A stretch of 64,000 bases of DNA, taken from assembly GCF_003097495.1 (NCBI RefSeq), contig NZ_QEOP01000001.1, positions 1 through 64,000 of the forward strand. Reading direction: 5' to 3'. Shown piece by piece: positions 1-64,000 of this stretch (positions are counted from its first letter, which is position 1; each line of letters opens with the position of its first letter). The notes beneath the pieces are model-generated. The model did not search any database. It worked only from the letters and a program-made list of their open reading frames with translations, and was not told the DNA's origin. Made by a program: the position numbers and the translations under genes. The stretch is from Amnibacterium flavum. Its GTDB lineage: Bacteria > Actinomycetota > Actinomycetes > Actinomycetales > Microbacteriaceae.

Positions 1-1
1 G

Positions 2-634
2 TTCCTCATGGACGAGCCGCTGTCGAACCTCGACGCCAAGCTCCGCGTCCAGACCCGCACCCAGATCGCATCGCTCCAGCGTCGTCTCGGCGTCACCACC
101 GTCTACGTCACGCACGACCAGACCGAGGCCCTCACCATGGGCGACCGCATCGCGGTCCTCAAGGACGGCGTGCTCCAGCAGGTCGGAACACCCCGCGACC
201 TGTACGAAGCCCCCAAGAACGTCTTCGTCGCCGGCTTCATCGGAAGCCCGGCCATGAACCTGTTCCCCGCCGACCTCACCGACGCCGGAGTCAAGTTCGG
301 ATCCCAGATCGTCAACCTCGACCGCTCGATCGTCTCGGCTGCCACCGGCACGTCGGTCACCGTCGGTGTGCGCCCCGAGGATGTCATCGTCTCCACCACC
401 CAGGGCCAGGGCCTCGAAGTCACCGTCGACCTCGTCGAAGAGCTCGGCGCCGACGGCTACCTCTACGGCCACTCCGAGGTCGAGGGTCGCCGCAACGACA
501 TCGTCGCCCGCGTCGATGGTCGCCTCCACCCGACCGCCGGTGACACGGTGTACCTCACCCCTCAGCCCGGACACCTGCACGTGTTCGACGTCGAGTCGGG
601 CGAGCGCATCGGCAACCTCGCCGTCGTTCACTGA
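2..634 (+). CDS. Sugar ABC transporter ATP-binding protein, MsmK/UgpC type (5' end missing)
   Basis: This is the C-terminal part of a nucleotide-binding subunit that powers carbohydrate ABC importers at the inner face of the membrane. The visible part opens at the Walker B/D-loop ([14 protein letters not shown]) and contains the H-loop histidine ([10 protein letters not shown]). It continues into the regulatory TOBE-type domain with the family hallmark GVRPEDV. The Walker A and signature motifs lie outside the window. Proteins of this type often serve several sugar permeases that lack their own ATPase. That matters here because no ATPase is visible in the ABC operon at the right end of the window. 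A GC-rich hairpin terminator follows the stop codon. The family is certain; the specific sugar cannot be read. Confidence 0.93.
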
Positions 635-683
635 ACCGAATCGCGCTAGACCGGCCCCGCGCGGCCGACTGAGCTAGCCTCTG

Positions 684-718
684 GGAGGGGTCTGCCGACA
701 CCGTCGGCGGGCCCCTCC
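684..718 (+). terminator. Rho-independent terminator after the ABC ATPase gene
   Basis: GGAGGGG and CCCCTCC arms enclose an inner GCCGAC/GTCGGC stem, and a pyrimidine-rich TTCTCTTT stretch follows. It separates the ATPase gene from the DUF4032 gene. Confidence 0.75.
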
Positions 719-766
719 TTCTCTTTCCCCGCAGCACTCTCCTCGCATGAATGGGACGTATCGCCG

Positions 767-2065
767 ATGGCCATCTCGGGTTCACTGAACATCACGGCCG
801 CCGTGGTCGATCCGGCACTGCTGGACCTGCCATGGGATCTGCCCCTCGAGACCTGGCCCGATGACACCATCGCGGCGCTGCCGAAGGGCATCTCCCGCCA
901 CCTGGTCCGGTTCGTGCACCTCTCGGGCTATGTCATCGCCGTGAAGGAGACCACCGACGAGCTGGCCCGCCGCGAGTACGACCTGTTGCGCACCCTTCAA
1001 CGTCTCGAGGTGCCCTGCGTCGAACCGGTGGCCGTCATCTCGGGCCGAACCGACGACAACGGCGCCCCGCTCGCCCCGGTGCTGGTCACCCGGCACCTGA
1101 AGTTCTCGCTCCCCTACCGCGCCCTCTTCTCGCAGGCGCTGCGCCCCGACACCGCGACCCGTCTCGTCGACGCACTCGCGGTGCTGCTCGCACGCCTGCA
1201 CATCATCGGCTTCTTCTGGGGCGATGTCTCGCTCTCCAACACGCTCTTCCGGCGCGATGCCGGATCGTTCGCCGCCTACCTCGTCGACGCGGAGACGGGC
1301 AAGCTCTACGCGGGCGGACTGTCCAACGGGCAGCGCGAGAACGACCTCGAGATCGCCCGCGTCAACATCGCCGGTGAGCTGATGGATCTCGCCGCCGGAG
1401 GCCGCGTCGAGGAGGATCTCGACCCGGTCGAGGTCAGCGAGCGGATCGTCGCCCAGTACCGCACCCTCTGGAAGGAGCTCACCGGTTGGGAGAGCTTCCC
1501 GAACAAGGAGCGCTGGCGCATCAACGAGCGGGTCACCCGCCTCAACGAGCTCGGCTTCGACATCGAGGAGCTCGCGATCAAGACCGACGAGGAGGGCACG
1601 GAGGTCCGCATCCAGCCCAAGGTCGTCGACGCCGGCCACCACCAGCGCCGACTTCTCCGGCTGACGGGCATCGACGCCCAGGAGAACCAGGCTCGCCGGC
1701 TGTTGAACGATCTGGACTCGTATTCCGCGACGTTCACCCGCCGCCAGCTCGACGAGGAGGCGATGGCGCACGAGTGGCTCGCCCAGGTCTTCGAACCGGT
1801 GGTGCGCGCGATCCCTCGTGAGCTCAAGGGGCGTCTCGAACCACCGGAGGTGTTCCACCAGCTGCTGGAGCACCGGTGGTTCATGTCTCAGGATCAGGCC
1901 CGCGACATCCCGCTGGCCGAGGCCCTGGGGTCGTACATCGACGACATCCTGCGTCACCGACGGGATGAGGCGACGGTCATCAACCCGCCGACGTCCGCGA
2001 TCACGCTGCCGGTGCTCCTCGAGGAGGAAGCCGACGACGCGGACGACTGGCGCTCGAAGGTCTGA
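767..2065 (+). CDS. DUF4032 domain protein with kinase-like N-terminal half
   Basis: A 432-residue conserved actinobacterial protein of unknown function. Residues ~40-220 resemble the lipopolysaccharide-kinase/APH fold. There is a VKET lysine segment near residue 60, a catalytic-loop-like WGDVSLSNTLF around residue 151 and a metal-binding-like VDAE around residue 171. The C-terminal half (from about residue 225) is the DUF4032 region and is rich in charged helices. No signal peptide or membrane segment is seen, so it is probably cytosolic. It is a single gene between a terminator upstream and a REP-like palindrome downstream, convergent with rlmB. I know of no experimentally assigned role for the family. 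Phosphotransferase activity is inferred from the motifs only. Confidence 0.88.
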   Translation: MAISGSLNITAAVVDPALLDLPWDLPLETWPDDTIAALPKGISRHLVRFVHLSGYVIAVKETTDELARREYDLLRTLQRLEVPCVEPVAVISGRTDDNGAPLAPVLVTRHLKFSLPYRALFSQALRPDTATRLVDALAVLLARLHIIGFFWGDVSLSNTLFRRDAGSFAAYLVDAETGKLYAGGLSNGQRENDLEIARVNIAGELMDLAAGGRVEEDLDPVEVSERIVAQYRTLWKELTGWESFPNKERWRINERVTRLNELGFDIEELAIKTDEEGTEVRIQPKVVDAGHHQRRLLRLTGIDAQENQARRLLNDLDSYSATFTRRQLDEEAMAHEWLAQVFEPVVRAIPRELKGRLEPPEVFHQLLEHRWFMSQDQARDIPLAEALGSYIDDILRHRRDEATVINPPTSAITLPVLLEEEADDADDWRSKV

Positions 2066-2094
2066 TCGCGCGGACGCGAGGCGTTCGCGGTTCA

Positions 2095-2136
2095 GAGGTC
2101 GAGTAGCCGCGGACGCTGGCGCGGCGTACCGAGACC
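2095..2136. repeat. REP-like imperfect palindrome (copy 1)
   Basis: GGTCGAGTAGCCGCG faces CGCGGCGTACCGAGACC with an 8-nt loop. The same arm sequences recur near 7252, 10106, 30824 and 50489. This copy sits between convergent genes and may also end transcription. Confidence 0.6.
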
Positions 2137-2245
2137 GGTCGCGTTTGCCCGTTCAGGACGCTCACCGTTCAGCGCGATCCCCGCACGGATCGGGATGGAT
2201 CCAGGATTTCTCCCGATCCGCGAGACAGGCGTGCGGGCCTCGGCG

Positions 2246-3250
2246 TCAGGCCTGGTTGCGGAGCTTCGCGATCTCGTAGAGGGCGACGCTCGCGGCGATG
2301 CCGGCGTTGAGGGACTCCGTGGTCGCGGTGATGGGGATCGAGACGACCGCGTCGCAGGTCTCGGTCACGAGACGCGAGAGGCCCTTGCCCTCGCTGCCGA
2401 CGACCACGACTAGGGGCCCGGCCGCCAGTTCGAGTCCGGGCAGACTGACATCGCCGTCACCGTCGAGGCCGATGACGAACAGGCCGCGGTCCTTCAACGC
2501 CTTGAGCGTCTGAGTGAGGTTCGCGGCCATTGCGACAGGAACCCGGGCAGCGGCACCGGCGGAGGTCTTCCACGCGGAGGCGGTGACTCCCACCGACCGG
2601 CGCTGCGGCAGGATCACGGCCTGACCGCCGAACGCGGCGACGGAGCGGATGATCGCACCGAGGTTGCGCGGGTCGGTGATGCCGTCGAGAGCGACGAACA
2701 GGGGCACCTGGCCCTTGGCCTCGATCTTGTCGAGCAGTTCCAGCGGATGCGAGTACTCGTAGGACGGGACCTTGAGCGCAACACCCTGATGGACGGAGCC
2801 CTCCCCCGCGATGCGGTCGACCTCGGGACGGGTGACCTCGAGCAGCGGGATGCCGCGGTTGGTCGCGAGGGTCAGGATCTCGCGAACCCTCTCGTCGACG
2901 TCGATGCGGGTCGCGACGTACAGCGCAGTGGCGGGGACTCGCGCGCGCAGCGCCTCGACGACGGAGTTGCGGCCGGTCACGACCTCGGCGTCGTCCGTCT
3001 GGCGGGCGCGCGAACGCGGTGCGCGGGTCGGCTGTCCGCCACCGGCGGTCCTACCTGCGACCTTGCCGCCGGTCTTGGCCTCGAGGCGCTCGCGCGCGAT
3101 ACGACGCTTGCCAGCGGGGTGGTACTCGCGGTCCTCGGCCTTGGGGGTCGGTCCCTTGCCTTCGAGCGCGCGTCGGCCGTTGCCGCCCGTTCCGACGGTC
3201 GGGCCTTTTCTCGTCTTGCGGATCGCTCCGGGTCTGGGCTTACCGGCCAT
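2246..3250 (-). CDS. rlmB: 23S rRNA (guanosine-2'-O-)-methyltransferase, TrmH/RlmB family
   Basis: A SPOUT-class RNA methyltransferase expected to 2'-O-methylate a 23S rRNA guanosine using SAM. The C-terminal SPOUT domain shows the three family motifs: motif 1 [11 protein letters not shown], motif 2 [13 protein letters not shown] and motif 3 [13 protein letters not shown], which form the trefoil-knot SAM site. The substrate-binding domain lies before it, around [11 protein letters not shown] basic Gly/Lys/Arg-rich extension of about 95 residues precedes it, as in actinobacterial homologues. The start MAGKPRP is chosen because it overlaps the end of cysS by 11 nt, implying translational coupling; an upstream in-frame ATG would sit deep inside cysS. 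334 residues. The exact target guanosine is inferred from family membership. Confidence 0.93.
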
Positions 3251-4676
3251 CGATGCTCCAATGTGTTGCGCCCGACGAATCCTCGAGGGCGATGCCCGCT
3301 GTGGCGAGCTGATCCCGGATCTGATCGGCCCGGGCGAAATCTTTGGCGGCACGAGCGTCGTGCCGCTCAGCGATGAGGCGTTCAACGATAGCGGTCAACG
3401 CGACATGTGCCGCCTGGTCACCGCCCGAATTCCATTCGTGGGCCGTCGGATCGATGCCGAGGATCGCGGTCATGGCGGTCACCGCGGCCAGCAGATCGGC
3501 GGCGCCGGCGAGGTCTTCGGCGTCGAGGGCGGCGTTGCCGGCACGGATGGTGTCGTGCACCACCGCGAGGGCCTCGGGCACCGACAGGTCGTCGTCGAGC
3601 GCCGCGGCGAAGGCGACAGGCAGCAGCGGGGCGCCCGCCCCGGCGAACCGGGTGTCGGCCAGACGGCGCCGCGCGCGCAGCAGGAACGTCTCGATGCGGT
3701 CGAGTGCCGCCTCGGCCTCGATGAGCGCTCCGTCGTGGTAGTCGAGCACCGAGCGGTAGTGGGCCGAGGCGAGGTAGTAGCGGACCACTACGGGGCGAGC
3801 GGCGCCCAGCAGGTCGGCGGCGAAGATCGAGTTGCCGATCGACTTCGACATCTTCTGGCCCTCGACGTTCACGAGGCCGTTGTGCACCCAGTAGTGCGCG
3901 AACGCGTCGCCGGCCGCGGTCGACTGGGCGAGCTCGTTCTCGTGGTGGGGGAAGCGGAGATCGAGCCCGCCGCCGTGGATGTCGAACTCGGGACCGAGGT
4001 ATCGGGCCGACATGGCGGAGCACTCGATGTGCCACCCGGGTCGCCCGGGTCCCCACGGCGACTCCCATGATGCGGACTCGGGCTCCGCGGGCTTGCGCCC
4101 CTTCCAGAGCGCGAAGTCACGGGGGTCGCGCTTGCCGCGTTCGTCGGAGTCGGTGGCGGCGACCATGTCATCGGCGCGCTGGCGGGTCAGGACGCCGTAC
4201 GTCGCCCAGCTCTTCGTATCGAAGTAGACGTCTCCCGACTCGTCGGGCGCCGGATAGGCGTGCCCGCGGTCGATGAGGCGCTGGATGATCTCCTGCATCT
4301 GCTGCACGCTCGCCGTCGCCCGCGGCTCGTAGGTCGGGGGCAGGACGCCGAGGGCCGTGTACCCGGCGGTGAACTCCAGCTCGAACCGGTACGCGAGCGC
4401 CCACCACTCCTCAGGCGCGCCCGCATCCGCGGCACGCTGGGCGTTGTCGAGGATCTTGTCGTCGATGTCCGTCACATTCCGGACCAGCGTGACCCGGTAT
4501 CCGCGATGCGAGAACCAACGCCGCCACAGGTCGTAGACGAGCGCGGAGCGCAGGTGCCCGATGTGCGGGCTCGACTGCACCGTCGGACCGCACACGTAGA
4601 TTCCGACCTCTCCCTCGACGAGGGGGACGAAGTCGGTCAGCTGCGCGCTCAGGGAGTCGTAGAGACGGATAACCAC
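3240..4676 (-). CDS. cysS: Cysteinyl-tRNA synthetase
   Basis: A class I aminoacyl-tRNA synthetase that charges tRNA-Cys with cysteine in the cytosol. At 478 residues it has the normal length. The signatures are SPHIGHLRS (HIGH motif, with CGPTV just before it), the zinc-region IECSAMS, and [10 protein letters not shown] (KMSKS loop). The GTG start is supported by a leaderless arrangement: TAGGCT ends six bases before it and there is no Shine-Dalgarno sequence. The TAG of that hexamer is also the stop codon of ispDF, so the cysS promoter is embedded in the end of ispDF. The 3' end overlaps rlmB by 11 nt. The order ispDF-cysS-rlmB is a common actinobacterial arrangement. Confidence 0.97.
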
Positions 4677-4688
4677 CGCAACAGCCTA
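4677..4688 (-). promoter_or_regulatory. -10 element for leaderless cysS, overlapping the ispDF stop codon
   Basis: Reading the minus strand, TAGGCT (4688-4683) is followed by GTTGCG and then the GTG start. This TAnnnT plus 6-8 nt spacing recurs before other genes here and predicts transcription starting at the initiation codon. The TAG is the ispDF stop. Confidence 0.55.
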
Positions 4689-5870
4689 TGGCGTGTGATC
4701 GCGACTGTTACGGGGCGATCCGCTCCGGATCAGCGCGGTGGCGACGGCTGCGATGCCCTCGCCCCGGCCCGTGAAGCCGAGTCCGTCGGTCGTCGTCGCG
4801 GATACGGTGACGGGTGCGCCGACCCAGGCACTCAGCACGGCCTGCGCCTCCGCGCGTCGGGGCGAGAAGCGGGGACTGTTGCCGACGATCTGCACCGAGA
4901 CGTTGACGGGGACGAAGCCCGCCTCGGCGAGGAGCCCGATGGTGGCGGTGACGAAGACCTCACCGGAGGCGCCCGCGTAGCGCGGATCCGCCGTGCCGAA
5001 CCGCGCCCCGATGTCGCCGAGACCGGCGGCCGAGAGCAGGGCGTCGCAGATGGCGTGAGCCACGGCGTCGCCGTCGCTGTGCCCGCTGAGGCCGCGCTCC
5101 CCCGGCCAGTCGAGTCCCGCCAGTCGCAGGGGGCCATCGCCGAACGCGTGCGCATCGATGCCCGTGCCCACCCGCTGCTCGGCATCGCCCGCCAGGAGGG
5201 ATTCGGCGCGCGCCAGATCATCCGCGGTCGTGACCTTGAACGCGAGCGGCTCGCCTGCGACCACCTCGACGGTGCCGCCCGCCGCTGCGAAGACCGCCGT
5301 GTCATCGGTGTGCTCGTCGGTCACCGACTCGTAAGCGGAGATCAGGGCGTCGCGTGGGAATCCCTGCGGGGTCTGCACCGCGGTGAGCAGTGACCGATCG
5401 ACGGTCTCGATGACGACCCGGTCGGCCGTGCGCTTGATGGTGTCGGCGATCGGCAGGCCCGGTACGACCCCGTTGCCCGACGCGCGGACGGCGTCGACCA
5501 CCCTGTCCATCAGCGATCCGGGGGTCAACGCCCGTGCCGCATCGTGCACGAGGACGACGTCGGCTGACGACGGGATCGCATCGAGCCCGAGGCGGACCGA
5601 CGCGTGCCGCGACTCCCCGCCCGCGACGACGACCGCGGACCCGCGACCGGATCGGTCGATCATCGCGCGGGTGCGCCCGACCAGGTCGGCGGGGGCGACG
5701 ACGACGACCGAGAGTTCGGTGGATGCCGCCGCGACGGAGTCGAAAGCGCGAAGGAAGAGCGGAACGCCCGCGAGGGGAACGTACGCCTTGGGCATGCCGT
5801 AACCGAGGCGGCTGCCCTCGCCTGCCGCGACGATGACGATCGCCGTCGCCGAGTTCATGGCAACAGTCAC
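4686..5870 (-). CDS. ispDF: Bifunctional IspD-IspF, MEP pathway of isoprenoid synthesis
   Basis: A fused enzyme of 394 residues. The N-terminal ~225 residues are MEP cytidylyltransferase (IspD), with the CTP-binding motif [12 protein letters not shown], then VLVHDAAR and TVQTPQGF. The C-terminal ~155 residues are MEcPP synthase (IspF), with the metal and active-site motifs GTGIDAHAF and [12 protein letters not shown], plus the [15 protein letters not shown] tail. The two domains catalyse non-consecutive steps, the third and fifth, of the MEP pathway leading to IPP and DMAPP. The GTG start has AGGCGG five bases upstream; an ATG four codons downstream is an alternative. It lies between carD (upstream, same strand) and cysS. 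Confidence 0.96.
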
Positions 5871-5901
5871 CGGAGCCGCCTATCGAGTCTCACCGGAACG
5901 G

Positions 5902-5931
5902 GTCAGCCCCGCGCGTGCTGCGCGCGGTGAC
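5902..5931 (-). terminator. Possible hairpin after carD
   Basis: CCGCGCG-TGCTG-CGCGCGG lies within outer GTCA/TGAC pairs. There is no U-tract on the minus strand, so it may only partly separate carD from ispDF. Confidence 0.3.
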
Positions 5932-5940
5932 CCGAGGGGG

Positions 5941-6423
5941 TCAGGACGCGAGGACCTCGTCGAGCACGCTCGAAGCCTGCTCCTCGTCGGTCTTCTCGGC
6001 GAGCGCGAGCTCGGAGATGAGGATCTGACGGGCCTTGGCCAGCATGCGCTTCTCGCCGGCGGAGAGGCCGCGGTCCTGGTCGCGACGCCAGAGATCGCGA
6101 ACGACCTCGGACACTTTGATCACATCGCCGGAAGCGAGCTTCTCGAGGTTGGCCTTGTACCGGCGCGACCAGTTGGTGGGTTCCTCGATGAACGGGGCAC
6201 GGAGCACCTCGAACACGCGGTCGAGGCCTTCCTTGCCGATCACGTCGCGAACGCCGACCAGGTCGACGTTGTCTGCGGGAACCTCGATCGTCAAATCGCC
6301 TTGTGTGACGTTGAGCTTGAGGTAGACCTTCTCTTCACCTCTGACCGTCCGCTTTTTCACTTCAGTGATGGTTGCTGCCCCGTGGTGGGGGTATACGACA
6401 GTCTCGCCGACCTCGAAAAGCAT
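5941..6423 (-). CDS. carD: CarD/CdnL-family RNA polymerase-binding transcription factor
   Basis: A 160-residue global transcription factor. In mycobacteria CarD binds the RNAP beta subunit and the upstream edge of the -10 bubble, stabilising open complexes at rRNA and other promoters. The N-terminal RNAP-interaction (Tudor-like) domain begins [19 protein letters not shown]. The helical C-terminal domain contains [16 protein letters not shown], which carries the conserved tryptophan that contacts DNA. AAAGGA lies about 11 nt before the ATG. It sits upstream of ispDF on the same strand, the usual actinobacterial order. Confidence 0.97.
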
Positions 6424-6618
6424 GGGTGAAGAGTCCTTTCGACCGGCACACAGCTTACCACAGGGGGGATTCGGCCCATCGGGCCGGCCTGCGGACCGCC
6501 CGGCTCACGTAACCGCGCCACGAAGGCGGCATCCCTACAATGGACTCGTTGTGACCCGCGCCGGATCAGTCTTCGGCGCTCCCGCGCACGCACCCCGGGT
6601 GCACCGAAAGGACCAGTC

Positions 6619-7209
6619 GTGAAGCTCCGTGCCGTCGCCACCGTGATGTTGGCGGGGTCCCTCGCCCTCGGTCTCTCGGCGTGCAACTTCATCAGCCCGC
6701 AGCGCACTCTGCAGAAGTACGACCCCAGCGATGGCGTCGGCGCCGACCTGGGCGGTCTCGACGTGCGCAACGTGCTCCTCATCACCGAGGACGGCGAGAG
6801 CGCCACCCTCGTGATGTCGGTCATCAACACCAGCACCGACGACCGCACCCTCGAGGTGCAGTACGAGAGCAGCGCCGCGGAAGCGGTCGCGGGCAAGGTC
6901 AACTTCGACATCGACGTGGCAGGCCAGTCGATCGTCAGCACGAGCCCGGCGGGCGAGAAGCAGATCGTGCTCCAGGGGATCGACTCCCCCGCGGGCGCAC
7001 TGTTCAGCGTCTACTTCCAGACCGGCGACTCGCAGGGCGTCGACCTCCCCGTCCCCGTGCTGGACGCGACGCTCGAGCAGTACGCGAACCTCGCGCCGAG
7101 CCCCACCCCGACGCCGACGCCGACTCCCGCCCCCGTCGTTCCCGCTCCGGTCGCGACCGTGGCGCCCGACACCGAGGCCGTCATCCCCGACGACACCCCC
7201 GCGGAGTAG
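6619..7209 (+). CDS. Secreted lipoprotein of unknown function
   Basis: 196 residues. A signal peptide with lipobox LSAC at residues ~19-22 predicts lipid anchoring on the outer face of the membrane. The middle region (residues ~45-150) is beta-rich, like small immunoglobulin-type periplasmic domains. The C-terminus is a Pro-Thr/Pro-Val spacer (PTPTPTPTP) ending in acidic residues. GAAAGGA lies eight bases before the GTG start. A good -10 (TACAAT, 6536-6541) suggests its own promoter, divergent from carD. It belongs to a lineage-restricted group with no assigned role that I recognise. Confidence 0.85.
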   Translation: MKLRAVATVMLAGSLALGLSACNFISPQRTLQKYDPSDGVGADLGGLDVRNVLLITEDGESATLVMSVINTSTDDRTLEVQYESSAAEAVAGKVNFDIDVAGQSIVSTSPAGEKQIVLQGIDSPAGALFSVYFQTGDSQGVDLPVPVLDATLEQYANLAPSPTPTPTPTPAPVVPAPVATVAPDTEAVIPDDTPAE

Positions 7210-7218
7210 CGGCCACAG

Positions 7219-7334
7219 CCCTTCGCTTCGACGGGCTCAGCGGGCGGGGCGGAGGTCGAGTGGCGCGCTAGCGCGGACCGAGGCCCGCCTCCCCGGAGGT
7301 CCCTTCGCTTCGCTGCGCTCAGCGGGCGGGGCGG
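7219..7334. repeat. REP-like palindrome (copy 2) flanked by a 34-bp direct repeat
   Basis: A central palindrome (7252-7291: GAGGTCGAGTGGCGCGC...GGACCGAGGCCCGCCTC) is bracketed by near-identical 34-bp copies at 7219-7252 and 7301-7334. Each copy starts CCCTTCGCTTCG and ends CAGCGGGCGGGGCGG. The composite lies between convergent genes. Confidence 0.6.
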
Positions 7335-7354
7335 CCGGCGGGGCGGCGGGCGGG

Positions 7355-8044
7355 TCAGGCCGGTTCGACGTCTTCGATGCGGTAGCCGAGGCCTCGGACC
7401 GTGACGAGCAGCTGGGGGTCCGAGGGGACCTCCTCGACCTTCGCCCGGATGCGCTTGATGTGCACGTCGAGTGTCTTGGTGTCGCCGAAGTAGTCGGAGC
7501 CCCACACCCGGTCGATCAGCTGACCGCGGGTGAGCACACGTCCGGCGTTGCGCATCAGGAGTTCAAGCAGGTCGAACTCCTTGAGCGGCATCGCGGTGTC
7601 GCGTCCATCGACGGTGACGATGTGCCGCTCCACATCCATGACGATCGGGCCGACCCGCAGCAGCGTCTCGTCCTCGATCGGGTCGATCCGACGGCGCAGG
7701 ACCGCGCGGATGCGGGCGAGCAGCTCGCGCGTCGAGTACGGCTTCGTCACGTAGTCGTCGGCTCCCAGCTCGAGCCCCACGACGATGTCGACCTCGGAGT
7801 CCTTGGCCGTCAGCATGATGATGGGGACGCTGCTGCGCACCCTGAGCTCGCGGCACACCTCGGTGCCGGGGAGGCCAGGGAGCATGAGGTCGAGCAGCAC
7901 CAGGTCGGCACCGTTCGCGTCGAACTCGGCGAGGGCACGCCGTCCGTCGTCGGCGATGGCCACCTCGTAGCCCTCGCGCTCCAGCAGGAACGCGAGCGGT
8001 TCGCTCAGCGCGGGCTCGTCCTCGACGAGGAGTATGCGGGTCAT
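7355..8044 (-). CDS. regX3: Phosphate-responsive OmpR-family response regulator RegX3 (PhoP)
   Basis: A 229-residue DNA-binding response regulator. The receiver domain (residues 1-120) has the acidic pair in VEDEP, the phospho-acceptor aspartate in LVLLDLMLPGLPG, and the switch threonine and lysine in MLTAKD and VTKPYS. The C-terminal winged-helix domain (residues ~130-226) ends in DVHIKRIRAKVEE and TVRGLGYR. The start overlaps the senX3 stop by 4 nt (ATGA), so the two are co-translated. Under phosphate limitation the family activates pst, phoU and related genes through PHO boxes with GTTCACC repeats; candidate sites lie upstream of phoU, ppk and pstS in this window. Confidence 0.95.
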   Translation of the reverse strand: MTRILLVEDEPALSEPLAFLLEREGYEVAIADDGRRALAEFDANGADLVLLDLMLPGLPGTEVCRELRVRSSVPIIMLTAKDSEVDIVVGLELGADDYVTKPYSTRELLARIRAVLRRRIDPIEDETLLRVGPIVMDVERHIVTVDGRDTAMPLKEFDLLELLMRNAGRVLTRGQLIDRVWGSDYFGDTKTLDVHIKRIRAKVEEVPSDPQLLVTVRGLGYRIEDVEPA

Positions 8045-9201
8045 GGTTTCTCCAATCCGAGAGCCGCGGCACGCGACTCCGATGCTTCGGGGAGGCGGAT
8101 GGTGAACGTGGAGCCCCTGCCGCGTTGCGACCAGACCCTCACCTCGCCGCCGTGGTTCTGGACGACGTGCTTCACGATGCTGAGCCCGAGACCGGTACCG
8201 CCGGTGTCGCGGGACCTGGCGGGATCGACGCGGTAGAACCGCTCGAACACCCGGTCGAGGTCGTCCTCGTCGATGCCGATGCCCTGATCCGTGACGGCGA
8301 TCTCGACGATCTCGTCGTCGGTCGCGCGCACGCCGACTCCGACCCGCGACCCCTCCGGCGAGTACTTGATGGCATTGGTCACCAGGTTGTGCACGGCGAC
8401 GAGCAGAAGGCTCTCGTCACCGTAGACGCGGGCCTTCTTCGCTCCTCCGCGTGCGACCTCGATCTTCTTCGCATCGGCGGCGACAGTGCTCTGCTCGATC
8501 GCGCTCGCGACCACGTAGTCGATGTCGATGACCTTCGGCTCGCTGAGCGCATCGGTCGCCTGCAGCCGGGAGAGCTCGATGATCTCCCGGGTGATGTTGC
8601 TGAGGCGGGCGGCCTCGGTCATGAGCCGCCCCGCGAAACGCGACACCGTCGCGGGGTCGTCGGCCGCGGACACCAGGGCCTCGGCCAGCAGACCGATCGC
8701 GCCGATCGGGGTCTTCAGCTCGTGGCTGATATTGGCCATGAAGTCGCGGCGGACCTCCTCGAGCCGCCGTGACTCGGTGGTGTCGTCAACGAGGACCAGC
8801 ATGTAGCGGACGCCGAGAGGCGCGGCCATGGCCGTGACGCTCAAGCTGTCGTCGCCGAAGGGACCACGGGACAGGGTGAGGTCCGCCTTCGCCGGCCCGC
8901 CCAGGTCGCGGGCGGTGTCGATGAGGTCGACGATCGCGCTGTGCTCGAGAGCCCGATCGCGGACGAGACCCATCGCCGCCGCGGCGGGCGAGTGGAGGAC
9001 GACCGTGTTCGAGGGGTCGACGATGAGACCGCCGGAGTCGAGTGCGTGAAGCACATCACTGATCCCGTCGGGCACCTCGACCGACACCAGATCCGTCGCC
9101 CGTCGGCTCGCCCGCAGTGCGAAAGCGACCGCCACCGAGAAGACCACACCGACGAACAGACCGAAGAACGTGGCAAGGAGCACCAGCCACGCTGATTCCA
9201 T
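8041..9201 (-). CDS. senX3: Phosphate-sensing membrane histidine kinase SenX3 (PhoR)
   Basis: A 386-residue sensor kinase. One N-terminal membrane helix (LVLLATFFGLFVGVVFSVAV) is followed by a PAS-like region. The HisKA domain carries the phosphorylated histidine in NISHELKTPIGAI. The HATPase_c domain shows the N-box VHNLVTNAIKYS, G1 VTDQGIGI and G2 GGTGLGLSIVKHV. The start MESAW is preferred over an upstream in-frame ATG because the membrane helix follows at once and a leaderless signal (TAGTGT, 7 nt, ATG) lies in front. It is operonic with regX3 and divergent from phoU, whose product restrains this kinase when phosphate is plentiful. Confidence 0.94.
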   Translation of the reverse strand: MESAWLVLLATFFGLFVGVVFSVAVAFALRASRRATDLVSVEVPDGISDVLHALDSGGLIVDPSNTVVLHSPAAAAMGLVRDRALEHSAIVDLIDTARDLGGPAKADLTLSRGPFGDDSLSVTAMAAPLGVRYMLVLVDDTTESRRLEEVRRDFMANISHELKTPIGAIGLLAEALVSAADDPATVSRFAGRLMTEAARLSNITREIIELSRLQATDALSEPKVIDIDYVVASAIEQSTVAADAKKIEVARGGAKKARVYGDESLLLVAVHNLVTNAIKYSPEGSRVGVGVRATDDEIVEIAVTDQGIGIDEDDLDRVFERFYRVDPARSRDTGGTGLGLSIVKHVVQNHGGEVRVWSQRGRGSTFTIRLPEASESRAAALGLEKP

Positions 9202-9214
9202 GTGAAATACACTA
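9202..9214 (-). promoter_or_regulatory. -10 element for leaderless senX3
   Basis: On the minus strand TAGTGT is followed by ATTTCAC and then ATG. No Shine-Dalgarno sequence is present between them. Confidence 0.5.
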
Positions 9215-9272
9215 ATGATCAGTTGCGCCAGCGCAGGCTCGAACGGCAGCGGATGAGCTTTTTTCAGACGTT

Positions 9273-9305
9273 GTTTACTCCCGAAGCACTGGATGTTCAC
9301 CTGCC
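9273..9305 (+). promoter_or_regulatory. Candidate PHO box upstream of phoU
   Basis: GTTTACTCCCG at 9273 and GTTCACCTGCC at 9295 are exactly 22 bp (two 11-bp repeat units) apart, with a degenerate middle unit. The spacing and the GTTCACC core match actinobacterial PhoP/RegX3 direct-repeat operators. Confidence 0.5.
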
Positions 9306-9376
9306 GGGGCGAGACTTGCACGTCGGATCGCGGGTGCGGTCCGGTTGGTGGCGATCATTAGAGGAGTCGTACAGCT

Positions 9377-10042
9377 ATGCGCGAAGTGTTCCAGCAGGAG
9401 CTTGCCGAGGTTCGGGAGCGTCTGGTCACGATCGCCGAGCTCGTCGCGATCTCGATCGATCACGCCACCCAGGCGTTCAACAACTCCGATGTGAGTCTCG
9501 CTGAGACCGTCATCGCCGACGACCACCGCATCGACGAGGCTGCAGTCAACCTCGACGAACTGGCCATCAACATCCTGGCCAGGCAGCAGCCCGTCGCGCG
9601 TGACCTCCGTGTGGTTGTGAGCGCTCTGCGGATCAGCGCGTCACTCGAGCGGATGGGCGACATGAGCTCGCACATCGCTCAGCTCGCGCGCTACCGCTTC
9701 CCGGACAAGGTCGTGCCCAAGGGGTTGCGCACCACCTTCTCCGAGATGGGTCGTATCGACGTCGAGATCGCCAACAAGCTCACCGAGCTGCTGCGCACCG
9801 AAGACGTCAACCTCGCGGACGAGATCCGCAACCAGGACGATGAGATCGACGATCTGCACCTCAGCGTCTTCGACAAGGTCCTCGGCGAGACGTGGAAGGG
9901 CGGCGCGGTCGACACCGTCGACGCCACCCTCGCCAGCCGGTACCACGAGCGCTTCGCCGACCATGCCGTCTCGATCGCCAAGAAGGTCCAGTACCTCGCC
10001 ACGGGCGACTGGGTGGTCCCGTCGGTCGGCGCCGGCAACTGA
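9377..10042 (+). CDS. phoU: PhoU, phosphate-signalling and Pst regulator
   Basis: 221 residues of tandem three-helix PhoU repeats, each with the acidic metal-cluster motif. The first repeat shows DDHRIDEAAVNLDE and DMSSHIA. The second shows NQDDEIDDLHLSVF and RFADHAVSIA. PhoU is cytosolic, links Pst transporter activity to SenX3, and keeps RegX3 inactive when phosphate is abundant. GAGGAG lies ten bases before the ATG. The divergent senX3-regX3 partner and the candidate PHO box upstream fit feedback control by RegX3. A strong terminator follows. Confidence 0.96.
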   Translation: MREVFQQELAEVRERLVTIAELVAISIDHATQAFNNSDVSLAETVIADDHRIDEAAVNLDELAINILARQQPVARDLRVVVSALRISASLERMGDMSSHIAQLARYRFPDKVVPKGLRTTFSEMGRIDVEIANKLTELLRTEDVNLADEIRNQDDEIDDLHLSVFDKVLGETWKGGAVDTVDATLASRYHERFADHAVSIAKKVQYLATGDWVVPSVGAGN

Positions 10043-10060
10043 CGCGTCGCGTGAACTGAG

Positions 10061-10090
10061 GAAGGGCCCCGCCGGTCGGCGGGGCCCTTC
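10061..10090 (+). terminator. Terminator after phoU
   Basis: GAAGGGCCCCGCC-GGTC-GGCGGGGCCCTTC is a 13-bp perfect stem followed by GTCTTC. Its core matches the hairpin after pstB. Confidence 0.88.
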
Positions 10091-10105
10091 GTCTTCGAAG
10101 CCGGT

Positions 10106-10138
10106 AGGTCTCGGTATGCGCTTCGCGCTACTCGGCCT
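10106..10138. repeat. REP-like palindrome (copy 3)
   Basis: AGGTCTCGGTATGCGC faces GCGCTACTCGGCCT across TTC. It lies between the convergent phoU and gpmA. Confidence 0.6.
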
Positions 10139-10162
10139 TCGCTGCGCTCGGTGGGCGGCGGG

Positions 10163-10915
10163 CTACTTCTTGCCCTGGGCTGCGACCGCTGCGGCGCCCG
10201 CGGCGGCGGCTTCGGGGTCGAGGTACTCGCCGCCGGCGACGAGAGGAGTGAAGTTCTCGTCGAGGCGGTACACGAGCGGGATGCCCGTGGGCAGGTTGAG
10301 CTCGGCGATGTCCTCATCGGAGATGCCGTCGAGGTGCTTCACCAGTGCGCGCAGCGAGTTGCCGTGTGCGACGACGAGCAGGGTGCGGCCCGCACGGAGC
10401 TGCGGCTTCATCTCGATCTCCCAGTACGGGAGCATGCGGTCGATGACGTTCGACAGCGCCTCGGTCTTGGGCAGGTCGGGTCCGAGGTCCGCGTAGCGCG
10501 GATCGTTCGCCTGCGAGTACGGGTTGTCGTCGGCGATGGGGGGCGGCGGCACGTCGAAGGAGCGGCGCCAGATCATGAACTGCTCCTGGCCGTACTCGGC
10601 GAGGGTCGCAGCCTTGTCCTTGCCCTGCAGGTCGCCGTAGTGGCGCTCGTTGAGACGCCAGCTGCGCTTGACCTCGATCCACAGGCGGTCCGCTTCGGTG
10701 AGAGCGAAGTTCGCCGTCTCGATGGCCCGGGTGAGGAGCGACGTGTAGAGGATGTCGGGCTTGATCCCCGAGTCGCGGATCAGCTCCCCCGCGCGCTTGC
10801 CCTCGGCCTTGCCCTTCTCGGTGAGACCGACGTCGACCCAGCCGGTGAACAGACCCTTCTCGTTCCACAGACTGTGACCGTGGCGGAGGAGGACGAGCGT
10901 GTAAGGAGCAGCCAT
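10163..10915 (-). CDS. gpmA: 2,3-bisphosphoglycerate-dependent phosphoglycerate mutase
   Basis: A 250-residue glycolytic enzyme interconverting 3- and 2-phosphoglycerate. The phospho-acceptor motif [18 protein letters not shown] is near residue 8. The second catalytic histidine is in [17 protein letters not shown] near residue 181, and [18 protein letters not shown] is also typical. The start [13 protein letters not shown] is supported by a leaderless signal (TAAGCT, 7 nt, ATG). The promoter is shared back to back with the divergent methyltransferase gene. Confidence 0.96.
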
Positions 10916-10934
10916 GGTCCTAAGCTTATTGGCC
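10916..10934. promoter_or_regulatory. Bidirectional promoter with a palindromic -10 (TAAGCTTA)
   Basis: The palindrome TAAGCTTA offers TAAGCT on both strands. On the minus strand 7 nt separate the hexamer from the gpmA ATG; on the plus strand 8 nt separate it from the methyltransferase ATG. The two start codons lie only 19 bp apart. Confidence 0.5.
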
Positions 10935-11711
10935 ATGCCAGAGGGCCGGATAACCCGCGGAACGACGGGCACCAACCGGTTGCGGCGGGTGGACCGCTGG
11001 ATCGCGGCGAGCCCTGCGCTCCGCGATGCCGAGTCACCGCTCGTCGTCGACCTCGGCTACGGCGCCGCTCCGTGGACGGTGCTCGAGCTCGCGGACCGGC
11101 TCGCGCGGGTGCGTTCCGACATCGACGTGATCGGCATCGAGATCGATCCCGAACGCGTCGCCGTCGCCGCCCCCTACCGCCGTCCCGGCCTCGACTTCGT
11201 GCGCGGCGGCTTCGAGGTGCCGCTCCCCCGTGGACGACGTGCGACGGTGATCCGGGCGATGAACGTGCTCCGACAGTACAAGGAGGACGAGGTCGCTGCC
11301 GCGTGGGCTCGGCTCAGCTCCCGCATCGACGACGGCGGCCTGGTCGTCGACGGGACGAGCAACGAGGTCGGCCGCATCGCCAGCTGGGTCGCGCTCGATA
11401 CCGCCGGTCCGCAGAGCTTCACCATCTCGCTGCGACTCGACGGGCTGGAGCGTCCCGGGATCGTCGAGGAGCGCCTGCCGAAGGCGCTCATCCACCGCAA
11501 CGTCCCGGGCGAGCGCATCCACGACCTCGTCACGGGGCTCGATGAGCAGTGGGCCCGCGCGGCCGGCTACGGAGAATTCGGGGCCGTTCAGCGCTGGCTG
11601 CACACCGTCGACGGATTGCGGGAGAACGGCTGGCCGGTGCTCGGTGATCGACGACGCTGGCGACTCGGTGAGCTCACCGTGCCGTGGACCGCCGTGGCGC
11701 CCCTCGACTGA
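10935..11711 (+). CDS. Class I SAM-dependent methyltransferase, substrate unknown
   Basis: 258 residues with a Rossmann-type SAM fold. Motif I is [13 protein letters not shown] (residues ~37-49), an acidic motif II follows in [13 protein letters not shown], and a motif IV-like stretch [11 protein letters not shown] comes after. An upstream in-frame ATG would overlap gpm[10 protein letters not shown] is preferred because the shared -10 sits 8 nt in front. The second half ([15 protein letters not shown]...[14 protein letters not shown]) is conserved in actinobacterial homologues but does not reveal the acceptor. It is a single gene, convergent with ygfZ. Confidence 0.85.
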
Positions 11712-11750
11712 CCCGAACCGTCATTCCGACTCGGGTCCGACAGCGTCGGA
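11710..11750. terminator. Paired hairpins between convergent genes
   Basis: GACCCGA/TCGGGTC (11710-11737) overlaps TCCGAC-AGC-GTCGGA (11736-11750). They lie directly after the methyltransferase stop and next to the ygfZ stop on the other strand. There is no clear T-tract. Confidence 0.4.
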
Positions 11751-12860
11751 TCAGGCGCGAGGCGCCGCGGCGACGCGGGAGATGCGCGGAACCTCGACGG
11801 CACGCCCCGCACCCTCGGGCACGATGACCTCCTGCGCCGCGGCGATGGCGATGCCGTCGGCCATCACGGTGAGGACGGCGCCCGAGGGAACGGTGCGCTT
11901 GATCACGGCCAGAGCGACGGGGCCGCGCTCGTAGTGGATGGCGGAGGAGGTGACGAGACCGACCTCGACCTGCTCCCCGGCTCGTTCGGCGAAGACGACC
12001 GCACCCGTCGGCACCGGCACACCCTCGGACCCGTCGAGGTCGAGGAGAACGACCCGGCGGGGCGGATGACCCAGGTTGTGCACCTTGGCGACCGTCTCCT
12101 GTCCCCGGTAGCAGCCCTTGTTCATGTGCACCGCGCTGCGCAGCCAGTCGAGCTCGTGCGGGATGCTCCGCTCGTCGGTGTCGACGCCGAGACGCGGGCG
12201 CCAGGCGGCGATCCGGAGGGCGTCGAGCGCGAGGGTGCCCGCAACCCGTCGCCGGCCGGCGACGATGTCGAGGGCGACCGCCGCGAGTGAGGCGACGGGG
12301 ACGACCGACTCGAACCAGGTCCACTCGGACGACGGGTGCTCGGGGTTCTGCGCGTAGGTGACACCGCCCGGAGACGGCGAACGCCAGGGGTCCTGCCAGA
12401 GGGCGACCGACTCGATCCCGTCGAGGGCGACGGCGGAGAAGGCGCCGATCACCGAGAAGTCCGCGCTGCGGTCGGCGACCTCGACGCGCAGCATGAAGCG
12501 CATTCGATCGAGGAAGGTCGCGAGCGACGCGGCCGCCGGCGCCTCGGTGATGATCCAGGTCGTCGAACCGTCGTCGACGATGCGCAGGTCGTGCTCGATC
12601 CGACCGTTCGGGTCGAGGAGGAGGGACTCGGCGGACGCCCCGGCGGGGAGCCCGATGAGACGCTGCGAGGTGAGCGAGTCGAGCCAGCTCAGCCGGTCGT
12701 CGCCCGAGACAGTGACGACACCGCGGGCGACCTCGACCACCGCCGTGCCGTCGGCGAGAGCGCGCTGCTCCCCCATCGGGTTGCCGTAGTGGGCGGGGAC
12801 CCCGGCGTCGATGCCGGTCGCCGCGACCGCACCGGGAAGGGAGAGGAAGTCAGTCGACAC
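11751..12860 (-). CDS. ygfZ: Folate-binding YgfZ/GcvT-like protein (Fe-S cluster maintenance)
   Basis: A 369-residue protein with the GcvT aminomethyltransferase fold but the YgfZ signature KGCYRGQE around residue 250, where the cysteine is essential in the family. YgfZ/IBA57 proteins use tetrahydrofolate to support Fe-S cluster assembly and repair rather than glycine cleavage. The N-terminal [26 protein letters not shown] is also diagnostic. The start overlaps the end of the upstream nitrobindin-like gene by 11 nt, so the two are translationally coupled. Pairing of a haem-binding nitrobindin with YgfZ suggests a shared redox or metal-cofactor theme. Confidence 0.9.
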
Positions 12861-13458
12861 GGGAGAGCCTGCCCGACGCGTGCGTGCGCAGATTCTGCCC
12901 CAGCGCGGCGATGTCCCACGCCCACAGCAGGTCGCCTTCGACGAGGCCGTAGAGCCGGGTCGCTGCCGAGTAGTCCTTAGCGCCCTCGGTGCGCATGACG
13001 GCGTCGGTCGCCAGGTCGATGCGACCGTTCTTCACCTGACCGAGGTACAGCTCGCTCACTCCGGTCGGATGCACGAGCGCGACGTTGAGGTCGAAGCCGC
13101 CGGACGAGTTGCGCAGCGCCTCGACCGACTCGGTGGTGTTGAAGGGGCGGACGGCGGTCGGCGGCAGCATGCCGGGCCCGGGGTCGCCCTCGATCAGCTT
13201 GCGGGCGAGGCGCCAGTAGCCCGTCTCCGCGGCGAGCGCCTGCGGCAGCTCCTCGTCGGTCGCGCCGGGGATCCAGCTCTGCGAGGAGTAGTTCAGGTAG
13301 GCCTGGTTGTCGTGGCTGAAGCTGAGGCGCTGCGAGAACGGCTGGCGCACGGTTTCGTCGCCCAGTTCGTACTCGACGAGACCGGTGCCCTCCCACACTC
13401 CGAGCAGCCAGGAGAGGGGAACGAGTTCGGACGGGAGATCAGTGGGCAGATCTCTCAT
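12850..13458 (-). CDS. Nitrobindin-like FABP-family haem protein (DUF1794/THAP4)
   Basis: A 202-residue ten-stranded beta-barrel protein. The diagnostic GxWxGxG motif appears as [13 protein letters not shown] near residue 18. Nitrobindins bind ferric haem through a C-terminal histidine and isomerise peroxynitrite. The typical [21 protein letters not shown] end is present and holds the conserved His. The start MRDLPTDLP has GGAGG seven bases upstream; a longer frame upstream lacks this and is compositionally odd. It overlaps ygfZ by 11 nt. Confidence 0.88.
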
Positions 13459-13540
13459 GGTGGGGCCTCCTCGAGGCGCCGCGACCGACGCCGGAACGGC
13501 CGATCGTGCCGAGAGGGTGTCGGCACGTGTCGGCGAGAAG

Positions 13541-13651
13541 TCAGCGCTGTCCGCGGAAGAGGTTGTAGACCACAACCAGTGCGACCCAGCCGATGGCGAG
13601 CGATGCGAGCGCCAGGAGCCCGAGGTAGAACAATTCCAGCGCGAGAAGCAT
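13541..13651 (-). CDS. 36-residue single-pass membrane micro-protein
   Basis: The frame encodes 36 residues, almost wholly one transmembrane helix ([20 protein letters not shown]), ending in a basic NLFRGQR tail. The ATG is preceded by TAGACT and a 6-nt gap (CTGACC), the same leaderless layout seen before other genes here, and no Shine-Dalgarno sequence is present. The tail suggests an N-out/C-in orientation. Function is unknown. Confidence 0.6.
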
Positions 13652-13713
13652 GGTCAGAGTCTAATCACTCCGCGCCCGACGTCAGCAGGGACGCGACGAG
13701 GTCGCGGCAGCGG

Positions 13714-13971
13714 CTAGGGAAGGGCGAGCGCGACCAGCGACGCGATGACGAGCACGAGGAACGCGCCGAGAGTCGAGCTGGTCAGGCGGGAGACGAAGCC
13801 GGTCTTCTCGGAGAGCGACAGCTGGAGGACGAACGAGAGCAGGATGCTGCCGGCGAGTGTGAGCGACAGAGCGATCAGCCGGTCGGCGGGATCGGCCAGG
13901 ATCAGCACCGCGACAGCTGCGATCGCTGCCACGATCCACACGGCCACCACGCCTGCTCGTTGAACCGCCAT
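13714..13971 (-). CDS. Small membrane protein, three predicted helices
   Basis: 85 residues from [14 protein letters not shown]. Hydrophobic segments cover roughly residues 5-25, 31-50 and 62-82. The charged [10 protein letters not shown] connector between the last two is probably cytosolic. An ATG 13 codons upstream gives a longer form whose extra residues are not membrane-like, so the shorter start is preferred. No family is recognised. It is divergent from glnR. Confidence 0.7.
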
Positions 13972-14106
13972 GAAGCTGATTCTCGCATGATAGCGTTCCC
14001 GGCCCGGCATGGCCCGATTGCTGGGCGAGACCTCCCCGACCCCCGATTATCAGCCTCCCTACAGCCGGGGACTATCATTGGCACGAGCATTGGGCGGGAG
14101 GGTCTG

Positions 14107-14802
14107 TTGGCGCAGCTTCTGATCTTGACCCCTGCCGTCGATTCAGAGGTGCTGCCAGCCCTCGGTCTTCTGAGCCACCGCACCCGTCAGCTCCCCGCTG
14201 AACCGGCGCAGCTCATCAGTGCTCCGCCGAGCGATCTGATCATGATCGACGCCCGTCACGACCTGCAGAGCGCCAAGTCGCTGTGCAAGATCCTGCAGAC
14301 GACGGGCATCACCGTGCCGCTCGTCCTCATCCTCACCGAAGGCGGACTGACCGCGGTCTCCGCCGATTGGGGAGCCGGCGACGTGATCCTCGAGACCGCC
14401 GGTCCCGCCGAGGTCGACGCCCGCATCCGTCTGGTCATCGGCCGCATGGCCCAGGAGCAGTCGGCGTCGAAGATCCAGGCCTCCGGTGTCGTCATCGACG
14501 AGGCGAGCTACTCCGCTCGGGTGCACGGCCGCCCCCTCGACCTCACCTTCAAGGAGTTCGAGCTCCTCCGCTTCTTCGCCACCCACCCGTCGCGCGTGTT
14601 CACCCGTGAGCAGCTGCTCAGCGAGGTCTGGGGCTACGACTACTTCGGCGGCACCCGCACGGTCGACGTGCACGTGCGGCGACTGCGCGCCAAGCTCGGT
14701 GATCTCGAGTCGCTCATCGGCACCGTGCGCAACGTCGGCTACCGCTTCAACGTGTACGAAGAGGACGCGCAGGACCGCGTCCCCACCGCCGCCCGCTCCT
14801 GA
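14107..14802 (+). CDS. glnR: GlnR-type orphan OmpR-family nitrogen regulator
   Basis: 231 residues. The N-terminal receiver-like domain lacks the acidic pair of true response regulators, fitting the phosphorylation-independent GlnR class. Segments typical of actinobacterial GlnR are [30 protein letters not shown] and [12 protein letters not shown]. The C-terminal winged helix has [35 protein letters not shown] and [10 protein letters not shown]. GlnR controls ammonium assimilation genes such as glnA and amtB. The TTG start has GGGAGGG four bases upstream; the same frame is open far upstream but covers other genes. It stands directly before the polyphosphate kinase gene, and nitrogen-phosphate cross-talk is known for this regulator. 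Confidence 0.9.
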
Positions 14803-14844
14803 GCCGCGTTCCCCCGGCGTTCTCCCGGGCGTACAACGCTGATC

Positions 14845-14866
14845 GGTAACCCTCCGTTCACACGCG
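14845..14866 (+). promoter_or_regulatory. Candidate PHO box upstream of ppk
   Basis: Two adjacent 11-bp units, GGTAACCCTCC and GTTCACACGCG. The second matches the GTTCACC core in six of seven positions and the first in five. It lies 18 bp before the ppk ATG. Confidence 0.45.
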
Positions 14867-14884
14867 TGGTGACATCATGGGGTC

Positions 14885-17053
14885 ATGGACAGCGAGACGC
14901 TTTTGGGTGATGCGGCTCTCGCCGCAGACGTCATCGATGAATTCGACGAGCCCTCGGTCGAAGACGACGGATCCCTGCCCCCGGATCGCTACCTCGACCG
15001 CGAGCTGAGCTGGCTCGCGTTCAACGAGCGCGTGCTCGATCTCGCCGAGGATCCGGCCACTCCGCTCCTCGAGCGGACGAACTTCCTCGCCATCTTCGCC
15101 AGCAATCTCGACGAGTTCTTCATGGTCCGCGTCGCGGGCCTCAAGCGCCGCATCGCGACCGGGATCGCCGTGCCGACCAACGTCGGGCGCATCCCCGTCG
15201 ACGTCCTCGCCGATGTCAGTGCCAAGGCGCACGAACTGCAGGCACGGCACGCCGCCGCCTTCCGCAACCTCGTCAAGCCGGCACTGGATGAGGCCGATCT
15301 GCACATCGAGGTGTGGAGCGACCTCAACGATGAGGACCGCGACCGCGTGCGCGAGCTGTTCGCCAGCCAGATCTTCCCCGTGCTCATGCCGCTCGCCGTC
15401 GACCCGGCCCATCCGTTCCCCTACATCTCCGGCCTGTCGCTGAACCTCTCCGTCCGCGTGCGCAACCCCAAGACGGAGAAGGTGGAGTTTGCGCGCGTCA
15501 AGGTGCCTCAGGTGCTGCCCCGTTTCGTCCAGCTGCCCGACGACGGCAGCGGGCGAACCCGTTTCATCCCCATCGAGGACCTGATCTCGAATCACCTCGA
15601 GCAGCTGTTCCCCGGAATGGAGATCCTCGAGCACCACGAGTTCAGGCTCACCCGCAACGAAGACGTCAACGTCGACGAGGACGAGTCGGAGAACCTCATC
15701 AAGGCCCTCGAGAAGGAGCTGCTGCGCCGTCGGTTCGGGCCGCCCATCCGTCTCGAGATCACCGACGACATGGACCCGGTGACCCTCGAACTCCTCATCC
15801 GCGAGCTCGACATCACCGAGCAGGAGGTCTACCGCCTGCCCGCGCCCCTCGACCTGGCGGGCCTCTTCGAGCTCGGCAAGATCGACCGGCCGGCACTCAA
15901 GTACCCGACGCATCTCCCGACGACGTCGCCGCGTCTCCTGCCCACCGAGCCGAACGCGGAACCCGACATCTTCGCCTCCATCAACCGGGGGGACGTCCTC
16001 CTGCATCACCCGTACGAGTCGTTCGCGACGAGTGTGCAGGCGTTCCTCGAGCAGGCGGCCGCCGATCCGCACGTGCTGGCCATCAAGCAGACCCTCTACC
16101 GCACCTCCGGTGACAGCCCCATCATCCAGGCGCTGATCGACGCCGCCCAGGCCGGCAAGGGTGTTCTCGCCCTCGTCGAGGTGAAGGCCCGCTTCGACGA
16201 GGAGGCCAACATCTCGTGGGCGCGCAAGCTCGAGAAGGCGGGCGTGCACGTCGTCTACGGCCTCGTCGGTCTCAAGACGCACTGCAAGATCGCCTCCGTC
16301 GTCCGTCAGGAGAAGGACGGCGAGCTGCGCCACTACACGCACATCGGAACGGGCAACTACAACCCGAAGACGAGCCGCATCTACGAGGACCTCGGACTCC
16401 TGACGGCCGACCCGCAGGTCGGCAAAGAGGTCACCCGGCTCTTCAACGAGCTCTCCGGCTACGCGATCGAGAAGAAGTTCGACAGGCTGCTCGTCGCACC
16501 CCGCTACCTGCGCAAGGGCCTGCTCCGCCGCATCGATAACGAGACGCGGAACGCTCTCGCCGGCAAGCCGTCGGGGATCAGGATCAAGATCAACTCGATC
16601 GTCGACGAAGCGATCATCGACGCCCTCTACCGGGCGAGCAACGCCGGCGTGAAGATCGAGGTCTGGGTTCGCGGCATCTGCGGCATCAAGCCCGGACAGC
16701 CGGGGCTGAGCGAGAACATCACGGTTCGTTCGATCCTCGGCCGCTTCCTCGAGCACTCCCGGGTGTTCTGGTTCAAGAACGAGAACGACCCGCAGGTGTT
16801 CATCGGCAGCGCGGACATGATGCACCGCAACCTCGACCGGAGAATCGAGGTGCTGGTCCGTCTCACCGATCGATCGGCGCTCCGCGAGATCGATCGACTG
16901 TTCGACCTGGCGATGTCCGACGCCACCATGTCCTGGCACCTGAGCGCCGACGGGCACTGGACGCGTCACGCAGTCTCAGAAAAGGGCACCAGACTGGTCG
17001 ACATGCAGGCCAAGATCATCCGCGACACGGCAGCGCGACGGCGGACTCGTTGA
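14885..17053 (+). CDS. ppk: Polyphosphate kinase 1
   Basis: 722 residues. PPK1 reversibly polymerises the ATP gamma-phosphate into polyphosphate. Domains are the N-terminal helical bundle starting [17 protein letters not shown], the head domain, and two PLD-like C-terminal catalytic domains. The autophosphorylated histidine lies in [18 protein letters not shown]. The second conserved block is [16 protein letters not shown]. There is no Shine-Dalgarno sequence before the ATG; CATCAT ends six bases upstream, so the transcript may be leaderless from a PHO-box promoter. The stop overlaps the start of the Nudix-phosphatase gene by 4 nt (TTGA). Confidence 0.97.
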
Positions 17054-18012
17054 GCGATCCGACGACAGCTCCCGTCCTCGCGGCGGGCGCCGTCCTCTGG
17101 CGCGACGGTCGCGCGGGCGTCGAGGTCCTGCTCATCAGCCGCAGCCGGCACGACGACATCAGCCTGCCGAAGGGCAAGCTCGACCCGGGCGAGACGCTGC
17201 CCGTCGCCGCGGTGCGCGAGATCCAGGAGGAGACCGGGTTCTCGGTCGCCCTCGGCCTGCCGCTCGGCTACACCGAGTACCTGCTGCCGAACGGGCGCGA
17301 CAAGTTCGTCTACTACTGGGCCGCCGAGGTCACGCGGGAACAGCTGCAGAAGGGCCGTTTCCGCCCGAACGACGAGGTCGACAAGGTCGAGTGGCTCTCG
17401 ATCGAGAAGGCGAAGAAGCGGCTGACCTATTCGCGTGACGCCGAGGTGCTCGACCGCTTCCGCCTCTTCGTCGAACGCGATGCGCACAAGACGTTCGCCG
17501 TCATCGCGCTGCGCCACGCCAAGGCCGCCCCGGATTCCCCGGACGGCACCGACTCGGCCAGGCCGCTCACCGCTCGGGGCAAGACCCAGGCCGAGGAGCT
17601 GGGGAGCACCCTCTCCGTCTGGTCGCCCACCGACATCGTCAGCAGCACGGCGCGTCGATGCGTCCAGACGGTGACCCCGCTCTCCAAGCGCCTCCAGCTC
17701 GACATCAGCAGCAAGCGCGCGCTCAGTCAGGACTACTGGGAGACCCCCGGAGCGGATGGGTCCCCCCAGAGTCGGCTGCGCTCCCTGATCGCGAAGCGCA
17801 TCGACCGGCGCGCGACCGTCGTCATGTGCACGCACTCCCCCGTGCTGCCGCCCGTCATCGACACCGTCGCCGACATCGTCGGCGGTGAGCGCGACGGCCG
17901 ACTGACCCGTGCGGCGATCCTCTCGACGGCCGAGTACACCGTGCTGCACCTGTCGTCCGCCGACCCGTCGCGCGGCATCGTCGCGGTCGAGACGCACAGC
18001 CCCACGAACTGA
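17050..18012 (+). CDS. MutT1-like Nudix hydrolase fused to a histidine-phosphatase domain
   Basis: 320 residues. The N-terminal Nudix domain (residues ~8-140) has the Nudix box beginning [20 protein letters not shown]. The C-terminal domain (residues ~150-310) is a histidine-acid-phosphatase/PGM-like fold with the RHG-type motif ALRHAKA and second histidine MCTHSPVL. This architecture matches mycobacterial MutT1, which hydrolyses diadenosine polyphosphates and 8-oxo-(d)GTP derivatives. The TTG start overlaps the ppk stop, so polyphosphate synthesis and (di)nucleotide polyphosphate hydrolysis are co-expressed. Confidence 0.92.
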
Positions 18013-18084
18013 GCCCGACCGGCCTCCGCCGGCTTCGAGCGGCTTCGCCACGCCCTGTGCAGGGTGTTCGATCCGAGACCGCCC

Positions 18085-18106
18085 GTTCACCTCTCGTTCA
18101 CCCGAT
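18085..18106 (+). promoter_or_regulatory. PHO box upstream of pstS
   Basis: Two perfect GTTCACC-type units in tandem (GTTCACCTCTC and GTTCACCCGAT) with exact 11-bp periodicity, the arrangement bound by actinobacterial PhoP. It lies about 125 bp before the pstS start. Confidence 0.75.
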
Positions 18107-18231
18107 CAGACCAATCTCGTCACCACCGGCCTTTAACGTGCCTGAGGCGCCACACACCACTGGCCCGGACGAACCTGCGTCCGGCGCAGGGCGCCATCCT
18201 GCACATCGCATTCCTTACGAAGGGAAATCCT

Positions 18232-19326
18232 TTGATCTCCAAGCGCTCAGCGGGCCTCCTCGGCCTCGCCGTCGCCGGCGTCCTCGCACTCACCTCGTGC
18301 GCCGCCAACGAAGCAGCAGCACCCACCGACTCCGACGAGTCGGCCTCGACGCTCGAAGGCACGCTCAGCGGTGCCGGTGCGTCCAGCCAGGGCAGCGCCC
18401 AGGAGGCCTGGATCGCCGCGTTCCAGACCGCGAACACCGGCGTCACGATCAACTACGACCCCTCGGGTTCCGGTGCCGGCCGTGAGGCCTTCATCGCCGG
18501 CGGTGTCGCATGGGCCGGTAGCGACTCGGCGCTCAGCGACGACGAGCTCGGCGGTGAATTCGGTGCCTGCGCGCCCGACACCAAGGCGATCGACCTCCCC
18601 ACCTACATCTCGCCCATCGCCGTGATCTTCAACGTCGAGGGGGTCGACGAGCTCAACCTCGACGCCGCCACCCTCGCGTCGATCTTCAAGGGCACCATCA
18701 CCACCTGGAACGACCCGGCGATCGCCGCGCTGAACGAGGGTGCTTCGCTCCCGTCGACGCCGATCACCGCCGTCCACCGTTCGGACGACTCGGGCACCAC
18801 CAAGAACTTCGCCGACTACCTCAACAAGGTCGCTCCGGATGTCTGGGACGCCAAGCCTGCCGACGCGTTCCCGTACCAGACCGGTGAGGGCGCCCAGGGC
18901 ACCTCGGGTGTCGTCGACGCAGTGACCAACGGTGTCGGCACGATCGGTTACGCCGACGCGTCGAAGGCCGGAGACCTCGGCACCGCGAAGATCAAGGTCG
19001 GCGACGAGTTCGTCGCCTACACCCCCGAGGCCGCGGCCGCGGTCGTCGAGGAGTCGCCGCTCGTCGAGGGCCGCGAGGACAACGACATCGCGATCTCGCT
19101 CGACCGCACCACCACCGACCCGACGCACTACCCGCTGGTGCTCGTCAGCTACTCGATCGTCTGCTCTGAGTACGCCGATGCCGCTCAGGGTGAGCTCGTG
19201 AAGGCCTACATCGGCTACATCACGAGCGACGAGGGCCAGCAGGAGGCCGCAACCTCCGCCGGCGCCGCTCCGCTGTCGGCCGACCTGGCCGGCCGCGTCG
19301 CGACCGCGCTCGAAGCCGTCAAGTAA
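18232..19326 (+). CDS. pstS: Phosphate-binding lipoprotein PstS
   Basis: 364 residues. A lipoprotein signal with lipobox LTSC (residues ~20-23) anchors the protein outside the membrane, where it binds inorganic phosphate for the PstCAB importer. Phosphate-site segments include LSGAGASSQGSAQEAW, DPSGSGAGREAF, WAGSDSAL and HRSDDSGTTKNF. The TTG start (ISKRSAG) has AAGGGA seven bases upstream; earlier in-frame ATGs lack this and would precede the signal peptide. A long stem-loop separates it from pstC, which often leaves the binding protein more abundant than the permease. Confidence 0.96.
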   Translation: MISKRSAGLLGLAVAGVLALTSCAANEAAAPTDSDESASTLEGTLSGAGASSQGSAQEAWIAAFQTANTGVTINYDPSGSGAGREAFIAGGVAWAGSDSALSDDELGGEFGACAPDTKAIDLPTYISPIAVIFNVEGVDELNLDAATLASIFKGTITTWNDPAIAALNEGASLPSTPITAVHRSDDSGTTKNFADYLNKVAPDVWDAKPADAFPYQTGEGAQGTSGVVDAVTNGVGTIGYADASKAGDLGTAKIKVGDEFVAYTPEAAAAVVEESPLVEGREDNDIAISLDRTTTDPTHYPLVLVSYSIVCSEYADAAQGELVKAYIGYITSDEGQQEAATSAGAAPLSADLAGRVATALEAVK

Positions 19327-19330
19327 CACC

Positions 19331-19394
19331 TGACGGGTCGGGAGCCCGGACCGGTCGGAGATTCCTCCGCTCGGATCCGGCTCCCGGCCCGTCA
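19331..19394 (+). other. Intercistronic stem-loop between pstS and pstC
   Basis: TGACGGGTCGGGAGCC pairs with GGCTCCCGGCCCGTCA across a roughly 30-nt apical region. There is no T-tract, so it probably works as an mRNA-stabilising or partial attenuation structure within the operon. Confidence 0.6.
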
Positions 19395-19445
19395 CTTCTG
19401 CGCTCGACCTACCCCCGAACCCACCCCTACAGGAGAATGCGGAGC

Positions 19446-20393
19446 ATGACCGCTTCAGCAGCGCCTCAGCAGCGAATCAAGGCCAAGAAGCGCCCCGGCG
19501 ACCAGATCTTCTCCGGCTCCACCGTCTTCGCCGGCTCGCTGATCCTCGTGATCCTCGCGGCCGTCGCGATCTTCCTCATCGCCGAGAGCCTCCCGGCGTT
19601 CACCGCCTCGGCCGACGACATCGGCATCGAGGCCGGCAACTTCTGGACCTACGTCGGTCCGCTCGTCTTCGGCACCCTCTGGGCCGCCGCTCTCGCCCTC
19701 CTGATGGCTCTGCCCGTCGCGATCGGCATCGCCCTCTTCATCTCGCACTATGCGCCGCGTCGGGTCGCCTCCACGCTCGGCTACATCATCGATCTCCTCG
19801 CCGCCGTCCCCTCGGTGGTCTTCGGTCTCTGGGGCATCAAGGTGCTCGCGCCGCTCGTCCTGCCCGCCTACGACTGGCTGAACACGAACCTCGGCTGGTT
19901 CCCGCTGTTCTCGGGCCAGGTCTCGGGCACCGGCCGCACCATCCTCACCGTCGCCATCGTGCTCGCGGTCATGATCCTGCCGATCATCACCGCCATCTGC
20001 CGCGAGGTCTTCCTGCAGACGCCGCGACTGCACGAGGAGGCGGCTCTCGCCCTCGGCGCGACGCGCTGGGAGATGATCCAGACCGCGGTCCTCCCGTTCG
20101 GCCGTCCCGGCATCATCTCGGCCGCCATGCTCGGCCTCGGCCGCGCCCTCGGCGAGACGATGGCCGTCGCCATGGTCCTCTCCCCGAGCGTGATCGTCTC
20201 GTTCTTCCTGCTGACCTCGCAGAACCCCACCACCATCGCGGCGAACATCGCGCTGAACTTCCCCGAGGCGCATGACATCGGGATCAACGTGCTGCTGGCG
20301 ACCGGACTCGTCCTCTTCGTCATCACCTTCGCCGTCAACGCCGTTGCCCGCATCGTGATCAACCGCCGCAAGGCCTTCTCCGGAGCGAACTGA
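19446..20393 (+). CDS. pstC: Phosphate ABC transporter permease PstC
   Basis: 315 residues with six predicted membrane helices. The EAA-type cytoplasmic loop EEAALALGATRWEMIQTAVLP engages the PstB ATPase. Family motifs are FISHYAPRRVASTLGYIIDLLAAVPSVV (first part) and GRALGETMAVAMV. The ATG at 19446 (MTASAAPQQ) has AGGAG ten bases upstream; another ATG three codons earlier lies too close to that site. The stop overlaps the pstA ATG. Confidence 0.95.
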   Translation: MTASAAPQQRIKAKKRPGDQIFSGSTVFAGSLILVILAAVAIFLIAESLPAFTASADDIGIEAGNFWTYVGPLVFGTLWAAALALLMALPVAIGIALFISHYAPRRVASTLGYIIDLLAAVPSVVFGLWGIKVLAPLVLPAYDWLNTNLGWFPLFSGQVSGTGRTILTVAIVLAVMILPIITAICREVFLQTPRLHEEAALALGATRWEMIQTAVLPFGRPGIISAAMLGLGRALGETMAVAMVLSPSVIVSFFLLTSQNPTTIAANIALNFPEAHDIGINVLLATGLVLFVITFAVNAVARIVINRRKAFSGAN

Positions 20394-21469
20394 TGACGAC
20401 GATCACCGCCCCCGCATCCCTGACCAGCGGGCGACTGCCCCGCTACTCCGCGCTCGGCATCCTGCTCGCCTCGTGGGTCATCGTCGGCATCGTCTTCCTG
20501 CTCCTGATGATGTCGGGCGCCATGGGCGAGTTCAGCCTCGTCGGCACGATCTTCTTCGGCACGATCCTCTACGCGGTCGCGATCGGGGTGCTCTCGATGA
20601 TCGTCGAGGGATCGCGTCAGGCTCGCGACCGTCTGATGACCGCCCTGGTGCTGTCGGCGTTCATCCTCGCGCTGCTGCCGCTGATCTCTCTGCTCTGGAC
20701 GACCATTTCGGCCGGTCTCCCCCGCTTCGACATCACCTTCTTCTCCCAGTCGATGCGCAACGTCGTCGGCGACCAGCCGGGCGGCGCGCTGCACGCCATC
20801 GTCGGAACGCTCCTCGTCACCGGGGCCGCGACCATCATCTCCGTGCCGATCGGTCTGCTCACCGCCATCTACCTCGTCGAGTACGGACGCGGCCGACTCG
20901 CCCGGGCGATCACCTTCCTCATCGATGTGATGACCGGCATCCCGTCGATCGTGGCCGGTCTCTTCGCCTTCGCCCTGTTCGCCCTGCTCTTCGACTCCCC
21001 CGGCATCCGATTCGGCATCGGTGGTTCGGTCGCCCTGTCGGTTCTGATGATCCCGACCGTCGTCCGCTCCTGCGAGGAGATGCTGAAGCTCGTGCCGAAC
21101 GAGCTGCGCGAGGCGTCGTACGCGCTCGGTGTCCCCAAGTGGCTCACCATCTCCAAGGTCGTGCTGCCGACGTCGATCGCCGGCATCACGACGGGCATCA
21201 TGCTCGCCATCTCCCGCGTCATCGGTGAGACGGCTCCGCTGCTGATCATCGCCGGCTTCACCCAGAGCATGAACTACGACCTGTTCAAGGAGCGCATGAT
21301 GACGCTCCCCGTGTTCGTCTACACCCAGTACGCGAACCCGGGCAGCGACCCGCAGATCAACCTCGACCGCGCCTGGGCCGGTGCGCTCACCCTCATCCTG
21401 ATCGTCATGGTGCTGAACCTGCTCGCGCGTCTCATCGCGCGCGTGTTCGCCCCCAAGATCGCCCGCTGA
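20393..21469 (+). CDS. pstA: Phosphate ABC transporter permease PstA
   Basis: 358 residues with about eight hydrophobic segments; the last six form the binding-protein-dependent permease domain. The EAA loop is [39 protein letters not shown] and [12 protein letters not shown] are typical of PstA. It forms the membrane channel with PstC. The ATG overlaps the pstC stop by one base (TGATGA). Confidence 0.95.
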
Positions 21470-21497
21470 CCCCAGTACTGAAACGAAGAGAGAACCC

Positions 21498-22277
21498 GTG
21501 TCGAAGCGAATCGTCGTCAACGACCTCAACGTCTACTACGGCAAGTTCAAGGCCGTCGAGGACGTCTCCCTCACCATCGAGCCGCGCACCGTCACCGCGT
21601 TCATCGGCCCGTCGGGCTGCGGCAAGTCGACCTTCCTGCGCACGCTCAACCGCATGCACGAGGTCATCCCCGGCGCCCACGTCGAGGGAGAGGTGCTGAT
21701 CGACGGCAACAACCTCTACGGCCCCGGCGTCGACCCGGTGCTCGTCCGACGCCAGGTCGGCATGGTCTTCCAGCGCCCGAACCCGTTCCCGACGATGAGC
21801 ATCCGCGACAACGTGCTCGCGGGCGTGAAGCTCAACAACCGTCGCATCAGCAAGACCGACGGCGACGACCTCGTCGAGAAGTCGCTGCGCGGGGCGAACC
21901 TCTGGAACGAGGTCAAGGACCGTCTGGCCCTTCCCGGTTCCGGCCTCTCGGGCGGTCAGCAGCAGCGCCTCTGCATCGCCCGCGCGATCGCCGTGCAGCC
22001 CGACGTGGTTCTGATGGACGAGCCGTGCTCCGCGCTCGACCCGATCTCGACCCTCGCCATCGAGGACCTCATCGAGGAGCTCAAGACCGAGTACACGATC
22101 GTCATCGTGACCCACAACATGCAGCAGGCCAGCCGCGTCTCGGACAAGACCGCGTTCTTCAACATCGCGGGCACCGGCAAGCCGGGCAAGCTGATCGAGT
22201 ACAACGAGACGTCGACGATGTTCTCGAACCCGAGCGTGCAGGCGACCGAGGACTACGTCTCCGGCAAGTTCGGCTGA
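21498..22277 (+). CDS. pstB: Phosphate ABC transporter ATPase PstB
   Basis: 259 residues. Walker A is [19 protein letters not shown], the signature is [16 protein letters not shown], Walker B is [13 protein letters not shown] and the H-loop is [13 protein letters not shown]. It couples ATP hydrolysis to phosphate import through PstCA. AGAGAG lies close before the GTG start. It is the last gene of pstSCAB and is followed by a strong terminator. Confidence 0.97.
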
Positions 22278-22300
22278 TCCGTCAACTCACCAGCGACAGA

Positions 22301-22332
22301 ACGAAGGGCCCCGCATCAGCGGGGCCCTTCGT
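22301..22332. terminator. Bidirectional terminator between pstB and the anti-sigma gene
   Basis: ACGAAGGGCCCCGC-ATCA-GCGGGGCCCTTCGT is a perfect 14-bp stem between convergent genes. Confidence 0.9.
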
Positions 22333-22363
22333 CGTCATGTGATTGCTAGGTGTCGCGTGCTCG

Positions 22364-23191
22364 TCAGGCGGATTCGAACACGATGGGGTCGGTCGTCGGC
22401 TGCTTCGATCCGCCGACCGGCTCGACCGTCAGCGCGACCCGGTCGTCGGCCTGGTAGTGGTCGAGGAGCATGTACTTCTCGTCGCTCTTCGGGTCCATGA
22501 CGGCGGCGCTGTGGGCGCCGTCCTCGCGGACGAACCAAGCCTGGTAGGTCTCGCCACTGGCGAGCTGGGGCGAATCGCTCAGAACGACGGCGGAGAGTTC
22601 GAGGTCGGCCGAGGCGAGGAGCGATGCAGTCGTTCCGTCGGGGAGGGCCACGGTGGAACGTGTGACATCGTCGGAGCCGATCAGGCTCGCGAGCTGCTCG
22701 GCCTGGGTCGACGACTGCGTCCCACCGGTGATGAAGTCGCCTGCGACGATGCCCCCGGCGAAGAGGGCGACCGCAGCGGCAACCGCGAGGATGCTCGAGA
22801 CGAGACGACGGCGCAGCGGACGGACACGGCGTGAGCGAACCAGGTGCTGGCCCGAACCGATTGCAGTCGGTACGACGGGTGCGGCCTGCGCTGCAGGCTC
22901 GGGCTCGACCGAGGTGACGACGGCGTGGATGTCGGTCGCAGGGGTCGCTGCCGGGATCTGCGGGGTCGAGTCGAGCCGAGCGAACAGCGACGCCTTGAGC
23001 CGTGCGGGCGGTGCGACCGGAGTGGTCGCGCCGGCGAGCAGCGCGGCGGTGTCGGTGAAACCGGCCACCTCGGCGCGCAGGTCCTCGGAGTCGCGGAGGC
23101 GGCGCTCGAAAGCGTCCCGCTCCGCTCCCTCGAGAGCGTCGAGGGAATATGCCCCGCTCGCGGAGTCATCGAGCTGGTGTCGATCGGTCAT
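22364..23191 (-). CDS. RskA-family anti-sigma factor
   Basis: 275 residues. The N-terminal cytosolic part (residues ~1-75) contains the sigma-binding zone typified by GAYSLDALEGAERDAFE. One membrane helix lies at residues ~130-152 (SSILAVAAAVALFAGGIVAG). The extracytoplasmic RskA domain (residues ~165-275) contains ETYQAWFVREDG and LTVEPVGGSKQPT. It sequesters the partner ECF sigma factor until released, by regulated proteolysis in known cases. The ATG overlaps the sigma-factor stop by 4 nt. Confidence 0.92.
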   Translation of the reverse strand: MTDRHQLDDSASGAYSLDALEGAERDAFERRLRDSEDLRAEVAGFTDTAALLAGATTPVAPPARLKASLFARLDSTPQIPAATPATDIHAVVTSVEPEPAAQAAPVVPTAIGSGQHLVRSRRVRPLRRRLVSSILAVAAAVALFAGGIVAGDFITGGTQSSTQAEQLASLIGSDDVTRSTVALPDGTTASLLASADLELSAVVLSDSPQLASGETYQAWFVREDGAHSAAVMDPKSDEKYMLLDHYQADDRVALTVEPVGGSKQPTTDPIVFESA

Positions 23192-23784
23192 GCTGTCACC
23201 CCCATGGCGTCGCGCAGACGGATCATCCCGTCGCGCAGGCGGGTCTTGACGGTGCCGATCGGGATCTGCAGGATGCCGGCCACCTCGCTGTGCGAGTAGC
23301 CCTCGTAGTAGGCGAGGGAGATCGCTTGACGCTGCAACTCTGTCAACTGCTGCATGGCTGCTTTCACCCTCTCGTTCTCGATGCTGATCTCGACGTTCTC
23401 GGCTACCTGATCGAACTCGCGCTCATAGTCGCGCATCCCGATCTTCAGGTCGCGGTCGCGGCCCGACTGCGACGAGCGGATGCGGTCGACGGCCCGGCGG
23501 TGCGACATCGTGAAGATCCACGTCATCGCGGAGCCCTTGCTGGGCGCGTACTTGGCCGCCGTCTGCCAGATCTCGAGGAAGATCTCCTGGGTCACTTCCT
23601 CCGATTGCGCCTCGTCGATGAGGAGCCGGCGCACGAGTCCGAAGACACGCGGGGCGATCTGGTCGTACAGCTCGGAGAACGCCGCCTTGTCGCCTGCAGC
23701 GACCATCGCGAGGAGGTCCTCCTTCGATGCGATCGCATCGGCGGCGGATCCCCCTTCTTCGCGTTCAGTCACAATGACAAGCAT
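23188..23784 (-). CDS. sigK: ECF sigma factor, SigK type
   Basis: 198 residues. Region 2 spans residues ~30-100 (FSELYDQIAPRVFGLVRRLL, then EVTQEIFLEIWQ and MSHRRAVDRIRS). Region 4 spans residues ~135-190 (LTELQRQAISLAYYEGYSHS, then IPIGTVKTRLRDG). It recruits RNA polymerase to envelope or redox stress promoters and is held by the RskA-like partner encoded next. The start MLVIVTERE is chosen because AAGGA lies seven bases upstream; the frame is open further upstream but of low coding quality. Confidence 0.92.
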   Translation of the reverse strand: MLVIVTEREEGGSAADAIASKEDLLAMVAAGDKAAFSELYDQIAPRVFGLVRRLLIDEAQSEEVTQEIFLEIWQTAAKYAPSKGSAMTWIFTMSHRRAVDRIRSSQSGRDRDLKIGMRDYEREFDQVAENVEISIENERVKAAMQQLTELQRQAISLAYYEGYSHSEVAGILQIPIGTVKTRLRDGMIRLRDAMGVTA

Positions 23785-24152
23785 TCCAGCATCCTTAGCT
23801 TCAGAGAACCCGACATGCACGCATGTCCATACCGGGTATTTGTCGCAAGCTCCCGACCGGGTAGGTCGCAACGCACCTGGGATGGCTGGAGAGCCTGCGC
23901 CGTAACGCGTCCTCCCCAGCCGGAAGCAACAGGGGTTCGGCACTGTCGCCCGATCGGATTGCCCTGAGTTCGGGGTACGACCGATGTGGTCCTCTTCGAG
24001 GACAGAGCCCGCAGGATCCGGGTGCGCAGAAACCCGTTTCGATGAGGGGGGCACCGGACCGCAGTTAACGCCTCTCGGCGCGAGGCCGCTCGTAGCGGCG
24101 AATAATGGAGCCCGGGGTTACTGCGGCCCGGCATGGTCCCAAAGGACCTCCG
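23785..24152 (-). other. Leader region of the sigma factor gene
   Basis: No gene is supported here. On the minus strand a CCATCC (23885-23880) lies roughly 18 nt before CCCGGTCGG. This loosely resembles an ECF-type -35/-10 pair and could reflect autoregulation of the sigma factor, but the -10 match is weak. Confidence 0.3.
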
Positions 24153-24782
24153 TCAGTCTAAGCCTCCGCTGCGCCACAGCTTTGAGGACGCACTCAGGTC
24201 CGCGGCGATCTCGGAGAGTCGGAGAGCACGCCGGGTGAGTTCGGTGGATCGCTCGGGTTCGGAGTTGTCGAGGTCGTCGGCCACGCTCGTGCATCCCGCC
24301 GCGCTGACACGGCAGAAGGCGGCGGCACGGTCGAGAGCGATGGCGAGGTCGCCGGTGAAGACTCCTCGGAGGATGTCGTCGGCGAGCGCGAGGATCTCGT
24401 CGGGACCGGCAGGGTCGGGCGCTCCGGCGACGACGGGGTCGATCGTGCGGGAGACCTCGATGCCGCGCTGGAAGTAGAGACTGCCTCCCGCGGAGTCCGC
24501 GCGGATCATGGTGCGGAGGAGGTAGATGCGCCACAGCGTGCCGGGCAGGCTGCGAGCGGTGGCCCGCGACCAGAGTTCGGCGATGGCGTCGATGCCGTTC
24601 TCGTCGGCGAACGCGATGAGACGCTCGACGACCTCGGGATCGGGTTGGGCGCGCACACGGGAGAGCAGCGCGTTCGCGGTCTCGTGGGCGACGCGGCTGA
24701 TGGCTGCCGGATCTTCCCCGCCTTGGAAGCTCTCGAACTGGTAGCCGGCGAACTTGACGGGACGAAGGGGCCGGTCGGTCAT
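24153..24782 (-). CDS. Conserved actinobacterial protein of unknown function
   Basis: 209 residues, mostly helical and soluble. The N-terminus (PVKFAGYQFESFQGGEDPA) and the central WSRATARSLPGTLWRIYLLR stretch look like conserved family features. A cysteine pair-like segment, AFCRVSAAGCTSV, lies near residue 165. No membrane helices or catalytic motif are recognised. It is a single gene upstream of the sigma factor on the same strand, 368 nt away. It may be lineage-restricted; no function is proposed. Confidence 0.85.
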   Translation of the reverse strand: MTDRPLRPVKFAGYQFESFQGGEDPAAISRVAHETANALLSRVRAQPDPEVVERLIAFADENGIDAIAELWSRATARSLPGTLWRIYLLRTMIRADSAGGSLYFQRGIEVSRTIDPVVAGAPDPAGPDEILALADDILRGVFTGDLAIALDRAAAFCRVSAAGCTSVADDLDNSEPERSTELTRRALRLSEIAADLSASSKLWRSGGLD

Positions 24783-24872
24783 CCTTCAAGGCTAGCCTCG
24801 GCCGGACGGGGTCAGGCGGCCAAGGAAAGCGCTCGGGGCGAACACCCCGGAACCGCCCAATAAGGTCGTCGG

Positions 24873-25034
24873 ATGCCTCTCCTCATCGTGCTGCTCATCA
24901 TCTGGGTGGTCCTCGCCGTTCTCGGCGTGGTCATCAGCGCCGTGAAGTGGCTCCTGTGGGTGGCGATCATCCTCATCGTCGTCACCCTGGTCGTGGGCGC
25001 CCTGCTCCGCTTCGCGCGAGGGCGCCGATCGTGA
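24873..25034 (+). CDS. 53-residue membrane micro-protein
   Basis: Two hydrophobic helices (residues ~2-23 and ~26-45) are separated by a single lysine, and a basic RFARGRRS tail follows, which should stay cytosolic. The ATG follows TAAGGT by 6 nt with no Shine-Dalgarno sequence, the leaderless layout found elsewhere here. The stop overlaps the next start (GTGA). Function unknown; phage-shock-like or envelope-stress micro-proteins look similar. Confidence 0.7.
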   Translation: MPLLIVLLIIWVVLAVLGVVISAVKWLLWVAIILIVVTLVVGALLRFARGRRS

Positions 25035-25195
25035 ACGCCCTCCTGATCGTGATCGCCGCCATCGCGGTGGCGCTCTTCATCATCGGAGGCCTCGGCGAAT
25101 CGCTCCAGCTCCTCTGGGTCATCGCGAGCGTCCTGCTCGTCGTGACCCTCGTGGTCTTCCTGTCGCGCATCATCGCGGGCCGCCGGGACACCTGA
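25031..25195 (+). CDS. 54-residue membrane micro-protein, coupled to the preceding one
   Basis: Two helices (residues ~3-20 and ~25-46) flank a short GLGESLQ turn, and the tail SRIIAGRRDT is basic. Its GTG start overlaps the stop of the preceding micro-protein by 4 nt. The pair share size and topology and may form a hetero-oligomer. Function unknown. Confidence 0.65.
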   Translation: MNALLIVIAAIAVALFIIGGLGESLQLLWVIASVLLVVTLVVFLSRIIAGRRDT

Positions 25196-25574
25196 GGCGT
25201 CAGGCGCGACTGCGGAACAGTTGCCCTAGACAAGAAAGATCTCGACATCTCGGGGATCATGCCCGCCACAGATGGCTCCGTAGCCGGCTGGTAACAGCGA
25301 GGCCGCACCGTCAGGTCTCGGGCACCCGATCAATACGGGTGAAGCTTCGGATAGGGATCCTTGTCCAGTAACAAGTCATGACCGCTACACGATCAAGGAA
25401 CTGGATCGAGGCGATGTTCGCTACCGGAGGGCGATAGGACTCGTTCTCGACCTATTCCGGAGTGGCTTCGTACTCGGGCGAGGTGCAGGCGTCCTTCTCC
25501 CCGGGTCAAGGGAGGCTCTCCGGGTCATGGGAGGGCCGTTCGACGGTCGTACGGCTTCCGCGAGAGGAGCAACG
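25196..25574 (+). other. Non-coding leader or decayed region before a short peptide gene
   Basis: No convincing long gene is seen. The frame of the peptide gene below stays open upstream to 25284 but has no good start apart from an ATG at 25527. GC content drops visibly compared with the flanks. It may be a long 5' leader, an sRNA, or the left edge of an acquired segment. Confidence 0.35.
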
Positions 25575-25655
25575 ATGGGACAACAAACCCCGCCACCGAA
25601 GCCGCCTTCAACCCCTGGACCGGGGCAACCCAACCCTCTAGGTAAACCCCACTGA
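25575..25655 (+). CDS. 26-residue Pro-rich peptide with a strong ribosome-binding site
   Basis: The frame encodes 26 residues beginning MGQQTPPPKPP and ending PNPLGKPH; about 40% are proline. AGAGGAG sits six bases before the ATG and a 16-bp perfect terminator hairpin follows the stop by 11 nt, so the tiny frame looks like a complete expression unit. It is soluble, basic and has no Cys or signal peptide. It could be a translated small protein, a leader peptide, or the tail of a decayed gene, since the frame is open upstream. Confidence 0.5.
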   Translation: MGQQTPPPKPPSTPGPGQPNPLGKPH

Positions 25656-25666
25656 GGTCCTAACGA

Positions 25667-25702
25667 GAGCCCCGGCTCCTACTTTGGTAGGAGCCGGGGC
25701 TC
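25667..25702. terminator. Bidirectional terminator
   Basis: GAGCCCCGGCTCCTAC-TTTG-GTAGGAGCCGGGGCTC is a perfect 16-bp stem. It can end both the peptide transcript (+) and the peptidase gene (-). Confidence 0.9.
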
Positions 25703-25728
25703 CTCGTCACTGAGGGCGATTCTCAGGA

Positions 25729-26514
25729 CTAGCTCGACGACATCCCCTGCATGATGAGGTACTCCTGTCCGGACAGGTGGAAGTCCTGCAGAGCGTTTCC
25801 GCCGTTGGCCGCGGTGATGTACTTGTCAGCCATCGTCTGGGTGGGGGTGTCGGCCCCAAGCTCCCGGAAGAACCGGGCGGTGCCGATCTCGGACGGGGTG
25901 ACAATGGCGCGGGTGCCGTGCTTTGCGTGACCAGGCTGATCAAAAATGACCTTGAATGCAACGACCATTGTGGTTACTCCTTGCGGTGTTGTGGGTGGTG
26001 TGTAGGCATCGCCGTTGTACTGCCAATGCCACGGCTCGTTAGAGAAGGTCTGCGTGAAGCCGTAGGTGCTCGCGTTCGCGACCAGCCAGGGATACTGCCT
26101 GTTCCAGATGTCGACCGCGGTTCCCCACCCGTGGCTCGATTGGCCTAGCGGAGCGATGCCGACGGGACCCTCTGGATTATCGATGAGGTTTTGTTGCATG
26201 GCGAGATCGCGGTAGCCACCGTCTGGCGAGGTCACCACCATGGTGACTCCGGTCGAGGAGGCACACGCCGCGACCATCGCCAACCAGGCTGCCGCGGTGT
26301 TAATGTCCAGCGGCACTGAGCCACTACTTCCCGGCACCATCGTCAGCTGGTTCGCCGGGACCTGCCCATTGGTGGAGGCGATGGCTTTGGGAGCAGGTCC
26401 CGCGACCGCTGCTATCGTCGCTGCGATGAACGCTGCGGCCGAAGCGGCAAGCACTTGTCGGCGGGACCAGCCTTGGTCAGGTGTGGTTTCACTGTCCGTA
26501 TCGGTCACATTCAC
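25729..26514 (-). CDS. Exported VanY-like D-Ala-D-Ala carboxypeptidase (M15), probable Tat substrate
   Basis: 261 residues from the preferred GTG start (VNVTDTDSE); another GTG lies two codons downstream, and neither has a clear Shine-Dalgarno sequence. Twin arginines in WSRRQVLAASAAAF begin a signal peptide that ends near AIAS, suggesting folded export by Tat. The M15/VanY zinc-site motifs are SSHGWGTAVDIW and EPWHWQYNG, with the upstream SPDGGYRDLAMQQ. Such enzymes trim D-Ala from peptidoglycan stems and also occur as phage endolysins. The last ~85 residues after WHWQY (MVVAFKVIFDQPGHAKHG and onward) form an extra domain I do not recognise. It lies in the lower-GC accessory segment. Confidence 0.8.
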   Translation of the reverse strand: MNVTDTDSETTPDQGWSRRQVLAASAAAFIAATIAAVAGPAPKAIASTNGQVPANQLTMVPGSSGSVPLDINTAAAWLAMVAACASSTGVTMVVTSPDGGYRDLAMQQNLIDNPEGPVGIAPLGQSSHGWGTAVDIWNRQYPWLVANASTYGFTQTFSNEPWHWQYNGDAYTPPTTPQGVTTMVVAFKVIFDQPGHAKHGTRAIVTPSEIGTARFFRELGADTPTQTMADKYITAANGGNALQDFHLSGQEYLIMQGMSSS

Positions 26515-26818
26515 AGACTGTCTTAGGGTGAGATTTTCGATCAGTCGGCTCTTCGGAGGACCAATGGGGGACGCAGGCAGACGCTCCCTCGTACAGTTGT
26601 GACGAGCCGGGCGCACCGCATCAGCTTGGGAGAGCCGACCAGACGTGGTCCCGCTGCCCACCGAAAACCGACGCCTCATCACGCGCCGACCCAGGTGCGG
26701 GCGCCCGGTGCTCTGCGGATGGTCGAGGCCAAAAACTGGGGTCTTGTGTGCGGCGGCGAGATGGTCCACAGTATCGACCCCAGCGTCCAATAGACGTTCC
26801 TCACCCAAGGAGAAACCC
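26515..26818. other. Intergenic region between divergent accessory genes
   Basis: No supported gene. A 12-residue ATG frame at 26564 with GGAGG in front is too short to call. Promoters for the peptidase (-) and the secreted protein (+) must lie here, but no consensus pair stands out. Confidence 0.4.
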
Positions 26819-27352
26819 GTGAAACATTACATACCCATACATGAGACCGGATCTCGACCTGACCGCTCCGCGTCATCGCGTTCTAGGTCGGTCTCACCCA
26901 TAAGAGCCACGAGCATCATCGCGATGCTTGTGGCTCTTTTCATATTCGCCCCCGCCGTTCCAGCGGTTGCCGCGGCACCCGTAGCAATCTCCGGAACTGC
27001 GAAGTGCCTCAACTCGATGCCCGTCGGTGTTTGGATCGAAGCAGAGAGCAGCACCTCCGGCTTCGCGGAGTGGAAAACGCCGATCGTTGTTGGCGGGCTC
27101 ACCTCAGCGAAGTACAAGTTCAACCTGGACCGGGGCGGCCGCTACGCCGTTCACGTCGGGTGCGGAGGAAGCGCTGAGGACTGGGCGCTCGACCTTCCAT
27201 CTGATTGGGTCGACGGCAACAAGAACAACTTCGTCTGCAACGACATTCACCCCGCCCTCAGCGCCGCCGCCGGCGCCGTTCTCAAGAAACTCGGCAAGGC
27301 AAGAGCCGCACTCGCGCAGGGGATTCCATACGGCACCTGCGTCACTCGCTAA
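26819..27352 (+). CDS. Secreted protein of unknown function
   Basis: 177 residues. An unusually long, Ser/Arg-rich N-terminus (residues 1-30) precedes a hydrophobic signal core (SIIAMLVALFIFAPAVPAVAAAP), with cleavage predicted near residue 52. The mature part has four cysteines (AKCL, VGCG, FVCN, GTC), suggesting two disulphides, and a beta-rich AEWKTPIVVGGLTSAKYKFN region. GTG start with AAGGAG six bases upstream. It sits in the accessory segment next to the exported peptidase. No family is recognised. Confidence 0.7.
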   Translation: MKHYIPIHETGSRPDRSASSRSRSVSPIRATSIIAMLVALFIFAPAVPAVAAAPVAISGTAKCLNSMPVGVWIEAESSTSGFAEWKTPIVVGGLTSAKYKFNLDRGGRYAVHVGCGGSAEDWALDLPSDWVDGNKNNFVCNDIHPALSAAAGAVLKKLGKARAALAQGIPYGTCVTR

Positions 27353-27486
27353 AGCAACACAGGGTCGTCCCTGCACGACCAGGGCACGACTCGAGCGGCC
27401 CCTCCTACGCGGCCTATCGCTTCGCGGGAGGGGCTGCTCATCTCTGTGGGTCAGTGGGCAGCGCGGCGTATCGTTCTGAGGCGCGA

Positions 27487-27539
27487 GGCACAAGGCACAA
27501 GGCACAAGGCACAAGGCACAAGGCACAAGGCACAAGGCA
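27487..27539. repeat. Heptanucleotide tandem repeat (GGCACAA)7
   Basis: Seven uninterrupted GGCACAA copies plus a partial GGCA lie in the gap between the convergent secreted-protein gene and the HEPN-like gene, ending six bases before the latter's stop codon. A slippage-prone microsatellite of this purity is unusual for this GC-rich background. Confidence 0.9.
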
Positions 27540-27544
27540 GTGTT

Positions 27545-28279
27545 TTATCCATCTCCCTGCCCCTCGCCGGCGCCGGTGCTTTCGGGGTCAACTTCCAACT
27601 CAAACTCGATCGTCGCGAGGAGATCTGACCCCCCGACTGGTTTACCGATCCAGGCTTCCGCGAGCGTCCTCTCGAGCGGGTCTACGAAAACCTCCACCGC
27701 ACGGAAGACGTCCGACAAGCTCGCCGTCGTCCCATAGGCGGTTAACGTCACGTGGTCGAGCTGATGACCGAAAGACCGCCCCATCGGGACAGGCATCTTC
27801 CCGGCGCCCCGCAGTCGGCGAATGCCTCCGGGAATCAACGAGAAGCCTTGAACGAGGGAGCCATCTTCAGCAACGAGACGCAGCCAGCTAAGGCCGCCCC
27901 AGGTGGGGGTGGCGTTAGCTGCGTGACCGATCACGGTCCCTTCGAGGTGCTGAATGTCGTTTCGAAGAGAGTGGCACGGCTCGAGAGCAGCACGTAGGTC
28001 CCGAACACCGGGGGTGCTTCTTTGCACCCCATTAGGGGCCTGAGAGAGGAGCTTCCGAAGCCGATCGGCCGAATCAACTATCGCCCAGGCGTCGAGCATC
28101 ACTCCTGGTACGAGCCCTTCCGCAAATCCCCGGACAGACAGCAGGTCGAGGCCGCTGACCAACCGGTGGTAGGAGATATTCAGCATCTCGATCGCGAATC
28201 GCACCCCGTCATAGAACATCGCCTCACGCGCGGGGAGATCACTGGGTAAGCGTGTCAGGGGTGACTCGACGCTAAGCAT
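27545..28279 (-). CDS. HEPN-like protein of unknown function
   Basis: 244 residues from MLSVESPLTR, with GGAAGG seven bases upstream; an ATG 17 codons earlier lacks such a site. The N-terminal ~130 residues are helical. They end in CHSLRNDIQHLEG, which fits the RNxxxH (Rx4H) signature of HEPN ribonucleases and related helical proteins. The C-terminal half appears beta-rich (TWGGLSWLRLVAEDG and onward) and ends in an acidic Gly-rich tail. HEPN proteins often act as toxin or defence RNases, but no antitoxin partner is evident, and related RN-x-x-x-H proteins include non-catalytic ones. Function is inferred only from the motif. Confidence 0.6.
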   Translation of the reverse strand: MLSVESPLTRLPSDLPAREAMFYDGVRFAIEMLNISYHRLVSGLDLLSVRGFAEGLVPGVMLDAWAIVDSADRLRKLLSQAPNGVQRSTPGVRDLRAALEPCHSLRNDIQHLEGTVIGHAANATPTWGGLSWLRLVAEDGSLVQGFSLIPGGIRRLRGAGKMPVPMGRSFGHQLDHVTLTAYGTTASLSDVFRAVEVFVDPLERTLAEAWIGKPVGGSDLLATIEFELEVDPESTGAGEGQGDG

Positions 28280-28726
28280 GGGGTGACCTTCCGGAACGGC
28301 GTGCCTGGTCGATGGAGTCCGAAAGTACATCGAGTTTCACCGCCAGCGCCTGAATGTCAGCTTCGCTGCACCGACGATGCCTACGTCCAGACTTCGTGGT
28401 CGGCGCCGTCGAGCTGGAACTTGACCTCCGCCGCGCGCTCGGTCCAGGCGATCGCGTACGCGTCGAGCTCGACGGACCGAGTCGGGAACGGCACCCATAC
28501 GACGACGGAATCGGTGCCTCACCATCACGGATGGGGCCGCCGACTTGGCTCTCGGTGAGGGTGAGAGGGCGGGGTCGGAGAACGGCCGCGGCGATCTTGG
28601 CTCGCGTGAGGTCGCTCCCGTATAGGCCCCGTCGGTCGCGTCGGGCGTCCTGTCATCCTCTCGAGACGGTGACCCGTGCCCCGCTTTGGGAATCGGGTAA
28701 CGTCCCCTACCGCCTGAATCGGTGAT
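28280..28726. other. Region without a supported intact gene
   Basis: Both strands have open frames of Arg/Ser-rich shadow composition. Only the short minus-strand fragment at 28381-28494 reads like former protein. No hairpin terminator or consensus promoter was found. Confidence 0.5.
28381..28494 (-). pseudogene. Probable remnant of a small protein gene
   Basis: From a GTG without a ribosome-binding site the frame gives 37 residues, including SVELDAYAIAWTERAAEV and ending in GADHEVWT. It has normal protein composition, unlike the other frames, and resembles C-termini of small actinobacterial proteins. Stops lie directly upstream, so the N-terminal part is gone or frameshifted. Confidence 0.35.
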
Positions 28727-29068
28727 GTGACCCCAGATACGACATCGAATCTCCTGCCTGTCTTCGCAGTCCTCCTGCTCGTCGGGGGAATCAGTTACGT
28801 CGTCAACGGAGTCACGACTAGGGCGAAAGCCCGGCGCGACATCAAGCGGCGCACCGAGAATGCGGCCGTCCTCGGAATGCGATTGGACCTCGAGCTTGGA
28901 CCGCTCAGCGACGAGGAGCTACGCCAGTTCCGCAGATTCCTGGCGACCCACCTAGCCGTGATCGGGGTTGCCTCGACGGAGAATGTCCGCTCGTTGATGG
29001 CCGACGCCCGTGCGCGGACGATTGAGGATCAGGAACAGGCCAAGGCTGCAGCAGCACGGTCTGAGTGA
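28727..29068 (+). CDS. Small membrane-anchored protein of unknown function
   Basis: 113 residues. One N-terminal helix (residues ~9-28, LLPVFAVLLLVGGISYVVNG) is followed by a basic KARRDIKRR stretch, predicting a cytosolic remainder. That part is helical (LGPLSDEELRQFRRFLATH...) and ends in an Ala/Glu/Gln-rich tail. GTG start without a strong ribosome-binding site. No family recognised; located in the accessory segment. Confidence 0.55.
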   Translation: MTPDTTSNLLPVFAVLLLVGGISYVVNGVTTRAKARRDIKRRTENAAVLGMRLDLELGPLSDEELRQFRRFLATHLAVIGVASTENVRSLMADARARTIEDQEQAKAAAARSE

Positions 29069-29091
29069 AGGCCCTGGGGAGCAGTAGCGAT

Positions 29092-29399
29092 TCACGCAGG
29101 CAGGCGCACCATCCCGCACTCCGGGCAGGTCAGGGCGGCGCTTCGGGCGTCCCGTCGACCTCGAGCGGGATGAGGCACTGGGGGCTGTTGAGCCAACCCG
29201 CGCCGCCCAGTCGTCATCGTTGACTGGGCTGATCGGAAGCGATCGCGGACGGTCTCGGCTTGCTCCTGCGTTAGGTGCCACCATGGCGTGACGGAGCGGT
29301 TCAGTCGCCCGTACTTCTCGCTGAGGTAGTCGCGGATGACCTTCTGGGGGATCCCTAGTTCGCTCGAGAGTTGCGGGGTGTCATGTGCTTGCTGTTCAT
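29092..29399 (-). pseudogene. Frameshifted small HTH-like gene
   Basis: An ATG at 29399 opens MNSKHMTP, but its frame stops after 14 codons. The next frame, entered at a CCCC tract (29378-29375), continues as PQLSSELGIPQKVIRDYLSE and NRSVTPWWHLTQEQAETVRD, a convincing small winged-helix-like sequence. It ends with a CPEC pair. One extra or two fewer C bases would join the two parts. It may be a true pseudogene, programmed slippage, or an assembly error. Confidence 0.45.
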
Positions 29400-29449
29400 G
29401 CGGTGAGTGTAGGACGCGGCGCGTCGGCGGTTGTCCACCGAGGTGACGT

Positions 29450-29641
29450 TCACGCGGGGATGTGCTCCCATGTGGGAGCAGAAGCATCCGGTGACCGCTG
29501 TAGATCTTGGTAGAAGTCCCAGCCGTGGTCTCTGTTGGTGAAGATCCGTTCGCGAGTTTCTCCGCTGCCGTCGACGGGTCTCCACGTGACGCGGTAGTTG
29601 AGGGTGGCGTCTTCGTAGCCGCTGGTCGGTTCGTGTCTCAT
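29450..29641 (-). CDS. 63-residue phage-like protein of unknown function
   Basis: The frame reads as a compact soluble protein (NYRVTWRPVDGSGETRERIF, then HGWDFYQDLQ and a WEHIPA end), composed like small phage or mobile-element proteins. GGGGGAG lies seven bases before the ATG. It is just upstream of the frameshifted HTH-like gene on the same strand. Confidence 0.6.
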   Translation of the reverse strand: MRHEPTSGYEDATLNYRVTWRPVDGSGETRERIFTNRDHGWDFYQDLQRSPDASAPTWEHIPA

Positions 29642-29718
29642 GGGTCAAACTCCCCCGGGTCTGTGGCGAAAAGTAGGGCGTGCGACGAGACGGCGGGTCG
29701 GCTGCTGTCTGGCAGGCA

Positions 29719-30138
29719 TCAGTGGCCGGTGTTCTCGCGGCGCAACCGGTATTCACGTTCACCTTCCCAGATACGGATGAAGGTGGAATACGACTTCTCC
29801 CCATCCCGCCCCTCGACCCAGTGCACTTCGAACGTGTCGCCTGGGTCTAGCGAGACGCCCACCGCGTAGCCGGCGGACTGAGGCAGCATCTCGGTGTTGA
29901 TGAGAAACGGGGAGATGGGCTTGCTGCGGCCGCGGGCGTCCCACGCGCTCAAATGCTTCACCTCGTAGCGCCCCTTGTGGAGGGCTCGAAGCAACCAGTC
30001 CTCGCCGACGCCGGGGAAGAGCACGAACGCGTATGCCTGACGCGCCCGGTAGGCCCTGAACTTCTCCTGGCCGTAGCGGAGGAAGTATCCGACTACCGCC
30101 GCGGCGATGGTGACGAGGGTCGGGAGAAGCTCGTCCAT
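29719..30138 (-). CDS. Membrane-anchored protein of unknown function
   Basis: 139 residues. A single N-terminal helix (LLPTLVTIAAAVVGYFLRYG) is followed by basic residues and then a soluble domain of alternating strands (YAVGVSLDPGDTFEVHWVEG, YSTFIRIWEG). It reads as a small beta domain on the cytosolic side. The ATG follows TAACAT by 6 nt with no Shine-Dalgarno sequence, the leaderless layout used elsewhere here. No family recognised. Confidence 0.6.
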   Translation of the reverse strand: MDELLPTLVTIAAAVVGYFLRYGQEKFRAYRARQAYAFVLFPGVGEDWLLRALHKGRYEVKHLSAWDARGRSKPISPFLINTEMLPQSAGYAVGVSLDPGDTFEVHWVEGRDGEKSYSTFIRIWEGEREYRLRRENTGH

Positions 30139-30341
30139 GAGGTCATGTTAGCCGCCGGCTTGCGCGAGTTGAGCAGGTCACGAACCTGTCCCGATCTGAG
30201 TTGAAGAGTGGCCCTTGGCGCTACCCGAACCCGGGGGCCATCGTGCCCCCCGTCTACCCACGAACGCGAACACCCGGGGAGAGTGACAACCTAATTTCGC
30301 CGTCCATCAGCCACACTCGAGCGTCGGTGGATGTCCACACA

Positions 30342-30602
30342 ATGGAGGACATGCTCCCCCCCGAAGAGCTGTCATTGCTCACGTTCCAAGACACCCACCC
30401 CCAGCACCGCGGAGCGAAAGAGGCCGCCATCCGAACCCGCTTCGGCATCGGCTCCGCGCGGTTCTATCAACGCGTCCACTCGCTCGTCCGCAGACCCGAC
30501 GTCGTCGCGGAGTACCCGCAGCTCGCTTTTCGGATCCTCCGCCTCGAGGAGAGCGCCGAGCACCGCCGCGAGGAGCGATCCCGCATGCGCCGCGTCGCCT
30601 GA
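30342..30602 (+). CDS. DUF3263 domain protein (HTH-like)
   Basis: 86 residues from MEDMLPPEE. The body matches the DUF3263 pattern: LSLLTFQDTHPQHRGAKEAA, then IRTRFGIGSARFYQRVHSLV and RRPDVVAEYPQLAFRILRL. The family is a small helical, probably DNA-binding group found in actinobacteria. No Shine-Dalgarno sequence is seen, and the frame is open upstream; the start was chosen by family length. It lies at the edge of the accessory segment beside tRNA-Lys. Confidence 0.75.
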   Translation: MEDMLPPEELSLLTFQDTHPQHRGAKEAAIRTRFGIGSARFYQRVHSLVRRPDVVAEYPQLAFRILRLEESAEHRREERSRMRRVA

Positions 30603-30684
30603 TTGCCCCACGTCTGCCCCACGCGCCCACCTGAGACCAGAGTGCGGCCGCACTTAACCAGCCGCTGACCTGGGCGTTTATCGG

Positions 30685-30757
30685 TGGGCCCCGTCGGGCT
30701 CGAACCGACGACCCGCGGATTAAAAGTCCGCTGCTCTGCCAACTGAGCTAGAGGCCC
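30685..30757 (-). tRNA. tRNA-Lys (anticodon TTT)
   Basis: A full cloverleaf is visible on the minus strand. The 7-bp acceptor stem is GGGCCTC/GGGGCCC and the D arm contains TAGCTCAGTTGGCAGAGCA. The anticodon arm is GCGGA-CTTTTAA-TCCGC, and the T arm contains GTTCGAGCCCGAC. The discriminator is A and the CCA is not encoded. Its 3' end faces the accessory segment, a common integration site. Confidence 0.97.
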
Positions 30758-30823
30758 GCGGCACAAGATTAGCGCGAACGCGTCCAGGGTTCGGGCGCTG
30801 AGTCGGGTGAGGCTGCGGCCGGC

Positions 30824-30914
30824 CGGTCTCGGTACGCGCCGCGCGCTACTCGGCCTCCGGGAGTCCGGTCGGTCCTGAAGGGCGAAGCGCGAAGGCTGCG
30901 CGCTACTCGACCTC
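30824..30914. repeat. REP-like palindrome (copy 4, one full and one partial unit)
   Basis: A full unit, CGGTCTCGGTACGCGC to GCGCTACTCGGCCTCC (30824-30858), is followed by a half unit ending GCGCGCTACTCGACCTCC (30878-30914). It lies between tRNA-Lys and a divergent membrane-protein gene. Confidence 0.6.
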
Positions 30915-30945
30915 CGATGCGGCTCCGGTCTGGAAGAGTGGGGAG

Positions 30946-31251
30946 ATGAGCAATGGCGTCGTCGCACCGCAAGGCAATGGGTTCGCGACCGCGGCTCTCG
31001 TGCTGGGAACCCTCGCGATCGCTCTGACCCTTCTCGCGCTCGCACCCGACGCCGCTGTCCAGAGCATCGGGGTCATCGCCTACCCGATCACGATCCTGTC
31101 GGGCGTCATGGCCATCGGCTTCGGAGTCGTCGGCGCGGTCCGTGCGCGCACCCGCGGCAGGATGGCGCGCGCTGTCACCGGAATTGTCTTCGGCGCCATC
31201 GCCGTCTTCCTCCCCCTCTCCGTCGCCCTCATCGCCTCTCTGCTCGGCTGA
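30946..31251 (+). CDS. DUF4190-like small membrane protein
   Basis: 101 residues. The Asn/Gly-containing N-terminus (NGVVAPQGNGFATAALVLG) leads into three hydrophobic helices, at residues ~12-33, ~39-63 and ~76-98. A basic RARTRGRMAR loop separates the second and third and is probably cytosolic. The pattern (GNGFATAALVLGTLAI...MARAVTGIVFGAIA) resembles DUF4190 proteins. Function unknown. Confidence 0.7.
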   Translation: MSNGVVAPQGNGFATAALVLGTLAIALTLLALAPDAAVQSIGVIAYPITILSGVMAIGFGVVGAVRARTRGRMARAVTGIVFGAIAVFLPLSVALIASLLG

Positions 31252-31360
31252 CTGACAGCGCACCGGGAGGGCCCGGGCTCGATGTGCCACGGCCCTACCG
31301 TCTGGGCTAGTGTCGTGCTCACCCGAACCCGCACACTCTCTACCCGAAAAGAGCGCCGCA

Positions 31361-32119
31361 ATGCAGCGTCTGCTCGCACGTCCACCGATCCTGAAATCCA
31401 CCCTGACAGGAGCGGCGATCGCGTTCGCCCTGGCACTCTTCGCCACGAGCCCCGCTCACGCGGCCGGCACGGTGTCGGCACTGCCCGATGTGCCGACGTC
31501 CGCCGGGTTCTGCGAGCACGGACCCGACGACAGCTCCTGGCTCGCTGCCGGCGCCGAGGGCCATTGGCAGACCGACTCCTCAGGGCTGAGCTACGTACTC
31601 GACGAAGGCAGCACCTTCGACACCGCGATCGACACCGCCGGCGGTCGTCTTTCCGACACCGGCGACTCGATCAGTTGGACCTACTCGCAGGCCGACTGCG
31701 CCACCGCTCCCGCACAGACCCCCTCAACCGAGCCATCGCCGGCGGCACCGGCAGCCGCGGCACCGACCCCGAGCGAAACGGTCGCGACGCCCGCTGCTGC
31801 TCCCGCCGCGGTCCCGAGCCCCGTGACCCCGAGGCCGGCCGCGCAGCAGACCGAATCGTTCGCGAACCCGACACCCGCGAAGGTGACCGCCGCACCTGCG
31901 GCCGACTCCGCGAGGATCCCGGCGACCACTGCCCAAGCCGATCCCGCCGTCGAGCCCGAAACCGGCGGCGGCGGACTGATCGGTCCCGGAGCCTTCAGCG
32001 ACTCCTTCCGGGCAGCCCAGACGATCGGCATCGTCATCGTCGGCCTGGCCGGCGTCAGCGCGGGAAGCCTCGGGTTCGCGTTCCTCTTCGGACGGGTCCT
32101 GTCGCGACGGGACAGCTGA
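31361..32119 (+). CDS. Exported Ala/Pro-rich surface protein with C-terminal anchor
   Basis: 252 residues. The signal peptide (residues ~12-34, ending SPAHAA) is followed by a short folded domain with two cysteines (GFCEHGPDDSSW and QADCATA). Then comes a long Ala/Pro/Thr linker (residues ~115-205) and one C-terminal helix (TIGIVIVGLAGVSAGSLGFAF) with a basic RVLSRRDS tail. It looks like a wall-spanning surface protein, though no LPXTG-like motif precedes the helix. TAGTGT at 31306 could be its -10. Function unknown. Confidence 0.7.
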   Translation: MQRLLARPPILKSTLTGAAIAFALALFATSPAHAAGTVSALPDVPTSAGFCEHGPDDSSWLAAGAEGHWQTDSSGLSYVLDEGSTFDTAIDTAGGRLSDTGDSISWTYSQADCATAPAQTPSTEPSPAAPAAAAPTPSETVATPAAAPAAVPSPVTPRPAAQQTESFANPTPAKVTAAPAADSARIPATTAQADPAVEPETGGGGLIGPGAFSDSFRAAQTIGIVIVGLAGVSAGSLGFAFLFGRVLSRRDS

Positions 32120-32181
32120 AACTCAGCTCCACCAGCAGTGCGCCCGCCGCCGATGTCGGCGGTCGCGGGTAGAAAGAATCG

Positions 32182-33255
32182 GTGCCGGCACCTCGAAGCA
32201 CCCCGTTGCTGCAGATCCGACGCATCTATGCCGAGGAGGCCGCACTCGCGCTGCCTCGCGGCCAGGACATCGTTGCCCGCTGGCCGGAAGCCGAGATCGT
32301 GCCCGTCGCCTCGCACTGGCTGATCCCGGAAGTCCACGGCGATGAGACGAACGTCTCCCGGTGGGTCCGCATCAAGACCGAAGCTCTCGTGCTCGGCGTC
32401 AAGAAGTCGCTGACCACGAGGCTCAACGGCCGCTCCGCCGACTTCATCGCCCCATCGACCGCCAACGGATGCGCGATGGCCTGCGCGTACTGCTACGTTC
32501 CCCGACGCAAGGGCTACAGCAATCCGATCACGGTCTTCGCCAACATCGAGCAGATCACCGCTCACCTCGCCCGGCACATCCACAAGCTGGGGCCGAAACA
32601 CGAACCCAACCAGTGCGACCCCGAGGCGTGGGTCTACGACATCGGGGAGAACAGCGACTGCTCCGCCGACGCACTCGTCTCGGACAATGTCCGAGACCTC
32701 TGCGACCTGTTCCGCATGTCGCCCACGGCAAAGGCCTCATTCGCCACGAAATACGTCAACCGCGACCTCCTCGACTGGGACCCGCTCGGACGCACCCGCA
32801 TCCGCTTCTCGCTCATGCCCCAGGCCATCGCGAAGGTCACCGACATCCGCACCTCCCCGATCGCGGACCGCATCGCGGCGATCAACGACTTCGTCGATGC
32901 GGGGTACGAGGTGCACGTCAACTTCTCGCCCATCATCCTCACTCCGGACTGGCTCACCGCGTGGGGCGAGTTGCTCACGCAACTGGCCGACGGCCTCCAT
33001 GTCCGCGCGAAAGCCCAACTCGCGGCCGAGGTCATCTTCCTCACCCACAACGAGCAACTGCACGAGGTCAATCAGGGCTGGCACCCCAAGGCCGAGCAAC
33101 TGCTCTGGCGCCCCGATCTGCAAGAGCCGAAGCTGTCGCAGAACGGCGCCCTGAATGTGAGGTATCGACGAGACCTCAAAGCTGGGGCGGTCGAATCCTT
33201 CCGCGGCCTCGTTGCTCGCCTGCTTCCGGAATGCACGATCCGCTACGCCTTCTGA
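32182..33255 (+). CDS. Spore photoproduct lyase-like radical SAM protein
   Basis: 357 residues. The radical-SAM cluster motif appears as NGCAMACAYCYVPRRKGYSN around residues 95-114 (CxxxCxYC). Flanking segments (DFIAPSTANGC, SFATKYVNRDLL and VHVNFSPIIL) match the spore photoproduct lyase family rather than PhrB photolyases. In Bacillus this enzyme reverses 5-thyminyl-5,6-dihydrothymine in spore DNA. The rest of the window suggests a non-sporulating organism, so the substrate here may differ. GTG start, weak ribosome-binding site. Convergent with an aldose-epimerase gene. Confidence 0.85.
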   Translation: MPAPRSTPLLQIRRIYAEEAALALPRGQDIVARWPEAEIVPVASHWLIPEVHGDETNVSRWVRIKTEALVLGVKKSLTTRLNGRSADFIAPSTANGCAMACAYCYVPRRKGYSNPITVFANIEQITAHLARHIHKLGPKHEPNQCDPEAWVYDIGENSDCSADALVSDNVRDLCDLFRMSPTAKASFATKYVNRDLLDWDPLGRTRIRFSLMPQAIAKVTDIRTSPIADRIAAINDFVDAGYEVHVNFSPIILTPDWLTAWGELLTQLADGLHVRAKAQLAAEVIFLTHNEQLHEVNQGWHPKAEQLLWRPDLQEPKLSQNGALNVRYRRDLKAGAVESFRGLVARLLPECTIRYAF

Positions 33256-33261
33256 GCACCA

Positions 33262-34182
33262 TCAGGACAGGCGCCGGATGCCCCAGCTGGTGATCCATTC
33301 ATCGCCCGGCTCGAGCCACTGGAGACCCTCACCCGTGTTGAAGGCGTTCGCCGGTGCGGTCATCGGCTCGACCGCAACCGCGAGCTCGGTGCCGTCCGGG
33401 CCCGTGAAGTCGGCCTTCGTGAACGCCTGCACGTAGGCGAAGTCCTCGCCGGCCCACAACTCGGTCACGACGCCATCGGGTGCCGAGAGGCGGTGACGGA
33501 ACGCCCCCTCGATCGGGTCGATGCCCGTATAGGCGACGTCGAGCGACAGATCGCCGACACGACGCCCCCCGCTCAGATCCATCTCGGTTCCCGCGACCGG
33601 GCCGGTGTGCGTGGGGATGTTCCTCTCATCGACGTGGAACCGGGTCTCGGCGGCGATGGTCAGCGTGAGGTCATCGACGGGCGTCGCGCCGGCGCGGAGA
33701 TACGGGTGCGACCCGATGGCGACGGGAGCCCTGCCCTCCCCCGCGTTGACGATGCCGTGCGTCACCACGAGACCTTCGTCGTCGAGCTCGTAACGGACGG
33801 ACGTGTTGAGCAGGAACGGATAGCCATGCTGCGGGAAAACCGTCGCCGACAGGGTGATCGCGTGATCGGAACGATCGGTGACGCTGTACCCGGTGTTGCG
33901 GAGCAGCCCGTGCGACGCATTCCCGGTCGACGGCTCGGTGACGTCGAGGGCCTGTCGTTCCCCCTCCAGTGTCCACGTCGCACCCGCGATGCGGTTCGGC
34001 CACGGGACCAGCACGATCCCCGCCGCGGACGGCGCGATGCCGGCGTCGGGGTACCTCTGGACGAGATCGACGCCGCCGACGGACAGCGAACGGATCCCGG
34101 CGGCGAGCTGCGCGATGACGGCCTCGACGCGCCCGAGGGCGCCGTCTCGCTGGATGAGGTACTGATCTCCCGTGGCAAGCAT
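33262..34182 (-). CDS. Aldose 1-epimerase (galactose mutarotase) family
   Basis: 306 residues of the beta-sandwich mutarotase fold. Typical positions are VLVPWPNRIAGATWTLEG with the substrate-site arginine, ASHGLLRNTGYSV, and AIGSHPYLRAGA with the catalytic histidine. The catalytic glutamate region is AVAVEPMTAPANAFNTGEGL. It equilibrates alpha and beta anomers of a hexose. The ATG follows TAGGCT by 6 nt (leaderless). galT-galK lie about 2.7 kb away on the other strand, so galactose is a plausible substrate. Confidence 0.9.
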   Translation of the reverse strand: MLATGDQYLIQRDGALGRVEAVIAQLAAGIRSLSVGGVDLVQRYPDAGIAPSAAGIVLVPWPNRIAGATWTLEGERQALDVTEPSTGNASHGLLRNTGYSVTDRSDHAITLSATVFPQHGYPFLLNTSVRYELDDEGLVVTHGIVNAGEGRAPVAIGSHPYLRAGATPVDDLTLTIAAETRFHVDERNIPTHTGPVAGTEMDLSGGRRVGDLSLDVAYTGIDPIEGAFRHRLSAPDGVVTELWAGEDFAYVQAFTKADFTGPDGTELAVAVEPMTAPANAFNTGEGLQWLEPGDEWITSWGIRRLS

Positions 34183-34361
34183 GGCGCCAGCCTAAACCGC
34201 CCCGCACCCGCGACGAACCGCGCAGAGAACCGCACAGAATCGCCCGGAACGTACCCCCCGCATACCGCTCGGTTGAACCACCGAACCTGCGGATTACCTG
34301 ATGAAATCGCCGGAAAAGGGCCATTTCGACTCCGGATTTCGGATGTTTGTACCCCGTTGGG

Positions 34362-34390
34362 TTGACACCTCTCGGAGACGGACGTACTTT
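34362..34390 (+). promoter_or_regulatory. Near-consensus housekeeping promoter
   Basis: TTGACA, 17 nt, TACTTT. It is the best -35/-10 match in the window and drives the surface-protein genes that begin at 34442. Confidence 0.75.
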
Positions 34391-34441
34391 CTTCGGACAG
34401 CGCCGGGGGGCGCTCGGAAATCACCGGGGGAGGTGAGCCGG

Positions 34442-35338
34442 ATGAGTGATCGCAGCGAAGCGCGCGAGTTCTCATCCGTGCTGCGCGCCGTTCTCCTGGG
34501 CGCCGGACTCGCCGCGACCTGGTTCGCCGCCTCGGCACTCCTCGACTCCCCCGCCGCGCACGCTGCCGAACCCACGGGCGCGACCGCCCCGGCGGGCCTG
34601 CTGTCCTCCACTGACGGGCTGCTCGACGGTGTCGACGGAGCGCTCGACTCGGTCGGCGGAGTCGTCGACGAGGCTCTCACCGCCGTCGGCAGCACGGTCG
34701 ACTCCGACCTCGCGTCCTCCGTCGTCACGCCGGTCGCCGAGACCGTCGACACGGTCGTCGTCGACGTCGTCGCTCCTCTTCCCGTCGTCGGCCAGCCGGT
34801 CGTCGACGCCACCGGCACCGCGCCGGTGACAACAATCCTCGCCCCGGTCGCGTCGACGATCGATTCCGCGCTCGGGGCGACTGGGGAGGCCGTCGGCGAC
34901 GCGGGGGGCGTCGTCGACGGCCTGCTGGATGTCGACCTTCCGTCGACCGTCACGCCGATCGTCGGCAGCCACGGACCCGTCGTCGGGATCTCTCTCCTCG
35001 CTGCATCGGCGGGCGTTCCGAACACGGATGTCGCCGCTCTCCCGACCCGGACCCCGTTCACCGCTCCGGCGGCGAGCGCAGCGCTCGTGGCCGTCGAAGC
35101 GGCTCTGCCTGCTTCTCCGGCGGTCCCCGCCCCGGCGCCGGGAGGCCCCCGCGGGCCGCTCGACGTGCCCACGGACGGCACCACGAACCCGTCGAGCTCC
35201 GGCTCCGGGTTCGCGGCTCCCGCGGCCACCCTGGGGGATCGCTACACCTCTGCTTCCGCCTCGGCGGTCACCGGCTTCGCCGACAGCGCCTGGGCGCTCG
35301 TCTCGGCAACCTACGACACCGACACCTCTCCTGACTGA
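34442..35338 (+). CDS. Exported Val/Ala/Asp-rich protein of unknown function
   Basis: 298 residues. An N-terminal basic segment and hydrophobic core (VLLGAGLAATWFAASALL) end at AHAAE, a signal-peptidase site. The mature chain is a low-complexity series of short GL-LD-GVD-AL-DSV units with alternating Val and Asp, then a Pro-rich stretch. No cysteines, no anchor and no enzymatic motif are present. GGAGG lies nine bases before the ATG and a near-consensus promoter is upstream. It precedes the chaplin-like gene on the same strand, so both may be expressed at the surface together. Confidence 0.7.
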   Translation: MSDRSEAREFSSVLRAVLLGAGLAATWFAASALLDSPAAHAAEPTGATAPAGLLSSTDGLLDGVDGALDSVGGVVDEALTAVGSTVDSDLASSVVTPVAETVDTVVVDVVAPLPVVGQPVVDATGTAPVTTILAPVASTIDSALGATGEAVGDAGGVVDGLLDVDLPSTVTPIVGSHGPVVGISLLAASAGVPNTDVAALPTRTPFTAPAASAALVAVEAALPASPAVPAPAPGGPRGPLDVPTDGTTNPSSSGSGFAAPAATLGDRYTSASASAVTGFADSAWALVSATYDTDTSPD

Positions 35339-35429
35339 GTGAGACCCTCTGCCCGCTTTGCCGGGGCAGACACGGTCATCCGCGCACGACGTGCGCACCA
35401 ATCCACTCATTCATCTCAAGGAGACAGTC

Positions 35430-36731
35430 ATGTCCAGAATCACCTCACGGGTGCTCTACGGAGTGCTCTTCGCCGGGGGCCTCACGCTCCTCGGCGCAAC
35501 CGCCGCCAACGCGGCCGAGACCACCGGGGACGACTCGGTGCTCGGCGGAAGCCAGGTGGTGCCCGGCATCACCGCACCGGTCTCGGTCGACGGCCTCGCG
35601 GTCAGCCTCTTCGGCGACAGCAGCACCGCTGCTCCCGCCGAGCAGGCACCCACCGCTCCCGTCGACACCGCTCAGCCGGCAACGACCGACGGCTCCTATT
35701 CGGTCGCCGGAGGGACGCAGGTGGCACCCGCCGTCGCGCTGCCCGTCACTGTCGAGAACACCGCGGTGTCGGTCTTCGGTGACAGCAGCACCGGAGGGTC
35801 GTCCGATCCCGCCTCGATCCCGACCGCACCGGCACCCGCTACGGCGCCGGTGACTACCGGGGACGACTCGATCGGCGGCGGAAGCCAGGTCGCGGGCGAC
35901 GTGTTCGCTCCCATCTCGGTGTCGGGCGTCGCGCTCGCCCCGTTCGGCGATGCGACCAGCGGCGGAACCTCGACCGCTCCGGCCGCTTCGTCTCCGGCGG
36001 GCGGCAACGCGTCGACCGGCGGTGAGGACTCCACGCTGGGCGGTACGCAGCTCGTACCGGCGATCACCGCGCCGATCTCGGTGGGCGGTCTCGCGATCAG
36101 CCTGACGGGTGACAGCAGCACCGGTGGGACGGGAACCCCCGCCACGACCGGCAGCACCGGCACCGGAACCGGGGCCGTCACCGACGGTGACGACTCCACC
36201 CTCGGAGGCACGCAGGTCACGCCCGTCGTCACCGCTCCCGTTTCCATCGGCGACCTCGCCGTCAGCCTGACCGGCGACAGCAGCACCACCGGAACGGGAA
36301 CGACCGGCACCACCGGCAACACCGGCACCGGAACCGGGGCCGTCACCAATGGTGACGACTCCACCCTGGGAGGAACGCAGATCGCTCCGATCGTCACCCT
36401 CCCCGTCACGATCGGCGACATCGCGGTCAGCCTCACCGGCGACAGCGAGACGACCGACCCGGGAACGCCGGTGACCCCGGGCGAGGAGCCCGGTGAGGAG
36501 CCGGGAACGGACCCGGGCACCACGCCGGGTACCACGCCGGGAACCGGAGTGACGACGCCGACGACGACCGGATCGGGCACGGCTCTGGCCTCGCTCGGCA
36601 CGCGTCCCGCCGGAGCCTCGCTCGCCTCGACCGGCGCGGACGTCGCCGGCCTGTCGATCGCGGCGCTGATGCTGCTGTTCCTCGGCGGCGCCTTCGTCGC
36701 TGCGAAGCGGCGCACGGTTTCGAAGCGGTAG
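35430..36731 (+). CDS. Sortase-anchored surface protein with six chaplin-like repeats
   Basis: 433 residues. The signal peptide ends near TAANAAE (residue 30). Six modules of about 55 residues begin near residues 34, 88, 145, 199, 254 and 309. Each has the core pattern DDSxLGGxQVxPxITxPVSV followed by xGLAVSLxGDSST. This resembles the hydrophobic strand core of streptomycete chaplins, without their cysteines. Gly/Thr linkers separate them. The C-terminus has LASTG (residues 398-402), a helix and a KRRTVSKR tail, a sortase signal of the LAXTG class used by long chaplins. AAGGAG lies seven bases before the ATG. A chaplin-like coat role is inferred. Confidence 0.75.
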   Translation: MSRITSRVLYGVLFAGGLTLLGATAANAAETTGDDSVLGGSQVVPGITAPVSVDGLAVSLFGDSSTAAPAEQAPTAPVDTAQPATTDGSYSVAGGTQVAPAVALPVTVENTAVSVFGDSSTGGSSDPASIPTAPAPATAPVTTGDDSIGGGSQVAGDVFAPISVSGVALAPFGDATSGGTSTAPAASSPAGGNASTGGEDSTLGGTQLVPAITAPISVGGLAISLTGDSSTGGTGTPATTGSTGTGTGAVTDGDDSTLGGTQVTPVVTAPVSIGDLAVSLTGDSSTTGTGTTGTTGNTGTGTGAVTNGDDSTLGGTQIAPIVTLPVTIGDIAVSLTGDSETTDPGTPVTPGEEPGEEPGTDPGTTPGTTPGTGVTTPTTTGSGTALASLGTRPAGASLASTGADVAGLSIAALMLLFLGGAFVAAKRRTVSKR

Positions 36732-36756
36732 CACCCGACGCTTCGAAAGAAGGAGC

Positions 36757-36785
36757 CCTCCCCGCACATGCCGTGCGGGGAGGGC
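36757..36785 (+). terminator. Terminator after the chaplin-like gene
   Basis: CCCTCCCCGCAC-ATGCC-GTGCGGGGAGGG is a 12-bp perfect stem. Confidence 0.8.
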
Positions 36786-36841
36786 ATCCGCCTGCCCCTC
36801 GGCGGGCCGCGGCGGGGGCCCTCTCGATAGTGTTGGCGGCA

Positions 36842-37950
36842 ATGGAACTCACCTCTGGGATCACCGCGCGGCGCAGCGCGCTGGCCGACGGACGCGAACT
36901 CATCTACTACGACGACGCCGACACCACCCTCGGGCCGGAGCGCGCGCTCGATCTGCGTGATCTGCCCGAGCGACCGCCGACCGCGTCGATGCGGCAGGAC
37001 GTCCTCACCGGCGACTGGATCTCCGTCGCGGCGTCGCGACAGAACCGTGCCTTCCTGCCTCCCGCCGAGGCCGACCCGTTGTCGCCGCAGACACCGACGA
37101 ACCCCTCCGAGATCCCGAGCCTCTACGACGTGGCCGTCTTCGAGAACCGCTCTCCGTCGTTCGGCCCACTGCTCGTCGACGCCGCCGCACCTGAGGGTCT
37201 TGCAGATCTCGGGCGCATTGGATTCGACCGCACCCGCACGTCGGTCGGGCGCTGCGAGGTCGTCTGCTTCTCCCCCGAGCACGAGGGATCGTTCGGATCG
37301 CTCAGCGAGTCGCGCGCCCGCACCGTCATCGAAGCGTGGGCGCACCGCACCGACGAGCTCACCCGGATGCCGGGCATCGAGCAGGTGTTCCCGTTCGAGA
37401 ATCGCGGGCAGGACATCGGGGTCACCCTCCACCATCCGCACGGGCAGATCTACGCCTACCCCTACATCACACCGCGCACCACCCGGCTGCTCGCGTCGAT
37501 CGACGAGGTAGGGCCCGACCTGTTCGCGCGGATCCTCGACAACGAGCTCGCCTCCGGACGGGTGCTGCTGCAGGGCGAGCACTGGACCGCGTTCGTTCCG
37601 TTCGCCGCTCGCTGGCCGGTCGAGGTGCACATGCTCCCGCACCGGCACGTACCCGACTTCGCCGAGACGACGACGGCGGAACGGGATGAGCTGTCGCGCC
37701 TGTACCTCCGCCTGCTGCGCGGGATCGATGCGCTCTACCCGACCCCGACGCCGTACATCGCGGCCTGGCACCAGGCGCCGGTCAATTCGCATCGCGACGA
37801 GGTGCGCCTCATGCTGCAGATCACCTCGCCGAGACGAGCGGAGAGCAAGCTCAAGTACCTCGCCGGATCCGAGGCGGCCATGGGCGCCTGGATCGGCGAC
37901 ATCGCCCCGGAGACCGCTGCCGACATGATCAGAGAGGCGCTCGAACGGGT

Positions 37951-37954
<4 letters not shown>
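36842..37954 (+). CDS. galT: Galactose-1-phosphate uridylyltransferase
   Basis: 370 residues. The active-site HPH motif is in GVTLHHPHGQIYAYPYI, where the second His forms the uridylyl intermediate. VFENRSPSFG and EVHMLPHRHVPDF (second HIT-like motif) are also conserved. It transfers UMP between UDP-glucose and galactose-1-phosphate in the Leloir pathway. The start MELTSGITARR follows TAGTGT by 8 nt (leaderless type); an upstream ATG in the terminator region is unlikely. The end overlaps galK by 4 nt. Confidence 0.95.
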
Positions 37955-39111
<1,157 letters not shown>

Positions 39112-39186
39112 GCCCGAGGTCGCCGCGTCTGCATCTCGGACCGAGCACCGCCCGAAGCGGTGGATCGGGCTCGTTAGGCTGACGCT

Positions 39187-39924
39187 GTGGCGGTCCTCGA
39201 CCTGAATTGCGACCTCGGCGAGGAGGTGGGCGACGACGACGCCCTCTTCCCCCTCGTGACGAGCGCGAACATCGCCTGCGGATTCCACGCGGGTGACGCG
39301 GCGACGATGACGCGATCCGTCGCACTCGCCCTGGCCAACGAGGTCGCGATCGGCGCTCATCCGTCGTACCGCGACCGCGAAGGCTTCGGACGGCGTGAGA
39401 TGTCGCCGCCCTTCGCTGCCCTCGTCGACGACCTGGCTGAACAGGTCGACGCGCTGACCCGCATCGCCGCCGACTCCGGCGCCCGACTGGCCTACCTCAA
39501 GCCGCACGGCGCGCTCTACAACCGCATCGTTCACGACGACCTGCAGGCCCGGGCTGTCGCCGAGGTCGCTCGGGTGTCCGGCCTGCCCTTGTTGGGCATG
39601 TCGGGCTCCGCGCTCGAGCGGGCTGCCGCTGCGGCGGGTTCCGGGTTCTTCCGCGAGGCGTTCGGCGATCGCGCCTACCTGCCCGACGGAACACTCGCAC
39701 CGCGAACTGTCGCCGGCGCCGTCATCACCGATCCCGCTCGCGTCGCCGAACGCGTCCTGCGCATGGCGGAGTCGCGGAGCGTCGTCGCGACCGACGGATC
39801 GATCGTCCCCCTCGAGGTCGACTCCGTCTGCCTGCACGGCGACACCGACGACGCGGTCGCGATCGCCCGGGCGGTGCGGGCGGCGTTGACGGGCTCCGGG
39901 GTTCTGCTTGCGGCGTTCTCATGA
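39187..39924 (+). CDS. pxpA: 5-oxoprolinase subunit A (LamB/YcsF family)
   Basis: 245 residues. The N-terminal signature is DLNCDLGEEVGDDDALFPLV, followed by SANIACGFHAGDA, GAHPSYRDREGFGRR and YLKPHGALYN. With PxpB and PxpC it cleaves 5-oxoproline (pyroglutamate) to glutamate using ATP. The GTG start follows TAGGCT by 6 nt, a leaderless layout. The stop overlaps pxpB by 4 nt. Confidence 0.95.
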   Translation: MAVLDLNCDLGEEVGDDDALFPLVTSANIACGFHAGDAATMTRSVALALANEVAIGAHPSYRDREGFGRREMSPPFAALVDDLAEQVDALTRIAADSGARLAYLKPHGALYNRIVHDDLQARAVAEVARVSGLPLLGMSGSALERAAAAAGSGFFREAFGDRAYLPDGTLAPRTVAGAVITDPARVAERVLRMAESRSVVATDGSIVPLEVDSVCLHGDTDDAVAIARAVRAALTGSGVLLAAFS

Positions 39925-40532
39925 GGGTGCTCCCCTACGGCGACCGCGCACTGCTCGCGGAATACGGCGACGCCGAGGAGACGATCGCCGCCTATCGCGC
40001 CCTCGAGGCGACGCGACCCCCGGGCGTCGTCGCGCTCGTGCCCGCCGCCCGCACGGTGCTCGTCCGCGTCGAACCCACCGCCCTCACGCTCGGCAACGCG
40101 GAGCGGTGGGTCAGGGAGACCGAGCCGATCGAGAGCGAGGACGATCCGGGAGCACTGGTCGTCATCCCCGTCCACTACGACGGACCCGACCTGTCGGACA
40201 CCGCCGATCTTCTGGGGATGAGCGTCGCCGGACTGATCGCCGCGCACTCGGCAGCCGACTGGCGGTGCGGTTTCGTCGGCTTCTCCCCCGGCTTCGGCTA
40301 TCTCAGCGCGGCGGACTGGGCGCACGAGGTCCCTCGGCTCGCGACATCCCGCCCGCGGGTGCCCGCCGGCTCCGTCGCCGTCGCAGCGGGATTCGCCGGC
40401 GTCTACCCACGGGAGTCGCCGGGCGGCTGGCGGATCCTCGGTCGCACCGACGCCGACCTGTGGGACGTCGACCGCACGCCGCCCGCGCTGCTCATCCCGG
40501 GCGCACGGGTCCGGTTCGAGGCGATCCCGTGA
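39921..40532 (+). CDS. pxpB: 5-oxoprolinase subunit B (KipI-like)
   Basis: 203 residues of the KipI/AHS1 type. Conserved positions are VIPVHYDGPDLSDTADLLGM, WRCGFVGFSPGFGYL, PRVPAGSVAVAAGFAGVYP and GGWRILGRT. It partners PxpC. Start and stop overlap pxpA and pxpC by 4 nt each, showing a tightly coupled operon. Confidence 0.95.
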   Translation: MRVLPYGDRALLAEYGDAEETIAAYRALEATRPPGVVALVPAARTVLVRVEPTALTLGNAERWVRETEPIESEDDPGALVVIPVHYDGPDLSDTADLLGMSVAGLIAAHSAADWRCGFVGFSPGFGYLSAADWAHEVPRLATSRPRVPAGSVAVAAGFAGVYPRESPGGWRILGRTDADLWDVDRTPPALLIPGARVRFEAIP

Positions 40533-41392
40533 CCACGTCACTGACCGTCATCGAGCCGGGCGCCCTGCTGCTCATCGAGGATCTCGGCCGCGCCGGCCTC
40601 GAGCATCTCGGCGTCGGCGCCTCCGGAGCGTCCGACCGGCGCGCGCTCGCTCTCGCCAACCGCCTCGTCGGCAACCCGGAGGCGGCCGCCGGCCTCGAGC
40701 TGCTCATCGGTGGCGCGCAGCTCGTCTTCGACTTCCCCGCATGGATCGCCGTCACCGGCGCCTGGGGCACCGTCATTGCGGGCGGGCGGAGCGTCGAGCC
40801 GCATACGGCCACCCGGATCTCCGCGGGCGAGTCCGTGCGGTTCGGGATGGCCGACCGCGGTCTGCGCTACCTCGTGGCGATCCGCGGCGGAGTCGAGGTG
40901 CCGGTCGTGCTGGGGTCCCGGTCCCGTGACACCCTCGCCGCCATCGGCCCTGCGCCTCTCACGGCCGGCGATGTCGTGCCGGTCGGCTCCGAGCCTCCCT
41001 CTCCCATCCCCGGCGTCGACGTCGTGCCGGTGGATCCGCCCGGCGACGGGACGATCTCTCTCGCTGTCCGGCCGGGCCCGCGAGCCGACTGGTTCGGCTC
41101 CGCGGCCCGCGCCGCACTCGTGAGCGACGAGTGGACCGTCTCGCCGCGGTCCGACCGGACGGGCCTGCGCCTCGAAGGTCCTGCACTCGGTCGCGTGATC
41201 GAACGGGAGCTGCCGAGCGAGGGCACCGTGCCCGGGGCCATCCAGGTCTCGTCCGACGGCGCCCCGACCGTGCTCGGGGTCGATGCTCCGGTGACGGGCG
41301 GGTATCCGGTGATCGCGGTCGTCATCGGCCGCGACCTCGACGCCCTCGCGCAGCTGCGCCCCGGACAGCGGGTGAGACTCCACTACGAGTGA
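40529..41392 (+). CDS. pxpC: 5-oxoprolinase subunit C (biotin-dependent carboxyltransferase-like)
   Basis: 287 residues of the KipA/AHS2 type. The N-terminus (LLIEDLGRAGLEHLGVGASG then ASDRRALALANRLVGN) is typical. Later segments are LAVRPGPRADWFG, SDRTGLRLEGPAL and SEGTVPGAIQVSSDGAPTVL. The GTG start overlaps the pxpB stop. It is the last gene of the operon and converges on folD, with a perfect palindrome between them. Confidence 0.94.
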   Translation: MTTSLTVIEPGALLLIEDLGRAGLEHLGVGASGASDRRALALANRLVGNPEAAAGLELLIGGAQLVFDFPAWIAVTGAWGTVIAGGRSVEPHTATRISAGESVRFGMADRGLRYLVAIRGGVEVPVVLGSRSRDTLAAIGPAPLTAGDVVPVGSEPPSPIPGVDVVPVDPPGDGTISLAVRPGPRADWFGSAARAALVSDEWTVSPRSDRTGLRLEGPALGRVIERELPSEGTVPGAIQVSSDGAPTVLGVDAPVTGGYPVIAVVIGRDLDALAQLRPGQRVRLHYE

Positions 41393-41427
41393 CCGCCATC
41401 GCGTCGCTGCGCTCGGCGGCCGGGCTC

Positions 41428-41453
41428 GTCAGCGGAGCGCGCGCTCCGCTGAC
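41428..41453. terminator. Perfect 26-bp palindrome at the folD stop codon
   Basis: GTCAGCGGAGCGC is followed at once by its exact reverse complement. It covers the last codons of folD and may fold in the transcripts of both pxpC and folD. The lack of loop and U-tract leaves a termination role uncertain. Confidence 0.5.
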
Positions 41454-42310
41454 TCGACGACGTTCTGGACGAGCAGCGCCCGGGTCATCGGGCCGACTCC
41501 TCCCGGGTTCGGGGACAGCCAGCCCGCCACTTCCTCGACACCGGGCGCGATGTCGCCCGTCAGCTTCGCCTTGCCCGTCTCGTGGTCGATGACCCGGGTC
41601 ACCCCGACATCGAGCACGGCGGCGCCCGGCTTGATCCAGTCGGGCTGCACGAGATGCGGGACGCCGACGGCGGCGATGACCACGTCGGCGCGACGGACCT
41701 CGGCCGCGAGGTCGGGCGTGCGCGAATGCGTGAGCGTGACGGTGGCGTCGACGCCCTTGCGCGTGAGCAGCAGCCCCATCGGACGACCGACGGTCAGCCC
41801 GCGGCCGACGACTGTCACGTGCTTCCCGGGCAGCTCGTAGCCATGCCGGTGCAGCAGCTCGATGATGCCGGCGGGCGTGCACGGCAGCGGCGAGTTCAGC
41901 GGACCGTCGACCCCGAGAACGAGTCGGCCCAGGTTCGTGGGGTGCAGCCCGTCGGCGTCCTTGGCGGGGTCGATGAGCTCGAGCGCCGCGTGCTCGTCGA
42001 TGCCGGCGGGGAGGGGCAGCTGCACGATGTAGCCCGTCACCGCCGGGTCGGCGTTGAGCGCCCTGATCGCGTCGAACACCTCGGCCGCCGTCGCCGTCTC
42101 GGGCAGGTCGTACCGGATCGACTCGACCCCGACCTCCGCGCAGTCGCGGTGCTTGCCCGCCACGTACGCGCGCGAGGCGGGGTCGTCGCCCACGAGCAGG
42201 GTGCCGAGACCCGGGACGACTCCGCGCGAGCGGAGCACGTCGACGCGGTCGCGCAGCTCGGACTTGATCGCCGCAGCGGTCGCCGTGCCGTCGAGCCGGA
42301 CGGCTGTCAT
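41429..42310 (-). CDS. folD: Methylene-THF dehydrogenase/cyclohydrolase FolD
   Basis: 293 residues. The catalytic lysine lies in [20 protein letters not shown], and [12 protein letters not shown] is typical. The NADP-binding motif is [16 protein letters not shown] and the C-terminal signature is [14 protein letters not shown]. It interconverts 5,10-methylene-, methenyl- and 10-formyl-THF. The ATG overlaps the glyA stop by 4 nt, so both lie under the riboswitch upstream of glyA. 10-formyl-THF from FolD is a substrate of purine synthesis and of PurU, encoded 7 kb away. Confidence 0.96.
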
Positions 42311-43644
42311 GCGCCCGCGATCGACGAGGCGAGCGAGGCGTGCTCGAGCGGCTGACCGCTCGGGCCGAGACCGGCGTACAGCGGGAAGCGCTCGGCGAGT
42401 GCGCGAACCCGCTCGCGGGCGGAGCCGAGGTCGGCGCCGGGGGTGAGCACGTCGGCGATCACGTCGGACACCTCGGTGAACTCGGCATCGTCGAAGCCGC
42501 GGGTCGCGAGTGCCGGCGTGCCGATGCGGACACCCGAGGTGACCATCGGCGGGCGCGGGTCGAAGGGCACGGAGTTGCGGTTGACGGTGATGCCGGCCTC
42601 GTGGAGGAGGTCTTCGGCCTGCTTGCCGTCGATCTCGGAGTCGCGGAGGTCGGTGAGCACGAGGTGCACATCGGTGCCGCCGGTCAGCACGTCGATGCCG
42701 GCAGCACGGGCGTCGGGCGAGGTGAGTCGCGACGCGAGGATCTGCGCACCGCGGACGGTGCGCTCTTGACGGTCGACGAACTCGGGCTCGGCCGCGAGCT
42801 TGAAGGCGGTCGCCTTGGCGGCGATCACGTGCATGAGGGGGCCGCCCTGCTGACCGGGGAAGACCGCCGAGTTGAGCTTCTTGAACAGCGACTCGTCGTT
42901 GCTCAGGATGAAGCCCGAGCGGGGTCCGCCGATGGTCTTGTGCACGGTGCTCGACACGACGTGCGCGTACGGCACAGGCGACGGGTGCAGCCCGGCGGCG
43001 ACGAGCCCGGCGAAGTGGGCCATGTCGACCCAGAGGATGGCGCCGACCTCATCGGCGATCGCACGGAACGCGGCGAAGTCCAGCTGTCGCGAGTAGGCCG
43101 ACCAACCGGCGATGATCACCCGCGGCCGGTGCTCGAGAGCCTTGGCCCGGACGACGTCCATGTCGATGCGGAAGGTCTCGGGGTCGACCCCGTAGGCGAC
43201 CGCGTTGTAGAGGCGGCCCGAGAAGTTGAGCTTCATGCCGTGGGTGAGGTGACCGCCGTGGGCCAGTTCGAGCCCGAGGATGGTGTCGCCGGGCTGCGCG
43301 ATGGCGGCGAGCACGGCGGCGTTGGCCTGCGCGCCGGAGTGGGGCTGCACGTTGGCGAAGTCGGCGCCGAAGAGGCTCTTGGCGCGGCTGATCGCCAGCT
43401 CCTCGGCGATGTCGACGAACTCGCAGCCGCCGTAGTAACGGCGACCGGGGTACCCCTCCGCGTACTTGTTGGTGAGCACGGAGCCCTGCGCTTCGAGGAT
43501 GGCGCGGGGAACGAAGTTCTCGCTCGCGATCATCTCAAGGGTCGACTGCTGACGGCCGAGTTCCTTCGCGAGCACATCGGCGATCTCAGGATCGACGACG
43601 GCGAGCGACTCGAGGAACTGGGAGGGAACGGATGAATCGGACAT
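42307..43644 (-). CDS. glyA: Serine hydroxymethyltransferase
   Basis: 445 residues of a PLP-dependent fold-type I enzyme converting serine plus THF to glycine and 5,10-methylene-THF. The PLP lysine lies in [56 protein letters not shown] and [20 protein letters not shown] are conserved. The start [10 protein letters not shown] has GAGGAG eight bases upstream; an ATG five codons earlier lies inside that site. Expression is predicted to be controlled by a ZTP riboswitch in the 5' leader. Confidence 0.97.
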
Positions 43645-43675
43645 AGGGGCACTCCTCACTGACAGTGGTATCCAC

Positions 43676-43776
43676 GAAGCCCAGGCGTACGGCCCCGTCG
43701 GTGTCAGTCGTTCCCCGGTGGTGATCCACCTACTGGGGAGGTCTCGGAAGCCTCCGCCACGCCAGTCGCGACGACG
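43676..43776 (-). promoter_or_regulatory. ZTP (pfl) riboswitch controlling glyA-folD
   Basis: On the minus strand the leader contains the hallmark pfl elements in order: GCGACTGGCG opening P1, then GTGGATCACCACCGGGGAAC forming the P2 pseudoknot domain. A variable linker follows, then GGGCCGTACGCCTGGGC, the conserved P3 with its CCUGGGC loop. ZTP/ZMP accumulates when 10-formyl-THF is low and turns on one-carbon genes, matching glyA-folD downstream. A TAGGCT -10 lies just upstream (43784-43779). Downstream, CACTG-T-CAGTG pairs just before the GAGGAG ribosome-binding site and no U-tract is seen, so translational control is likely. Confidence 0.88.
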
Positions 43777-43835
43777 TCAGCCTAGCAAACCGTCGGGAGA
43801 ACCGACCAGCGGCCGAGATGAACGCGAGCCGACTT

Positions 43836-46091
43836 TCAGCGCGCGGCGTCGACCGCGGCGAACCGGGCGCCCGGTCCCGTTCTCCACGATGTCGCCAGTG
43901 AACGGGGCAGCAGCCAGGCGAGGACACGGAAGCGCACGGGGCGACTGCGACGCATCGCCCGGAGCAGATCGCGGATCTCACCGCGCGGCAGGTCGATCGG
44001 GATATCGCGCGACTGCCCGAACCGGTCGCGCTCGGTGAGCCCGCGCCAGCGGATCAGCGCGGCGGCGTCGCCCGGGTCGAGCTCGACCGATGCCTCGATC
44101 GCGGCGGCCAGTTCGCGCGGCGACATGCTCGGTCTCGCGAGTCCGAGATCCTCCGCGCTGTCGTGCAGTTCGTCCCAGGCCGCCGACACCGTGGCCGAAC
44201 GAGCGAAGCGGGCACGGCGTCGCATGATGCGGGTGATGGCGGGGGCGAGGACGAGGGCGAGCACGCCGACGGGGAGGAGCAGCCACCAGGACAGCCCGGT
44301 GAAGCCTGTCGTGGCCGACGTGTCGGTGGGGCCGCCGACGTTCTCCTCGCGGGCGGCCGCCGACGTCGTCGGGGTCGGTTCGGGTGCGGTCTCCTCGGTC
44401 GGCTGAGCGGCCGCGGCGGCCGCCGTGGTGTAATCGGGCACGCTTCCGCGGCCGGGCGTCGGCTCGAACCGGGTCCATCCGACGCCTTCGAAGTAGAGCT
44501 CGGGCCAGGCGTGCAGATCGTGCGAGGTCACGTCGTAGGACGTGGGGTCGAGGATCTGCCGCTCCCCCGGCTGGTAGCCGACGGCGATGCGGGCCGGAAT
44601 GCCGAGCTGCCGCGCCATCACCGTCATCGTGGATGCGAAGTGCACGCAGTAGCCGCGCTTCTGATCGAGGAACGCACCGATGACGTCGAAGCTGTCGCCG
44701 TCACCGTCGGCCTGCTCGGGGGTCGACTCGTCGTAGCGGAAGTCGGAGCCGCGCAGGTAGTTCTGGATCGCGATCGCCTGGTCGTACCCGTTCACCTCGT
44801 CCGCGGTGATCTCGGCGGTCGTCTCGCCGATGATCGCCGGGATGTCGTCCGGCAGTTCGAGGTAGCGCTGGAAGGCGACGGAATCACTGGATGGCGCGGA
44901 GCGCAGCTGTTCCGCCGTCGGCTCGATCTGGAGCGAGTTCACGGTGTAGACGCCCGCGTACTGCCCGTCGCGGCGAACGCCCGCGGTCAACGACTCGGGG
45001 TCCCACGCCCATTGGCCGGGCGACTCGATCTCGACGCTCGTCGCCGGGTACGGGATCGGCAGCCACCGACGCTCCGCGAAAGCGTCTTCGACCACGGTTG
45101 AGACCTCGGCCCGGGTCACATCGCCTGCGAGGCCGGGCACCGCGGGGAACTCATCCACCGTGCGCGCACCCTGCGGGCTCTCGTCGAGAGGGGTGGCCTC
45201 CCAGTCCTCCCCCGTGAGGTCGTCGATCGTCACGACTCGCAGATACACGGGCTGGTCGCTGGTCGTCGTATAGCTGAGGGCCGGGACGTCGAGCCCTCGT
45301 CGCAGGTGGTCGCCCAACCGGACGAGCGGATCGCCTCCCGAGGCGAAGACGGGGAGGAGCCCGCCGGTCGACGCGGATGCGTCGCTCACGGCGGGCGCCG
45401 TCGTCTGGCCGATGAGACCGCCGAAGATGGCGAGAACGGCGACGATGACGGCGGCGACGAGCGGCGTCCGAGGCGCATCGCGGCGACGGTCGAGCCAGAT
45501 CATCGCGAGGACGAAGACCAGCGTCAGCGTGATGATTCCCAGCTCGGACTCGGACGACACGGCTCGGCCGGGTGCGACCGCGAGCGCCAGGGGCCAGAGA
45601 GCGGCGAGGACCGGCGCGCGCGCGGACACGGCGAGCGACTCGACGACGATCGCCACGGCGGTGATGCCGCCGGCGAGGATGAAGTCGAGCCCGGAGGCCT
45701 CGGCGGCGGGGATCGACTCGACCCTGATGTGCTCGACCGCCGAGAGGATGAGATACCGGACCTGCTCGACCGTGTCGGCGGTGGGGATGATGCCGAGGGC
45801 GAGCGTCTGCTGAGCGAACAGGGCGAGCAGCATCACGACGGCGGCCACCAGGGCGGCGAGCGTCGGGATCGGCCAGGCCCGCCAGCGAAGGCGGACAGCC
45901 GCGGCCGCCGCGACGGCGACGGTCGAGACGATCGCCGCCTTCCACCACCATCCGCTGCCCTCGACGAGAGTGCCGAAGCTCGCCGATGCCGCGAGGACGG
46001 TGAGGAGGGCTGCGGCGCTGACCGCGAGCCCGGACCCCTGCGGGCGGCGGGCGCGGCGGGGCTTCGGCACGGTGGCGGAACGCTCAGACAC
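43836..46091 (-). CDS. Transglutaminase-like membrane protein (TgpA/DUF3488 family)
   Basis: 751 residues. About six membrane helices fill the N-terminal 240 residues (DUF3488). A periplasmic transglutaminase domain follows, with the catalytic cysteine in KRGYCVHFASTMTVMARQLG and the His and Asp in DVTSHDLHAWPELYFEGVGW. One further helix (LSWWLLLPVGVLALVLAPAI) and a cytosolic DUF4129-like tail complete it. The GTG start overlaps the DUF58 stop by 8 nt. MoxR-DUF58-transglutaminase clusters are widespread and thought to work in envelope protein processing or assembly. Confidence 0.9.
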   Translation of the reverse strand: MSERSATVPKPRRARRPQGSGLAVSAAALLTVLAASASFGTLVEGSGWWWKAAIVSTVAVAAAAAVRLRWRAWPIPTLAALVAAVVMLLALFAQQTLALGIIPTADTVEQVRYLILSAVEHIRVESIPAAEASGLDFILAGGITAVAIVVESLAVSARAPVLAALWPLALAVAPGRAVSSESELGIITLTLVFVLAMIWLDRRRDAPRTPLVAAVIVAVLAIFGGLIGQTTAPAVSDASASTGGLLPVFASGGDPLVRLGDHLRRGLDVPALSYTTTSDQPVYLRVVTIDDLTGEDWEATPLDESPQGARTVDEFPAVPGLAGDVTRAEVSTVVEDAFAERRWLPIPYPATSVEIESPGQWAWDPESLTAGVRRDGQYAGVYTVNSLQIEPTAEQLRSAPSSDSVAFQRYLELPDDIPAIIGETTAEITADEVNGYDQAIAIQNYLRGSDFRYDESTPEQADGDGDSFDVIGAFLDQKRGYCVHFASTMTVMARQLGIPARIAVGYQPGERQILDPTSYDVTSHDLHAWPELYFEGVGWTRFEPTPGRGSVPDYTTAAAAAAQPTEETAPEPTPTTSAAAREENVGGPTDTSATTGFTGLSWWLLLPVGVLALVLAPAITRIMRRRARFARSATVSAAWDELHDSAEDLGLARPSMSPRELAAAIEASVELDPGDAAALIRWRGLTERDRFGQSRDIPIDLPRGEIRDLLRAMRRSRPVRFRVLAWLLPRSLATSWRTGPGARFAAVDAAR

Positions 46092-47313
46092 GGGCCGACC
46101 CCATCGATGCGGAGCGCCACACCTCGGCCATGTCGACGGATTCGTCGAGAACCGGGACCGCGCGCCAGCCGGCGTTCCAGAGCACCTCGGGCGCCTCTCC
46201 CCCGTCGACGATGATCGCGGCCGCGGCGCTGTGCGGCGCGCGGTGCAGGGCGAGCTCACGCCACTCGGGCGCGAACATGCGCCCCATGATCGCGAACACC
46301 GGAGCAGGACCCTCGCCCTGGAGTCCGGCGATCACGTCGAGGTAGTCGGCGCCCGGTTCCGCGGTGCGACGAGCGACGGTCGCGAGTTCGATGAGAGACT
46401 CGCGAGGGGTCGCCCGGTCGTAGGCGTTGGTGCTCTCCGGGGCCGTGAGCACCAGGGTCGCCCCCGTGCCCTCGGTGGACAGGTGCGCGATGATCGACGC
46501 CGCGAAGCTCACCGCCCACTCGAACGCGGCCACGGTGGCCCAGTGCTCCCGCCGGTTGTCGAGCAGCACGATCGCTCGCGCGTCGTCGTGGCGCTGCTCC
46601 TGGCGCACCATGAGCTCGCCGCGGTGCGCGCTCGCCCGCCAGTGGACGTGCCGGAGCGCATCGCCCGCACGGTACTCGCGAGCGATCACGTCATCCTGTC
46701 CGCGGCCCATCATGGTCGAGCGGACGGCGGCATCCGAGGCCGCGATCGGTGAGGCGCTCGTGCCCCCGAGCGCGAAGATCCGAGGCAGGACGAGCAGCTC
46801 GTCGACCGATCCGCTGGTGCGCTCGTGAACGCTCAGCCCGAACGGGTCGGAGCCCTGGATCGCGAAAGGACCGACCGTGAAGCGACCGCGCCTCTGGGCC
46901 TCGATCGTGTACGACAGTCCGACCCGCGCCTCCTGGGTGACACCGGCGGGGATCGGCGGCAGCGGACGCCATGAATGCTGACCGAGCTCGTCGGGCATGT
47001 CGTCGCGCCAGAGGCCCGCCGCGCGCGGCATCCAGGTCGGGTTGCGCACGCTCAGCGTGACGGTCGCCGTGCTCGCGGCTGCGACGAGGTCGGGAGAGAT
47101 CCGCCGTTCGACGATGAGCCGACCCGAGCGCGACCGCGCCCAGACGACCGAGAGCAGGACGAGCACCAGCAGGGTCGCCCCGATGTAGAGGAGTGCGCGC
47201 CACCCGGTGGAGTAGGCGACGACGACGACCGTCGCCGATCCGGCCAGCAGCGACCAGCCACGGAAGGTGAGCCGCTGGCCCGCGAGCTTGAGCCGGGACT
47301 GACTGGACGGCAC
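46084..47313 (-). CDS. DUF58 domain protein
   Basis: 409 residues. Two N-terminal helices (residues ~18-60) precede an immunoglobulin-like segment (VTLSVRNPTWMPRAAGLWRD). The DUF58 core contains IAREYRAGDALRHVHWRASA, the family hallmark, followed by a vWA-like fold (ARAIVLLDNRREHWA). GTG start two bases after the moxR stop. It is probably a substrate or partner of the MoxR ATPase encoded upstream. Confidence 0.92.
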   Translation of the reverse strand: MPSSQSRLKLAGQRLTFRGWSLLAGSATVVVVAYSTGWRALLYIGATLLVLVLLSVVWARSRSGRLIVERRISPDLVAAASTATVTLSVRNPTWMPRAAGLWRDDMPDELGQHSWRPLPPIPAGVTQEARVGLSYTIEAQRRGRFTVGPFAIQGSDPFGLSVHERTSGSVDELLVLPRIFALGGTSASPIAASDAAVRSTMMGRGQDDVIAREYRAGDALRHVHWRASAHRGELMVRQEQRHDDARAIVLLDNRREHWATVAAFEWAVSFAASIIAHLSTEGTGATLVLTAPESTNAYDRATPRESLIELATVARRTAEPGADYLDVIAGLQGEGPAPVFAIMGRMFAPEWRELALHRAPHSAAAAIIVDGGEAPEVLWNAGWRAVPVLDESVDMAEVWRSASMGSARV

Positions 47314-47315
47314 GA

Positions 47316-48287
<972 letters not shown>

Positions 48288-48293
48288 AGGTCC

Positions 48294-49532
48294 TCATATC
48301 GACGTCGATTGGGTGGCGTTCACACTAGCCGACGCTCGTGACCCCTTAGCTGGACGTCGCGTGGCCTCCATCACGACCGCGATGACGACCCCGACGAGCA
48401 TCGTGACGGCCCCGATCCAGGGCAGCGTCTCGAGGCCCAACGACCCCAGGATGAGAGCTCCGACGAGCGCCCCGCCGCCGATGCCGACGTTGAACGCGGT
48501 CGTCATCCACGCCGAGGCGTTGTCGCGTACACGCAGCGACGCGATCTGCATCATGTGCGTCTGGTACAGCGGGGCGACGAAGCCCTGCAGGATGCCCCAG
48601 AAGATGAGGAGCGCGATGACCGCCCACGGCACCCCGGCGAACACGGCGAGCCCGATGAGGGCGACGGCGGAACCGGCCCCGGTGACGACGATGGCGAGGA
48701 CGGGGAACCGGCTCGCCGCCATGCCCGCCAGCAGCAGGCCGATGATGCCGGCCCCGCCGTAGAGGAAGAGGAGCGGACCGACCGCCGAGGCGTCGAAGCC
48801 GAGCGGACCGATGATGTAGGGCGCAATGTAGGTGTAGAAGAGGTTCTGGCCGGCGATGATGACGATGATCACCACGCAGAAGGCGAGCACGGTCGGAACC
48901 GTCGAGTCGCGGCGAAGGGGCAGGGCGATCTCGCCCGTGGAGAGCGGAACACCGTGCGCGACCGTGGGCAGGAGCTTCCAGACGAGGGCGGCGCAGACCA
49001 CCATGATGGCGGCGATGATGAGGAACGCGATCCGCCAGCCGACCGCGTGGCCGAGCGCCGTCGCGAGCGGCACACCGAGCACGAAGGCCGCCGATCCGCC
49101 CGCGCCGGTGATGGCCATGGCCTTGCCGAGCTTGCGGGGCTCGACGAGGTGGGCCGGGTAGGCGCCCACGCAGGCCCAGAAGAGGCCGTGGGCGACGCCC
49201 GCCACAACGCGCGCGGCGACGAGGAACTCGTAGCTGGGCGCGAGCGCCGAGCCGAGGGTGGCCAGGGCGTTGAGGCAGAGGACCGCGATGACGAGGGTGT
49301 GCCGCGGGTACTTGCGGGTGAGGGCCGCAAGCGGGGCCGTCGCGATGACGACGGTGCCGGCGAAGACCGTGATGAGCAGCCCGACCTGCGCCTCGGAGAC
49401 GCGCAGGTCTCGGGCCATGTCGGGCAGCAGGCCGGTGGGGAGGAACTCACCGGTGATGGAGACGAAGATCGCCGCTGCGAGTACCGCCAATCCGAGCGTG
49501 GGGAAACGGGCCGGAGTGGAGGGGATCTGCAT
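48294..49532 (-). CDS. Major facilitator superfamily transporter, DHA1-type efflux
   Basis: 412 residues with 12 predicted helices. The early loop motif between TM2 and TM3 reads APLAALTRKYPRHTL, and FLPTGLLPDMARDLRVSEAQ is typical of the AraJ/sugar- or drug-efflux group. GGGA lies six bases before the ATG, and TAAAAT ten bases before it may be the -10. It is divergent from purU. The substrate cannot be deduced. Confidence 0.88.
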   Translation of the reverse strand: MQIPSTPARFPTLGLAVLAAAIFVSITGEFLPTGLLPDMARDLRVSEAQVGLLITVFAGTVVIATAPLAALTRKYPRHTLVIAVLCLNALATLGSALAPSYEFLVAARVVAGVAHGLFWACVGAYPAHLVEPRKLGKAMAITGAGGSAAFVLGVPLATALGHAVGWRIAFLIIAAIMVVCAALVWKLLPTVAHGVPLSTGEIALPLRRDSTVPTVLAFCVVIIVIIAGQNLFYTYIAPYIIGPLGFDASAVGPLLFLYGGAGIIGLLLAGMAASRFPVLAIVVTGAGSAVALIGLAVFAGVPWAVIALLIFWGILQGFVAPLYQTHMMQIASLRVRDNASAWMTTAFNVGIGGGALVGALILGSLGLETLPWIGAVTMLVGVVIAVVMEATRRPAKGSRASASVNATQSTSI

Positions 49533-49571
49533 GAGGTTCCCTATTTTACGGTGCCGCTACGCTTGTCTCCC

Positions 49572-50459
49572 GTGACCGCGACCTACCCGCTGACTTCCGC
49601 GACCGCCGCGCACCCCGGACGATGGGTGCTCACGTTCGTCTGCCGCGATCAGCCCGGGATCGTGCACGCCGTGAGCGGCGCGATCGTGCAGGCGCGGGGC
49701 AACATCCTCGAGTCGCAGCAGTTCTCGAGCGACGACACCGGTCGCTTCTTCATGCGGCTGGAACTCGAGACCGACGTGCCTCGGGCCGACATCGTCGCCG
49801 TGCTCGAGCCGGTCATCGGCCGCTTCGAGATGGCCTGGCAGCTCGACGAGGCGGGACGCCCGAAGCGCACGCTCGTCCTCGTCTCCACCGCCGCGCACAC
49901 CCTCAACGACCTGCTGTTCCGCCGCCGGTCGGGTCAGCTCCCCGTCGAGATCCCGCTGGTGCTGAGCAATCACGGCGCCCTGCGCGACCTGGCGGAGTTC
50001 TACGGCACCCCGTTCGAGTCGCTCCCCGTCGTCGATGCCGACAGCAAGGCGGCGTTCGAGCAGCGGGTGCTCGATGCGGTCGCCGAGCACGACATCGAGC
50101 TCGTCGTGCTGGCCCGCTACATGCAGATCCTGTCGCCCGAACTGTGCGAGAAGCTGCGCGGCCGGATCATCAACATCCACCACTCGTTCCTGCCCGGCTT
50201 CAAGGGCGCGAACCCGTACAAGCAGGCGCACGCCCGCGGGGTGAAGCTGATCGGGGCGACCGCGCATTTCGTCACCAGCGACCTCGACGAGGGCCCGATC
50301 ATCGAGCAGAACGTGGTGCGGGTCGATCATTCGCGCACGGCGACCGAACTCGTCTCCATCGGCCAGGACGAGGAGAGCCGCACCTTGCGCCAGGCTGTCA
50401 CCTGGTTCGCGCAGGACCGTGTGCTCCTCGACGGAGCCCGCACCATCATCTTTCGCTAG
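49572..50459 (+). CDS. purU: Formyltetrahydrofolate deformylase
   Basis: 295 residues. The N-terminal ACT domain (residues ~17-95) begins VLTFVCRDQPGIVHAVSGAI. The C-terminal formyltransferase-fold domain has LSNHGALRDLAEFYGTPF and the catalytic block NIHHSFLPGFKGANPYKQA followed by GATAHFVTSDLDEGPIIEQ. It hydrolyses 10-formyl-THF to THF and formate, balancing the one-carbon pool supplied by GlyA and FolD. The GTG start follows TACGCT by 8 nt with no Shine-Dalgarno sequence. Confidence 0.95.
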   Translation: MTATYPLTSATAAHPGRWVLTFVCRDQPGIVHAVSGAIVQARGNILESQQFSSDDTGRFFMRLELETDVPRADIVAVLEPVIGRFEMAWQLDEAGRPKRTLVLVSTAAHTLNDLLFRRRSGQLPVEIPLVLSNHGALRDLAEFYGTPFESLPVVDADSKAAFEQRVLDAVAEHDIELVVLARYMQILSPELCEKLRGRIINIHHSFLPGFKGANPYKQAHARGVKLIGATAHFVTSDLDEGPIIEQNVVRVDHSRTATELVSIGQDEESRTLRQAVTWFAQDRVLLDGARTIIFR

Positions 50460-50488
50460 CTGAGGCGCGCCAGCGCTTCTGCTGGCGA

Positions 50489-50528
50489 GGTCGAGTAGTG
50501 CGGCACGCTTGCCGCACGTATCGAGACC
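50489..50528. repeat. REP-like palindrome (copy 5, best conserved)
   Basis: GGTCGAGTAGTGCGGCA-CGCT-TGCCGCACGTATCGAGACC shows 17-19 nt arms with one small bulge. A separate CGCCAGC/GCTGGCG hairpin lies just upstream (50468-50487). Both follow purU and may end its transcript. Confidence 0.7.
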
Positions 50529-50588
50529 CCGAGGACCAGAACGCGAGAGCGTTCCGGCTGTCCGGATCGAGTGGCTACCGTTGAGGGC

Positions 50589-51908
50589 ATGACCGTCCAG
50601 CACCACGACTCGCTCCCCCTCGACACCGGATCGGCGGAGCGCCTCGCGACGCTCGGGCTGCGTCTCGGACTCGTCGACCGCACCGATGACGAGGCGTTCG
50701 GAGCGTGGCTGCAGGCGGATGCGCGCGGCTTCCACGAGCCGCGGTACGGCGACGACCAGCTGCCGGCCGCACTTGAGGCCGTCCGCTATCGCCGCACGAC
50801 CGGTGTCTGGGATGACGCCCTCCCGACGAAGACACCGGTGGCGACGGTCAGCTCGTGGGTCGCGGAGCTCACCGTGTCACCCGGTCGCGTCGTCGAGGCC
50901 TGGGCGATCAGCTCGGTCACCGTCACCCCGACGGCGGCGGGCAAGGGCATCGCTCGTGCACTGCTCGAGGCCGAGCTGCGGACCGCGTCCGCCGCCGGCT
51001 GCCCGCTGGCGATCCTGACGGTGTCGGAGTCGACGCTCTACCGTCGGTACGGGTTCGCTCCCGCCGCCCTCTCGGCCGACTGGCGCTTCGACACCCGCAG
51101 GGTGACCTGGACCGGGCCCATCCCCGACGGACGCGTGGAGCTCACGGAGAAGACCGACGCACGCCGCGACATCGACGAGCTCAAAGACCGCGTGCGTCTC
51201 CAGGGCGTCGGCCAGATCGACATCTGGTCGCGGCGCTGGGATCAGGTCGCCGGCCTCGCGAACGAGGAGCCCGACCGCGAGAAGGCGTTCCGCGGTGCCC
51301 GCTACCTCGACGCTGACGGAGTGCTGCGGGGCACCCTGATCTACCGCGTCACCCCCGACGAGAACAGCTTCGTCGGGCACACCCTCACCGTCGAGCATCT
51401 GATGAGCGAGACGCCCGATGCGTACGCCGCACTGTGGCGCTTCGCTCTCTCGATGCCCCTGGTGAGCACGGTCGTCGCGCGAAGCCGCCCGGTCGACGAA
51501 GCGGTCAGGTGGCAGATCGCGGACTTCCGCGCCGCCAGGTCGACGACGAGCGACCACCTGTGGACGCGGGTCCTCGATGTGCCCGCGGCGATCGCGGCTC
51601 GGTCGTACGACTCCGCCGGGTCCCTCGCGCTGGAGGTCTCGGATCCGCTGGGGTACACGACGGGTACCTGGCTGTTCGAGGCCGCGGCCGACGGATCCGG
51701 CACCGCCCGAGCCGTCGACGCAGCACCGGGCGGGATGCCGACGCTCGCGCTGGACGTGTCGGACCTGTCCTCGATCTATCTGGGCGGGGTCAGCGCGGTG
51801 ACGCTGACCGATGCGGGCCGCGTCACGGAGAAGACCCCGGGAGCGGCCGTTGCGGCCGATCTCCTCTTCTCCACGCCTCGGGCACCCTGGCTCCCCCTCT
51901 GGTTCTGA
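50589..51908 (+). CDS. Eis-like GNAT acetyltransferase
   Basis: 439 residues with the three-part Eis layout: an N-terminal GNAT domain (SSVTVTPTAAGKGIARALLE acetyl-CoA loop), a second GNAT-like domain, and a C-terminal sterol-carrier-like domain. The general-acid tyrosine lies in STLYRRYGFAPA. The chain ends in phenylalanine (PLWF), whose carboxylate acts as base in Eis enzymes. Eis multi-acetylates amines, including aminoglycosides; the natural substrate here is unknown. The start MTVQHHD follows TACCGT by 7 nt (leaderless type). Confidence 0.9.
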   Translation: MTVQHHDSLPLDTGSAERLATLGLRLGLVDRTDDEAFGAWLQADARGFHEPRYGDDQLPAALEAVRYRRTTGVWDDALPTKTPVATVSSWVAELTVSPGRVVEAWAISSVTVTPTAAGKGIARALLEAELRTASAAGCPLAILTVSESTLYRRYGFAPAALSADWRFDTRRVTWTGPIPDGRVELTEKTDARRDIDELKDRVRLQGVGQIDIWSRRWDQVAGLANEEPDREKAFRGARYLDADGVLRGTLIYRVTPDENSFVGHTLTVEHLMSETPDAYAALWRFALSMPLVSTVVARSRPVDEAVRWQIADFRAARSTTSDHLWTRVLDVPAAIAARSYDSAGSLALEVSDPLGYTTGTWLFEAAADGSGTARAVDAAPGGMPTLALDVSDLSSIYLGGVSAVTLTDAGRVTEKTPGAAVAADLLFSTPRAPWLPLWF

Positions 51909-51917
51909 TGTCGAGTC

Positions 51918-51963
51918 GCCCACTTCGGGCAGTGTTCGAGCGCGAACACCGCCCGAAGTGGGC
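51918..51963. terminator. Strong bidirectional hairpin between the Eis-like gene and ridA
   Basis: GCCCACTTCGGGC-A-GTGTTCG pairs with CGAACAC-C-GCCCGAAGTGGGC across AGCG: 21 positions with one mismatch. It closes the 11-gene minus-strand operon and the Eis-like gene. Confidence 0.8.
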
Positions 51964-51969
51964 AGTTCG

Positions 51970-52347
51970 TCAGGAGGGCTTGATGGCGACCGCGTCGATC
52001 TCGACGAGGATGCCGGCCAGCGTGCTGCCGACCGTGGTGCGCACCGGGTAGGGCGCGGGCATCATGGCGGCGTAGACCTCGTTGAACTCGGCGAACATGC
52101 CGAGGTCCTGCAGGTGGACGGTCGTCTTGACGACATCGGCGAGGGTCAGTCCCACGACCGAGAGAGCCGTCTCGACGTTCTTCAGCACGCCCTCGGTCTG
52201 CGCGGCGATCCCCTCGGGCAGTTCCCCGGTCTCGGGGTCGTGCGGGCCGAACCCGGCGGTGAAGACGATTCCGTTCATCTCCACGACCTGGCTGTACGGG
52301 CCGGCGGGTGCGGGCAGCTTGTCGCTGATGTAGGCGTTCTTCGGCAT
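51970..52347 (-). CDS. RidA-family enamine/imine deaminase
   Basis: 125 residues of the RidA/YjgF trimer fold. Typical stretches are APAGPYSQVVEMNGIVFTAG, the catalytic-arginine region PAPYPVRTTVGSTLAG and VEIDAVA. RidA hydrolyses 2-aminoacrylate and related enamines released by PLP lyases to keto acids. AAGGA lies six bases before the ATG. Its place at the end of an operon with a DSD1-like D-amino-acid lyase suggests it clears that enzyme's enamine product. Confidence 0.93.
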   Translation of the reverse strand: MPKNAYISDKLPAPAGPYSQVVEMNGIVFTAGFGPHDPETGELPEGIAAQTEGVLKNVETALSVVGLTLADVVKTTVHLQDLGMFAEFNEVYAAMMPAPYPVRTTVGSTLAGILVEIDAVAIKPS

Positions 52348-52382
52348 GGTGATCCTTCTCTCGTGCGTGGTGGGAACCGGGG

Positions 52383-53258
52383 TCAGAGGAACGCCGCACC
52401 CATGGCGGCGATGTCGAGGTCGACGGGCGCGACGGTGAGCCGTTCGGACAGTGAGAGCGATGCCAGGAAGGGCGATGCGGCCGCGCGCTCGTCGAGGATG
52501 CGGCCGACCGCAGGCGCGAGCTGCGGTGTTCCGTGCACCACTCCCCCTCCCAGGACGACGAGGTCGACCCCGACGACGAGGAACAGCGTCTCCGCCGCGT
52601 CGGCGACACCGCCCGCCACTCGCGCGAGGATCTCGATCGCGATCGGATCGTCCGCGGCGACGGCGGCGGTGAGGGAGATGACCGGATGGGTCGTTCCGAG
52701 AGTGCTGCGAGCGAGTCCCGCGCCGGACGCGATGGTCTCGAGGCACCCGATCTGGCCGCAGGGGCAGAGGAGGTCGCCGTAGCCGCCGAGGTGCCCGACC
52801 TCGCCCGACACCCCTCGGAACCCGTGCCACAGCTCTCCGCCGAGAACGAGTCCGGCCGCGATCCCGGTCCCGACGTTGAGGTAGGCCAGGGAGGAGACGC
52901 CGCCCCCGAGCAGTTGGAACGCGCCGAGGGCCGCGGCGTTGACGTCGTTGTCGACACTGACGCGCCCGACCTCGAGGTCGGCGATGCCGGCGGCGAGATC
53001 GAGCTCGTCGATGCCGAGGTTGACCGCGTGCGAGACGACGCCCCGGTCGAAGTCGATCGTGCCGGGGATGCCGATCCCCACCGACTCGACGGGATCCGGC
53101 GATGCCGCGGCCAGGCGCTCGATCGTCGTCCTGACCGTGGCGAGCACCTCGTCAGCGCCCCGCCCGCTCGGGAGTTCGGAGTGCGCGAGCACGACTCCGG
53201 CCGCGTCCAGTGCGACCGCGCGCGCTTTCGTGCCGCCGACGTCGATCCCGATCCTCAC
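52383..53258 (-). CDS. ROK-family sugar kinase
   Basis: 291 residues from the preferred GTG (VRIGIDVGGTK); an ATG 18 codons earlier would overlap the upstream gene. The phosphate-1 loop is GIDVGGTKARAVALD, the catalytic aspartate is in VDNDVNAAALGAF, and the glutamate/zinc region CPCGQIGCLETIASG is the ROK signature. No N-terminal HTH is present, so it is a kinase rather than a NagC-type repressor. It would phosphorylate a hexose, N-acetylhexosamine or similar sugar released within this operon. Confidence 0.93.
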   Translation of the reverse strand: MRIGIDVGGTKARAVALDAAGVVLAHSELPSGRGADEVLATVRTTIERLAAASPDPVESVGIGIPGTIDFDRGVVSHAVNLGIDELDLAAGIADLEVGRVSVDNDVNAAALGAFQLLGGGVSSLAYLNVGTGIAAGLVLGGELWHGFRGVSGEVGHLGGYGDLLCPCGQIGCLETIASGAGLARSTLGTTHPVISLTAAVAADDPIAIEILARVAGGVADAAETLFLVVGVDLVVLGGGVVHGTPQLAPAVGRILDERAAASPFLASLSLSERLTVAPVDLDIAAMGAAFL

Positions 53259-53271
53259 TCCCGCCGCCGTC

Positions 53272-54570
53272 TCAGAAGAAGGTGTGCACGACGCCGGTGA
53301 CGACGTCGTCATCGTCGACGAGCAGGCCGTGGGTCCATTTGTCGAACGTTGTGCAGGGATGCGAGATGCCGAGCACGACCTCGTCGCCGACGGCGAGCGA
53401 GCTCGTCGCCGGTACCGTGACGAAGCCGTGCTGGTCGTTGAGGCCGGTCACCGTCGCGCCGGCCGCATCGATCGGTGTCCCGTCGTGGCTCGCGGACAGG
53501 ACGACGGGGTAACCGGCGTCGAAGGAGACGTCGCGGCGGCCGGCGGTGATGAGCACCAGGTCGGGGTCGGGCCGGGACAGGACCGTCGCGCGGATCTCGA
53601 TCGCGGGGATGAAGGGTTCGATGTCGACCCCGCGCAGAGCGGGCGAGTCGTGCAGGTAGACCCCGTGGTCGTGCGTGACGTAGCTGCCGCTGCGGACGAC
53701 GATGCGCGTGTCCGGCACGCTCGAGAGCGAGAATTCGTCGATGACCCGGTCGAAAAGATGGCTGCCGCCGGCGCTGAGGACGAGACCGTCCTCGACGAGT
53801 CCGAGCTCCGACAGCCGCTCTCCGGCGATCCGGACCGCGGTCAGCAGCTGATCGACCGCGAGGTCCAGCTCGTCGCCCTCCCGTTCGCCGAGCGACCCCT
53901 CGAAGCACGAGGTGCCGACGACGCGGAGGGTGGGGGCATCGTGGATGACCCGCGCGACCGCCTCGGCCGTCGGGAGATCGCGGACACCGGTCCTGGCATC
54001 GGGCAGGCCGATCTCGACCAGCACCTGCGGAGCCCGATCCGCGCCGGCGAACGCGTCGACCAGCAGCTCCGCTCCGTGCACGCTGTCGACGTAGCAGAGC
54101 ACTTCGAGCCCCGCCGTCCTGTCGAGGAGACGGCGCAGCGACGCGAGCGCGACACGGTCGGTGACCTGGTTCGCAATGATGACCCGGCGAGCGCCGTGCA
54201 GGACGAAGACACTCGCCTGGGTCACGTTCGCGGCGGTGAGCGCCCAGGCGCCGGCGCGGAGCTGGGCGAGGAACAGTTCGGGGCTCATGGTCGTCTTGGC
54301 GTGAGGGGCGAGTAGAGCACCGCGGCGGGCGCAGTAGTCGGCGAGGACGGCGATGTTGTGCTCGAGCGCCGACGTCCGGAGCACGAAGAGCGGGCGGGAG
54401 AACACCGGGGCGTCCAGGCGAAGCCCCCGTTGCGCGATGTCGCCACCGGAGGCCATCTCGTCGAGCCCGCCGAACCCTTTGACCGTGGGGCCGATGGGGG
54501 CGCGCGACAGGTCGGCCAGGGCCCGCTCGGCGACGGCGGCATCGTGGCTGCCTGCTGCGAAGGCTGACAT
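53272..54570 (-). CDS. DSD1-like D-amino-acid lyase (D-serine dehydratase/D-threonine aldolase fold)
   Basis: 432 residues of the alanine-racemase-like fold-type III PLP family. The PLP lysine lies in LLAPHAKTTMSPELF. The conserved metal-site tail appears as NDQHGFVTV and SHPCTTFDKW, a His-x-Cys pair as in eukaryote-type D-serine dehydratase and D-threonine aldolases. It should convert D-serine to pyruvate via 2-aminoacrylate, or cleave D-beta-hydroxy amino acids. The N-terminal 60 residues are an extension seen in amino acid deaminase/aldolase homologues. AGGAG lies eight bases before the ATG. It follows the deacylase gene by 20 nt. Confidence 0.85.
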   Translation of the reverse strand: MSAFAAGSHDAAVAERALADLSRAPIGPTVKGFGGLDEMASGGDIAQRGLRLDAPVFSRPLFVLRTSALEHNIAVLADYCARRGALLAPHAKTTMSPELFLAQLRAGAWALTAANVTQASVFVLHGARRVIIANQVTDRVALASLRRLLDRTAGLEVLCYVDSVHGAELLVDAFAGADRAPQVLVEIGLPDARTGVRDLPTAEAVARVIHDAPTLRVVGTSCFEGSLGEREGDELDLAVDQLLTAVRIAGERLSELGLVEDGLVLSAGGSHLFDRVIDEFSLSSVPDTRIVVRSGSYVTHDHGVYLHDSPALRGVDIEPFIPAIEIRATVLSRPDPDLVLITAGRRDVSFDAGYPVVLSASHDGTPIDAAGATVTGLNDQHGFVTVPATSSLAVGDEVVLGISHPCTTFDKWTHGLLVDDDDVVTGVVHTFF

Positions 54571-54590
54571 GACTGCTTCTCCTCGTGTGT

Positions 54591-56171
54591 TCATCGGTTC
54601 GAATCCCTGTGCCGCAGTGCACGCCCGGGCCGCGCCGCGGTGCGGCGGCCGTCCGCGAGGACCGTCTCTCCCCCGATGAGAACGAGATCGACGCCGACCG
54701 CCGGGCGGATGGGGTCGTCGTAGGTGGAGACATCGGACACCGTATCGGGATCGAGCACGACGAGGTCGGCGACGGCTCCGTCCGTGACCGTTCCGCGACC
54801 GGCCAGGCCGAACCGGTCGGCGGCGTGGCCCGACAGGTGCCGGGCGGCCTGCCCCCAGGTCCAGTCCCCCAGCTCGCGGACGTGCCGGCCGAGGAGTCGC
54901 GCGAATGCTCCCCATCCGCGCGGGTGGGGCCTGCTGCCGAGGAAGATCGCGTCGGACCCGGCCAGCTGACCGGGGTGCGCGAGCAGCTGCCGCACGTCGG
55001 CCTCCGTGCGGTCCGCTCCGTTGTCGACCACGCAGCCCACGGCGAGGTCGGCGGCGATCAGGATGTCGCAGACGAAGTCCTCGATCTGCCGGCCCGCGAT
55101 CTCGGCGGCCTCGCGCAGACCGTGGCCCTCCGCCCACGCGTAGGCGGGATCGCCGACGAAGGAGAGGACGATCGAATCGAGGCGGGTGCTGCGCGGCAGG
55201 ATCTCGTCGCGCAGCAGCGCGCGTACGGACGGTTCGGCGAGCCTGCTCAGCGTCGCATCGGTCCCGCCGGCCTGCAGCTCGGGCGGAAGCAGCAGCATCG
55301 CGACGATCGTGCTGCCCCGGAGGTAGGGGTAGGAGTCGAAGGTCAGGTCGACGCCGGTGAGGCGGTGCGACCGGTCGAGTGCCCCGGCAACGAGCGCTGC
55401 CGGACCGTGCAGATGCGACACATGCCCGATCGCACCCGAGGAGGCGCTGATCTGCGCCATCTCGGCGAGCGACGCGGCCAGCTGATGGTGGGCGTAGCCG
55501 CGCAGGTGGCTGGCATGAACGCCGCCCGCCTCCCCGACCGCGATCATGAGCTCGGCGAGCTCGGCCGTCCCCGCGAAGCGGCCGGGCACGTAGTCCAGCC
55601 CGGTCGACACCCCGAGCGCGCCCTCGGCCATCCCGCGGGCGACGAGGTCGCGCATCCGCAGGCGTTCCCCGTCGGTGGCGTCGCGTTCGTCGAAACCGAC
55701 GGCCCGCGCACGGATGCTTCCCGCGCCCAGCAGCAGGCCGGTGTTGAGCGGCCCGCGCCGGTCGTAGGACTCGAGGAGTTCGCCGACCTCAGCACCCCCG
55801 AGCAGCCCCGGCGGCACGCGCCCGCCGATGGCCGCGAAGTAACGGTCGACGAACTGCGCCGATTCGCGGTCGTTGGGCGCGAAGGACAGCCCGTCCTGAC
55901 CGACGATGACCGTCGTGACGCCCTGGCGCAGGTACGCGTCGGCGACCGGGTCGGTGGCCACCAGCGAGTCCGCATGGGAGTGCACGTCGATGAAGCCGGG
56001 CAGCAGGTACCTGCCGCTGATTTCGATGGTGCGGGCGCCGGAGCCCTCACCCAGATCCCCCACGGCGGCGATGCGCCCCCCGGAGATCCCCACGTCGGCG
56101 CGGCGGGGCTCCGCACCGCTGCCGTCGACGACGGAACCCCCGGTCAGGACCGTCTCGTAGCGAACCGTCAT
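54591..56171 (-). CDS. N-acyl-D-amino-acid deacylase-like amidohydrolase
   Basis: 526 residues of the amidohydrolase superfamily. The metal-site HxH is in FIDVHSHADSL near residue 68. HASHLRG and HVSHLHGP supply further histidines, and DPAYAWAEGHG and AFARLLGRHVRE lie in the D-aminoacylase C-terminal region. The usual metal-bridging cysteine motif GNCG is replaced by VGQDGLSFAP, so the bridging ligand appears to be lost or changed. It should hydrolyse an N-acyl or similar amide of a D-amino acid and feed the lyase encoded next. The ATG overlaps the upstream stop by 4 nt. Confidence 0.85.
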   Translation of the reverse strand: MTVRYETVLTGGSVVDGSGAEPRRADVGISGGRIAAVGDLGEGSGARTIEISGRYLLPGFIDVHSHADSLVATDPVADAYLRQGVTTVIVGQDGLSFAPNDRESAQFVDRYFAAIGGRVPPGLLGGAEVGELLESYDRRGPLNTGLLLGAGSIRARAVGFDERDATDGERLRMRDLVARGMAEGALGVSTGLDYVPGRFAGTAELAELMIAVGEAGGVHASHLRGYAHHQLAASLAEMAQISASSGAIGHVSHLHGPAALVAGALDRSHRLTGVDLTFDSYPYLRGSTIVAMLLLPPELQAGGTDATLSRLAEPSVRALLRDEILPRSTRLDSIVLSFVGDPAYAWAEGHGLREAAEIAGRQIEDFVCDILIAADLAVGCVVDNGADRTEADVRQLLAHPGQLAGSDAIFLGSRPHPRGWGAFARLLGRHVRELGDWTWGQAARHLSGHAADRFGLAGRGTVTDGAVADLVVLDPDTVSDVSTYDDPIRPAVGVDLVLIGGETVLADGRRTAARPGRALRHRDSNR

Positions 56172-57373
56172 CGCAGCTCGACCAGGGCGTCGCGCACGCG
56201 TCGGAGCGCCCCGGCGTCGACGAGCGAGTAGTTGTAGAAGTCGATGCCCGCGGCACCGCCGTCGATGGCCGCACGGAGCTTGGCCGCGAGGTTGCCGACG
56301 TCGGCGTTGTCGGGGACGGCCGGACGGAGGGCGACCCGGAGGTCCGCCGCCCCGCCCAACGCCGCCTGGTAGTCCGACACATCCGAGGCCACCTCCTGCG
56401 CTTCGGGCGCGTAGCCGAGCATCTGATAGGCGCCGCAGACCGCCGCGATGCCCGCGATGTCGACCCCGTACCGCAGCACGTCCTCGACCGTTCCACTGCC
56501 GAGCAGACCGGGCTCGGCCGCCGCCTGGTCCATGAAGCAGAGCGCGACATCGGTTCCGGCGAGGGCATCCGACACCGACGCGGCGAGGGACGCCACCGTC
56601 GCGGCTCGCACGGCGAGGTAGGCGGCGACCGCTCCCCCGGCGAATCCGGCGACCTCGTCGAGAGGGATCCGCACCGGCCCGTCGCTCGCGTCCCCGGCAT
56701 AGGCGGCTTCGATGGCGCCTCGCGCCCAGGAGGAGGCGGCGGTGGCGTCCGCACCGGCATCCGATGCAGCCTCGGTACAGTGCTCGCAGAAGCACAGACT
56801 GAGAGCCAGCTTCGCCGCGGCGCCGAGATCGAGGAACCGTCGCGTCAACCGGGCCGGCTGGAAGTGCAGCGATTCGGCGAGCAGCACGTCGGGGGCATGG
56901 TTCGCCACGTCGGCCGCGAGCGCACGGTAGTAGGCCCGCGTCACGGGATTGGCGGGGCAGAGGTCGCTCGTGAGCGGGTCGCCGAACGCGGTCCGCTGCA
57001 CGAGGTCGGTATCGAGGCGGCCGAGCCGCTCGTTGAAGCCGAAGACCGTCCACGCGGTGAGCCTCATGCCCCGCTCGGTGCACGCGGCGCGCAACCGGTC
57101 GAACACGTCGTCGAGGTCATACGGGGCGGGCGCCCACGGCGGCGTCCGAGCCGGATACAGCGCGACGTCGGGTGGGAAATAGAGCGCCCCCGGCGGCAGA
57201 TCGATGAGCCGCGGGCCACCGGGTCGCGGGAGCAGGTCGCGCGATGCGTGGTAGCTCGCCGCGATCGTGACCCCGTCGACGCCGAGCTGCCGGAGGTCGT
57301 CGCAGAACCGCTCGGGACCGACGGCGAGCACATCGTGCATGAGCGCGAAGAACGATGTGGGAGGTACGGTCAT
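56168..57373 (-). CDS. Putative TIM-barrel glycoside-hydrolase-like protein
   Basis: 401 residues, no signal peptide, so cytosolic. The order of features resembles unclassified GHL-type glycosidases. An N-terminal strand-helix unit (LGVDGVTIAASYHASRDLLP) comes first, then LTAWTVFGFNERLGRL, then SDLCPANPVTRAYYRALAAD. DVLLAESLHFQP has a candidate acidic residue, and LSLCFCEHCTEA is a CxCxxC cluster near residue 205. The barrel ends with GAAGIDFYNYSLVD. No named family is certain. Overlaps of 4 nt with both neighbours place it in the sugar/D-amino-acid operon, where it could split the imported glycoconjugate. Confidence 0.65.
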   Translation of the reverse strand: MTVPPTSFFALMHDVLAVGPERFCDDLRQLGVDGVTIAASYHASRDLLPRPGGPRLIDLPPGALYFPPDVALYPARTPPWAPAPYDLDDVFDRLRAACTERGMRLTAWTVFGFNERLGRLDTDLVQRTAFGDPLTSDLCPANPVTRAYYRALAADVANHAPDVLLAESLHFQPARLTRRFLDLGAAAKLALSLCFCEHCTEAASDAGADATAASSWARGAIEAAYAGDASDGPVRIPLDEVAGFAGGAVAAYLAVRAATVASLAASVSDALAGTDVALCFMDQAAAEPGLLGSGTVEDVLRYGVDIAGIAAVCGAYQMLGYAPEAQEVASDVSDYQAALGGAADLRVALRPAVPDNADVGNLAAKLRAAIDGGAAGIDFYNYSLVDAGALRRVRDALVELR

Positions 57374-58212
57374 GCGCTCGGCCGATCCCCCAGCGTCGTC
57401 TCGAAGAACGCGGGGCCGAAGGTCGCCTCGAGGAACCGGGCGTCGCCCGCGGTGATCCCGCCGTCGACCGTGAGGGTCGTGCCCGTGATCCAACCGGCCT
57501 CGGGCGAGGCGAGGAACGCGCACGCCGCCGCGATGTCGTCGGGCTCGCCGACGCGTCGGAGCGGGTAGAGGTCGGAGATCCGCTCGAGCATGCCGGGCGC
57601 CTCGGCGACGCGGGCCTCCCAGCTGCGGGTGCGGACCGTGCCGGGGGCCACCGTGTTGAACCGCACACCGTGGGGGCCGTAGCGGAGGGCGAGGTTCTTG
57701 GTGAGGTTCATCAGTCCCGCCTTCGCTGCCCCGTACGCCTCGTTGCCGAATCCGGCGAGGCCGTTCACCGAGGTGATGCTCACGACGCTCGCGTTCGGCG
57801 AGCGCAGCAGCAGCGGGAGCGCGGCTTGGATGCAGAGGAAGGGCGCCTTGAGGGTGACGGCCACATCGACGTCGAACTCGTGGTCGGTGACCCGCTCGAA
57901 GTGGGTGTCGCTCGCGTGCGCCGGGCAGTTGATCAGCACATCGAGGCGCGGATGCTGCTCGCCGACCCCGTAGAAGAACCGACCGACCGAGGAGGAGTCC
58001 GTCGCATCGAGTTCGCTGGACTCGGCGGTGCCGCCCGCCTCCCGGATCTCTTGGGCGACCTCGACGGCGTATTCGACGGCCGAATCGGCGACGACGACAT
58101 GCGCGCCCTCGGCCGCGAGCCGCAGGCCGGTCGCGCGACCGATCCCGCGGCCGCCCCCGACGATGACGGCGACGCTCCCCTCGAAGCGCCGCGCTGCTCC
58201 CGGGTTCGTCAC
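57370..58212 (-). CDS. SDR-family oxidoreductase
   Basis: 280 residues of classical short-chain dehydrogenase type. The cofactor loop is VGGGRGIGRATG and the catalytic tetrad region has S-x12-Y-x3-K as SITSVNGLAGFGNEAYGAAK. The usual NNAG is replaced by NCPAH, an unusual change. The C-terminal GITAGDARFLEATFGPAF tail follows the WITGTTLTVDGG motif. GTG start overlaps the upstream stop by 4 nt. It probably oxidises or reduces a sugar hydroxyl. Confidence 0.9.
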   Translation of the reverse strand: MTNPGAARRFEGSVAVIVGGGRGIGRATGLRLAAEGAHVVVADSAVEYAVEVAQEIREAGGTAESSELDATDSSSVGRFFYGVGEQHPRLDVLINCPAHASDTHFERVTDHEFDVDVAVTLKAPFLCIQAALPLLLRSPNASVVSITSVNGLAGFGNEAYGAAKAGLMNLTKNLALRYGPHGVRFNTVAPGTVRTRSWEARVAEAPGMLERISDLYPLRRVGEPDDIAAACAFLASPEAGWITGTTLTVDGGITAGDARFLEATFGPAFFETTLGDRPSA

Positions 58213-59240
58213 AGCTCGGCCCCGGCGGGAGTCATCTCTGCGACGGCGACGGAGGACCCGTCGGCCATGGCTTCCTCGATGGCGCAGATGGTCTTCGTCA
58301 CCTCGAGTCCGTGCCGGACCCCGGGTCCGATCTCTCCGCCGTCGAGGAGACCGGCGGCGAACTGCTGCACCATCCATCTCGGGGGGCCGACCTTCGACCG
58401 GCCGATGCTGGCACCGAGCGGCCACTCGGACCTGAGCTTGTCGGAGACGACCGTGAGGCCCTGATGGCTGAGGTCGGCCGCGATCGACCCCTCCGTTCCG
58501 ATGAACGAGAACCGGAAGTCGACGATGCCCTCCCCCGCGTCGGGCAGGACCCAGGCCGAGGTGAGGTTCGCGGTGCTGCCGTCGGCGAAGGTGACGAGGG
58601 CGTGGACGACATCGGTGGTGTCGATGCCCCGCGCGGCGAGCACGCCGGAGGATCCGACGGCCGAGACGGTCACCGGGGTGCTGCCGGTCAGCCACATCAG
58701 CATGTCGAGCGTGTGGGGCATGAGGAACCAGGCGGGCGACGATGCGGCAGCCCAGCTCAGCATCTGCGTCGGCACGAAGTAGGAGTTGCTCAGCGTCGCG
58801 GACGAGGTGATCGGCGAGCCGAGATCGCCCGATGCGACCAGGTCGTGCGCGCGGACGACGTGCGGGTTCCAGCGGTTCTCGAAGCCGACGAGGCAGCGCG
58901 CGCCTCCTGCCTCGACGGCGTCGGCGATGGCGTAGGCGTCGTCGAGGTTCGTGGCCAGGGGCTTCTCGATCAGGAGGTGCTTTCCCGCCGTCGCCGCCGC
59001 GACCGCCGCGCCGCGATGCGCGAAGTCGGGGGTCGCCACGATGATCGCGTCGGGATCGTGATCCGTCAGCAGATCGTCGATACCGGGGACGACCGGCAGC
59101 CCTGTCGCCGTCGCGGCGTCGGCCGCGACCCCCGGCGACTTCTCCGCGAATCCGACCACCTGCACGCCGGTCTGGTCCTCGAGCGCGTCCGCGAACAGGC
59201 GTCCGCGCAGACCCGCGCCGACGATTCCGATGGTGAGCAC
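58209..59240 (-). CDS. Gfo/Idh/MocA-family oxidoreductase
   Basis: 343 residues. An N-terminal Rossmann fold (LTIGIVGAGLRGRLFADAL) is followed by the conserved EKPLATNLDDA with the catalytic lysine. The C-terminal beta-sheet domain contains MPHTLDMLMWLTG, with the active-site histidine. These enzymes oxidise sugars, inositols or amino sugars with NAD(P). The GTG start has AGGA five bases upstream. It lies 59 nt after the upstream SDR gene and overlaps the downstream SDR gene. Confidence 0.92.
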   Translation of the reverse strand: MLTIGIVGAGLRGRLFADALEDQTGVQVVGFAEKSPGVAADAATATGLPVVPGIDDLLTDHDPDAIIVATPDFAHRGAAVAAATAGKHLLIEKPLATNLDDAYAIADAVEAGGARCLVGFENRWNPHVVRAHDLVASGDLGSPITSSATLSNSYFVPTQMLSWAAASSPAWFLMPHTLDMLMWLTGSTPVTVSAVGSSGVLAARGIDTTDVVHALVTFADGSTANLTSAWVLPDAGEGIVDFRFSFIGTEGSIAADLSHQGLTVVSDKLRSEWPLGASIGRSKVGPPRWMVQQFAAGLLDGGEIGPGVRHGLEVTKTICAIEEAMADGSSVAVAEMTPAGAEL

Positions 59241-59299
59241 TGCATTCCTCTCGCTGATGGCGAAGCTTGCGGGGGTGGTGCGGGTCGCGATGGCAGGGG

Positions 59300-60067
59300 T
59301 CAGAAGAGGGTGAAGCCGCCGTCGATCTGCACGATCGACCCGGTCATGAAACTGGACGCGTCGCTCGCGAGATAGACGACCGCCGGCCCCAGCTCGTGCG
59401 GTTCGCCCGCGCGCTTCATGGGGGCGGGATCGACGCACCACGGCTTGTACTGCGGCTCGTAGACCGGCGACATGTCGGTATGGAAGTAGCCGGGTGCGAT
59501 CGCGTTCACGCGGATGCCGAGCGGCGCCCACTCGGCGGCCAGGCCCCGCGTCATCTGGTGGACCGCGGCCTTGGAGGTCAGGTAGGAGATCTGCCAGCGC
59601 GGCTGGTTCACGATTCCGGCCGACATCGAGCCGATGTTGACGATGGTGCCGCCGCCCCTCTCCGCCATCCGCCGCCCGACCGCGCGCGAGCAGTACCAGA
59701 CACCGTTCACGTTGGTGGCGAGCACCTCGTCCCAGACACTGTCCGGGGTGTCGAATGCGGCGCCGCCGACCCCGATCCCCGCGTTGTTGACGAGGACATC
59801 GATCTCCCCGAACTCGGAGCTGACCTCGGCGACGGCCCGTTCGACATCGTCGACGTCGGAGACCTCGAGCTGCACACCGTAGGCGCGGATGCCCAGGTCC
59901 TCGAGCTCGCCCGCCGCGGCCTGCGCCGCCCCGAGAGTGCGGGCGGAGAGGGCGACGGCGGCTCCCGCCTCGCCGAGCGCCTGCGCCATCGCACGGCCGA
60001 GACCGCGGCTGCCTCCGGTGAGGAATGCGGTCTTGCCGGCCAGTGAGAAGGATTCGAGCGACGTCAT
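59300..60067 (-). CDS. SDR-family oxidoreductase (gluconate 5-dehydrogenase-like)
   Basis: 255 residues. Cofactor motif TGGSRGLGRAMA, NNAGIGVGG, catalytic Ser in NIGSMSAGIV, and YLTSKAAVHQM with Tyr and Lys. The C-terminal FMTGSIVQIDGGFTLF is standard. Features such as APGYFHTDMSPVY resemble sugar-acid or polyol dehydrogenases. The ATG overlaps the upstream epimerase stop by 4 nt. Confidence 0.92.
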   Translation of the reverse strand: MTSLESFSLAGKTAFLTGGSRGLGRAMAQALGEAGAAVALSARTLGAAQAAAGELEDLGIRAYGVQLEVSDVDDVERAVAEVSSEFGEIDVLVNNAGIGVGGAAFDTPDSVWDEVLATNVNGVWYCSRAVGRRMAERGGGTIVNIGSMSAGIVNQPRWQISYLTSKAAVHQMTRGLAAEWAPLGIRVNAIAPGYFHTDMSPVYEPQYKPWCVDPAPMKRAGEPHELGPAVVYLASDASSFMTGSIVQIDGGFTLF

Positions 60068-60924
60068 GGCGCCTTTCGGGAGATCGGGCCGGCATCCCCC
60101 GCGGGAGATGTCGACCAGGTGATGGTCATATCGAGCGAGACGGGCTCTCCTGGCGACGCGACCGCGGAACCGCCGGCCGCGAGCCCGTTCACCGGGCCGC
60201 TGAGCGGTTCGACGCAGAACGCGTCGGGCATGGTCTCGCAGAGGATCCAGTGCGACCCGGTGCGCGCGAGAGTGAGTTCGAGACCGTTCGACCATCGGAT
60301 GACGGGGTCGGCGAGCAGGTCGGTGAACGAGTCGTCCCACGGTCGCGCTCCGCCGCCGGGAGCGGTGCCGATCGGGATCCCATCGGAGTCGCAGACGTAG
60401 CGGGTGCCGGGTGAGAACTCGTAGGAAGCTGTCGACCCGTCGGCGAGGACCTCGCGGAACCAGGGGTGGAAGCCGAGGATGACAGGCATCCGCCGCTCGT
60501 CGTTGGCCGCCGTCGCGGTGATCGTGAGCGACGTATCAGTCAGCGTGAAGCTCTGCCGCAGGCTCCCGCCGAACGGCCAGCGCTCGTCGAAGTCGAAGAC
60601 GATGTCGTCACCGTCGCGCTGCCACGCCCGGTCGAAGGCGAGGCCGTGCATCGCGTGGGGCCCGAAGTTGACCGGCACCTCGTAGTCGACGCCGTCGAAG
60701 GCGAACCGGCCGTGGGCCGTGCGCCCCACCCAGGGCGCCATGAGGAACGACCCGGAGAAGATCTGCGGCGGCGCTCCCGGGGCGGGCGTGCTCGCGCCGA
60801 GCACCTCGAGGCCGTCGATGCGGAGCGAGGTGAGCCGACCGCCGCCGGGGTCGACCGAGATCGACGACCGCTCGGTGCTGAGCTCCAGGAGCTCGGCCGT
60901 GCCGACGTCGCCCCCCGCGCTCAT
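60064..60924 (-). CDS. Aldose 1-epimerase family protein
   Basis: 286 residues of the galactose-mutarotase fold. MAPWVGRTAHGRFAFDG and FGPHAMHGLAFDRAW are typical, FHPWFRE carries a catalytic-type histidine, and the glutamate region is CVEPLSGPVNGLA. It would equilibrate the anomers of the sugar imported by the adjacent transporter. The start overlaps the permease stop by 4 nt and the end overlaps the SDR gene by 4 nt. Confidence 0.88.
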   Translation of the reverse strand: MSAGGDVGTAELLELSTERSSISVDPGGGRLTSLRIDGLEVLGASTPAPGAPPQIFSGSFLMAPWVGRTAHGRFAFDGVDYEVPVNFGPHAMHGLAFDRAWQRDGDDIVFDFDERWPFGGSLRQSFTLTDTSLTITATAANDERRMPVILGFHPWFREVLADGSTASYEFSPGTRYVCDSDGIPIGTAPGGGARPWDDSFTDLLADPVIRWSNGLELTLARTGSHWILCETMPDAFCVEPLSGPVNGLAAGGSAVASPGEPVSLDMTITWSTSPAGDAGPISRKAP

Positions 60925-62834
60925 TTGACCGCCCCCGCGGTGAGGCCGCCGATGAGGTGCTTCTCGATGCTGGCGAACAGGATGACGACGGGGATGATCG
61001 CGATGAGCGAGGCCACGAAGAGGTACTGGTACTCGGTCTGGGCGAGGCCGACGAACTGCTGGATGCCGACGGGCAGCGTCTGCAGTCCCTTGTTCGGGTT
61101 GTTGAACAGGGTCAGGGCGACGGGGAACTCGTTCCAGACCTGGATGAACGAGAACACGACGGCGGTGACGATGCCGGGCCGCACGAGCGGCAGCGCGATC
61201 CGGGTCATCGTGCCGAACGCGCCGAGACCGTCGAGTTTCGCGGCTTCCTCGATGTCGATCGGGATCGACTCGAACTGCCCGCTGAGGATCCAGATCGAGA
61301 AGGCGAGGTTGAACGCGGCGTTGGTCAGGATGATCGACCAGTACTGGTGCACGCCGCCGACCCAGACGAACTCCTGGAAGAGGCCGACGACGACCGCGAC
61401 CGGGGCGATCACCTGGGTGACGAGGACGACGCCCATGAACGCCCCGCGGCCCGCGAACCGGTGCCGGGCCGTGTAGTACGCGGCCGGCACCGAGATCGCG
61501 ATGACGATCAGAGTCGAGACGATCGCGATGATCAGGCTGTTCTTGATGTAGCTGGCGAGGTCGATCTTGTCCCAGATGTCGACCCAGTTGCTCCACTCCC
61601 ACTGCGCGGGCAGGTAGGTCGCAGGTGAGGCGAACAGCTCGGTGCCGGTCTTGAACGACGACAGGAACATCACGATGTACGGCGCGAGGAAGAACAGCGC
61701 GATCAGGAGACCGCCGAGAGGCATCACGTAGTTGCGGATGCGCGACCAGACGGCGGCGGCGCGGCCCGACGACGGGCGCGGAGGGTGCCGCGGCACGGTC
61801 AGGAACTCCCGGACCGGCTCGATCGCACGAGCGAGAGCGGAGGCCACGGCCCCCCTGCGCCCGAGGTCGCTGCGGCCCAGCGCCCGGAAGTAGAGGAACA
61901 CCAGGATGCAGAGGAAGACGACGTTGAGCACCGAGAGCGCGGCGGCCTCACCGGGGTTGAGCTGCTGCCGGAAGGCGATCTTGTAGGCCCAGGTGATGGT
62001 GGTGTCCGCCGCGTTGCCGGTATTGCTCCCCGTGATCACCCAGATGACGGGGAACGAGTTGAACACGGACACGACGACGAGGATCGTCGCGATCACGAGC
62101 GACGGACGCAGCAGCGGGAACGTGATCGACCAGTAGGTGCGCCAGGCCCGGGCGCCGTCGACCTTCGCCGCCTCGTAGACGTCCTCGGGGAGCGTCTGCA
62201 GCCCGGCGAGGATCACGTAGGTCGTGAACGGGATGGTGACGATGATCCCGACGATGACGACGGACAGGAACGAGAACTTCGGGTCCTGGTACCAGCCGAT
62301 CGGCGAGGCGAGGAGGCCCAGGTCCATGAGGAAGCGGTTGAGGATGCCGTTGCTGCCCTGCAGCATGTAGCGCCACACCGTCGCGCTCATGACGAGCGCC
62401 GCCGCCCACGGGACGACGAGCGCCCAGCGCACGAGGAACCGGCCGGGGAACCGCTTGTTCAGGAATTGCGCGAGCGCGAGCGAGATGCCGATCGATCCGG
62501 CGACCACGGCGACGACCCAGACGACGGTGTTGGCCATGACCTGCCCGAGGGCGGGTTCGCGGAACAGCTTCACGTAGTTGTCGAATCCGGCGAACCCCTG
62601 CGAGACGCCGGTCGCCTGGATGCGTGAGAACGACGAGTAGATCATGATGCCGATCGGCACCAGGATCACCGCGACGATGAGGATCGTGGCGGGGAGGGTC
62701 CACGGCAGGGAGGTGCCGAGGCCGGTGAATCGGGTGCGGCGCGCTCCGGGACCGGGCGCCGCCGGTCTCGCCGGGAGATCGCTCTCGCGGGGAGCGGTGG
62801 TGATTGGTGCGTCGGCTGTAGGGGAGATTGCCAC
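60921..62834 (-). CDS. Fused double permease of a carbohydrate ABC importer (MalF-like plus MalG-like)
   Basis: 637 residues holding two complete permease units in one chain. The first (residues ~40-330) has six helices and the EAA loop EAAKVDGARAWRTYWSITFP. A linker of about 60 charged residues follows (residues ~330-385). The second (residues ~390-637) has six helices and the EAA loop EEAAKLDGLGAFGTMTRIALP. Both loops would dock one ATPase subunit. The GTG start (VAISPTADAP) has AAGGG ten bases upstream; an earlier ATG lies within the intercistronic hairpin. Normally these are two genes. No ATPase is encoded in the visible operon. Confidence 0.9.
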   Translation of the reverse strand: MAISPTADAPITTAPRESDLPARPAAPGPGARRTRFTGLGTSLPWTLPATILIVAVILVPIGIMIYSSFSRIQATGVSQGFAGFDNYVKLFREPALGQVMANTVVWVVAVVAGSIGISLALAQFLNKRFPGRFLVRWALVVPWAAALVMSATVWRYMLQGSNGILNRFLMDLGLLASPIGWYQDPKFSFLSVVIVGIIVTIPFTTYVILAGLQTLPEDVYEAAKVDGARAWRTYWSITFPLLRPSLVIATILVVVSVFNSFPVIWVITGSNTGNAADTTITWAYKIAFRQQLNPGEAAALSVLNVVFLCILVFLYFRALGRSDLGRRGAVASALARAIEPVREFLTVPRHPPRPSSGRAAAVWSRIRNYVMPLGGLLIALFFLAPYIVMFLSSFKTGTELFASPATYLPAQWEWSNWVDIWDKIDLASYIKNSLIIAIVSTLIVIAISVPAAYYTARHRFAGRGAFMGVVLVTQVIAPVAVVVGLFQEFVWVGGVHQYWSIILTNAAFNLAFSIWILSGQFESIPIDIEEAAKLDGLGAFGTMTRIALPLVRPGIVTAVVFSFIQVWNEFPVALTLFNNPNKGLQTLPVGIQQFVGLAQTEYQYLFVASLIAIIPVVILFASIEKHLIGGLTAGAVK

Positions 62835-62865
62835 GCGGATCTGACCCTTCGAACGGGAGGGCGGT

Positions 62866-62899
62866 CCCGCATGCCCGGCAGGGATGCCGGGCATGCGGG
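62866..62899 (-). other. Intercistronic hairpin between binding-protein and permease genes
   Basis: CCCGCATGCCCGGCA-GGGA-TGCCGGGCATGCGGG is a perfect 15-bp stem without a U-tract. It lies after the binding-protein stop and before the permease start, where such hairpins protect the upstream mRNA. Confidence 0.7.
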
Positions 62900-62934
62900 C
62901 TGGGTCTAGCGGTTACCGCTCGGCGACTGCCTGA

Positions 62935-64000
62935 TCATTCCGTGCCGGCCGCGTTGATCGCCGACAGGATTCCGGGGATATCGGCCCCCTCGGCGACGCC
63001 CGTCCCGATCTGGTTCTGCACGGCGCCCTGCACGCCGGGGAAGGCGGGGTCGGTCGACGGGTAGAACCGCGCCGACGGCAGCAGGTCGAGGAACGGTCCG
63101 AAGTTCGGGTCGTCCGCGAGCGCCTCGGATGCGCTGGCCGTTGCGGGGAGGAAGCCCTGGCTCGTCAGGAACTCGGTGTAGTTGTCCGGCTCGTAGAAGA
63201 AGTTCAGGAACCGGCTCACCGCCTCGGAGTTGCCCTCGTTGTCGAAGGCCATCAGGTAGTCCTGCACCCCGAGGGTCGACGGCTCGACGTCGCCGTTCAC
63301 GGGAGGGAGGGTGACGCCCCAGTCGACGTCCGAGTCCCAGCCGGAGAAGAGGCTCGGTGCGAAGCTCGCGCCCGCCATCATGCCGACCTTGCCGTCGGCG
63401 AACGGACGGAACACACCGTCGGTGCGGTTCGTCTGACCTGGGTTGTCCTGCGTGACCTTGTAGACGTTGGTGAGGCAGTTCAGCACCGAGAGGGTGTCCT
63501 GGTTCTGCTCGCTGTCGATGGTGAACTCACCGGGACCGGACTCCCAGTCGCCGCCGTTGCCCCACATCCAGATCGACCATTCGGCCTGGCTCTCCTCCGT
63601 TCCGAGGGGCAGTCCGTACCCGATGTATCCCGCCTCCTCGAGAAGCTTGGCGTCTTCGACGAGCTCCTTCCATGTGGTCGGGGGCGCATCGATGCCGGCC
63701 TCCTCGAACGCGGTCTTGTTGTAGAACAGACCGCGCGTGCTGGTGATGAAGGGCAGCCCGTACTGGGTGCCCTCGAACGTGCCGGCCTCCTTGAAGGCGG
63801 GGATGAAGTCGTCGTTCACCTCGTCGGAGACGAGGGTGCCCGCGTCGAGGAGGAGCCCGTCCGACGCCCAGCCCGAGTACTTGTTCTGGTTCAGCACGTC
63901 GGGGTACTGCTGGGTCTGGATCATCGTTGCGATCTGCTGATCGAAGTTGTTCCAGTCGATGACCTGCACGTCGACCGTGTAGCCGGGGTTCTCCTCGGCG
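62935..64000 (-). CDS. Sugar ABC transporter substrate-binding protein (N-terminus beyond the window)
   Basis: The last ~355 residues of a family-1 extracellular solute-binding protein. Visible features are YPDVLNQNKYSGWASDGLLL, YGLPFITSTRGLFYNKTAFE (hinge region of sugar-binding proteins), WSIWMWGNGGDWESG and FADGKVGMMAGASFAPSLF. The signal peptide and lipobox lie outside the window. It is the first visible gene of the minus-strand operon. The ligand is not readable; the operon suggests a sugar conjugate. Confidence 0.93.
   Translation of the reverse strand, partial: AEENPGYTVDVQVIDWNNFDQQIATMIQTQQYPDVLNQNKYSGWASDGLLLDAGTLVSDEVNDDFIPAFKEAGTFEGTQYGLPFITSTRGLFYNKTAFEEAGIDAPPTTWKELVEDAKLLEEAGYIGYGLPLGTEESQAEWSIWMWGNGGDWESGPGEFTIDSEQNQDTLSVLNCLTNVYKVTQDNPGQTNRTDGVFRPFADGKVGMMAGASFAPSLFSGWDSDVDWGVTLPPVNGDVEPSTLGVQDYLMAFDNEGNSEAVSRFLNFFYEPDNYTEFLTSQGFLPATASASEALADDPNFGPFLDLLPSARFYPSTDPAFPGVQGAVQNQIGTGVAEGADIPGILSAINAAGTE

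Follow-up and report, generated by a model that had tools for sequence, protein, structure and literature searches.

Diverged chaplin-like repeats in a sortase-anchored-type protein of Amnibacterium flavum and a conserved partner gene upstream

Within the stretch of Amnibacterium flavum DNA analysed here (64,000 nt, hereafter the window), two neighbouring forward-strand genes, A (34442–35338) and B (35430–36731), encode a secreted protein and a protein of the sortase-anchored type with six chaplin-like repeats. As judged by sequence comparison, the gene B protein belongs, in strongly diverged form, to a repeat family of the Micrococcales that is homologous to the chaplins, the textbook coat enabling Streptomyces hyphae to grow into the air; the relationship is real at the level of the family and goes beyond a look-alike pattern. 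We consider it fairly probable that the two genes make up a bicistronic surface system whose products, an SrtE-anchored, chaplin-like multi-hairpin protein and a secreted partner, serve surface coating or adhesion.

Anatomy and anchoring of the gene B protein

Gene B runs from the ATG at 35430 to the stop codon at 36729–36731 and encodes 433 aa. The signal peptide (35430–35513; cleavage predicted at ANA↓AE) lies in a strongly conserved region, R7...ANAAETTGDD (alignment A4). Profile A1, 38 positions long and made from family repeats, was searched over the whole 3.57-Mb genome and detected the repeats at 35520–35633 (E 1.4e-15), 35685–35798 (E 7.3e-16), 35853–35966 (E 1.0e-12), 36015–36128 (E 1.2e-14), 36180–36293 (E 3.4e-15) and 36345–36458 (E 5.5e-16). 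Neither this profile nor a Pfam scan yielded a significant second chaplin-type gene elsewhere in the genome and, as every copy scores between E 5.5e-16 and 1e-12, a chance origin of the repeats was rejected. The first-pass annotation, made from the letters alone, had given the same reading frame and repeat number, and both hold. Its ‘~55-residue modules’ hold as a spacing: the repeats start at residues 31, 86, 142, 196, 251 and 306, that is, 55, 56, 54, 55 and 55 residues apart. The conserved module itself, however, is about 38 residues long, the remainder being linker. The hydrophobic core of the module is constant and the Thr/Gly/Pro-rich linkers are variable, and a stalk of the same Thr/Gly/Pro-rich kind leads from the last repeat to the LASTG motif at residue 398.

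The mean hydropathy of the repeat cores is 0.8–1.2, as compared to 0.65 for chaplin cores, and the linkers are polar. An AlphaFold model of low confidence (pLDDT 42) shows the repeats as strand-turn-strand units joined by disordered linkers. A simple aggregation score gave 0.75 for the repeats and 0.66 for their own shuffles and, given this weak contrast, amyloid formation should not be assumed. Searches of PDB sequences and of plasmids returned nothing useful.

The protein ends in LASTG, a membrane helix and a basic tail (36621–36728), which score 29 bits with NCBIfam NF058582, a model of the LAVTG-type sortase signal (cut-off 27); the sortase signal proposed earlier is thereby borne out. A signal peptide, at least two modules and a LAXTG-type sorting signal, the features that characterise a long chaplin, are thus all present. 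The genome encodes five sortases. One of them is a class E enzyme (NF033747, 164.9 bits, cut-off 160), located at L001:1183–1971, which corresponds to about 640.8–641.6 kb of G000:C1, and flanked by crgA-like and pabA-like genes; class F is the best model for the remaining four, one of which exceeds the class F cut-off. With LASTG in gene B and a class E sortase in the genome, both features looked for in a class E substrate are found, and by analogy with the long chaplins, class E anchoring would be the expected route. The first-pass annotation was to be given up if neither a chaplin-model match nor such a sortase turned up; as the sortase is present and chaplin homology holds at family level, the case for giving it up is incomplete.

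Relationship of the repeats to chaplins

Taken on its own, the gene B protein is not recognisable as a chaplin. The PF03777 search that the first-pass annotation had called for gave no match in either of two scans, and membership of that family on the protein’s own score was rejected. A chaplin profile that we built from 55 Streptomyces domains gives it 3.5 bits, and a profile made from the six gene B repeats alone stays at noise level against chaplins. The link to chaplins is therefore transitive, via relatives. Members of the same bacterial family (G168, G142, G106, G430, G479, G529 and G411) and of other families (G296 and G521) score above the PF03777 cut-off within their repeats, at model positions within 3–54 of 57 (mostly about 5–46), and the homologue in G168 is 55% identical to the gene B protein. 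The Streptomyces chaplin profile matches most gene B homologues at E 1e-7 to 1e-32, leaving the nearest relatives, L010 and L011, unmatched; the gene B protein is among the least chaplin-like members of its family. In the reverse direction, the repeat-family profile recovers Streptomyces chaplins.

Could the resemblance be convergent? The gene B protein might be no more than a wall-anchored spacer or adhesin, with an alternating Val/Thr, Pro and Gly pattern that arose independently of the chaplins, as might be expected of a low-complexity composition and as the noise-level scores of this protein with chaplin models would allow. Since E-values from profile searches are optimistic on low-complexity proteins, we used controls that destroy residue order. 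With the Streptomyces chaplin profile, 272 of the 291 single family repeats score above 8 bits, as compared to 5/1455 shuffled and 3/291 reversed ones. Profile–profile alignment (hhalign) of the repeat family with the Streptomyces chaplins gave a probability of 94.9% (E 4.5e-8) over 31 gap-free columns that include the GN turn, whereas the maximum probability among 60 column shuffles was 18%. The consensus of the 291 repeat copies, TSGDDGILGGTQVVPVVTAPVTVGGNAISVLGDSSSTG, aligns without gaps to the chaplin core GVLSGNVVQVPVHVPVNVCGNTVNVIG, with 12/27 positions identical. Furthermore, when 396 genomes of the phylum were scanned blind with the repeat profile, mainly chaplin-bearing genomes came back: 17 matches, of which four come from the same order, 11 from the chaplin-rich group f25/g112 (which we infer to be Streptomyces) and two from elsewhere. 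Because shuffled and reversed repeats and column-shuffled profiles lose the score, purely compositional convergence was rejected, and we regard a spacer or adhesin unrelated to chaplins as very unlikely. The chaplin resemblance noted in the first pass consequently stands as family-level homology, carried by hhalign and the reciprocal searches, and does not extend to a PF03777 match of gene B alone.

Of the chaplin domain, the family module retains the initial two-thirds, made up of the first GN, the strand that contains Pro, the turn with the second GN and the next strand. The first GN position is mostly GT and the second GN is kept in 241/291 repeats; the third GN motif is missing along with the last third of the domain, so the family lacks the three GN motifs at turns that were looked for as a chaplin feature. 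All six gene B repeats have lost the GN turn as well, and in the AlphaFold model (pLDDT 42) the turn sits where this GN was lost. Both chaplin cysteine positions are also missing: any Cys is found in only 3/291 family repeats, and the absence of cysteines noted earlier for the modules is confirmed by a count of zero for the whole gene B protein. Two cysteines are typical of chaplins, not universal. Cys-free modules are tolerated in ChpE (PMC7766987) and in the C-terminal domain of ChpB (PMC13251363); both are still called chaplins with GN motifs, and the modules of the gene B family are shorter.

The closest known counterparts are the long chaplins ChpA–C of Streptomyces (PF03777), which resemble the gene B protein in having a signal peptide, tandem hydrophobic modules, a LAXTG-type signal and a class E sortase in the genome; the layout reported for them (PMC13251363) agrees with that of structured repeats and disordered linkers in the low-confidence AlphaFold model of gene B. 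The differences lie in the number of modules (six in gene B and up to 13 in its relatives, as compared to two), in the truncated, Cys-free module that lacks the third GN and has lost the GN turn, and in the fixed partner gene upstream on the gene B side. The anchored gene B protein is a known type of protein in an altered form.

Gene A and a possible two-part surface system

A protein search found gene B homologues in 81/249 genomes of the family, and the repeat profile matches 77 family genomes, about 31% of those sampled; these counts refer to samples and not to all genomes. The named relatives (41–60% identity) are all Microbacterium, and for this reason the host cell is probably a non-filamentous rod. 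Genomes of group g85 are nearer to the Microbacterium gene B relatives than is the genome of gene B itself. Among 39 homologues the sorting motif is LAxTG in 33 and LPxTG in two. The chaplin-like gene of L124 (G068) and of L047 (Microbacterium sp. Se63.02b) is distributed over several reading frames; it may be broken there, or the repeats may contain a sequencing error.

The spread of the repeats over tens of related genomes was overlooked in the first pass, as was the conserved partner directly upstream. Gene A encodes a secreted, Val/Ala/Pro-rich protein of 298 aa. Its predicted signal peptide (34442–34564) has a putative cleavage site AHA↓AE in which A39 and A41 are invariant (alignment A2), and its conserved C-terminal tail, ...SATYDTDTSPD-COOH, is encoded at 35276–35335. 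In 39/39 loci a counterpart of gene A lies directly 5' of the gene B homologue. Counterparts were taken as the Val/Pro-rich ORF immediately upstream, regardless of how it ends; a Pro-Asp C-terminus is nevertheless found in 39/39 of them, as compared to 1/304 other low-arginine ORFs of the same loci, and the tail consensus is DDxLPSSPxxDTDxSPD-COOH. Pfam and NCBIfam hold no credible family for gene A or 11 relatives, and AlphaFold predicts a helical or disordered protein with low confidence (pLDDT 49). To judge by its sequence, the protein has a variable, helix-prone, Val/Pro-rich body and a fixed C-terminal tail.

Of 77 genomes matched by the B profile, 63 also match the A profile (odds ratio 60, Fisher p 1e-32, an optimistic value since the sampled genomes are related). 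On reading, 11 of 12 inspected B-only genomes do carry a tail-bearing gene upstream (G006, G008, G068, G072, G087, G152, G163, G168, G178, G193 and G199), and G232 has none upstream of its gene B. The two genes are 91 nt apart and on the same strand here, and 87–134 nt apart in relatives. The pair is also present in other families of the Micrococcales, with tails FDPGSSPD (f2), DPGSRPD (f4) and DISVAPD (f8) and, more weakly, ...SPA or ...SPG endings in f120. No convincing member near chaplins was returned by the A profile outside the order. In four genomes (G049, G053, G123 and G215; loci L119, L120, L121 and L122), the gene after A encodes a protein of the anchored type whose repeats are of another, Asp-rich kind, and the chaplin module is thus not obligatory for A. 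An example of these repeats is DDGLVDSLVGDSIVDPLIGDDGAVAPVTDAV; the display module looks to have been swapped.

The surface system that we favour would work as follows. Signal peptides would export both proteins, which are probably co-transcribed, and the class E sortase would cut B at LAS-T↓G and join it to peptidoglycan. B would then display six diverged chaplin-type β-hairpins on flexible Thr/Gly/Pro-rich linkers. These hydrophobic hairpins may bind each other or surfaces, an association that might be amyloid. It could raise the hydrophobicity or adhesiveness of the cell surface in the manner of long chaplins on Streptomyces hyphae, though with no disulfide-closed domain. A would be a secreted co-component that may contact B physically, its fixed tail ...TDxSPD-COOH probably being a docking or processing signal for co-assembly with B that another protein or enzyme would read.

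The division of labour between the two proteins could be different. An outer layer or fibre, adhesive or protective in nature, could have A as its structural subunit and B as a mere wall anchor whose repeats dock A. This would agree with A being the more constant partner, given the Pro-Asp end of 39/39 counterparts and the anchored proteins with other repeats that follow A in four genomes; A has, however, no recognised structural domain and its predicted fold is helical or disordered, at low confidence, and we regard this arrangement as unlikely, if worth keeping in mind. Alternatively, A could stand outside the surface layer and be devoted to helping B through export, folding or processing, for instance in the way of a chaperone or of a factor that positions the sortase. 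Its place directly upstream of B, its N-terminal membrane or signal segment and its short, fixed, recognition-type C-terminal peptide would all suit a helper, but the cleavable-looking signal peptide with its invariant A-x-A suggests release rather than membrane residence, and we find such a role improbable. Returning to A as a co-component of a coating or adhesive surface, a bolder version would be a bicistronic surface-assembly system of the Micrococcales at large, with the ...SPD-COOH tail as the recognition signal for assembly and with exchangeable anchored repeats, usually chaplin-type and sometimes Asp-rich; this we put forward tentatively, as something just short of an even call.

Two published systems bear comparison. 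CwpA and CwpB of Actinoplanes missouriensis depend on SrtE for their anchoring to the wall, are hydrophobic and combine disordered regions with small β clusters, features that recall the expected anchoring, the hydrophobicity and the predicted layout of the gene B protein; unlike for the gene B family, their authors conclude that chaplin domains are absent, and the portion of the paper at hand describes no A-type partner (PMC13251363). A chaplin-like protein was reported in 2013 from Arthrobacter chlorophenolicus, a rod-coccus that does not form spores and likewise belongs to the Micrococcales, on blastp only, with neither architecture nor partner gene described; the authors suggested that attachment may predate aerial growth as a chaplin role (PMC4255298). 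Given this protein and the repeats in about 31% of sampled family genomes, the earlier expectation that a surface coat of this kind would be a novelty holds only in part. In the open-licence literature, we found no paper on chaplins in Microbacteriaceae. To our knowledge nothing has been reported on gene A, and both the fixed-tail family to which it belongs and the A–B two-gene unit appear undescribed. The distribution of the pair suggests that the two-part surface system is widespread.

Multi-module, Cys-free relatives of the chaplins, equipped with wall-anchor signals, occur in many Micrococcales; this supports the attachment-first idea of 2013 and opens it to testing in simple, fast-growing rods. 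The A family provides a new point of entry: that a secreted protein evolves fast yet keeps its C-terminal peptide constant suggests that this peptide is specifically recognised at the actinobacterial surface. If true, an A–B system with exchangeable repeats would mean that simple actinobacteria have chaplin-type surface layers unconnected with aerial development.

Surroundings of the gene pair

A possible promoter of the pair (34362–34390, forward strand; TTGACA, 17 nt, TACTTT) was picked out by eye 80 nt 5' of the gene A start; it is weak and absent from the output of a consensus scan. In the Microbacterium loci L039–L046, conserved DNA words such as GTATCGTC, TTGAAGGT and CTGTGGATAA occur 100–400 nt upstream of gene A and are possibly a promoter or regulator site. 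On the 3' side of gene B, a 14-bp GC-rich hairpin (36755–36785, not assigned to a strand) separates the pair from galT; its T-run is on the minus strand only, so termination of B at this site is uncertain. We rejected a functional link of the pair to galM/galT/galK, as this neighbourhood is kept only in L010 and L011 and the hairpin lies between B and galT. Elsewhere in the window, between two converging genes, the heptamer AGGCACA is perfectly repeated 7.7 times at 27486–27539 and is a candidate variable-number repeat.
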